From: a virus
IMG/VR virus record: IMGVR_UViG_3300035703_002857
Location: 1 to 35,858 of that record
Length of the DNA: 35,858 nucleotides
Strand: one strand, 5' to 3'
The first letter of the stretch is position 1; each line of letters starts with the position of its first letter. Shown piece by piece: positions 1 through 35,858 of the stretch. Below the pieces are notes generated by a model that was given only the letters and a program-made list of their open reading frames with translations, was not told the origin of the DNA and searched no databases. The translations under genes and the position numbers were made by a program.

Positions 1-270
1 ATCATTACCGGATACAGCAATAGAATAAACGACGCCGCTTAATCCTCCACTCAATGCTGACCAAGTATTTGTAACAGTATTCCATTTAGCAATCCTAGAG
101 CCGCTTGTTATAAAGGCGCCACCAACATATGTATCGTTGCCGGATACAGCGATAGAATAAACGTCACTACCAAGACCGCCAGATAAAGGCGAAAGTATTT
201 CACTTGTTTTATCGTAAACAGCAATACGACTACAGGAAACCTCGCCTATTGAAGTAAAAGCTCCGCCAAA
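1..270 (-). repeat. Tandem 44-residue (132-nt) propeller-like repeat
   Basis: The stretch beginning with CCGGATACAGC near base 8 recurs near base 140 with nearly the same bases, giving a 132-nt period in frame with the fibre-like gene. A third, more diverged unit follows up to about base 270. In protein terms each unit carries a YVGGAF-type strand, an SRIA(K/V)(W/Y) strand and an SGGL turn, then VYSIAV. The array is cut by the window start, so the number of units is unknown. Confidence 0.7.
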
Positions 271-2526
271 GTAAATTTTATTTTCAGTATCCAGTATTGA
301 ATAGACGCTAGAATTAGGACTAGACCCGGATTCAACAAGTCCATAATATAAATTACTAAAATTATCCAAATTATCAAAAGTGCTTCCAGTATTTAATTCT
401 CCACCTCCGACGAAAGAAACATATCTTGGTTTTGGATTAGAAAAAACTTGTTCATCTTCTGTTTGAACAATTGTATCTGTTAGATTATTTCTTTCCATTG
501 GCAAAGAACTAATCATTGATTTAAATGATGAGTTTCTATATATTGCTCCTATTGACTGCTTGACTCCATTCTTAACAAATTGTTCATAGAAATCGACAAA
601 TGAATTATTAAATTCTCCAGCAATATCAAAAGTATAGCCTTTTTTAAGAACATCCGCATATAATTTTAAAGCAGGCTTTCTATTATCATAGTATTTTCCT
701 TTAAAGCTTCCAGTATATGAAAACAATTCTCTTTCACTGGAACTGTTTTCAAGGATGATGATAGAATTATTTATGCCTTTATCTAAATTTGTAAAATTTT
801 GTGTAAATGTACCGTCTAATTCTATCAAGCTATTATCATATAAAGCAGTTATTTCATTTTGCGAGAAATCACTTCCACTTTCTTCTAGTGAAGAATAACC
901 AAGAGAATTTATATATCCACCTTCACTATTTGGTGAACGACGTCGATCTTCTTGGTTGTCTCTCCAAAATACACGCTGTGTTCCCAATTGACGATCGTAT
1001 CCATCACGATCAAATCCTGGCTGATCGAGTATATATTCAGTTCTGCTGCGAGTTCCCGAGAGATAAGTATTTAATTCTCTTGGATATAAATTTTCTTTAA
1101 ACTTAAGAGATATAACTGATTTTATTGGTGAATTTGTTGCTACATTTTTAGCATCTACAAGTTTTTTATAAAAATCAACTTCTTTGTCTTCTAATCCCAA
1201 TCTTTCTTGTAAATCTTCATTGGCAAATTTTGAAGCATTATTTTCGTATGTATATTTTAATAATGTCGAAGAACCGCTTGGTTCACTGGCAAATTGTATA
1301 TTTTGTTCTATTGGAAAATGTTTATTTGAAACTGGTGGTTCTTTAAAGTTTGTTGATGTTCCACTTCTTTTCGCCTTATTGTATCCGCCTTCTAATCTAC
1401 TTGTTGTTGGGGTTACTTCATTTTGTATAGCTATATTATTTGTTTCTCTTAATTTTCTTGCTACTGGATGTTCTCCGGTTCTTATTTGTCTCCAAGTTGA
1501 ATAATATCCTTCAACATTTTTTATGCTTCCTTGTATTGTCTGAGTGTCAAGTGAGATTGGTTTATCTTTTATCGTCGACAAACTTGAAGTTGTATCAAAC
1601 TGGATAGAAGAAGTACCAATTGTATATGGATCGCTAATAGAAGAAGCAGTAATCCAAGCATAGCCAAAATTATCCTGTGGAATTGCGTGTTGAACCCAGT
1701 AGTTGTCGTATTGACTGGAATTCGTATAAGAACTTCCACTTATTTCAATTCTTCTTTTCCCGTTTCTATTAACTTTATGAATAGAAACACCTTCAACACT
1801 TCCACTTCCAAATTGTGCTGCGTGTTGAGTTAACTGACTATAAAATGGTTGTCTGACTTTTATGTTTCTTGTTGTAAGAGAATTATTGGGAGATAATTCT
1901 TCTCCTGTTCTGTCTAAGGCGCCCCTAGAGCTAGCTTCTTTACTTCCTGGAGCACTAAATCTTTCTACTATTATGCTTTTGCTATTATTTGAAAGATCCG
2001 GAAGAGAATAATTGTTTGCTCCAGTAATAAATTGAGTCGTTAAATTTCCACTTGCTATAAATCCATCAACAACGAGATTGTTTGTTATACCACGACCAGA
2101 AGACTGTACTACTTCATAGTTTTTATTAAAATTACCAGCGAGGTTGCCTGAATTTTGAATATTTTCAATATTTATTGGTGATTTAGCACCCTTCCAATGT
2201 TGCGCTCTTGGTTTATTAACATTTTCAAAATCTGGTCCGTATATTTTTAATTGACCGCTTTCAGCTTTTATCTTAAAAGCTTCAGCACGATTAAAATCAT
2301 TGTCAGTACCTGTATTGATTGGAGTATGACGATGCTGGTTGCCGCCAACGTGTGTTCTTGTAAATGTTGTTTGTAGTGGCTCATTTTCTAAACCACCATA
2401 AGTATCTTCGTGGTGTCCGGTTATATCGGCGCCAGGTTTAAAATTTGTATTTAAATCTGCGTTATATCCAGTTGTTACAGAAGAGCTTACTACGCTAAAA
2501 GGAAGTTTAGAACGATTAACAGTCAT
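1..2526 (-). CDS. Fibre-like virion protein with beta-propeller repeats (partial, runs off window)
   Basis: An open frame of 842 codons starts with ATG at 2526 and continues in frame to base 1, so the C-terminus lies outside. A good Shine-Dalgarno (GAAGG, six bases before the ATG) supports the start. The first ~690 residues are rich in Ser, Thr, Asn and Gly, as is usual for phage fibre or adhesin proteins; I recognise no domain there. From about residue 690 on, short repeats appear with cores like YVGGAF, SRIAKWN and ALSGGL, spaced 44 residues apart, resembling kelch or similar beta-propeller blades. It follows the large LamG wedge-like protein by 9 bases, so it is probably the last gene of the tail module seen here and may form a host-binding appendage. 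Role is inferred from composition, repeats and position. Confidence 0.7.
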   Translation of the reverse strand, partial: MTVNRSKLPFSVVSSSVTTGYNADLNTNFKPGADITGHHEDTYGGLENEPLQTTFTRTHVGGNQHRHTPINTGTDNDFNRAEAFKIKAESGQLKIYGPDFENVNKPRAQHWKGAKSPINIENIQNSGNLAGNFNKNYEVVQSSGRGITNNLVVDGFIASGNLTTQFITGANNYSLPDLSNNSKSIIVERFSAPGSKEASSRGALDRTGEELSPNNSLTTRNIKVRQPFYSQLTQHAAQFGSGSVEGVSIHKVNRNGKRRIEISGSSYTNSSQYDNYWVQHAIPQDNFGYAWITASSISDPYTIGTSSIQFDTTSSLSTIKDKPISLDTQTIQGSIKNVEGYYSTWRQIRTGEHPVARKLRETNNIAIQNEVTPTTSRLEGGYNKAKRSGTSTNFKEPPVSNKHFPIEQNIQFASEPSGSSTLLKYTYENNASKFANEDLQERLGLEDKEVDFYKKLVDAKNVATNSPIKSVISLKFKENLYPRELNTYLSGTRSRTEYILDQPGFDRDGYDRQLGTQRVFWRDNQEDRRRSPNSEGGYINSLGYSSLEESGSDFSQNEITALYDNSLIELDGTFTQNFTNLDKGINNSIIILENSSSERELFSYTGSFKGKYYDNRKPALKLYADVLKKGYTFDIAGEFNNSFVDFYEQFVKNGVKQSIGAIYRNSSFKSMISSLPMERNNLTDTIVQTEDEQVFSNPKPRYVSFVGGGELNTGSTFDNLDNFSNLYYGLVESGSSPNSSVYSILDTENKIYFGGAFTSIGEVSCSRIAVYDKTSEILSPLSGGLGSDVYSIAVSGNDTYVGGAFITSGSRIAKWNTVTNTWSALSGGLSGVVYSIAVSGND

Positions 2527-2535
2527 TTTTTACCT

Positions 2536-5500
2536 TCACTCGTCATTACAGTCAGTTTTGTTTAACACATCTGACGCACTTATTGATAAGTATGAATTAC
2601 TTGAAAATTTTACAATAGGTTTAATATAATCTGTCCTATATGGATTTTTATCTATTATTGTAATTGGCTCAAATTTAAAGTCATACACTGTATTGAATTT
2701 TCTGTTAAGTGCTTGTAAACTCGAATCTAATATTTTTTGTCTGCTTGGATTTAAACTACCAATTCTTTCAGCTCTTTCTTTCCACCATAAACAATTTTCA
2801 TTTTCTTTATAGCTTACCGGAGCGTGTCCTAATCTCCAATTATACTTTAATTCGTTAATACCATTTGCGCCATCAATTGGTGGTTCCTGTTTGAATTCGA
2901 GTGTAGGATACTTATTCCAATACTTGTTTCTTTCAAGTATGTGACTTTCTATTACAGTTTTCAAAGTGCTAGAAAAGTTCGCTGATAATGGTATCAATTG
3001 CTCAACCATCAAACCAATCGATTGATCGAACCATTTAAAAAATTCTACATATTTTTCTATGTCTACTTCATTTTGTACTTTATCAAAAAATAGCTCTCTT
3101 AATTTTGATAATTTTTTATACTCTTGCTCGTATCTGTTGACTGGTTCTCCTATGAGATTATTTAAAGAAGTAAATGTACCAAACATTTTTATCATTTCAT
3201 CAGAAATAACTTGATACATACTCTTTTCTAAAGCAAAATAATGATTAACTGGTGTTGTATCTCTTGTATATGTCAAATCATCTTGTGATAGTATGCTAAT
3301 CATATCTGCGTCATTTAAAGTTTCTGGTAATTTTCTTTTTGCCGAATTTATCATTTCTCTACGAACAACAGCAGTATCATTTCTTAAAAAGAAATCACCG
3401 GTTCCAATAAATTGATACTTCACTATATCATTAATCCAACCATATCCCTCACTGCTTATTGAGCCACTCGTAATATCTTCAATAGTAAACTTACCATCGG
3501 AGGTATTTGAAGGACCTGTTCCGCTCCCATTATCTGAAGACGTTACATTTTCAAAACTCCAATGAAGAGCGAGAGTTTCACTTTGTGGAATAAATGAGCC
3601 GCTATTTATTATATTTTCATAGGGTGAATTTGCTCCATAGTTTAAAGCATCTCTAGAGTGTTCTAATAAAGCATCTTCAGATAGATTAGATAACCAATAT
3701 CTCACGGAAGATACATAAACATCGCTCTCTTCTAAAACAGAACCTGTAAAGTTTGTTCTGTGAGCGCCAGCATATATTCTTTTTGCTGACAAGAAATATT
3801 CGTTCGCAACAGCGGATGAAATGCTGGCAGAAACTTTAAAAGAATTTTGTATGGTATCTAAATTAGAATTGTAACCAATAAATTCAACAACATAACTTTG
3901 AGATAGACTTGTTAATATATTAGTCAATGGATATGCTGAGTTGTATATTTTTACGGCTATATTCCATTTCTCATTATTGTATATTTCTACAAAATTACTA
4001 GAAGTCAAATTGATACCAAAATAAGAAGAAGTTATCGAGAAATAAGACTGCTCTGGATCGTTTGTGTTTGTATTTAAAAATACCTGAAGACCAGCTGGAT
4101 CTGAACCCGACCAAGTTAAATCTGTTGGTATAAGTGTATTTGCTGAATGAAGACCAAATAGAGAAACTTTTGGGGTTATTCTTTCCACATAAAATGGACT
4201 ACTTATGTCATATTTTTTAGGAAATATAAATTCCCCCTCTAATGTTGTTCCAATTTTAGAAGAACTAACATTTCCTGGAATATAAGACAGTGAATTTGAA
4301 TTAGAAACAGAAGATGTTTGATATACTGTGGAAGAAAACCTATCAACATTATTGAAATCAATATATTTCTTTTTTGCGGAAGTGTAAGTATATCGGTCTT
4401 CAAATGTAAAAGTAGAACCGTTCGAATATAGATTAATCTTTATAAGATTATCATCAACACCATAAGATCTCAAAAAGTTTCTAATGGATTTTTCTGTGCC
4501 TTTTGATTTATAAATGTAGTTTAAATTATTGTATATGTTTTGATATATGAAATTTTTTAAATTATAAATCTTATCAACATATACTTGATTTTCATTTCTC
4601 GACAAAAATGTTTCTAATATTGTAGAATCTATAAATATATCTGAAACGTTGAAGCCGTGCGATTCAAGCAAACGAGGAGAAAAATTGTTTGGTTTATCAG
4701 AATCAGAAGGATATTCCGCATTTTGTATTGCTGGCAAATTTTGTATTTTGAGATATAATTCATCAAAATATTCCGCAGCAATTTGAGATAAATTTTTTAA
4801 TTGCGAATTGTCTTCATCCAACATCCACTCTGGGAAAGAATTAATTAACGCAGCATTGTTTTCTAGATCGTAGTATGAACCACTTTGTATTTTATCGTTC
4901 AAAACAGATACAACTTCAGGGTGTGTGGAATATAAAATAGGATCTTTAAATTCGTCATCTAACACTCCTGCTAAAACCATAGCAGAACCAGTATTTCTAG
5001 ATCCGAGAACATAACCATTCCAATTTCCATTGGAAATTCTACCAGAATAATCAATTATCTTTTTATCATAAGTAGAAACATTGATTGTGTCGTATATTCC
5101 CTCGTTAAATTTATAATACAATCCCAAAGAAGTATTGGCGTCATCTGTGTTTGTTCCACCACCAACTTGAGTAAACCAATATCTTTTAATTTGCTTATCG
5201 TTTCTTTTTTCTTTCCAAAATCTAAACTCATCCAAAGAAGCAGATAATTTTCCATATCCTAATTCTGTAGTGGCACTGGTTTTATGTTTTGCGATAAGAG
5301 AGCCAATACTTGCTATATATGCTCCTGTAACTTCAGTTATCGAAGAGCCGGTAAGAATAGTTGAATTTAATTCTCCGTTTTTATATAAATCAATTTTTAA
5401 TTGAGAACCACTGTTTATAACACTAAAAGCATAATGATTCCAAGAAGAGGCAGTAAGATCTAAATTGCTACCTATCAAAGCTCCGTCTTCTGATGTTCCT

Positions 5501-6216
5501 TCGCTTCCGCTTCGAACAACTATTGTAAATTGATCTAGCGAAGAAGTTGAAAATTCTATTCTAAACCTCCCATATGGATCACCAGAAGAATTACCAATAG
5601 TTCCACTATTCCATAGATCAAATATTACCTGCTTTGATGACTGAGAAGAAGTCGTTGTTTTATTAAACCAGAATTCTGTTGTAAATCCAACTGCTCCATT
5701 TATATAGAGATTGTAGTCTCTACTGTTAGCAACATCAAGCTTGTTTGCTTTTTCGAATTTCTTTTTTAAACTTATTTCAGAACTAGCATTTGGACCACCT
5801 TTAACCAAAATGTATTCAACATTGTCAGTTACAGAATAATCTGATATACTAGAGCTTATATTTCCATAGCTATATCCAAAATTGATATATCCATTTGTTC
5901 TTGGATAATAGTTTTCAAATACATAATTTGCTATATTCGAATTACTATTGTGCCACTTTAATTTTTCATACAAAGAACCATCATATGGATATGAATTATA
6001 AATTGAAGCTATAGCGTCATTATAATATTTTTCAGCAGAGCCAAATTTTGCGAAGTTTGTCGGCTCAGAAAAATCAATTCTTGGTATGTACCGATTTTTT
6101 TCTTTTAATAACTCAGTTTCGTAATTTTCACTTTCCAATTCAGAAAATTGATCGGCAATAGAAGTTTTATCCAATATTTTGCCTGAATTCTTTTTAAACA
6201 AATCTTTTAGAGACAT
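2536..6216 (-). CDS. Large tail/baseplate protein with two LamG-like domains and a wedge-like segment
   Basis: 1226 residues. Residues ~150-400 look like a LamG/concanavalin A-like lectin fold: EFWFN, SSWNHYAFSV, LKIDLYKNGEL, LDEFRFWKEKRND and GLYYKFNEG are typical strands. Residues ~455-600 are helical and contain YIYKSKGTEKSIRNFLRSYG, resembling the conserved part of phage tail protein I and T4 gp7-like wedge proteins. A second LamG-like region lies near ~650-870 (NEKWNIAVKI, KRIYAGAHR, VSSVRYWLSNLS). The C-terminal third is helical. The gene lies just downstream of the gp6 homologue and the DNRLRE protein, in the place where T4 carries gene 7, so I infer a peripheral wedge protein that also bears sugar-binding modules. 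The domain calls are by eye; the gp7 analogy is inference. Confidence 0.72.
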   Translation of the reverse strand: MSLKDLFKKNSGKILDKTSIADQFSELESENYETELLKEKNRYIPRIDFSEPTNFAKFGSAEKYYNDAIASIYNSYPYDGSLYEKLKWHNSNSNIANYVFENYYPRTNGYINFGYSYGNISSSISDYSVTDNVEYILVKGGPNASSEISLKKKFEKANKLDVANSRDYNLYINGAVGFTTEFWFNKTTTSSQSSKQVIFDLWNSGTIGNSSGDPYGRFRIEFSTSSLDQFTIVVRSGSEGTSEDGALIGSNLDLTASSWNHYAFSVINSGSQLKIDLYKNGELNSTILTGSSITEVTGAYIASIGSLIAKHKTSATTELGYGKLSASLDEFRFWKEKRNDKQIKRYWFTQVGGGTNTDDANTSLGLYYKFNEGIYDTINVSTYDKKIIDYSGRISNGNWNGYVLGSRNTGSAMVLAGVLDDEFKDPILYSTHPEVVSVLNDKIQSGSYYDLENNAALINSFPEWMLDEDNSQLKNLSQIAAEYFDELYLKIQNLPAIQNAEYPSDSDKPNNFSPRLLESHGFNVSDIFIDSTILETFLSRNENQVYVDKIYNLKNFIYQNIYNNLNYIYKSKGTEKSIRNFLRSYGVDDNLIKINLYSNGSTFTFEDRYTYTSAKKKYIDFNNVDRFSSTVYQTSSVSNSNSLSYIPGNVSSSKIGTTLEGEFIFPKKYDISSPFYVERITPKVSLFGLHSANTLIPTDLTWSGSDPAGLQVFLNTNTNDPEQSYFSITSSYFGINLTSSNFVEIYNNEKWNIAVKIYNSAYPLTNILTSLSQSYVVEFIGYNSNLDTIQNSFKVSASISSAVANEYFLSAKRIYAGAHRTNFTGSVLEESDVYVSSVRYWLSNLSEDALLEHSRDALNYGANSPYENIINSGSFIPQSETLALHWSFENVTSSDNGSGTGPSNTSDGKFTIEDITSGSISSEGYGWINDIVKYQFIGTGDFFLRNDTAVVRREMINSAKRKLPETLNDADMISILSQDDLTYTRDTTPVNHYFALEKSMYQVISDEMIKMFGTFTSLNNLIGEPVNRYEQEYKKLSKLRELFFDKVQNEVDIEKYVEFFKWFDQSIGLMVEQLIPLSANFSSTLKTVIESHILERNKYWNKYPTLEFKQEPPIDGANGINELKYNWRLGHAPVSYKENENCLWWKERAERIGSLNPSRQKILDSSLQALNRKFNTVYDFKFEPITIIDKNPYRTDYIKPIVKFSSNSYLSISASDVLNKTDCNDE

Positions 6217-6223
6217 ATTTTAT

Positions 6224-7657
6224 TTATTCCACTCTGAATTTAAAAGTTTCGCTAAATTCATTAAATCCATCACCATATTTATGACCTATTTTGATACCAT
6301 ATAAATAACCAGGTTCAAATAAATCAAAATTTAGATCAAAATAATTTCCATCTTTATCGTATGATAATTTTGTATATTCTATTGCGCCAGTTCCATATGG
6401 TACCACTTCTAGTCCATCCTGGATTCGAATAACTTTATAAAATAAATTGTCTATTACGATATTCTCAACATCATACGAAGAGACGTGATAAATATTTGGA
6501 GACCAATCTTTGTCTCTAGTGACGATTTTTATTCTTGTTTGCTCGTTTCTCTTATAAGAACTCTTTAAGTTAGCGACGGATATTACATATTGCGGTTGTT
6601 GATCGTCAAATGAAGCTTCAAAATCATTTGTATAAATAACACTTCCAGTAGCAAACACAACGGCACCAGTCGCCTCTGCTGAATTGCCAGAAAACCAAAC
6701 ATCAAAAAGATAAGGAAACTTAGTGTTTATCCCAACAGAAGCGGTATAAACTCCTGTTTTATAAAATCCTGCTTCTATTTTTGTCTGATTATTGTGTAGA
6801 ACCAAAGCAGAGCCTGACGGCTTAAATACTCCAGCATATAAACTGACATTTAGACCGCTGCCGGTTCCTATCGATGGGATATTTTTTAATTGACCGTTAA
6901 CTCTGTTGTATAGAACAAGTGTGTTTAAATTATCTTGCGAATCTAAAAGAGAGCTACTAATAGTAAATTTATTTCTGTCATCTTTGAAAGAATCGTTTGT
7001 TCTAGCTTCAATCCAAGGTCTTTTAAAGAAAAATTCACTTCCTCTAGCAAAAAATCTTTTTGTGTAATAACTTTCTGTAGAATTTTCTTCTGAACCTGTT
7101 AATCTTATTCCAAATCCAAAATTATTAGAGCTACTGACTATCCAATTTTCAATTGTTTCTGTGATGTCAATTTCTAAATCTTCCAAACCAGTATCAAAAT
7201 ATTGAGTATAAGTTTTTGGTAAAAAATCACCACCTTCAGTAGTCCAAGTTTGAATATCACTTGAACTCAACCAATTAACTGGACCCACATCCGTATAAGT
7301 TTCCATATCGAGGCCAGTCCCCTCAATCCAACTTCTAGATATTGGCGATACCAACAAAGTAAAATTACTTGGAGTAGAATTTCCGTGGGGAGCATTGCTT
7401 AATTTCAATATAAATTGAACGCTTCCACTAGCAGCTATTTTTTTGTTATTTCTGTCAGAAATTATATCGTTTATTGGAAACTCCACCAATACTCTAGAAG
7501 CTTCTAATGAAGAAGTTGTTGCTTGTCCGTAAATACTAAATACCTCTAAAATATCAGAGGCACCCATATTTGCTGTTGTTGCGCGTGTAGTTAAATTTTC
7601 TTTAAACGCGTTTGTTATAGTTGTATCTTTGTTGGCAACATATCTTCTGATTGACAT
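6224..7657 (-). CDS. DNRLRE-domain virion protein
   Basis: 477 residues. The N-terminal half matches the DNRLRE (CBM96-like) pattern: the sequence opens with a strand pair around DTTITNAF, then SRSWIEGTG and WTTEGGDF, then LEIDITETIENWI, FGFGIRLTG and YYTKRFFAR ending in RPWIEARTND. These are the successive landmarks of that beta-sandwich family, found in surface and carbohydrate-linked proteins. The second half is beta-rich without a family I can name. The start ATG overlaps the stop of the gp6-like gene as TAATG, so translation is probably coupled, and the LamG protein follows after 7 bases. The position inside the wedge gene set suggests a structural baseplate or fibre-attachment role. Confidence 0.7.
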   Translation of the reverse strand: MSIRRYVANKDTTITNAFKENLTTRATTANMGASDILEVFSIYGQATTSSLEASRVLVEFPINDIISDRNNKKIAASGSVQFILKLSNAPHGNSTPSNFTLLVSPISRSWIEGTGLDMETYTDVGPVNWLSSSDIQTWTTEGGDFLPKTYTQYFDTGLEDLEIDITETIENWIVSSSNNFGFGIRLTGSEENSTESYYTKRFFARGSEFFFKRPWIEARTNDSFKDDRNKFTISSSLLDSQDNLNTLVLYNRVNGQLKNIPSIGTGSGLNVSLYAGVFKPSGSALVLHNNQTKIEAGFYKTGVYTASVGINTKFPYLFDVWFSGNSAEATGAVVFATGSVIYTNDFEASFDDQQPQYVISVANLKSSYKRNEQTRIKIVTRDKDWSPNIYHVSSYDVENIVIDNLFYKVIRIQDGLEVVPYGTGAIEYTKLSYDKDGNYFDLNFDLFEPGYLYGIKIGHKYGDGFNEFSETFKFRVE

Positions 7658-9453
7658 TATTTAATCGATCCTTTTATGTCGTTATCTGGGTATTTTACTT
7701 CAAATACATAATCTTGCGGTATGTTAATGTATCTTCCATCTGGCGAAGTAGAAGTTGTTATGTCTATAAAATTATCAGAGTACAATCCGCCAGTCTTAAC
7801 GCTTATTTTAACATCGACAACATCTAAAACACCTTTAGCTTTTTTAAGTGATTTATAGACATCGGTTATAAATAATGGCTCGCCTATATCTCTGACCCTA
7901 GAAAATTCTTGTTTTACTTCAAACAAAGCATTATTTAAGGCTTCATATCTATCGGCAGTTGTATCAACAACTATTTCGAAATCTATGCCAAAATTCAATA
8001 TATTCGCATCTAATATATCAATTGTATCATTTATCATCCTGCTTTTATTTAGCCAAGTTTTTAGATTTTCTTTTATAGCAGAATTGCTCTGTATTAGTTT
8101 GCCATATTCGTCTTCTGATACAACATATAAATTAATATTTCGCTTAAAACTGTCAGTATCTCTTTCTGCCCGCACTCTTTTAAGCAAGCCAAACATAGGA
8201 GGCATCTTATAACACAATGCTTCATAATCTTGTTTGGTTACGGCTCGATTTTGTGAAGAAAATGAATTTAATACTCTTAATTTAAATTCCTCAACAGACG
8301 GAAGAGTTATATCACCCAATATTGGTTCTTCGTTTGTAGATTCAATTGAGTTTATAATGTTTGAAACTATAGAAGAATTTAAGACCGTTAAATCTTTAAA
8401 TTCTAATCTAGCATTAGAAACTTTTGTTAATGTATCAACACCAACATTAACATTAGAATTGGAATTAGTTCTAACAACAATTCTTAAACGTGTATTTTCT
8501 GGTACAACTCCAAAGGCATCACTTTCAACTATATTTGTTGGGTCAAAACTTTCATCAGAAAAATAATCTTTTCCGTGTAATTGTAAAACAACTTTTGAAG
8601 GTTCTGTTATGGCATCAGCTATGTTGCCAGTGGCGTCTCTTCCGCTTCCAAATTGTAAATAAACTCTTTCTCCATCTCTTTCTACAGTAAATCTTCTTGG
8701 CACATTAAATGGTTTCAATATAGAAGGAGCATATTTGTTTGTTTCACTTCTGTTTACAACTGCTTTATATATTACATCTTGTGAAAGATAATCAACCTCG
8801 TAATATTTGTTTCCTTGCTCGTCTTCAACAGATATTATTTCAGAAATATTAGATAAAGATATAGGAATTTTTAAGAATTTACTATATTCACCAACATTAA
8901 CAAAAAGTTCTCTATTTTCGCCAGATACAACTCTTCCATATGCCCTTATGATAAAAGAGGTTGGAGCGCCCGTATCTTCATTGACCTGTCCTACAACAAC
9001 ATCGTTTGCTGGTGATGAAAAAATAACATCTTCAAGTAGGGTAAAATTTATACTAGATTCAGTATTTATTGTCGAGCCTTGTTTTAATATTGGAATATAA
9101 GCTGTATCCGGTCCAAGACCAGTTGAAGATGCTGGTATAGAAATAAAAAAAGTAGCAATCCCCTGTGAAGAGGGATTTTCTCTAAACTTATAACCCATTT
9201 GCTTAGCTAACTTAACTACATTTCGAAACTCTAAAGCGGAATCGAAAAAAGTCTCATTTGCTTGATAATCTAAATAGAAAGATAATATATCGCCTATGTA
9301 GGCAACATTATCCATCATCATCGAACCAAAACCCGCTTCGCTAAAATCTTTAAAATTATTGGGATAATATTTTTTTGCTAAAGAAACTAAATCTGACTTT
9401 ATAGATTCAAAATCTCTAGCAGCATAATTTATAGGTATCTTTCTATTAGCCAT
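7657..9453 (-). CDS. 6: Baseplate wedge protein, T4 gp6-like (baseplate J family)
   Basis: 598 residues, close to the usual gp6 length (T4 gp6 is about 660). The N-terminus (INYAARDFESIKSDLV, then FGSMMMDNVAYIGDILSFYLDYQANE) is the signature of T4 gp6/baseplate-J proteins, in which this helical region forms the wedge core. FRNVVKLAKQMGY and the later TKQDYEALCYKMPP and RDIGEPLFITDVYKSL are also typical of the family. Gp6 dimers form the ring around the baseplate hub that transmits the contraction signal. The start has SD AGGTGG nine bases upstream. The gp25-like gene lies 41 bases upstream, matching the physical contact between gp6 and gp25 in contractile tails. Confidence 0.93.
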   Translation of the reverse strand: MANRKIPINYAARDFESIKSDLVSLAKKYYPNNFKDFSEAGFGSMMMDNVAYIGDILSFYLDYQANETFFDSALEFRNVVKLAKQMGYKFRENPSSQGIATFFISIPASSTGLGPDTAYIPILKQGSTINTESSINFTLLEDVIFSSPANDVVVGQVNEDTGAPTSFIIRAYGRVVSGENRELFVNVGEYSKFLKIPISLSNISEIISVEDEQGNKYYEVDYLSQDVIYKAVVNRSETNKYAPSILKPFNVPRRFTVERDGERVYLQFGSGRDATGNIADAITEPSKVVLQLHGKDYFSDESFDPTNIVESDAFGVVPENTRLRIVVRTNSNSNVNVGVDTLTKVSNARLEFKDLTVLNSSIVSNIINSIESTNEEPILGDITLPSVEEFKLRVLNSFSSQNRAVTKQDYEALCYKMPPMFGLLKRVRAERDTDSFKRNINLYVVSEDEYGKLIQSNSAIKENLKTWLNKSRMINDTIDILDANILNFGIDFEIVVDTTADRYEALNNALFEVKQEFSRVRDIGEPLFITDVYKSLKKAKGVLDVVDVKISVKTGGLYSDNFIDITTSTSPDGRYINIPQDYVFEVKYPDNDIKGSIK

Positions 9454-9470
9454 TTAATTAAACCACCTGG

Positions 9471-9481
9471 TATAAATAGTA
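9471..9481 (-). promoter_or_regulatory. 11-base motif ahead of the gp6-like gene, shared with the HNH gene
   Basis: The minus strand reads TACTATTTATA 17 bases before the gp6 ATG and just before its SD. The identical 11-mer lies 21 bases before the HNH endonuclease ATG (31340-31350). Read on the plus strand it is TATAAATAGTA, which contains the T4 late promoter core TATAAATA, but that would point away from the gene. Whether it is a promoter variant, an antisense promoter or chance in AT-rich DNA is open. Confidence 0.2.
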
Positions 9482-9494
9482 TTTTGATAAAAGT

Positions 9495-9869
9495 TTATAT
9501 AGCACTTATCTCAATAATATCTTGTTCTGAAAGTGGTTTAATAAAATATGTAATTTTTATATAAACTATTTCTTCTGAAGAAGAATCATCGGTAATACTT
9601 ACATCCACTAAATCTATGTATGGCATATAAGTTCGAACTTGAGATTGTATTGAGCCAATAATATTTTCTAAAATTCCCGCTCCTTTTTGTTCGAAAAGAA
9701 ATCTTTTTATTCCAACACCAAAATCTGGTATCATTATTCTTTCGCCCGGTATGGTTAAAAGTAAATTCTTAAAATTTTGTTTTACTAATTCTTTCATCGT
9801 TTGATTTGTAGCAAAATCGCCACTTTCAGACAAAGAAAGAGGAAATTTTGGAGATAATCCTACTGGCAT
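9495..9869 (-). CDS. 25: Baseplate wedge protein, T4 gp25-like
   Basis: 124 residues, about the size of T4 gp25 (132). The family pattern is clear: MKELVKQNFKNLLLTIPGERIMIPDFGVGIKRFLFEQ spans the conserved NLLLT, PGER and P-x-FG-x-G-(I/L) landmarks of the GPW_gp25 family, followed by I-x-x-x-I-x-x-Q-V-x-x-Y-x-P-x-I. Gp25 joins the wedge to the inner tail and sheath and is among the most conserved contractile-tail proteins. The SD is AGGAG, about seven bases before ATG. It lies between the 1104-aa protein and gp6, consistent with a single late tail operon. Confidence 0.93.
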   Translation of the reverse strand: MPVGLSPKFPLSLSESGDFATNQTMKELVKQNFKNLLLTIPGERIMIPDFGVGIKRFLFEQKGAGILENIIGSIQSQVRTYMPYIDLVDVSITDDSSSEEIVYIKITYFIKPLSEQDIIEISAI

Positions 9870-9894
9870 TTTGAAATTCTCCTAAATATAATAA

Positions 9895-12800
9895 TTATTC
9901 GTCCTGATCCACATCACATTTAAAATTATCCGGATCTCCTATTTTTAATCCACCATATTGCGGATCATCCTTAAGTTTCTTTGCTTCATCACTGTTCGCT
10001 GCCTGATTCTGAAAAAATGGCAATTTCCATAATAATGGTTCAAGCGCCCAATATAACATACCTGGTAGTGGAGTTACTGGTGGACCTATGCCAAGACCTG
10101 GAGGTAACAAATTAACTGGTAATAGAGCCATAGAAGCAAGAGCAGTTGGTAATATAACTTTTTGCCCTGGATAAACTGGAGTATTATTTTCTATTCTTGG
10201 GAATAACAATCCAGCCGACGCGGCATTAACTATTTGTGAAGCTATAGCGATATTTGGATCCATTAATTGAGTTATACCCTTTAATATCAATATAGGAGTG
10301 GTTATAAAAAATTGTAATATATCAAAATTAAAACCACCAGAAGGATTACCAACATTATCTAAATCTTGTTTATATTTCGCTGTTGTTCCGCCATTTCTCT
10401 CTATCGAATTTTTATGTTTATAATTTTTAATATTAACTGCGGAATCGTATAAATCTAAAATTTTATTTTTACTAGAAGTAAATAAATTTTCCATAGCAGA
10501 AGTAGACAAAGCGCTATTACTATAAAATAATGCTAGATTTGGTATTTTATTTGTCATAAAACATTTATTTAATAACAAATTATATAATGAATCTAGTGTT
10601 ATGTTCTTTAATATATTATCTTTTTCCTTGTCATAAACTTGTTGTTCGAAATTATTTATTTTCTGCTGTGTTAAGTTGTATATTTTATCATAATTAATTA
10701 AAACTTCTTTTTCTACCACTGGGAAAGAATTATAATAAACTACTTTTTCGCTGTTATAATCTATATCAAAAAAACTATACATTTTTTTATACTTAATTTT
10801 ATCCAAATCAAAACTAATATTTGTATTTGAAATGTTTAACACATTTTTTAATTGTGTATCTATGCTGGAACGAGATATAGCTATTGGCAAAGAAGCAAAA
10901 GACATTTTTCTTCTTTCCGAGACTTGTACTAATCTTATTCCCAATCTTGGTTTTTTTAAAAAATAATCTAGTTTTTTAACTGTATTATCAATGATTGGCC
11001 TGACGGATTCTCTAATTGTTAAGTTCGGTAAGTCATTTTCAATAAAAGAATTTAAAAATTGTTGATAATCTTCAAATCTTATACAACCGTTTATATTTGG
11101 ATATTTTAATTTTATGCTGCTTAGTTGACTACTAACAGACCAATTAGTCGTATTATATAAATCTTGTACGTCAACATATCTTTCTAATATGAAAAAATCA
11201 GTTGAATTTTCTGTCTTTTCCTTGTTGATCCTCGTAACTCTTCTCCTTGTCTCTTCTTTTGTACTGGTTAGCGTCGTTCTATCAAAATATAATTCTGGCA
11301 AATCATAAATCTTGTTGTTTGTTATGGAAGATAATATAGAAGTTTTATCTATATCACCAGAAACACCTATCAATTTTTTTGTATATCCAATAGTTTTTCT
11401 TGTCAGAGATTTAATTAATATTTTTAATTGTTTGTTTTCATTTTGTAATTTCTCTTGGTTCAAGTAAGAAGAAATTACAGTAGAAATATTTTCTTCATCT
11501 TCTTGTGTTATAAGATTATTTTGTTTTAAAAAATCATAATTTTCTTCTACTATTTCTTCAAATTGTTCTAATATATTATATTTTTTTAAATTTTCTAATA
11601 CTTTTATATACATAAAGTCTATCAATAAACCTGAATCCAATAGTTCATAAGCATATTTGTGAGTATCTAAAACAAACAAAGATTTTAAAATATTTTCAAA
11701 AATTACTATTCTTGTTGTCATAAGAACAACACCAATAGCAGTTGCCTCTGTTATTGGATTTTTTGGCGCCCCAAGAGAAATATCAGCACAGTATTCTTTT
11801 TTTGGTATAACTTGTAAGCCAACTTGATTAAATTTTTTAGTCATCAAATCTATTGTAGAATCTAAATTTAATGGATGTGGTTGTTTTCCACAAGCTTTTA
11901 ATTCTTCACTAGCTTCTGGTATGAAGTTTAATAAATTTAAAATTATTAAATTTGTTTTTTCTAAATCTGCGTCTTCCAATCCTTCAATTTTTGTTAATTT
12001 AAAAGGACTTAATAATCTGTTTTTAATATAAACAGACATAAAACTACTAATAATATTTTCAATTAATGGAGTGTGTTTTTCCTTTAATTTGTCTCTTACT
12101 TGCGTCGCTTCAGTATCACTTAGTGTTCTTTCAAAAGCATTAGAAAATTTTCGAAACATTAAATAGGAATACAATTCATCATTATCAAATTCTTCACATT
12201 CAGCTAAATTTACACTATTTAAGTAATCTTTTTCTTCTTGTGTCAAAGCACTATCTAAGTTACCAATAAATGAATAAGAAGAAGTATTAACTGTAATCTT
12301 ATTGTTATAAAGATATTCAAAATTATTTTTAATATCTAAATAATATTTTTTACTTTTTTCTCTATATGATATTTTCCAGTCAGGTATATCTGTTGTTTCC
12401 GTGGTTTTTAAAGAATTTAATTTTTGTGTTTTGTATATGTTCCCTTCCATTTTAATTTCTTTCGAACCAAGTTGAGAAACATATCTAACATTATTTTCTA
12501 TGTCTTCGAATGACTTGATAAATATACCAGCAGGAATATTGACTGTATTTGTTATTTTTTCTGTTCTTTTGCCGGGTTCTTCGCCACCGGTATAATTTTT
12601 TATATAATCACTATCAGAAGTGCCTATTTCCGGGTTTTGTGTTGCTATTAAAAAATTTATTAACGGATTATCATCCGCTTCCGGATCTCCACCAGATATA
12701 TCTTTAACCTTTTTTTCATATTCTTGTACGTCTGCTGGCTTATATCCAGTCGACAACAATAGTTTAAACTCCGGGTTTATAACTAATTCTTCTCCACCAG

Positions 12801-13209
12801 CGGGAACAAACTTGCCGTTTTCTATCTTTTTTATTGTTTTTGTTTTTACGGTTCTTGGAATAATTTTGTCAACTTCTCGTTCTGTAGATATAGCGTCGAC
12901 ATATTTTGGCACTTCAGCCATAAATGTAGTTCTAATAGGATCGACAATAGAAGAAAGAGTTTTCCTTATGGATTCTTTCACTACATCTGGTGGTTCTATA
13001 TTTCCAAGTTCTTGTGCTATTTCGTTAGAATCAAAACTGTTGGCGCTCGATAAATCTTTTATTACATCATTTGCTTTTTCATTTCTTTTTTGTGTTGTTA
13101 TTTTTAATATTTCATTTTTCAATTCATCGTCAATTTTACCATTTTTTTGAGATAAAAGATTTTTGATTTTTTCTATTCGCTCTTCTTGTGTACGATTTTT
13201 TTCGCTCAT
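9895..13209 (-). CDS. Very large uncharacterised tail-module protein (1104 aa)
   Basis: I do not recognise a family. The N-terminal ~110 residues are charged and helical, the middle is Lys/Asn/Ile-rich and predicted mostly helical with several cysteines, and residues ~955-1060 are hydrophobic and rich in Pro, Leu and Gly (for example VNLLPPGLGIGPPVTPLPG), ending in an acidic tail with one Cys. That region does not look like ordinary transmembrane helices because of the prolines. The ATG overlaps the stop of the 877-aa gene by four bases (ATGA), and gp25 lies 25 bases downstream. Its place between spike/lysin genes and gp25/gp6 makes a baseplate, hub or inner tail component likely. Function is unknown. 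Confidence 0.75.
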   Translation of the reverse strand: MSEKNRTQEERIEKIKNLLSQKNGKIDDELKNEILKITTQKRNEKANDVIKDLSSANSFDSNEIAQELGNIEPPDVVKESIRKTLSSIVDPIRTTFMAEVPKYVDAISTEREVDKIIPRTVKTKTIKKIENGKFVPAGGEELVINPEFKLLLSTGYKPADVQEYEKKVKDISGGDPEADDNPLINFLIATQNPEIGTSDSDYIKNYTGGEEPGKRTEKITNTVNIPAGIFIKSFEDIENNVRYVSQLGSKEIKMEGNIYKTQKLNSLKTTETTDIPDWKISYREKSKKYYLDIKNNFEYLYNNKITVNTSSYSFIGNLDSALTQEEKDYLNSVNLAECEEFDNDELYSYLMFRKFSNAFERTLSDTEATQVRDKLKEKHTPLIENIISSFMSVYIKNRLLSPFKLTKIEGLEDADLEKTNLIILNLLNFIPEASEELKACGKQPHPLNLDSTIDLMTKKFNQVGLQVIPKKEYCADISLGAPKNPITEATAIGVVLMTTRIVIFENILKSLFVLDTHKYAYELLDSGLLIDFMYIKVLENLKKYNILEQFEEIVEENYDFLKQNNLITQEDEENISTVISSYLNQEKLQNENKQLKILIKSLTRKTIGYTKKLIGVSGDIDKTSILSSITNNKIYDLPELYFDRTTLTSTKEETRRRVTRINKEKTENSTDFFILERYVDVQDLYNTTNWSVSSQLSSIKLKYPNINGCIRFEDYQQFLNSFIENDLPNLTIRESVRPIIDNTVKKLDYFLKKPRLGIRLVQVSERRKMSFASLPIAISRSSIDTQLKNVLNISNTNISFDLDKIKYKKMYSFFDIDYNSEKVVYYNSFPVVEKEVLINYDKIYNLTQQKINNFEQQVYDKEKDNILKNITLDSLYNLLLNKCFMTNKIPNLALFYSNSALSTSAMENLFTSSKNKILDLYDSAVNIKNYKHKNSIERNGGTTAKYKQDLDNVGNPSGGFNFDILQFFITTPILILKGITQLMDPNIAIASQIVNAASAGLLFPRIENNTPVYPGQKVILPTALASMALLPVNLLPPGLGIGPPVTPLPGMLYWALEPLLWKLPFFQNQAANSDEAKKLKDDPQYGGLKIGDPDNFKCDVDQDE

Positions 13210-15839
13210 TTTTTAATTCCAACTCCACTTAGGGCTTCTTTGTATCCAAATTTAGGATTATTTTTAGAACCTATAACTTTACCTAACATTCTAAAATATT
13301 TTATTGGATCTACCTTGTATGTTAAATCTGGGAAGTTTATTTTTGCTATATTACGGACTATTTCTGCTGTTTCTTCAGAATAGGTACCATTTAGAAGAGA
13401 ATTCATCTCTCTTTGATCTAATATCGCTTCAATTTGTTCGACCATATCAGAGGTTTTTTTAATTAACTCAACAGAAGACATAGGTAGCTTCGGTTTTATT
13501 TGATTTGGTGTATCTTTTAGCGATTTGGCTATAAATCTCAATATATCTATTACTAAATCTTCATCTGTATTTTCAGTTCTAAAATAATCGTGTATATCAG
13601 AGAATTGATAATTTTTTATTTTTTCTAAAAGAGAATCAATATCAGATATGGCTAAAGCATCTTGTATATTTTCAATTTTTCTTCTTTTCATTTCTCTTTT
13701 GGTGATTGTACTTGGCGGCTGTATTAATCTGGGTTCACAATTTTCAATTGGCTTTAACACCATTTTATTTTTTATTTTATCTCTTATACCGGGATTCGTT
13801 ACCATACTGTCAGGTAATTTAATTACTTGAGGTTCTGTTCTCAATTTATCAGTTTCTATCAATAATCGATATACATATTCAATATAAATTAACCACTCTT
13901 CATTAAAAGCTAATTGATATTTTGGAATATTTGGATTTGAAATATTTATTTCTGGTAGCGGAAACATATTTTCGAAAGCAAAGTCGTCAAGTTTATTTAA
14001 TAAATTTAGTAATTCTAATAGAATTTTTGTAATTTGAGATAGTATAGAGGACATTGTCTTTAAAATACTAAAATCAATTAAATCTGAAAAGTCACCAAAC
14101 AAATCCGATATTTCAATATTAAAATCCGGTATTTTAAATTTTGGCAGTTCTATTAATGGCAATTCCACATTTGGTATCTGCTTATTGAATATATCCAAAT
14201 TAAATGCTTTTCTTAGTTCTTCCAAGAAATCAAATTTTGGAAAAATTAAGTTAAATCTTGTTTTAAAATCTAAAAATATTTTCGGAAATTTAAGTTTAAT
14301 TTTTTTAAATAAATTAGTTATTTTCAAATTTGGCCTAACTTTAGGCATCTTAAATTTACAATTTTTCTTTTTAACTTTTTTATTAATAAATTGATCTAAA
14401 TTAAAATATAATTCTGGTAACTTTATATTGACAGCAAAATTATATGCCTCTAATAATTTTACATTAAAATTAGGATCAAATGATATATTATTTAATTTTA
14501 TTTTAAAATCTTCTAAATCTCTTATATTTTCCTGTAATTTATCTTTTATCTGACCGTTTTCTGGTATGTTTGCCAGAGTTGGTTCTGTATTAAAAATATT
14601 TGTTATTTCTCCTAATTTTATAATCCAATTATCGATTTTTAATTTAATTTTATTTATTTTATTTGATATTTCTGGCAATGAAGCTTCAAAATTTGGAGAG
14701 CGATTTGTTGTGTCTGGCGATTTAAGATTTGCTAATTCAATCAAAACTTCTGGTATTTTTATATTTTCCAAATCTAACAAAATACTATTTAACGATTTAC
14801 TTAAGTCTAAATCTATGTTTTCTAAATTTAATTTAAAATTAATAAATTCTTGTAAATCTACCATTATCTTGTCTAGTTTTACTGGTCCGTTGGGATCTTT
14901 TAAAATTTGATATATTTTTTGTCTTTCTTTTTCTGGTAAATTATCTATTTTTTCTATTATAGATACAGGTTCCAAATCGGTTAAAAATTTAAATGGATCA
15001 ATTTGTAGATTCAAGCCATCGAAGACGAAACCAGTTATATCTGAAATTTTAAATTTATCAAATATTGTAGATTGTATTACATTTATTATGGCACCTGGGT
15101 CGTCTGCTGCCTCGAATGTTTCTAGTTTTTTTAAAATCAATTCTATTTCTGGTAATACAAACGTCAAACCATCTACTTTTGAAAAGCTTGGTTCTCTGAC
15201 ATCAAATATCTGCTTTTTAAAATCTATAGATTCGAATTTTTTTGTTTGCTCTTTTACTTCTTCAGAAGTTTTTTCTTTTCCATCATCATATTGCTTTGAA
15301 GCATTATCTAGGCATTTTAAGTCTTTTTGTCTTATTGGGTGTAATAATGGAAATGGAGTAAAATAATCTTGTAAAAATTCAATATATTTTAATTCTTCTT
15401 CGGCAATATTTTTAAAATTCTGTATAATTTCCTCAGAATTATATAACATCATTATAGTTGTAGCATCAAATTTATTTGGTAAATTAAAAATACTATATCT
15501 ATTATACGAACCTCCAGCTGTTTCACCAAATAATCTAACAGAAGTTATTTCTCTATAATCTTCAGAAAACATTAGCTCAACATATCGGTAGTTGCTAAAC
15601 GATTGAATAACATTACCGAATATGTCTGTTTGATATTTTTTTGCTTCTTTTGAAATTAAATTAATTAACTTCTTTTTAAATGAAGTTAAATCTTTTAAGG
15701 CATAGTCTAAATCATTTCCAACATCAATAGTTTGCCCGCAAGCAGTTATTTTCATAATCTGCTTTAAAATTTTTGATATCTTGTCAACAACAAGTTCTAC
15801 TTGATACAAATCGACAATTATTTTATCTGGTAAATACAT
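13206..15839 (-). CDS. Very large uncharacterised tail-module protein (877 aa)
   Basis: No family recognised. The protein is dominated by Lys, Ile, Leu, Asn and Phe, with long helical stretches. The middle (~residues 280-600) contains repeated short PxLxI/PKFxIPxF-type strands, such as VELPLIELPKFKIPDFNI, giving a recurring hydrophobic-proline rhythm. The N-terminus (LPDKIIVDLYQVELVVDKI) is helical. It starts four bases after the 304-aa spike-like gene and its stop overlaps the ATG of the 1104-aa gene, so the three are surely co-translated. A structural role in the tail or baseplate is inferred from position and size only. Confidence 0.75.
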   Translation of the reverse strand: MYLPDKIIVDLYQVELVVDKISKILKQIMKITACGQTIDVGNDLDYALKDLTSFKKKLINLISKEAKKYQTDIFGNVIQSFSNYRYVELMFSEDYREITSVRLFGETAGGSYNRYSIFNLPNKFDATTIMMLYNSEEIIQNFKNIAEEELKYIEFLQDYFTPFPLLHPIRQKDLKCLDNASKQYDDGKEKTSEEVKEQTKKFESIDFKKQIFDVREPSFSKVDGLTFVLPEIELILKKLETFEAADDPGAIINVIQSTIFDKFKISDITGFVFDGLNLQIDPFKFLTDLEPVSIIEKIDNLPEKERQKIYQILKDPNGPVKLDKIMVDLQEFINFKLNLENIDLDLSKSLNSILLDLENIKIPEVLIELANLKSPDTTNRSPNFEASLPEISNKINKIKLKIDNWIIKLGEITNIFNTEPTLANIPENGQIKDKLQENIRDLEDFKIKLNNISFDPNFNVKLLEAYNFAVNIKLPELYFNLDQFINKKVKKKNCKFKMPKVRPNLKITNLFKKIKLKFPKIFLDFKTRFNLIFPKFDFLEELRKAFNLDIFNKQIPNVELPLIELPKFKIPDFNIEISDLFGDFSDLIDFSILKTMSSILSQITKILLELLNLLNKLDDFAFENMFPLPEINISNPNIPKYQLAFNEEWLIYIEYVYRLLIETDKLRTEPQVIKLPDSMVTNPGIRDKIKNKMVLKPIENCEPRLIQPPSTITKREMKRRKIENIQDALAISDIDSLLEKIKNYQFSDIHDYFRTENTDEDLVIDILRFIAKSLKDTPNQIKPKLPMSSVELIKKTSDMVEQIEAILDQREMNSLLNGTYSEETAEIVRNIAKINFPDLTYKVDPIKYFRMLGKVIGSKNNPKFGYKEALSGVGIKK

Positions 15840-15843
15840 TGTA

Positions 15844-16758
15844 TCAATTAACCTTGTTGAATCTGCTATTTATATATTTTTCGCCGTGAATTCTTAAATA
15901 ATTATTCTTATATATATTAATTTTTAATTTGAATTTTTGTAATCCAAGCATACAATCATTTAATTGTTTCATCGCAACTTCCACGCCCTTGGAAGCTAAT
16001 GTATCTGATGGGGTACAAGGCATACCATAAAAAGGAGAATAGTGATAATGCATCGCAGCAGTAGAATTAAAATCCATTTGAGAAGTTAAAAAAGTAGACA
16101 AAATTCCACTAACCGATTCCAAATTATCACACAGCTCTTCGAGACTTCTTGCCAAATTATCTCCTTTAACCAGAGGTTGTAATTGTTCGTCGTCATTACC
16201 AGCTATTATATCAATACCGCTTATTGAAGATATTTTGCCACCTTGTGAGTTTTCTTTATCAACACCGGTTACAAGTTTTATACCCTCTCTGCCAATTATT
16301 CGAATAGAATCTGCTTTCATTCCTATGCTAGAACGAGCTATTGATTCTCCAACTCCACCACCAACAATTTTAAAGTTTTTGTCAATATCTGATTTTTGAG
16401 AGATATAAATTCTAGCAGCGTCTGTTTCAAAATTGGGATCAACGAAAACGCCATCTTGTGGCTTGTTTGCCATCCTGCCAACAACTATATCGATTGCTCC
16501 TGCTTGTGTATCGCCCAAACCACCATAACCAGATAATCGACTAGCTGGTCTATCTCTTCCAAGAATAATCCAAGTATTGTTGGCTCCCTTGGTTACAGTG
16601 TCTCCAACCATATTGATGTATTCTGGCACAGGCTCTCTTAGTGCTTCTCCTGCGACACCAGAATTTCTTGCTTTCGCTTCGCCAGAGATATTTTTTATTT
16701 TCTTTAAATAATCTGAATTCAATCCAGTAAGATCTATGTTTTTCTTTTTTCTAATCAT
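15844..16758 (-). CDS. Spike-like or baseplate-hub protein, uncharacterised
   Basis: 304 residues. The middle (~residues 75-190) is Gly-, Ile- and Ser-rich with short regular strands (GAIDIVVGRM, ARIYISQKSDI, ADSIRIIGREGIKLV, SSISGIDIIAG), as expected for a beta-helical or beta-prism spike. An HYH pair (H237, H239) precedes SPFYG; central spikes such as P2 gpV and phi92 gp138 carry an HxH motif binding iron at the tip, but here it lies 65 residues before the C-terminus, so the match is loose. The last 60 residues are helical and basic. It sits between the OB-fold/lysin gene and the 877-aa gene. SD GGAG lies about seven bases upstream of the ATG. A hub or spike role is inference. Confidence 0.68.
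   Translation of the reverse strand: MIRKKKNIDLTGLNSDYLKKIKNISGEAKARNSGVAGEALREPVPEYINMVGDTVTKGANNTWIILGRDRPASRLSGYGGLGDTQAGAIDIVVGRMANKPQDGVFVDPNFETDAARIYISQKSDIDKNFKIVGGGVGESIARSSIGMKADSIRIIGREGIKLVTGVDKENSQGGKISSISGIDIIAGNDDEQLQPLVKGDNLARSLEELCDNLESVSGILSTFLTSQMDFNSTAAMHYHYSPFYGMPCTPSDTLASKGVEVAMKQLNDCMLGLQKFKLKINIYKNNYLRIHGEKYINSRFNKVN
15867..15874 (-). promoter_or_regulatory. Candidate late promoter (TATAAATA)
   Basis: The minus strand reads ATATATAAATAGCA, containing an exact T4-type late promoter core, 27 bases ahead of the ATG of the 877-aa gene and inside the last codons of the preceding gene. A gp55-like sigma factor is encoded in the window, so this class of promoter is expected. 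In DNA this AT-rich the octamer should occur by chance several times, so the evidence is only the match plus its position. Confidence 0.3.
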
Positions 16759-16801
16759 CGATCATCTCCAGGTTTGTTAAATACAATATAAACAATTTAT
16801 T

Positions 16802-18670
16802 TTATACTTTTATTCTAGAAAAATACAGTCTACTTCGAACAACAGAGCCCTTCCCGGAATCCGAGAAATATTCTTTTCTATTACCAACTCCACTGCCAAC
16901 ACCTTTTCCTTGAGAACTTCGATAATCAAAACCTATTATTTTTCCACCTTCTTCGATCCAACCTAAAAAAACAACACTATGGCCGCTATTATTTGTTCTC
17001 CATATCTGCGCAAAATCTCCAGGCAAAGCTTCTGAGTGAGAAACTTGACCGCCAATTCCCATCATCTCCAAAGCCGGTCCTTGTTGGCGCTCTACTACTG
17101 ATGGATCCGGATTTGTAAATCCATACCAAATTCTCTGAAATCTTTTTACCTCTTCAATTGTTTTATTCGCAAATAAATTTCTCTTATTAATAACTTTCAT
17201 CGCTATTGTGAAAGTAGCTCCACTACAATATGTACTATTCGTATAGGGAAGGACGATTTGTCCTTTATGAAATATTGTTTCAATTACTCCACTTCCCCTC
17301 ATTTCATATTGACCGCCAGCTCCATCAACATAAGAAAAAGCAGCATCAACAACATCTTTATTTGGAGAACCAGGCTCTAAAGTAACATTTAATTTATAAT
17401 TTGCTGGGCTTGGAGATTGCTCTTGTATTAATTGTCCTCCGGGAACCCCAGAATATGGCAACGGTCTTCTGCCATAACCAAGTATTGAATACTTTTTAAC
17501 TTTACTTCCATCTTTATTTATAAAAAGTTGATTTCTCCAATCCCATTTTACAGAATAACAACTACCGCCCCAATTAAATTCAACTGTTTCCATCATATCG
17601 CCATCAACACCAATTACTAACCCTACGTGTCTATTCGAATTAACTAAATTAGGATCATTACTGGTGTTGTATACAACAATATCTCCAACTTGTGGTTCTT
17701 GGAACCAAGCACTAAGTGCTTCAGCCCATTTTTGTACGCCGTAATATTGACTAATAGAAGAAGCTGGATTATAACCATTTTCACCCGGGTACGGTATTTT
17801 ATCGGCTGGTAATGGTGCTCCTATTTGTCTAAAACACCAAGCTATGCCGTGCATACACCAAGCTTCTTTTCTCCCGCCATTAAAAGGATCGATATCTGGT
17901 CCCCCATTTGAGCCATCTGGCGATTCCTTTTTGCCTATTTGGGCGCGAGCCATAGCAACAAGCTGCTCTTTTGTTGCTGTAGTAGCAGTAAATCCATTTT
18001 TTGGAAGTTCACCAGTCCAAGAACCGGTTATAGATGGATATGAAACTTGACCCGACGGATTTCTATAACTGGCGCCACCAAAAGGATCTCCTTGTCCCGC
18101 AAAACCCGATAAAGCACCACCAGCAGCACCAGCTGCTGCTGTTGAGACTTGGCTTCCATCTGTTGGAATTCCCTTTTTATCATCGATTGGACCGAGATAA
18201 ATTGGATCTTTAAAATTTTCTCTATCTAAAAAATTACACCAGACTGTAGTACCGGGAGGTACACTTTTTATATTGGAGCTTTCTGCTAAAAACTCAGGTA
18301 TCATAGCAGCAACAGCGGCTGGCACATTTGATAAATCACTTCCCAATAAACTTTGTGGTATATGCGAATGTAAAAGAGGTATATAAATTCTATGTTTTGG
18401 TAAGCTATCTGCTCCAAGAAAATTAAAATCAAATAATCCACCATCACTTGGCGAAGAAGGAGTTTTTGTATATGTTGTTACATCTCCGACGCCTTTAATG
18501 ACTATCCCCTTATACGGACCAACTATTTTTTTTACAACATTTGGCTTGGTAGCATTTTGATTATTTTTAATAATAAGATCTAGGCCATTTAAATTTTCTG
18601 GCTCTAGTGATTCCGGCTCTTGGTTGTGTTCTGCGGAATTTAAATCGTTAATAGATAGTTTGACGACCAC
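16802..18670 (-). CDS. Tail-associated OB-fold protein with two cysteine peptidase/amidase-like domains
   Basis: 622 residues with a GTG start at 18670 (SD GAGGAG ten bases upstream). Residues ~45-165 resemble the OB-fold of gp5/VgrG-like spike proteins (YKGIVIKGVGDV, HRIYIPLL, TVWCNFLDRENFKDPIYLG). A Gly/Ala/Ser linker follows. Residues ~234-402 form a CHAP/NlpC-like domain with candidate Cys272 in EAWC and His348 in NRHVG, plus GDIVVY. Residues ~425-622 look like a second Cys/His domain: Cys482 in TYCSGATF, GDFAQIW, His564 in SGHSVVFLGW and a Gly-rich YRSSQGKGVGSGVG. Such enzymes cut peptidoglycan peptides or amide bonds during tail penetration, the job of the lysozyme domain in T4 gp5. The catalytic assignments come from motif reading. 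Confidence 0.8.
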   Translation of the reverse strand: MVVKLSINDLNSAEHNQEPESLEPENLNGLDLIIKNNQNATKPNVVKKIVGPYKGIVIKGVGDVTTYTKTPSSPSDGGLFDFNFLGADSLPKHRIYIPLLHSHIPQSLLGSDLSNVPAAVAAMIPEFLAESSNIKSVPPGTTVWCNFLDRENFKDPIYLGPIDDKKGIPTDGSQVSTAAAGAAGGALSGFAGQGDPFGGASYRNPSGQVSYPSITGSWTGELPKNGFTATTATKEQLVAMARAQIGKKESPDGSNGGPDIDPFNGGRKEAWCMHGIAWCFRQIGAPLPADKIPYPGENGYNPASSISQYYGVQKWAEALSAWFQEPQVGDIVVYNTSNDPNLVNSNRHVGLVIGVDGDMMETVEFNWGGSCYSVKWDWRNQLFINKDGSKVKKYSILGYGRRPLPYSGVPGGQLIQEQSPSPANYKLNVTLEPGSPNKDVVDAAFSYVDGAGGQYEMRGSGVIETIFHKGQIVLPYTNSTYCSGATFTIAMKVINKRNLFANKTIEEVKRFQRIWYGFTNPDPSVVERQQGPALEMMGIGGQVSHSEALPGDFAQIWRTNNSGHSVVFLGWIEEGGKIIGFDYRSSQGKGVGSGVGNRKEYFSDSGKGSVVRSRLYFSRIKV

Positions 18671-18671
18671 T

Positions 18672-18968
18672 TCATTCTGTCTCCTCTATTTCATTATAGA
18701 GTTCTTCTTTATCTTCCTTGTTTAAATCCCCATATTTATCTTCGTCAACTTTTTTCATTAAAGAAATTAGTTTAACCAATTGTTCGTTCGATCTTTGAAG
18801 AGTTTCCAAATATTTAGCAGCAACCATACCAGTAGAAGAATATCTATCTTTTTGCTGACCTATGTATTCGGCAACATCCTGGAGTAGTTCTTGTGCCGCT
18901 TCACGATCTTGATTGATGTTTTCGATCGCTTGTTGTATTAGTTCTTCTTTTGTTTTTTTAGATTTCAT
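18672..18968 (-). CDS. Small coiled-coil phage protein, uncharacterised
   Basis: 98 residues from ATG 18968 (MKSKKTKEELIQQAI), very acidic and helical, with the core REAAQELLQDVAEYI followed by AAKYLETLQRSNEQLVKLISLM. I associate this kind of protein with marine T4-like phages but cannot name a function. An ATG at 19004 would add 12 residues read from a second frame of the duplicated sigma-gene tail. I prefer 18968 because the extension overlaps that copy and the recognisable helix begins after it, although neither start has a strong SD. The stop lies one base before the GTG of the OB-fold/lysin gene, suggesting coupling. Confidence 0.65.
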   Translation of the reverse strand: MKSKKTKEELIQQAIENINQDREAAQELLQDVAEYIGQQKDRYSSTGMVAAKYLETLQRSNEQLVKLISLMKKVDEDKYGDLNKEDKEELYNEIEETE

Positions 18969-18987
18969 ATTAATAAATATGATCTCG

Positions 18988-19068
18988 TCAGATTTCTCCG
19001 TCATCCCAGGTTTTCTTAAATTCTTTGTATTTTTGTCTTATTTTATTTAGATTGTTGACAACTTGTTT
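18988..19068 (-). pseudogene. Second copy of the sigma-factor 3' end (26 codons plus stop)
   Basis: Read in the sigma frame this stretch encodes the same residues as the end of the late sigma factor (KQVVNNL to WDDGEI) and then a TGA stop. It matches 19712-19792 with a 724-base offset. The differences are third-position, synonymous changes in six codons (K, N, L, N, R, I) and the stop codon (TGA here, TAG in the intact gene). Upstream the frame runs into the endonuclease gene, which reads through the start of this copy in another frame and stops at 19043. It is most simply the original end of the sigma gene, left behind when the endonuclease cassette came in. Confidence 0.85.
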
Positions 19069-19663
19069 TCTTTTTTCTTTTTTTTGCTGCTTCACTTAAT
19101 TTTTTCCTATGTTCTTCGGAAAATTTAATTCCCTTTTTTCCTTTACTTATGTTTTCTTTATGTTCTTCTGTTTTTTTTCTGTCTTTTAAAGAATCGCTAA
19201 TTTTCTTCTTCCATTCTTCTGAAAGTTCATTTCCATAATTATAGTTATTTTCTCCACTATTGGCTTCCGCAATTTTTTCTTTCCACTTTATCTCTCTTCC
19301 TTTTAGAGAAGCAGAAATTTTTTCACAAGTTTCTGGTTTCGTAATTCTTTTTCTTCTTGCTAATGATAATTTATATCTTGTCTCATCAGATGCTTTTATT
19401 CCCAGATTAGAAGAGGCTATTGACCTTTTGTTATATTCTGGCTTTAAAAGTTCCATATAGTATTGTTCTCTTTCGATTAGTTTAGAAGTATCTTCTACGT
19501 TTTCTATTATTTCAAATATAAAGTTTTCTTTTCCATATTTTTTAAATGCGGATTCAAGATGTTCATTATATTTTTTACACCATCTTTTAAAACAATTAAT
19601 AGCGCTTCCTATATAAAACTTTCCATTTATCTTATTTGTTATTTTATAAACTCCGCTTGACAT
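19043..19663 (-). CDS. GIY-YIG homing endonuclease with NUMOD-type DNA-binding repeats
   Basis: 206 residues from ATG 19663, chosen over the in-frame TTG at 19669 because SD GAGGG lies six bases upstream of the ATG. The N-terminus holds the GIY-YIG nuclease core: GVYKITN (residues 4-10), KFYIGSA (15-21) and basic Arg27, with an E in IEREQYYME further on. The C-terminal half has three or four NUMOD3-like motifs (ISASLKGREIKW, ISDSLKDRKKTEEHKENISKGKKG, FSEEHRKKLSEAAKK), which bind DNA in phage homing enzymes. It lies between two copies of the sigma-factor 3' end, and its last codons are read out of frame from the downstream copy. It is a mobile gene that would spread by cutting sites in related phages; the target is probably the sigma gene itself. 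Confidence 0.92.
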   Translation of the reverse strand: MSSGVYKITNKINGKFYIGSAINCFKRWCKKYNEHLESAFKKYGKENFIFEIIENVEDTSKLIEREQYYMELLKPEYNKRSIASSNLGIKASDETRYKLSLARRKRITKPETCEKISASLKGREIKWKEKIAEANSGENNYNYGNELSEEWKKKISDSLKDRKKTEEHKENISKGKKGIKFSEEHRKKLSEAAKKRKKKTSCQQSK

Positions 19664-19711
19664 ATACAACCCTCACTTTTAATAAGTAGGCTATATATTC
19701 TTTTTTATCCA
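19069..19711 (-). mobile_element. Inserted endonuclease cassette between the duplicated sigma-gene ends
   Basis: This is the non-duplicated DNA between the two 81-base repeats. It contains nearly the whole GIY-YIG gene plus a ~48-base leader after the intact sigma stop. No transposase, terminal inverted repeat or intron core is apparent, so it looks like a free-standing homing endonuclease insertion, not an insertion sequence. The cassette as it moved probably also includes the upstream repeat copy. Confidence 0.65.
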
Positions 19712-19792
19712 CTAAATTTCTCCGTCATCCCAGGTTTTCTTAAATTCTTTGTATTTTTGCCTTATTTTGTTGAGATTATTGACAACTTGCTT
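19712..19792 (-). repeat. Duplicated 3' end of the sigma gene, functional copy
   Basis: These 81 bases form the last 26 codons and TAG stop of the intact sigma gene and are matched by 18988-19068. The two copies encode identical residues. Homology stops abruptly at the Lys codon: further upstream one copy continues as sigma coding sequence (DLNT) and the other as Lys/Arg-rich endonuclease sequence. Confidence 0.9.
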
Positions 19793-20446
19793 GGTATTTA
19801 GGTCTGTTATCTCTCTCACGTATAAATAAATCGCTTTTTTATTAAAAATTTCGATTGAATCCGGATCTTTCAACAAGATTGTAACAGCCTCTAAAACTTT
19901 TCTTTCATTTGCTTTTAAGTCTAAATTTTTCCAATCTTCTATCTCTTCCCATAAATGTTTCCAAAATTCATCATTTTCTCTTATATTGTCTGTTTGATTA
20001 TAAATCACTAAATTATCATAATCAAATTCTTTTTGATGCTCGGCATCGTCGAGAAATAACTCTTTTTTATTTTGACGGCTTACTTTTTTAACTTTATGAA
20101 TAAACCAGTTTTTAGTTATAACAGAAAAATAACTAAAAGCTTTTGAGCCCTTTGATGGATCGAATTTATCTAAAATAGTTGTAATCCAAATTTTACATTC
20201 TTCTTTTAGATCTTCTATGTTTGGAAGATTATTAAACTTATAAGTAAAAACTATTTTATTTACCATTTCATTAAATGCTGGACCTATAAGGCTTCTATAC
20301 AAATCTTGTCTTATTTTTGCGTCTTTAGTATTTGCGTATTTTATTATAGCGTCTTCATGGTCCTGCGTAAAATACAGTTTTTCCTGCTGCTGTGGCGAAC
20401 TTTTCTTTGTTCTCCTCATCCTCTTCTGGTTCTTTTGATTCGTCAT
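19712..20446 (-). CDS. 55: Late transcription sigma factor, T4 gp55-like
   Basis: 244 residues. FDPSKGSKAFSYFSVITKNW (residues ~96-115) followed by FIHKVKKVSRQNKK is the sigma region 2 pattern of gp55-like factors; upstream NIEDLKEECKIWITTILDKF fits region 2.1-2.2. The C-terminal helix (residues ~205-237) resembles a short helix-turn-helix region. In T4, gp55 joins host core RNA polymerase at TATAAATA promoters with the sliding clamp and gp33. The start at 20446 has SD GAGGA five bases upstream, although it overlaps the preceding gene by 92 bases; Met10 at 20419 is an alternative. The 3' end is one of two near-identical copies flanking the GIY-YIG gene. Confidence 0.88.
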   Translation of the reverse strand: MTNQKNQKRMRRTKKSSPQQQEKLYFTQDHEDAIIKYANTKDAKIRQDLYRSLIGPAFNEMVNKIVFTYKFNNLPNIEDLKEECKIWITTILDKFDPSKGSKAFSYFSVITKNWFIHKVKKVSRQNKKELFLDDAEHQKEFDYDNLVIYNQTDNIRENDEFWKHLWEEIEDWKNLDLKANERKVLEAVTILLKDPDSIEIFNKKAIYLYVREITDLNTKQVVNNLNKIRQKYKEFKKTWDDGEI

Positions 20447-20744
20447 TTAGTTCCTCTTCGATAATTTGTTCTTCTTCCAATAGTTCCATCACTTCTTTAT
20501 ATTTTTTCATATAGTTGCGAAGATCTTTTGAATGACGAATAAGATTTTTCAGTGTTTCGTCACCATAATATAATTCAAGCTCATAAATAAAATTTATATG
20601 TTGGTCGAATTCTTCTAATCTACCATACAAATCGATTAAATTGTTAGAAACAAAATTCAACCTAAATACAAGCTTATAACAAAACCAACCTAACACAGCA
20701 GTTGAAACGGCAAATAAAAATGTTAGAAATATTAAAATCATCAT
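20355..20744 (-). CDS. Small membrane-anchored phage protein, uncharacterised
   Basis: 129 residues. One N-terminal transmembrane helix (residues ~2-26, ILIFLTFLFAVSTAVLGWF) is followed by a helical region with LELYYGDETLKNLIRHSKDL and a strongly acidic C-terminal tail (ELNDESKEPEEDEENKEKF). The YGDETL...LIxHSK core resembles a conserved marine T4-like phage protein of unknown role. The ATG overlaps the stop of the FmdB-like gene by four bases, and the 3' 92 bases overlap the sigma gene, an unusually long overlap. Confidence 0.8.
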   Translation of the reverse strand: MMILIFLTFLFAVSTAVLGWFCYKLVFRLNFVSNNLIDLYGRLEEFDQHINFIYELELYYGDETLKNLIRHSKDLRNYMKKYKEVMELLEEEQIIEEELNDESKEPEEDEENKEKFATAAGKTVFYAGP

Positions 20745-20995
20745 TCAGGTTTAAACTCTATTTTCTTTAACTTTTCTTTTTCTCGTTTTATTTCTTCGCG
20801 TGTTTCTTCGATATAATTTTCTACAATAGAACCAGGTTTTTGTTTTATTTCTTTTTTGATTGTACCACTAAAAAATGGAACTTTTAATAAAGTTTGTTCT
20901 TTACAAACCTCACATTCAGTCATTTTTTCTTTCATACCGTGATAATATTCAAATGTATTATCACATTTTTCACAATGATATACATATCTTGGCAT
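20741..20995 (-). CDS. FmdB-like zinc ribbon protein
   Basis: 84 residues. It begins MPRYVYHCEKCDNTFEYYHG and has CxxC pairs at Cys8/Cys11 and Cys28/Cys31, the pattern of the FmdB/CxxC_CxxC_SSSS family of small putative regulatory proteins. The C-terminal half is charged and helical. These proteins bind zinc, but their role in phages is not established. It is packed between a small unknown gene and the membrane protein, in a run of short genes ahead of the late sigma factor. Confidence 0.85.
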   Translation of the reverse strand: MPRYVYHCEKCDNTFEYYHGMKEKMTECEVCKEQTLLKVPFFSGTIKKEIKQKPGSIVENYIEETREEIKREKEKLKKIEFKPE

Positions 20996-20996
20996 A

Positions 20997-21206
20997 TCAT
21001 TCGCTTACAAAGACTGGCTCTTCTTCTTCGTCGGGTAACTTTGCTCTAACTGATGGAGGATTAGAAACAACAAGTTCTCCATCGGGTCCAATAAACAATT
21101 CAAAACCCTTTAATACCGGAACAATATCAGTTTGTGTCAGCAAGCTATTTTGTAGAGCAAGCATCACTGCTCCAAGTGCCTGATTTGATAATTTAAATTT
21201 ATCCAT
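20997..21206 (-). CDS. Small acidic phage protein, uncharacterised
   Basis: 69 residues from ATG 21206, preceded by SD GGGAG eight bases upstream; the longer frame from 21233 lacks such a site. Sequence: a helical MDKFKLSNQALGAVMLALQN start, then a short beta region (FELFIGPDGELVVSNPPSVR) and an acidic C-terminus (PDEEEEP). The LSNxALGAVMxALQ opening looks like a conserved short protein of T4-like marine phages; no function is known to me. It overlaps the 3' end of the cupin gene by eight bases. Confidence 0.75.
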   Translation of the reverse strand: MDKFKLSNQALGAVMLALQNSLLTQTDIVPVLKGFELFIGPDGELVVSNPPSVRAKLPDEEEEPVFVSE

Positions 21207-21546
21207 TTTGTACTCTCCCGTAGACATCTTCATATCTTACAATATCTTCTTCGGAAAATGAAGTTCCTGTTTGTACTTCAATTACTACAAGATCGTCATT
21301 TCCAACGTTTTCCAAACGATGTTTTGTTGTCGCTGGGATATAATAAATCATTCCCGCTTGTGTTGGAGAAATTTCATCTTCTAATGTTATTTCTCCGATT
21401 CCACTTAAAACAGTCCACAATTCATTTCTATTTTGATGTGATTGTAAACTAAACTTTTGTCCTGGCTTTATAACCAGTTTTTTTACTTTACATTTTTCTT
21501 CTTCGTGGAGAACGTGAAATTCTCCCCAAGGGCGTTGTTCTATCAT
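21199..21546 (-). CDS. Mannose-6-phosphate isomerase type II-like cupin
   Basis: 115 residues, matching the C-terminal cupin domain of bifunctional ManC/type II phosphomannose isomerases: RPWGEFHVL at the start, VKKLVIKPGQKFSLQSHQNR with the metal-binding His/Gln region, NELWTVLSGIGEITL, IPATTKHRLENVG and VIEVQTG. The enzyme interconverts mannose-6-phosphate and fructose-6-phosphate, feeding GDP-mannose synthesis. The GDP-mannose pyrophosphorylase half is absent, so it would rely on host GDP-mannose or act as a stand-alone isomerase. It lies next to a GDP-mannose 3,5-epimerase-like gene, consistent with that pathway. Confidence 0.85.
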   Translation of the reverse strand: MIEQRPWGEFHVLHEEEKCKVKKLVIKPGQKFSLQSHQNRNELWTVLSGIGEITLEDEISPTQAGMIYYIPATTKHRLENVGNDDLVVIEVQTGTSFSEEDIVRYEDVYGRVQNG

Positions 21547-21547
21547 A

Positions 21548-22609
21548 TCAATTCTCTCCTAATTTTAATAATATTTTAAGTTCATTATCTGAATATCTAT
21601 TATTCTTAACCTGTTCAGATATCCAATCATAAGTTTTTTGTAATCCTATTTTAAGGGATTGTCGATAATCCCATCCCAACTTTTCTCTTATAAGATTATT
21701 ATCAGAATTTCTTCCTCTAACTCCAACTGGGCCTGAAATATTTTTTATTTTTAAATTTTTACCAGATATATCAATAACTATTTGAGCCATTTGATTGATA
21801 CTAACCATTTCTTCGCTACCAATATTTACAGGACCTGAGAAATTACTTTCCATTAATCTGCGAACTGCTTCTATACATTCATCAATATATAAGAAAGAAC
21901 GTGTTTGCTTGCCATCTCCCCATACTTCTATCTCGGTTCCATCTTTTGCTTCAGAAACTTTTCTACACATTGCTGCTGGCGCTTTTTCTCTACCACCACT
22001 CCAAGTTCCTTCCGGACCAAATATGTTGTGAAATCTAGCAATACGAACTTCTAATTTATAATTTCTCATAGCGGCAAGAAATAATCTTTCACTAAAAAGT
22101 TTTTCCCATCCATATTCGCTATCTGGTGCTGCTGGATATGCACTTTCTTCTGAACATTTTGGATTTTCCGGATCTTCTTGATTATATGCTGGATACATAC
22201 AAGCAGATGAACTGTAGAATATTTTCTTAATTTTTCTTTTAATACACTGTTCTACAACGTTTAAATTTATTATAGCAGAATTATGTATGATATCTGTATC
22301 GTGCTCTCCAGTAAAAATATAACCAGCACCGCCCATATCGGCAGCTAATTGATAAACTTCATCGAAGTTTAAGTCAAATTGCTTAGCAAATATTTCATAT
22401 GGTTCTTTCTTGGATCCAGCAAAAGAAAAAATTTCTTTTACAAATCTTTGATCTCTGAGATCACCTACAATAAAATGATCTGCTTCTGTTTTACTAAATT
22501 CAGGTTTTTTTAAATCAACACCTCTGACCCAGTATCCTTCTTGTTTTAATCTTTTAACTAAATGTGAACCGATAAAGCCACCAGCACCACAGACTAAAGC
22601 GCGTTTCAT
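21548..22609 (-). CDS. GDP-mannose 3,5-epimerase-like NAD-dependent epimerase
   Basis: 353 residues, an extended SDR with GAGGFIGSHL (NAD-binding GxxGxxG at the N-terminus). GDP-mannose 3,5-epimerase hallmarks are present: ADMGGAGYIFTGEHD, SSSACMYP, YGWEK, FGPEGTWSGGREKAPAAMCRK, WGDGKQTRSFLYIDEC and GPVGVRGRNSDN. Cys137, Tyr166, Lys170 and Lys209 fall at the spacing of the plant enzyme's Cys145, Tyr174, Lys178 and Lys217, each shifted by eight. The enzyme turns GDP-mannose into GDP-L-galactose or GDP-gulose. The gene follows the sugar methyltransferase by five bases and precedes the mannose isomerase cupin. Related GDP-sugar dehydratases lack this full set of motifs. Confidence 0.92.
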   Translation of the reverse strand: MKRALVCGAGGFIGSHLVKRLKQEGYWVRGVDLKKPEFSKTEADHFIVGDLRDQRFVKEIFSFAGSKKEPYEIFAKQFDLNFDEVYQLAADMGGAGYIFTGEHDTDIIHNSAIINLNVVEQCIKRKIKKIFYSSSACMYPAYNQEDPENPKCSEESAYPAAPDSEYGWEKLFSERLFLAAMRNYKLEVRIARFHNIFGPEGTWSGGREKAPAAMCRKVSEAKDGTEIEVWGDGKQTRSFLYIDECIEAVRRLMESNFSGPVNIGSEEMVSINQMAQIVIDISGKNLKIKNISGPVGVRGRNSDNNLIREKLGWDYRQSLKIGLQKTYDWISEQVKNNRYSDNELKILLKLGEN

Positions 22610-22614
22610 GATAT

Positions 22615-23367
22615 TTATCCTTGATTTTTTATCTTAACTATTGTACAACCGTTGAATTCATCAGTTGTAAAAGAAATATTATTTTTATAATGTGCAAATT
22701 CTTTTTCTATATTAATGTCATATACTGTTAAATAAGCATACTTGCATTTATTGATTATTTTATCCATATATATTTTTCTATATTGATCATTTAATTCACA
22801 CCATGCATAGTTACTAACCACTATTGAATCAGATGGTATTTTAAAATCATGATCAATCGTAAAAAAATCTGCTTTAATGTTAAATTTAGATAAATACTCA
22901 TTTTGCAATAGCATGGCATCTGGTATGTCAAAAAGCGTTGCGGACTTAAAACTATATATACTACTTAATGTTGTCAATTGCCCGCCATATCCAGCACCTA
23001 TCTCAACATAATTATAATTATTTAAATCTCCAAAAGTTTTCTTTAAGTCCAAAGCAACATAAGAATATCTTAAAGTGGTAGGATTAATGTAGAAATCATC
23101 GTATCTAAATTTTATTGGATTACCAATTTGATCATTTAAAATAAATTTATTTATTAATTGTAAATCATTATTAAAATCTTTTCTTATCATTTCATAATAC
23201 TTTTTACCATCTCGTTCATTTAAATGTTCTAAAATTGTGCTGTATCCAGTATTACTAATACCACGAAAAGAATTAATATTTTCCTTATTTTCTAAAATTG
23301 TTTTTATTGATTTTACATATTCATTAGCGTGATGTTCGCTAGCTCTCCAACCATAATAATTGTTCAT
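22615..23367 (-). CDS. Putative sugar O-methyltransferase
   Basis: 250 residues. The central YVEIGAGYGGQ (~residues 120-130) is the SAM-binding motif I of the putative sugar O-methyltransferase family, preceded by INPTTLRYSYVALDLKKTFG and followed by ATLFDIPDAMLLQNEYL and VVSNYAWCEL, all typical. It would add a methyl group to a sugar hydroxyl, often capping or marking a surface glycan. The ATG directly follows the stop of the upstream glycosyltransferase gene (TAAATG), with AGGA just before it. Very AT-rich. Confidence 0.82.
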   Translation of the reverse strand: MNNYYGWRASEHHANEYVKSIKTILENKENINSFRGISNTGYSTILEHLNERDGKKYYEMIRKDFNNDLQLINKFILNDQIGNPIKFRYDDFYINPTTLRYSYVALDLKKTFGDLNNYNYVEIGAGYGGQLTTLSSIYSFKSATLFDIPDAMLLQNEYLSKFNIKADFFTIDHDFKIPSDSIVVSNYAWCELNDQYRKIYMDKIINKCKYAYLTVYDINIEKEFAHYKNNISFTTDEFNGCTIVKIKNQG

Positions 23368-24138
23368 TTAAATTTTCCTATATTTTCTTGCTTGTTCAAT
23401 GCAATCGCCTTTTTTATCAAAAAGATGATCAAATAAATTATATGTTTGAAAAATTGTATAATTATATTTATAAAATATCCAATTATATGCTGTTTGTTCA
23501 CAGCAATGATAAATTTTAGAATTTACATCAGTAACCCCAGAAATGTCAACATCAATCATTTTTTGACAAACATCTAAATAATCTTCATGATATTTCCAAA
23601 AAGATGGCGGTAAACCTAAAACTCCAACGTTATATCTAATAAAATTAGTATTATTAACCACTGTATTGCATACTAATTTTTCTCCCCATCTTGGATCGCC
23701 ATGTGCTACTAGTCCTTCTAGTTTCCAAACAAGTACTTCATCTTTTAAATTACTAAAATTTACTTTTTGTTTACATATTAGATCATTGTCTAATTTAATT
23801 ATATAATCATTAGAGTTTTTAAAATATTTTACCAATTCAATCAATGGTCTAAATGCATATTTATCTTTTGTATATTCTTTTAGCTCTTTTTGCCAATCAA
23901 CAAAGGTTACATTATCTAAATTAATATTATAAATAGATAATTTATTTTGTAATAATTCTACGTCATCGGTTAATAAATATAATTTTTCATCAGGATTAAA
24001 ATGTAAAAAAGATGCATATGAAGCGGCAGAATATTCAAAAATAAAATTTTTTTCTTTATAAACGTCTTTACTCCAATGTCTACCAATAGATTCTAATTTA
24101 TTTATATTATAATCAAAAGTTAGAGCAATAAACTTCAA
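23368..24138 (-). CDS. Glycosyltransferase, GT-A type
   Basis: 256 residues with a TTG start at 24138 supported by SD GAGGTG just upstream and by overlap with the preceding stop. Features: KLYLLTDDVELLQ early, then YIIKLDNDLICKQ with a DxD-type metal site in the middle, and NVGVLGLPPSFWKYHED and CCEQTAYNWIFYK, reminiscent of nucleotide-sugar-dependent GT-A enzymes that read a primary chain end. No specific family is certain. It lies in the glycan cassette between another GT-A-like gene and the sugar methyltransferase. Confidence 0.68.
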   Translation of the reverse strand: MKFIALTFDYNINKLESIGRHWSKDVYKEKNFIFEYSAASYASFLHFNPDEKLYLLTDDVELLQNKLSIYNINLDNVTFVDWQKELKEYTKDKYAFRPLIELVKYFKNSNDYIIKLDNDLICKQKVNFSNLKDEVLVWKLEGLVAHGDPRWGEKLVCNTVVNNTNFIRYNVGVLGLPPSFWKYHEDYLDVCQKMIDVDISGVTDVNSKIYHCCEQTAYNWIFYKYNYTIFQTYNLFDHLFDKKGDCIEQARKYRKI

Positions 24139-24857
24139 AATACACCTCTTATATTTTTATCGATATTATACTTTTTAAATATAATATCTAGTTCTTTTTC
24201 ATATTCCGTCGTATTCCATCTTCCTTTTACTACCGCAGTCGCAATATATGGAAAAACTTCAGAATCATAATGGTTTAATCCCCTTTTTGGTTCATTATTA
24301 TAACAATAAACACCATTCATATTTAAATGATTCATAGATATTGAATATTCAATATGCTCTCCAAATCTTTCTTTATCAGTCATTTCATATAATTCAATAA
24401 AATCTGTTTTTTTCCAAATCGTTGGTTGCTTAGAAAAAGAATTAATAGAAAAATTAGATTTTCCATCTCTGCTTACGTAATATAAATCTTGAGAAAATTT
24501 AATATCAGTAATATCGCCACACTTAATTAAACGAACATAAGATAAATTAGAACTAGATAGAACATCTATATAGTTTTTAATTTTTAATTTATCAGCATTT
24601 TTATACAAAATAAAATCTTCTTGCATGTATATAAAATATTCTTCTTCTGTATTCTGTAATAGTTTTATAAACTGTTGACAATAAGAAGAATCATCATCAT
24701 ATTGCATAAATTTATGATTTTTAAAATCATTAGATAATTCATTTGAAAAAACATAGCTTTTAATTTCAGGCAAATTAATATCTAAAGAATCGAAATAAGG
24801 ACCCCATAAATCCTTACAATTCGAATGAGTATACGTTACAATACACAAATTATTCAT
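24135..24857 (-). CDS. Glycosyltransferase-like protein, GT-A type
   Basis: 240 residues. It opens with NLCIVTYTHSNCKDLW, a typical first strand of GT-A enzymes, and has EEYFIYMQEDFILYKNAD, where QEDF could take the place of the DxD metal site, then a GKSNFSINSFSKQPTIWKKTDF acceptor-side segment and FGEHIEYSISMN. It resembles capsule/LPS-type glycosyltransferases, but the donor and acceptor are unknown. Its stop overlaps the TTG start of the next gene. Strongly AT-rich: the 60 bases from 24601 contain 12 G or C by my count. Confidence 0.65.
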   Translation of the reverse strand: MNNLCIVTYTHSNCKDLWGPYFDSLDINLPEIKSYVFSNELSNDFKNHKFMQYDDDSSYCQQFIKLLQNTEEEYFIYMQEDFILYKNADKLKIKNYIDVLSSSNLSYVRLIKCGDITDIKFSQDLYYVSRDGKSNFSINSFSKQPTIWKKTDFIELYEMTDKERFGEHIEYSISMNHLNMNGVYCYNNEPKRGLNHYDSEVFPYIATAVVKGRWNTTEYEKELDIIFKKYNIDKNIRGVF

Positions 24858-24870
24858 AAGTCACCAGATT

Positions 24871-25593
24871 TTATAATATACAAACTTTTTTAGAATATTG
24901 GCTATTCTTATCTTGATAAGGACGTGTATTTTTTTTGTGCGTATATACATCTAAGGAAGAGCCAACATCAACATACATGTTATTTGGATTATTTAAGTAT
25001 AAATTATGTATTATAATCTCAGACAATGGGCCTGCACTAATAAAAAATAAAGTATCGTTATAATTATTTGATAATAATTTTAAGCCTTTTAATATTGTAT
25101 CTTTATTTTCTTCATACCAATTAACACAATCATTTTCAATTGGTATTTTTTTAATAACATTAAAAGGATATTTAGAATTAAGACAATTTTTATTTGCTAT
25201 TAATACAACATTCTGTTTTAAATTGTTTACAAAATTAATAAAATTATCATAATTTGCGTTGATAAAAAGATTAGAAAATGTTAAATTATGACTACGTAAC
25301 AAGTCTGAATAAAATTTCTGACCTGTTGGATCGCAGCATTTACAAGAAATAGCATAATAATAATTATGTTCTTTATGTGTACAAGTATCATATAGATCTT
25401 TAGAAAAGATCAAGTTGTTATTGTATTTCCAATTATCAATATTATACGCTTGAGTTCCTTCGAGAATTGGAGAATTATTTAGTATCATTCTTTCTCCATC
25501 GGCATATCTAGCAAAAACAAAATTTTCTTTATTTAATATTTTGTTTTTGAAAAATTCTAAATGTTCCTCAAATGATTTGTTTAATAATGTCAT
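24871..25593 (-). CDS. GT-D family glycosyltransferase-like protein (DUF1792-like)
   Basis: 240 residues from ATG 25593 (MTLLNKSFEEHLEFFKNKI). A start at 25647 would overlap the epimerase gene by 80 bases, so the shorter form is preferred, although no strong SD marks either. FVFARYADGERMIL carries the DxE motif (DGE) of the GT-D fold, and FFISAGPLSEIIIHNLY with MYVDVGSSLD matches its C-terminal part. GT-D enzymes transfer glucose to a growing glycan in bacterial glycoprotein systems. It is one of seven glycosyltransferases in this cassette. Confidence 0.7.
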   Translation of the reverse strand: MTLLNKSFEEHLEFFKNKILNKENFVFARYADGERMILNNSPILEGTQAYNIDNWKYNNNLIFSKDLYDTCTHKEHNYYYAISCKCCDPTGQKFYSDLLRSHNLTFSNLFINANYDNFINFVNNLKQNVVLIANKNCLNSKYPFNVIKKIPIENDCVNWYEENKDTILKGLKLLSNNYNDTLFFISAGPLSEIIIHNLYLNNPNNMYVDVGSSLDVYTHKKNTRPYQDKNSQYSKKVCIL

Positions 25594-26566
25594 AAATTTT
25601 TTGCGAAGAATTTCCATCTCCATAAGGACAATTATCATTAATCTCATAACTTGTTAATAGCTCAGTAAACATTTCTTCTAAATCTTCAGGTTCTTTACAC
25701 AAAAAGCTAAATGTTCCCAATCCCTCTTTTCTTTCAGTTTCTTTTCTACAAACGATAGATTTTTTTTTAAGAAAGGAAGATTCTTCTTGCAAGCCACCAC
25801 TGTCAGTTATTAACAATTTACACTTGCTCATATATTTGATTAAATCAACATGTTCCATAGGCTCAACTACATCAACATTTTTTAAAAAATGTCTATATTT
25901 CAAAACATTTGGATTTGGATGAATTGGTAATAAAAATTTATATTCTTTGTACAACTGAGCTAGTTTATCAATTTCTGTAAACCATTTATCCATAATTTGG
26001 TGATTTTCTCTTCTATGTAAAGTTATTAATATTTTATTTTCATAAAAATATGAAATATCTTTTATATTATCTAATACTGTATTTCCTACAACATATATAA
26101 TTCCTGGTGTCTTTTCGTTTATTAAATTTTCTTTATTAAGCTCACTAACACACAAACTTATAGAAGATAAATTGGATATACATCTCCTGTAATATTCTTC
26201 TGGGTATGGATTTTGTATATCATAAGTTCGCAATCCGGCCTCTAGATGTATAACTGGTATATTTCTATGAAATGAAGATAAAGCGATAACATAGGCAGTT
26301 GCTGTATCTCCTTGAACCATAACATGTGTTATGTCTTGAAATATGTGCTCTTTATTTAGAATAGAAATAAAAATAGAATCTAATCTATTTGCTCCATCCT
26401 CTATTACCAATTTATGATCAATTTTTATGTCGTTTAGGCTTAACAAATCTTTATGTTGACCAGTAAAAACTATTTTAAATTTATTAAAATTATTCTTTTT
26501 AAATATTTCTATTATTGGTTTAAATTTAATATATTCTGGTCTTGTACCAAAAGCAATCATCAACAT
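25568..26566 (-). CDS. wecB: UDP-N-acetylglucosamine 2-epimerase (WecB/MnaA-like)
   Basis: 332 residues, slightly shorter than bacterial WecB (~375). Conserved parts in order: MIAFGTRPEYIKFKPII, VFTGQH, VQGDTATAY (Asp87), IHLEAGLRT (Glu109), NPYPEEYYRRCIS (Glu123), TLHRREN (His184), LPIHPNPNV and LLITDSGGLQEESSFL. These are the catalytic and UDP-binding landmarks of non-hydrolysing epimerases making UDP-ManNAc from UDP-GlcNAc. Several glycosyltransferases surround it, so the product is probably used in the same glycan. Its start overlaps the upstream glycosyltransferase stop by seven bases. Confidence 0.92.
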   Translation of the reverse strand: MLMIAFGTRPEYIKFKPIIEIFKKNNFNKFKIVFTGQHKDLLSLNDIKIDHKLVIEDGANRLDSIFISILNKEHIFQDITHVMVQGDTATAYVIALSSFHRNIPVIHLEAGLRTYDIQNPYPEEYYRRCISNLSSISLCVSELNKENLINEKTPGIIYVVGNTVLDNIKDISYFYENKILITLHRRENHQIMDKWFTEIDKLAQLYKEYKFLLPIHPNPNVLKYRHFLKNVDVVEPMEHVDLIKYMSKCKLLITDSGGLQEESSFLKKKSIVCRKETERKEGLGTFSFLCKEPEDLEEMFTELLTSYEINDNCPYGDGNSSQKIYDIIKQII

Positions 26567-27306
26567 TTAACACCTCTAATTGTTTTCCATCCACCTTTTA
26601 GGGCGTTTTGAACGCACAAATCTCTTTCACTAAAAAATTGTTGGTGAGAAACAGCTATATTATTGCTTGTTGCAACTGAATCTGTGCCCAATTTTACACC
26701 CAATAAAGAACCATGCAGCATTTTATCGTTTGATGGATGTGGTGGACAATATGTTTGTATATTTCCATATTTTTGGGCGAGATAAGAAAAATGTATATCT
26801 TCTCCATTATCCCATGTTGCTGGTTTTTCCATCCATAAATATTTTAACCAATCTCGTCTAAAAAACCATGCATGTCCAACCAAATCAACTTGGGTTATTT
26901 CTTTATTTTGTGTTGGCCAGCCACATCTTTCATGATTCATATATAAAGCAGAATTAAGTATAACTCCAGCAGAACCTAATATGCCATCAACTTTTTCTAT
27001 AGTATTTATACAACTTTCAAACCATTTATTTCCTGGTATTGTATCATCATCAAAAATTGCAACATATTCTGTTTTAGCTAACATAGCTCCAGCAAATCTT
27101 CCATAAAATTTCCAATTAAAATTATTGTTAAATATTTTATCAGCATTAAATTTAGTTAAATCAACATCTTTGTTATCTTCATGGTAATTTTTCCATATCC
27201 AAACTTCTTCCGGTATGACTGTTTGCTGCCTAACAGATGAAATTTGCATGGTCATATTTTGTGGCCTTCTATACATATTTAAAATAACTGTTATATTATT
27301 GTTCAT
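26560..27306 (-). CDS. Glycosyltransferase family 2-like
   Basis: 248 residues. ITVILNMYRRPQNMTMQISSVRQQT is the classical GT2 opening, followed by YVAIFDDDTIPGNKWFE with the metal-binding DDD (86-88), DLVGHAWFFRRDWL and NGEDIHFSYLAQKYG with the ED (169-170) that precedes the catalytic base region. It would transfer a sugar with inversion from a nucleotide donor. The start overlaps the preceding GT-B-like gene by 11 bases. Acceptor unknown. Confidence 0.85.
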   Translation of the reverse strand: MNNNITVILNMYRRPQNMTMQISSVRQQTVIPEEVWIWKNYHEDNKDVDLTKFNADKIFNNNFNWKFYGRFAGAMLAKTEYVAIFDDDTIPGNKWFESCINTIEKVDGILGSAGVILNSALYMNHERCGWPTQNKEITQVDLVGHAWFFRRDWLKYLWMEKPATWDNGEDIHFSYLAQKYGNIQTYCPPHPSNDKMLHGSLLGVKLGTDSVATSNNIAVSHQQFFSERDLCVQNALKGGWKTIRGVKC

Positions 27307-28147
27307 TTATTTTCTCTTCTATAAATTTAATAAAAGAAATATTGCTATTTTTAATATATTCCAATAATTCTAGTCCTTCAAATTTTTTAAACCATTCTTC
27401 ATGAAAAACTCCTAATAAATTATTAGAATAAATCTTCATTCCTAATATTTTACATTCCGTTGCAACTCTACCAAAAGTTTCTGGTGTTTTTGGTAAAAAT
27501 ACAAATTTATTTGCTCTAGAAATATTATTGATAAATTTTTCATAATCTAAATTTGAATAAATAAAATAATTAATGTTATTTTGTTTACAAAATTCAATAG
27601 AGCCAAAAGTATTCTTGTGTTCAATATTGCTATCTAAAATAAACGCTACTTCTTCCTTTTTTAAATTATTGTTATTTTTTAAAATATTTAATTCTTTTTC
27701 AGACCAAAAATTTGTGGATGCCGAAATAATATTATTAAATTCAATGTTTTTTTTAACAATATCTGCATGAAATTTAGTCTGACAAATAACTAATTTTGCA
27801 TTTTTATAAAATTGTAAATTAGTTAATTCATTTTTAGGTATTAAAAAATTTTTATATAAAGCAGGATTTCTGCTTTTTGCATACTTGTGATCATGTTCAT
27901 AGATCGCGTATCTACAATTATTTTGTATTTGAAATAAACAATTATTATTTAGTTCTAAAAAATTTGATATTATAAAAAATGAATTTGAATTATTTTTTAA
28001 TAATTCCAAATTAACAAAACGTGATTTAATTTTTAATACTTCATATTTCTTTGACAAAAAATCAATAATAACTTCGTTACACTTTTCGCCACCACCGGGT
28101 ATCTCATCTTCGAAATAATCAGCTATAAAAACTATTTTATTTTTCAT
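27296..28147 (-). CDS. Glycosyltransferase, GT-B/GT4-like
   Basis: 283 residues, short for a two-domain GT-B enzyme. The N-terminus (KIVFIADYFEDEIPGGGEKCNEVI) has the Gly-rich loop often seen in GT4 enzymes, YAIYEHDHKYAKSRNPALYKNFL resembles an acceptor region, and the C-terminal PKTPETFGRVATECKILGMKIYSNNLLG is the nucleotide-binding motif with the E-x(n)-E pair (ETFGRVATE). Extremely AT-rich, with long Asn/Lys runs. Its ATG overlaps the stop of the next upstream glycosyltransferase (ATGA). Confidence 0.72.
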   Translation of the reverse strand: MKNKIVFIADYFEDEIPGGGEKCNEVIIDFLSKKYEVLKIKSRFVNLELLKNNSNSFFIISNFLELNNNCLFQIQNNCRYAIYEHDHKYAKSRNPALYKNFLIPKNELTNLQFYKNAKLVICQTKFHADIVKKNIEFNNIISASTNFWSEKELNILKNNNNLKKEEVAFILDSNIEHKNTFGSIEFCKQNNINYFIYSNLDYEKFINNISRANKFVFLPKTPETFGRVATECKILGMKIYSNNLLGVFHEEWFKKFEGLELLEYIKNSNISFIKFIEEKINEQ

Positions 28148-29412
28148 GCTACAGATACTTGATTAATATTTGCTAACCAATTTTGCATATCTTCATCTTG
28201 CTTAATAAAATCTTTAAGTATTTCTAAAAACTTTTCTTTTTGTTTTTCTTCTTTGAACTCTTCTAGCACATATTCTTTTAATTTTTTAGCCTTTGCTACA
28301 GGTGTTGGAAGATTCTTAAACACTGTTCTCATAGCATCCTTAACACTTGAAGTTTTAACATGACACCATTGAGAATCTGCTTGTATTACACCTTCCCATA
28401 CAGCTTCTTTATTTACATTTGCTAAATCAAAATCAATTGTTGTAAAATGATTTCTTAATTTTTCCTTACCATCTTCTTTTACTGGAGCCATTAGGAAATC
28501 AACATGACCGCTCCACTTGGGAGCAATAACTGGAAGACCAGCACATACTGCTTCAAATAGTGGAAGACCAAATCCTTCGCCATGAGTTGTTGTAACAAAA
28601 GCTTTTATTGCTGGATGATGATATAAACCAGCCATTTCTTCTTCACTCATATTTCCGTGGAGAAGATAAACTTTACATTTTGCTTCTTTGTGATTGTTTT
28701 TAATAGATTGTAATCTTTTTTCACAATTAAATCTATCCATAATACAATTTTTAGAAAAGTTTACTTTCATAACCAAACCAACATTTGGTTCATTTTTGAA
28801 CTCTTCATAAAAAGAATTTATGGTAGCTTCGGCATTTTTTCTTGGACCCCACTGAACTACAGACAGGAAATTAAAATCTGTTTGTAATTGTAAATCAAAT
28901 TGTTTTGGCTGGACTTTTTTAACAGGGAAATGTACTACTTCAATTGGGGTTGTATTTTTAAAATCAACTACCTCGCCTGTTTGTGGGTTTTGTAACTTGT
29001 ATTCCGTTAAATCGAATACTTGTTTTGAATGATTTGAAACAACAATAATTTTATCCATCAATCTTGCTTTATCAATCCACTGTGGAGCTACTTTTGTTGT
29101 TTCTATACCAGCTGTATATCCAATATTTATTGGAGCAATTTTTTCAAATTCATTTGGTATCGTAACTTGTAGAGATATATCAAATTGACCTTTTTGCTGC
29201 ATAAATTGATGTGTTTTTGCCATCAACATAGCAAACCATTTTGTTTCTTCTGTATCTTCTGTTACCCACCCGGTTTTCCCCCAAGGTATATTAACGAGAT
29301 ATATATCAAATTTATCTTCATTTTCTCTCAAACAACGAAGAGCAAATCTGGCTTGTTCTCCATAACCAGACATAGATAATGCTGGGCCTTTTACTAAAAT
29401 TTTCTTTCTCAT
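28144..29412 (-). CDS. Glycosyltransferase family 4-like (GT-B)
   Basis: 422 residues from ATG 29412, chosen because SD GGAG sits five bases upstream; an in-frame start at 29433 would add seven residues. The N-terminal GPALSMSGYGEQARFALRCL is a GT4-type opening. FLSVVQWGPRKNAEATI is the donor-domain strand, and HGEGFGLPLFEAVCAGLPVI is the EX7E nucleotide-sugar site. Base composition is clearly richer in G and C than the genes downstream of it (28 of 60 bases from 28501). With the next upstream GT4 gene it forms the conserved-looking front end of the cassette. Confidence 0.88.
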   Translation of the reverse strand: MRKKILVKGPALSMSGYGEQARFALRCLRENEDKFDIYLVNIPWGKTGWVTEDTEETKWFAMLMAKTHQFMQQKGQFDISLQVTIPNEFEKIAPINIGYTAGIETTKVAPQWIDKARLMDKIIVVSNHSKQVFDLTEYKLQNPQTGEVVDFKNTTPIEVVHFPVKKVQPKQFDLQLQTDFNFLSVVQWGPRKNAEATINSFYEEFKNEPNVGLVMKVNFSKNCIMDRFNCEKRLQSIKNNHKEAKCKVYLLHGNMSEEEMAGLYHHPAIKAFVTTTHGEGFGLPLFEAVCAGLPVIAPKWSGHVDFLMAPVKEDGKEKLRNHFTTIDFDLANVNKEAVWEGVIQADSQWCHVKTSSVKDAMRTVFKNLPTPVAKAKKLKEYVLEEFKEEKQKEKFLEILKDFIKQDEDMQNWLANINQVSVA

Positions 29413-30674
29413 GCGATCTCCTTCAAAACCCATCGATCGTAACCTTTTCTGTTTTCCCAGGAACCTTTTTCATTGGCAATTTTTGTGAAAAGTTCATCCC
29501 ACTTATTCATCAATATCGACATATTATAATTTTTTTCTAAATGGGCGCGGCCGGCCTTTCCAAGTGCCTTTCTTTCTTCTTCTGACATATTAAACATTTT
29601 TAGCAGTCCATTTATAAAATCTTCTTTTGCCACTCTGTCTTCATAGATAAATGGAACATCCTGTGAGCCTACTATCATTTGAGAAGCTATTGGTAATTCT
29701 ACGCCAAAAAAATTACCTTCTTCATCTTTTACTTGTTCTTGTAATCCACCTGTTTTTGGAACAACTATAGGTGTTTCACAAGCCAAGCTTTCCATAGTAG
29801 AAAGACCAAAACCTTCAGCATCACTTAAGCTGACAGTAACATCAGATATATTATACATCGCTGCTAAGTCTTGTGGGCCAATTCTAGCTGGAGAAAACAT
29901 CACCTCTCCATTTGTCAATCCAAGCTCGTTTATTATTGCTTCTAAATCAGGCCCGTGAACGTCTTTTGGATCTGTATGCATCAACAACTTGGCTTTATCT
30001 TTTCCTACAATATTTAAGAAATCATTAAACCACCAAACAACACTGCCTGGATTTTTTCTACGGGCGTTTCTACTATTCCAAAATACTGTAAATTTTTTAT
30101 TTGGATCTTTTGGGAACGCTCTTTTTCGAAATTCCATCATCTGTTGATCCGGATATTTTTTAAATATATCCATATCCACAGCGTGAGGTATATAGTGTGT
30201 TTCTACTTCTGGTGCGACATTTCTAACAATATCATCTGTAACTTTAGATATGGTGACAATAACATCATTAGAAAGATAATAAGGTTTATTAAATTTTGGA
30301 TATGGTTTATTGTCCCAGACGTGATAATAAACCATTGGAACATTACAGCGAACTTCATCTTCTATTTCCCATAGCCAACCATAGAAGCGGGGATCAGTCA
30401 TAAACCATAGTATATCTGGTTTTTGTTGTTTTAATAATTGACGAATTAAATCTTGTGTTCCATATCCGTCGACTGGAATGATTATAAAATCATCTCCCCA
30501 CTCTTGGGTTTTTTGAATTCTATAATCATTATGTTTGACTGCTCCTCCAAGGCATATAAAAGAATATTTGCCAGTTTTTAACATAGCATCAATCATATAT
30601 CGCGACTGATTACCGACACCACTAGGTGACAAAGGATGATCTGATATTGTTAAGATTTTAATCTTTTTATTCAT
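29409..30674 (-). CDS. Glycosyltransferase family 4-like (GT-B)
   Basis: 421 residues from ATG 30674, which shares its A with the HNH stop (TGATG) and has SD GGAG five bases upstream; the GTG at 30677 is not needed. Opening ILTISDHPLSPSGVGNQSRYM, PHAVDMDIFKKYP, then FTVFWNSRNARRKNPGSVV and SDAEGFGLSTMESLACETPIVVP (EX7E) are classic GT4 features. Donor and acceptor are unknown. It overlaps the next glycosyltransferase by four bases. The HNH gene inserted upstream may have separated it from the nuclease gene. Confidence 0.88.
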   Translation of the reverse strand: MNKKIKILTISDHPLSPSGVGNQSRYMIDAMLKTGKYSFICLGGAVKHNDYRIQKTQEWGDDFIIIPVDGYGTQDLIRQLLKQQKPDILWFMTDPRFYGWLWEIEDEVRCNVPMVYYHVWDNKPYPKFNKPYYLSNDVIVTISKVTDDIVRNVAPEVETHYIPHAVDMDIFKKYPDQQMMEFRKRAFPKDPNKKFTVFWNSRNARRKNPGSVVWWFNDFLNIVGKDKAKLLMHTDPKDVHGPDLEAIINELGLTNGEVMFSPARIGPQDLAAMYNISDVTVSLSDAEGFGLSTMESLACETPIVVPKTGGLQEQVKDEEGNFFGVELPIASQMIVGSQDVPFIYEDRVAKEDFINGLLKMFNMSEEERKALGKAGRAHLEKNYNMSILMNKWDELFTKIANEKGSWENRKGYDRWVLKEIA

Positions 30675-31318
30675 CACTGCTCCAGAAGATATTTAAATTC
30701 ATCAAGAATTTTATCTTTTTTTAACATATTTTCTAAACTATGTAAAGGTCTTAAATTTTCTAAACTCCAACATTTCAAAAAATTTTCATCTTGCATTGAA
30801 GTATATTTATAATAATTTTGCGGTATTATATGGTCTATGTGCCAATAAGTTCCATAATTATCCCAATTCATATTTTTATCAAACTGTTTTTCTAAGTGCT
30901 CTTTTAGTTCTTTTGGTGTATAAGGTAAAGACTTCCACGTTGCACTTGTTTTGGGAACATGCTGCCTTTTCAGATATAAACTTATTGTACGGGAAATTCC
31001 CTTTCTGAGTTTATAAATTAGCTCTTCAGTTTTAGTTCTTTTTTGTGGAATATGTTGTTTCCATTTACTATAAGTTCCATCTTCAATGTATTTTTTTGAA
31101 GCACAAGAACGAGAGCAAAAACCATTTCTTTTTCTGTATCTTGTAACTTCTTTTTCACAATGGAAACATTTAAAAGTTTCTAAATGATTTAAATTTGTTC
31201 TTTTTCTTCTTAAATTATTGTGTTTTTTTCTACACTCATCAGAGCAAGTTCTTTTCATACCTTGCCCTTCTAACAGGGTAAATTCAGTGTTACAAATTAA
31301 ACAATTTCTTGTAGTCAT
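30674..31318 (-). CDS. HNH homing endonuclease with zinc fingers
   Basis: 214 residues. Two N-terminal zinc-finger-like modules (Cys6/9/25/29 and Cys51/54/68/72) precede a basic linker and an HNH domain: YWHIDHIIPQ (His160, Asp162, His163), FLKCWSLENLRPLHSLEN with Asn188 and His193, and terminal KK. This matches free-standing HNH endonucleases of phages. It sits alone between a nuclease gene and glycosyltransferases, sharing a base with the next ATG. The RBS (GGGAG, about 11 bases from the ATG) lies at the edge of a strong hairpin, a typical form of control for such genes in T4. Confidence 0.9.
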   Translation of the reverse strand: MTTRNCLICNTEFTLLEGQGMKRTCSDECRKKHNNLRRKRTNLNHLETFKCFHCEKEVTRYRKRNGFCSRSCASKKYIEDGTYSKWKQHIPQKRTKTEELIYKLRKGISRTISLYLKRQHVPKTSATWKSLPYTPKELKEHLEKQFDKNMNWDNYGTYWHIDHIIPQNYYKYTSMQDENFLKCWSLENLRPLHSLENMLKKDKILDEFKYLLEQ

Positions 31319-31330
31319 TTCAGTTTATTC

Positions 31331-31358
31331 TCCCACGCTTATAAATAGTAGCGTGGGA
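31331..31358 (-). promoter_or_regulatory. Hairpin covering the ribosome binding site of the HNH gene
   Basis: TCCCACGC at 31331-31338 pairs perfectly with GCGTGGGA at 31351-31358, with a 12-base loop. On the transcript, the 3' arm is GCGTGGGA and its end overlaps the GGGAG Shine-Dalgarno of the HNH endonuclease, so read-through RNA would hide it. The loop holds the TACTATTTATA motif, so a transcript starting inside or just after the loop would lack the 5' arm. No U-tract follows, so a terminator is less likely. Confidence 0.6.
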
Positions 31359-31366
31359 ACTCAAAC

Positions 31367-32176
31367 TCACGGACAGTGCTGTGTCTTACGGAAAGAACAC
31401 ATAGAACACGATAGTTTGTTTTTTATAAACCTTTCGTGGTCAACATTATGTACGCATTCTTGTAAAAGTTTAAGAGCATTATTTACTTTTTTTTCACCAC
31501 TACTCACACGGAATAATTCTACTTTATCTTTCTTTGCTGTTCGTTTTAAAAGTCCAAAATGAGTTTCAATTTTATCTACTGGAACACCGTGTTTCTTGGC
31601 GAAAAAATGTTTATAGTAAGTGAGCTGGTAAGTCACCATCGCATCATTCTTCTTTTGCGGTTCCCATCCCCAACTACAAGTCTTCCAGTCGATAATGTGA
31701 TATCGACCATCTCTAGTCTTTAATACAAGATCAATATATCCCTTGTATTTATAATCTTCCATTTTATATTCTTCAATTTCTTCCAGCAAATCTTCTTCTG
31801 CTGAAAAGCATTCAAACTCACCAAAATATTCTTTGGCGGCTGGATGGATTAAATCAGCAAGTTCTCGACCTTGTTGTTCGAAATCTGCTAAATCTTTTTG
31901 TGATATTCCTTCACGGATATCTTTTGATAAGGCTGAAATTTCTTTTGTGAAATTAGAGGAAAAGTCTTTTGGATAATCAAAAGATCCCTCCTTCTCTTGC
32001 TTAAAGATTTTCTCGCTGGTTGAGTGAAGGGCTTTTCCAAAAGCAGTGTGAATGGACTCACGACCGGCGGATATCCCATCAATACGAGTGAGTTTATAAT
32101 AGTGAGGACAAAATTTCCAATCTTTGATTGAAGAATAACTAACATAATCTGGTTTTTTAATTTCTGTTTCAAGCAA
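31367..32176 (-). CDS. PD-(D/E)XK nuclease with Fe-S-type cysteines (Cas4/RecB-like)
   Basis: 269 residues from a TTG start at 32176, backed by SD AGAGGTG and lack of another nearby start. Features: SYSSIKDWKFCPHYYKL (Cys23), FGKALHSTSEKIF, GYIDLVL (Asp149), HIIDWKTCSWG (Asp163, Lys165), YQLTYYKHFF (Gln184), and C-terminal CSMC...HC (Cys257, Cys260, Cys268). The four cysteines match the 4Fe-4S site of Cas4/AddB-type nucleases. It would act as a DNA exonuclease or resection enzyme in phage replication or recombination. It lies 12 bases downstream of the metallopeptidase-like gene. Confidence 0.9.
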   Translation of the reverse strand: MLETEIKKPDYVSYSSIKDWKFCPHYYKLTRIDGISAGRESIHTAFGKALHSTSEKIFKQEKEGSFDYPKDFSSNFTKEISALSKDIREGISQKDLADFEQQGRELADLIHPAAKEYFGEFECFSAEEDLLEEIEEYKMEDYKYKGYIDLVLKTRDGRYHIIDWKTCSWGWEPQKKNDAMVTYQLTYYKHFFAKKHGVPVDKIETHFGLLKRTAKKDKVELFRVSSGEKKVNNALKLLQECVHNVDHERFIKNKLSCSMCSFRKTQHCP

Positions 32177-32188
32177 GTATCACCTCTG

Positions 32189-32872
32189 TTAGATAATCCC
32201 TAACAAGAGTTCTATTTTTTCATAAACAGCAGGAGAAATCTTTTTAACGTGATCGTATTGGCGACGCGCAAAATATTCCTCAAAGCAGTTAGCAAAATAT
32301 TCTCTTAAGGATGTTGCGCCGTATGGAGATACAAACAAATTTGGTGTTAGTTGGGTGAGAGTTGGATAACCTACTATTAGATAAAGAAACTCATCAAACT
32401 TTCTACTAAATTCTGTATTTCCATAAGCGGCATCGGACACCTCATTGTAGCCGTATGCCTTCAGGGTGTCAAGCAAAGCACGTCTTTTTCGTAAAAATTC
32501 CTGCTCTATCTTCCCATCTTCATATATATCCATACCATAAGTTTCTTCAACACAGTGCGCTATTTCGTGTACGATATCTTCATAAACATCTTGTTCGTCA
32601 TCTTGATCGGGAAGCACATAAATAACGCCATCTTTATAAAGAGCATTAAGATCTCTCTTTAACAAGAAATCATATTCTCCAACATAAATACCATCTAAAT
32701 TTTGAACGAAATGATCTGGAATAACAATTTGTATTTTTTTTAAAATGTTATTTAAATTAATATTGTCCGGCATTTCTTGTTGCTGAACAACATTAATATT
32801 TCCAAATATTGTCTGCTCGATCAGTCTTATTTGTTCGGCAGATCTAAAAAATTTATTCAAACTTCTGTTCAT
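32189..32872 (-). CDS. Putative zinc metallopeptidase (HEXXH)
   Basis: 227 residues from ATG 32872 (SD GGAG ten bases upstream); a start at 32914 would overlap the previous gene by 62 bases. VHEIAHCVEE contains the HEXXH zinc-binding site and the later REYFANCFEEYFARR supplies acidic candidates for a third ligand, a gluzincin arrangement. There is no signal peptide, so it would work in the cytoplasm. Substrate unknown; a role in virion maturation or host protein cleavage is possible. The family could not be named. Confidence 0.75.
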   Translation of the reverse strand: MNRSLNKFFRSAEQIRLIEQTIFGNINVVQQQEMPDNINLNNILKKIQIVIPDHFVQNLDGIYVGEYDFLLKRDLNALYKDGVIYVLPDQDDEQDVYEDIVHEIAHCVEETYGMDIYEDGKIEQEFLRKRRALLDTLKAYGYNEVSDAAYGNTEFSRKFDEFLYLIVGYPTLTQLTPNLFVSPYGATSLREYFANCFEEYFARRQYDHVKKISPAVYEKIELLLGII

Positions 32873-33101
32873 TTGCAGCGTGCTCCATATCAGCAATACA
32901 TTGCTTATAGCCACGAATGAAATTTTCTTGGGCGACCAATAACAAAAAGTCTGGGAATTCTTCTGCTAAAACTTGGACGCACATTTCTACATTGACTTCT
33001 CCATTATCGGGTCTTAATTTTTCGCCAACATACTGGATAAACATTTCTTTTAACGAATTATCGCTTTCTACAACTTTTTCCTGTAATTCTCTGTCGTCCA
33101 T
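32853..33101 (-). CDS. Small acidic phage protein, uncharacterised
   Basis: 82 residues, helical and acidic (DRELQEKVVESDNSLKEMFIQYVGEKL, then ILAEEF-like and FLLLVAQENFIRGYKQCIADMEHA). SD AGGAG lies a few bases upstream of ATG 33101. The 3' end overlaps the metallopeptidase start by about 20 bases, suggesting coupled translation. I do not recognise its family. Confidence 0.75.
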   Translation of the reverse strand: MDDRELQEKVVESDNSLKEMFIQYVGEKLRPDNGEVNVEMCVQVLAEEFPDFLLLVAQENFIRGYKQCIADMEHAANEQKFE

Positions 33102-33131
33102 ATTATCTCCTCAAAGTATTTTTTATTTTAT

Positions 33132-33165
33132 TTGTGAATAATCAAAATTTTATCAACATTCACAA
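33132..33165. other. Inverted repeat at the end of the PIN-PhoH gene
   Basis: TTGTGAAT (33132-33139) and ATTCACAA (33158-33165) form an 8-bp stem that includes the PhoH stop codon, with an AT-rich loop. No U-run follows on the minus transcript (it continues AAATAAAATAAAAAATAC), so it could be an mRNA-stabilising or weak terminating hairpin between PhoH and the next gene. Confidence 0.35.
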
Positions 33166-34479
33166 TATTTTTGATGCCAGCGTAGCAACGGCGCTCCGCT
33201 CACCCTTGGTCAATGTTACGTGACCTGCTAATTGTGCTGATTTAAATTTTTCAACAGCATAAGCAAGACCGTTACTTGTATCATTTACATAAACATTATC
33301 AATCTGTTCTATATCGCCTGTTAAAACGATTTTGGTATCTTCGCCTACACGAGTTACGATCGTTTTGAGTTCGTGTGCTGAGAGGTTTTGTGCTTCGTCT
33401 ATAACCATAAATGCTTTGGCTATTGAACGACCACGGATATAGGTTAATGCTTCAATTTCAATTTGACCTTTCATCATATATTCTTGTAATAATTCTTTAT
33501 CATTCCCAAGTAAAAATTGGAGATTGTCTTGTATCGGGCTTAGCCAAGGTAACATCTTTTCTTCCATTGTTCCTGGTAAATAACCAATATCACGGCCAAG
33601 TGGTTGAACAGGGCGAGATACAATCATACGAGTATATTGACCCTTTGTAAGCATTTGCTCCAAACCGGCAGCAATAGCATTAAGAGTTTTACCAGATCCT
33701 GCTTTACCTACAAGGGTAACGACTGGAACGGTTGGATCCATCAACAAATCCATTGCGAAGGTTTGCTCTCTATTCCGAGATTCGATTCCATAGACACTAT
33801 TTCTACCTCTAAATTCAGCTATTTTGCGAAGAGGCGTATCTTTGTTTATAAAACGAGCAAGAGCAGTTTTATTGGGAGAATTATTACTTATAAGTGTTAA
33901 AAATTGATTGGGGAAAAGTGAATTAACAACTTTATCGTCTAAAAATAATTGCTCTCCACGATAAAGGCGATCAATAAATTCGTCATCAATAACAACATCT
34001 TTAACACCAGAATAAAGTTCTGAACTGCTAGAAATTACTTGATTAGCGTCATAATCTTGCGAACCCAACCCTATTGAATCACATATAACACGCATATTAA
34101 TATCGCGCGATACAACAACGATTTTTTTATCTAGATGGGTTTTCGATACTCCATAAGCAGTAGCAATAATAACGTGATCTGGGACGCTTAAATCTAAATC
34201 TGTCGACGGAAACGAAGAAGCTGTGAATGGTACTGATTTTAAAAATCCTTTACCTTTTTGGAGTCTTACACCTTCTTGTAGAGAGCCTCTTTCTCGTAGT
34301 TCGTCGAGGATTTTGATAAAATTACGAGCATTTTGTCCGACGCCATCTTGTCTGTTTTTATGTTTATCGACCTCCTCAAGTACTTTTAGAGGTATATAAA
34401 CATCATCTTTTCCAAAACTATAAACAGCATTTGCGTTTGCCAAACAAACACTCGTATCTAACACAAATATTTTTTTCAT
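33160..34479 (-). CDS. phoH: PIN-PhoH fusion ATPase (PhoH-like)
   Basis: 439 residues. The N-terminal PIN-like domain (~1-145) has FVLDTSV (Asp8), LEEVDKHK and SRDINMR (Asp126), the acidic positions expected for a PIN ribonuclease. The C-terminal PhoH domain (~225-439) has Walker A GKAGSGKT (258-265), SRPVQPLGRDIGYLPG, Walker B FMVIDEAQN (357-365) and LTGDIEQID. PIN-PhoH proteins are ATP-dependent RNA-acting enzymes; PhoH-like genes are very common in marine phages, often linked with phosphate stress, but the phage role is not settled. It appears to be the first gene of the minus-strand operon, with a promoter-like sequence upstream. Confidence 0.95.
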   Translation of the reverse strand: MKKIFVLDTSVCLANANAVYSFGKDDVYIPLKVLEEVDKHKNRQDGVGQNARNFIKILDELRERGSLQEGVRLQKGKGFLKSVPFTASSFPSTDLDLSVPDHVIIATAYGVSKTHLDKKIVVVSRDINMRVICDSIGLGSQDYDANQVISSSSELYSGVKDVVIDDEFIDRLYRGEQLFLDDKVVNSLFPNQFLTLISNNSPNKTALARFINKDTPLRKIAEFRGRNSVYGIESRNREQTFAMDLLMDPTVPVVTLVGKAGSGKTLNAIAAGLEQMLTKGQYTRMIVSRPVQPLGRDIGYLPGTMEEKMLPWLSPIQDNLQFLLGNDKELLQEYMMKGQIEIEALTYIRGRSIAKAFMVIDEAQNLSAHELKTIVTRVGEDTKIVLTGDIEQIDNVYVNDTSNGLAYAVEKFKSAQLAGHVTLTKGERSAVATLASKIL

Positions 34480-34499
34480 TTTGTTACCAACTTTTCTCT

Positions 34500-34529
34500 A
34501 TAGTAATTATGCGTTTTTATCTGCGGCAA
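34500..34529 (-). promoter_or_regulatory. Sigma70-like promoter upstream of PIN-PhoH
   Basis: On the minus strand TTGCCG and TACTAT are separated by 18 bases (34524-34529 and 34500-34505), each matching the consensus at four of six positions. Transcription would start about 14 bases before the PhoH ATG. The gap of 63 bases to the divergent protease gene is the only real intergenic space here, so an early or middle promoter is plausible; strength and the plus-strand promoter were not resolved. Confidence 0.35.
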
Positions 34530-34542
34530 TATAGTTACATAT

Positions 34543-35298
34543 ATGCCACAGTTTTTTAAACAATTATTAGGCATAATGATGTTAGTAGTATATTCTACTA
34601 GCTGTGGATGCGCTACTCTTTTTAATTCAGTTAACTTCAAAGATGCTCCACGTAATTCTTTCGTTAAAGTCGAAGTTCTTACAGATCAATATGCCAGTAC
34701 TGGCTCTGGAGTAATTATTAATCATATTGAAAATTCCAACACAATTATTCTTACAGCTGGTCATATTTGTCATGATAACACGATTGCTATGAGAGTTTTA
34801 GATATAAAAGAAAAAGCTTTTGAAGTTATTACATTTGTAAAAGCTGAAAGAGATGACTTATGCCTTCTAATAACAAAAGGAGTTATAAACGGAAAACCAA
34901 TAAAACTAGCCGAAGAAGCTCCTCAAATTGGAGAACATTCCTACAACATAGCAGCTCCAATGGGAATACACGCACCAGATATGGAACTAATGTTTGACGG
35001 TTATTATCAAGGCAAATTAAAATTATCAGTAGAACATTACCCATCCGATATTTATAGCATCGCAGGAATGGGTGGTAGCTCTGGTTCTCCAATATTTAAT
35101 GAGAACTGGGAACTAGTTGGGATTGTATCTAGAGGTATAAACGGATTTCAACATATAATGCTTTCAGTTGAATATCCGAGAATTAAAATATTTTACGAAT
35201 ACGCTTTTACAGAACAATTTAAAGTTGATGCCGCTAGAAATATGGGAAACATTGAAAAGAAAATGATGGATTTTATGAGCAAATTAATGAGCTTATGA
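34543..35298 (+). CDS. Predicted exported trypsin-like serine protease
   Basis: 251 residues, the only plus-strand protein gene. The N-terminus (residues 1-23) has Lys6 and a hydrophobic stretch ending STSCGCA, a signal peptide with a possible, non-canonical lipobox Cys. A trypsin/HtrA-like fold follows: LTAGHIC gives His74, ERDDLCLL gives Asp104 or Asp105, and GGSSGSP gives Ser180 as catalytic triad. An N-terminal GSGVIIN and a C-terminal WELVGIVSRG are also typical. It would cut proteins in the host envelope or outside. ATG 34576 with AGG four bases upstream is an alternative start but shortens the signal. The stop overlaps the stop of the convergent gene by six bases. Confidence 0.85.
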   Translation: MPQFFKQLLGIMMLVVYSTSCGCATLFNSVNFKDAPRNSFVKVEVLTDQYASTGSGVIINHIENSNTIILTAGHICHDNTIAMRVLDIKEKAFEVITFVKAERDDLCLLITKGVINGKPIKLAEEAPQIGEHSYNIAAPMGIHAPDMELMFDGYYQGKLKLSVEHYPSDIYSIAGMGGSSGSPIFNENWELVGIVSRGINGFQHIMLSVEYPRIKIFYEYAFTEQFKVDAARNMGNIEKKMMDFMSKLMSL

Positions 35299-35499
35299 AA
35301 TTTTAATTTTCTCTCTATCCATAGAAATATTTTTACAAAATCTAATTTCTTTATTACTCAAAGTCCAAATTTCACCATTATCAAGAGCAACAGTGAATAG
35401 CAAATCGTGCTCTTGAGAGTAATCGATTACCAAAAAAGCATATCCCTCCATTTTGTGACGGAGAGAATATACCGGTATCATTGGATTTAATTGTAACAT
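35293..35499 (-). CDS. Small conserved phage protein beside the tRNAs
   Basis: 68 residues. LQLNPMIPVYSL, then LVIDYSQEHDLLFTVALDNGEIWTLSNKEIRFCKNISM, resembles a short protein widely seen in marine T4-like phages (NPxIPxY...VIDYxxEHxLLW...GExWTxxNxxIRxxxNxxxG). It is probably a compact beta-barrel. No function is known to me. It lies three bases downstream of the tRNA-Tyr gene and ends overlapping the protease gene. Confidence 0.78.
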   Translation of the reverse strand: MLQLNPMIPVYSLRHKMEGYAFLVIDYSQEHDLLFTVALDNGEIWTLSNKEIRFCKNISMDREKIKIS

Positions 35500-35502
35500 A
35501 CT

Positions 35503-35588
35503 TGGTGGGAAGTGAGAGATTCGAACTCCCTAAGACTATGTCTCCTGTTTTACAGTCAGGCGTAACTCGCCATCGTTACCGACTTCCC
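35503..35588 (-). tRNA. tRNA-Tyr (GTA)
   Basis: 86 bases on the minus strand with acceptor stem GGGAAGT/ACTTCCC, discriminator A and an encoded CCA. The anticodon stem-loop is CTGACTGTAAAACAG-like with anticodon GTA, the T arm holds GTTCGAATC, and a long variable arm marks the class II tRNA expected for bacterial Tyr. Seven bases separate it from tRNA-Gln. Confidence 0.93.
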
Positions 35589-35595
35589 AAAAAAA

Positions 35596-35669
35596 TGGTT
35601 GGGGAACAGGGACTCGAACCCCGATAAGTGGAATCAAAATCCACGGTCCTGCCATTAGACGATTCCCCA
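35596..35669 (-). tRNA. tRNA-Gln (TTG)
   Basis: 74 bases on the minus strand. Acceptor TGGGGAA pairs with TTCCCCA, followed by A and an encoded CCA. The anticodon arm GTGGA TTTTGAT TCCAC gives anticodon TTG, and the T arm is CGGGGTTCGAGTCCCTG. It decodes CAA, a common codon in this AT-rich genome. Confidence 0.94.
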
Positions 35670-35777
35670 ATAAAAACCCTATATTGTCACGAAGGGTTCC
35701 CGTGTTTTGACTACCTCAAACCGTGCTTGATTTCTTTTATAAGCGATCAACATATAAAAAAGTATTCAGCCAACTTT
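35670..35777. other. Spacer between tRNA-Gln and tRNA-Leu
   Basis: 108 bases without a convincing gene. A short AACCCT/AGGGTT inverted repeat near 35675-35700, overlapping a CACG/CGTG pairing, may be a processing or terminator-like hairpin. No promoter or fourth tRNA was recognised. Confidence 0.4.
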
Positions 35778-35858
35778 TGGTGCCCCGGGTCGGACTCGAA
35801 CCGACAAACCCTTGCGAGTGACAGATTTTAAGTCTGCTGTGTAAACCATTCCACCACC
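35778..35858 (-). tRNA. tRNA-Leu (TAA), 5' end beyond window
   Basis: The minus strand shows a D arm starting TGGTGGAATGG, an anticodon arm GCAGACTTAAAATCTGT with anticodon TAA, a class II variable arm and a T arm GGTTCGAGTCC, then CCGGGGC, discriminator A and an encoded CCA. The 5' acceptor strand should be GCCCCGG; only its last two bases are inside the window, so about five are missing. Confidence 0.9.

Follow-up and report, generated by a model that had tools for sequence, protein, structure and literature searches.

The window analysed here is the whole of a 35,858-nt metagenomic viral contig (IMG/VR record IMGVR_UViG_3300035703_002857), and the locus under study lies on its minus strand. 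Read along that strand, the locus is composed of a late sigma factor gene (20446–19712), a 48-nt spacer, a GIY-YIG endonuclease gene (19663–19043), a second version of the sigma 3′ end (19068–18988) and a gene encoding a protein of 98 residues (18968–18672). The tail that belongs to the sigma gene is referred to as copy A and the second version as copy B. The features of the locus are as follows.

19712–20446, minus strand: late sigma factor gene (gp55-like), 244 residues, complete and ending in copy A (open reading frame; PHROG 234; 16 close relatives)
19752–19831, minus strand: A-type patch, about 80 nt common to the window and the relatives L001 and L003; probable imported or co-converted tract (haplotype comparison)
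19712–19792, minus strand: copy A, the in-frame sigma 3′ end, 26 codons plus TAG (sequence comparison of the tails)
19664–19711, minus strand: 48-nt spacer that separates the endonuclease start from the sigma stop codon, not present in relatives (alignment to relatives)
19043–19663, minus strand: GIY-YIG/NUMOD3 homing endonuclease gene, 206 residues (Pfam, PHROG and conserved residues)
18988–19068, minus strand: copy B, the resident sigma tail in its displaced position, 26 codons and TGA, lacking a start codon in its own frame (sequence)
18672–18968, minus strand: gene for the 98-residue protein, directly 3′ of the sigma gene in relatives (open reading frame; relatives)

The sigma protein shows profile similarity to the T4 gp55-like family (PHROG 234, late sigma factor, E = 4.9e-7); a Pfam search with the same protein gave no match. 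An earlier note on this DNA had claimed that the last 26 codons and the stop codon of the sigma gene occur on both sides of a GIY-YIG gene, and our comparison of the tails confirmed this for 19712–19792 and 18988–19068. Both copies translate to KQVVNNLNKIRQKYKEFKKTWDDGEI. They differ at 8 of 81 nt, which agrees with the claim of six synonymous third-position changes (19790, 19778, 19772, 19769, 19760 and 19715 in the coordinates of copy A) and a different stop codon, TAG versus TGA, contributing the remaining two bases. The differences are unevenly placed: five fall within the first 33 nt of the tail, and the following 44 nt are identical. The tail-to-tail match across the endonuclease gene (E = 6e-15) is far above chance, and a comparable repeat was absent from every other gene scanned in the window. 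A weak match at 11486–11559 falls within a large gene of the baseplate region.

The endonuclease contains both a GIY-YIG domain (PF01541, E = 1.8e-11) and a NUMOD3 motif (PF07460, E = 3.9e-14) and matches the homing endonucleases of PHROG 314 (E = 6e-34). All residues that are invariant across its aligned relatives are retained, and the enzyme is apparently intact. Translation more likely starts at ATG 19663 than at TTG 19669. At its 3′ end the open reading frame overlaps copy B by 26 nt, out of frame, and takes its stop codon from copy B. On the other side of copy B, the frame of the 98-residue protein is open back to an ATG at 19004 within copy B, which would add 12 codons (18672–19004, minus strand); in close relatives, this upstream frame is interrupted by a stop codon. 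The copy B remnant could serve the 98-residue protein gene as a leader or N-terminal extension.

Several other genes of the window were noted. A second probable mobile endonuclease, of the HNH or endonuclease VII-like type, is encoded at 30674–31318 (minus strand), flanked by genes for a glycosyltransferase-like protein and a PD-(D/E)XK exonuclease, and no duplicated gene end was found around it. At 34543–35298 (plus strand; PHROG 9683), a trypsin-like protease whose N-terminus resembles a signal sequence is encoded on the strand opposite to nearly all other genes. Adjoining the baseplate genes, 16802–18670 (minus strand) encodes a 622-residue CHAP-domain protein, probably a lysin; within the fetched DNA of the 16 closest relatives by sigma protein (L001–L016), a similar gene was identified only in L001.

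The empty site in related phages

A search of IMG/VR with the sigma protein yielded the relatives L001–L016, and the wider sample comprised 125 loci, 92 of them distinct. In the eight nearest relatives, a single sigma tail is followed directly by the 98-residue protein gene, which is the uninterrupted order that the earlier note had predicted for phages lacking the endonuclease. The predicted TGA at the end of the sigma gene did not hold for the close relatives, which use TAG or TAA; TGA was confined to relatives at a greater distance, among them L007 and L008. The 98-residue protein gene lies within about 40 nt of the sigma gene in most of the 92 distinct loci. Relatives that keep both tails without the endonuclease, which by the earlier note would contradict the acquisition, are absent from this sample: all 125 related loci have one sigma tail and none has two.

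Alignments between the window and its relatives end at about 19711–19716 (19701 for the more distant L008) and restart at 19068–19075. Homology to the nearest relatives is lost where copy A ends and regained where copy B begins, which identifies the window as an occupied site, and these boundaries indicate a gain of one tail length, the endonuclease gene and the spacer, 724 nt together. The site is occupied in the window and empty in close relatives, as is typical of a homing endonuclease. The window is the sole occupied site among the 125 loci sampled, and no donor phage with an endonuclease at the sigma site was found among them. Elsewhere in the contigs of the relatives, which are mostly fragments, a search without a positive control found no copy of the endonuclease.

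Duplicated gene ends at other endonuclease loci

We surveyed GIY-YIG endonuclease loci collected by successive IMG/VR searches and belonging to one branch of these enzymes. A locus was counted as positive where a protein-level duplication of at most 65 residues flanked the endonuclease and the second copy abutted the endonuclease 3′ end. By this rule, 16 of 117 related loci, about one in eight, carry a duplicated host-gene end across the endonuclease, 14 of them convincingly; L249 and L252 look weak. The first set, on which the rule was shaped, gave 8 positives among 73 distinct loci. The second set, fetched later and scanned by the same rule, gave 8 of 44, a rate biased upwards because its query alignment was built from the endonucleases of five positive loci. 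Because a single branch of GIY-YIG enzymes was sampled, the rate, for which 8/73 is the less biased value, is valid for that branch only. As a control, 1 of 606 non-endonuclease open reading frames of the fetched loci passed the rule (Fisher P = 1.3e-12, or 5.5e-11 with the two weak cases excluded). A DNA-only first pass over the first endonuclease relatives had yielded no convincing flanking repeat; the recurrence was seen with more loci and the protein-level scan.

Most positives show the mirror form of the arrangement in the window, in which a short N-terminal gene remnant is followed by the endonuclease and then by the complete gene with its own N-terminus. Among the host genes of the survey are those for thymidylate synthase, which recurs at several loci, for a DnaX-type clamp loader, for IF-3 and for a PD-(D/E)XK nuclease; the first three belong to the mirror form. 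The thymidylate synthase loci, each with an N-terminal remnant, a GIY-YIG gene and the complete gene, are listed below.

L183, 2001–4582
L169, 2072–4592
L280, 2375–4497
L315, 2286–4481

C-terminal cases like the window are L226, where the host gene encodes a helicase, L290, where the duplicated end may be that of a ribonucleotide reductase small subunit, and L208, the last recognised by DNA comparison. The arrangement is also present in the annotated genomes L240 and L229. In the latter, Arcanobacterium phage TPWB06 (1544–4442), the large terminase is annotated in three pieces with the endonuclease between them and with repeats of about 73% identity across it. Among 15 loci from annotated phage genomes, crAss-like phage MT774388 has the N-terminal form. 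In several surveyed cases, the two copies are 51–86% identical with many synonymous changes, which fits divergence in separate phages before the copies came together in one genome and favours import over recent local duplication as the general route.

Origin of the two sigma tails

We consider it probable that a homing-endonuclease cassette entered the sigma coding sequence between codons 218 and 219 and that the reading frame was completed by a replacement 3′ end. The junction falls in a highly conserved stretch of the sigma protein, LNT/KQVVNNLNKIRQKY, where the slash marks the junction. Across the greater part of the sigma gene, roughly 13–41% of synonymous codons differ between any two of the window, L001 and L003. 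Within codons 206–231, the same three sequences show synonymous differences at 0 of 13 codons before the junction and at 1–2 of 13 after it; comparisons of any of them with L002, L005, L006, L007 or L008 over these codons give ordinary divergence. At the DNA level, the shared stretch (19831–19752) holds two variable sites in 80 nt, is centred at about 19792, that is, on the junction, begins 39 nt before the repeat and stops in the middle of copy A. The similarity of the window to L001 and L003 is limited to about 40 nt on each side of the junction, and just upstream it is 80–84%. A codon permutation gave P = 0.0018 for this trio, or about 0.04 when corrected for 20 trios, with no other trio as extreme; this refers to a patch known from three sequences of a generally mosaic group. 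L001 and L003 carry the patch with no endonuclease at the site, and the A-type stretch is not confined to endonuclease-bearing phages.

Copy B does not have the A-type haplotype and mostly shows states common in other relatives. Because copy A carries a haplotype unlike its own surroundings and common to L001 and L003, and copy B is of the ordinary type, the better polarity would be that copy A was imported and copy B is resident. This is the polarity that the earlier note had put forward when it claimed acquisition of a replacement 3′ end from a related phage, and the haplotypes support it; the claim needs to be narrowed in extent, as the foreign part corresponds to the patch of about 80 nt at the junction and not to the whole 3′ end. 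In the comparison that it had suggested, of which copy is nearer to relatives, copy A is nearest to L001 and L003 in the patch only, and copy B resembles the ordinary type.

The distal 44 nt are identical in A and B (chance about 0.02), which argues against the whole tail being simply foreign, and suggests that this part either arose locally or was homogenised between the two copies. A local origin is also the core of an explanation that we regard as rather unlikely, namely that the tail was duplicated on the spot as the endonuclease entered, with template switching during break repair as one possible cause, and that recombination with a related phage afterwards gave the junction patch its A-type sequence. 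This explanation draws on the distal identity, including a Thr codon (ACC) found there in both A and B and not in L001, L002, L003, L005 or L006, but later homogenisation of A and B accounts for this identity equally well. It also needs two events at one point, and many synonymous changes separate the copies in the surveyed parallels, far more divergence than a recent local duplication would leave.

A reversed polarity, in which copy A is resident and the endonuclease was imported together with copy B and some downstream DNA, would be in line with the contiguity of copy A with the sigma gene and with its closeness to L001 and L003, the two relatives to which the sigma body, too, is nearest. 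That closeness is, however, confined to the narrow stretch around the junction, and neither copy B nor the 98-residue protein gene has a special affinity to any relative, making this polarity improbable. It is more improbable still that the repeat is an artefact of an assembler merging strains with and without the endonuclease. The metagenomic origin of the contig and the 44 nt shared by both copies could give rise to such an error, but the joins of copy A to the spacer and of the endonuclease gene to copy B contain no repeat at which the assembler could have switched, and independent contigs as well as annotated phage genomes contain similar arrangements. A group I intron or intein in the sigma gene, with copy B as the 3′ exon, can be dismissed almost completely: the highly conserved codons at the insertion point and the frequent occurrence of GIY-YIG genes in introns would suit it, but the sigma gene is complete upstream of the endonuclease, and a stop codon and a separate start come first. 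Both candidates were rejected, the group I intron with no Rfam intron match and the intein with no in-frame fusion.

Proposed insertion route and comparison with known systems

For the reading in which copy A was imported and copy B is resident, we infer cleavage at the site, homing, a repair route and resistance of the A-type target. A related phage infecting the same cell would supply the GIY-YIG enzyme, which would cleave the resident sigma gene at the junction or close to it. Repair of the break would then copy the synonymously recoded A-type stretch of the donor together with the linked endonuclease gene, and the resident distal end would be joined directly behind the endonuclease, leaving the copy B remnant, the start of which would mark the cut. 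As copy A leaves the target uninterrupted, the element would be protected from its own enzyme by the synonymous differences and not by disruption of the site; the A-type recoding could plausibly spoil the cleavage site. In L001 and L003, repair of a break may have copied about 40 nt to either side from an A-type donor, not enough to include the endonuclease, and the outcome would be a resistant allele without the endonuclease. Alternatively, recombination between A and B could have deleted the cassette and left an A-type gene.

More broadly, we tentatively suggest that end replacement may be a general and so far undescribed route by which free-standing phage GIY-YIG endonucleases enter essential genes, with the recoded end providing both repair and self-immunity and spreading alone as a resistance patch, as in L001 and L003. 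Such a route would answer a point that the T4-like model of intergenic, far-cutting enzymes leaves open, namely how an endonuclease colonises essential coding sequence without an intron. Sequence alone suffices for the duplicated end to locate the probable cut site to a few bases, and it offers a signature by which any phage genome can be screened, a remnant of a host-gene end adjoining an endonuclease. Short open reading frames adjoining endonucleases in phage annotations may be such remnants. The duplicated end would also tie an oddity of fungal mitochondria to a possibly common phage process.

Homing of the T4 type begins with a break in the empty allele, for which the allele bearing the endonuclease serves as repair template, and the flanks are co-converted; the free-standing endonuclease genes of T4 are intergenic, and their products cut at a distance of hundreds or thousands of bp (PMC2988022). 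The window shares with the T4-like Seg endonucleases an intronless GIY-YIG gene, presence or absence among related phages and, on the proposed route, co-conversion of flanks in repair. Unlike the Seg genes, the insertion is not intergenic; it lies inside coding sequence and splits the ancestral unit of the sigma gene and the 98-residue protein gene within sigma codons, and its probable cut site is the insertion point itself. The locus resembles nrdA of Aeromonas phage Aeh1 in having an endonuclease in an essential phage gene without an intron. However, nrdA with its mobE insertion is left in two pieces (PMC3653736), whereas the sigma gene stays whole because its end is present twice. We found no phage precedent for gene-end replacement in the open-access literature.

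The closest parallel is provided by the mORF hybrids of fungal mitochondria, described for Allomyces atp6, Glomus atp6, atp9, cox2 and nad3, Rhizopus atp9 and Mortierella cox2 (PMC3630166). They have the same order as the window, a gene core with an inserted in-frame end, then an endonuclease open reading frame and the native end downstream; their differences are mostly or wholly synonymous, and phylogeny marks the inserted C-terminus as foreign (PMC3630166). In the window, about 80 nt around the junction are foreign-like in this sense, and the distal half is equal in both copies. The fungal hybrids are mitochondrial, mostly involve LAGLIDADG enzymes (GIY-YIG in atp9) and have an inserted end that is diverged along its length. 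In contrast, the window is of phage origin, has a GIY-YIG/NUMOD3 enzyme and a much shorter foreign patch, and its A-type sequence is also carried by endonuclease-free relatives. Relative to the fungal hybrids, the phage survey adds the mirror form with N-terminal remnants.
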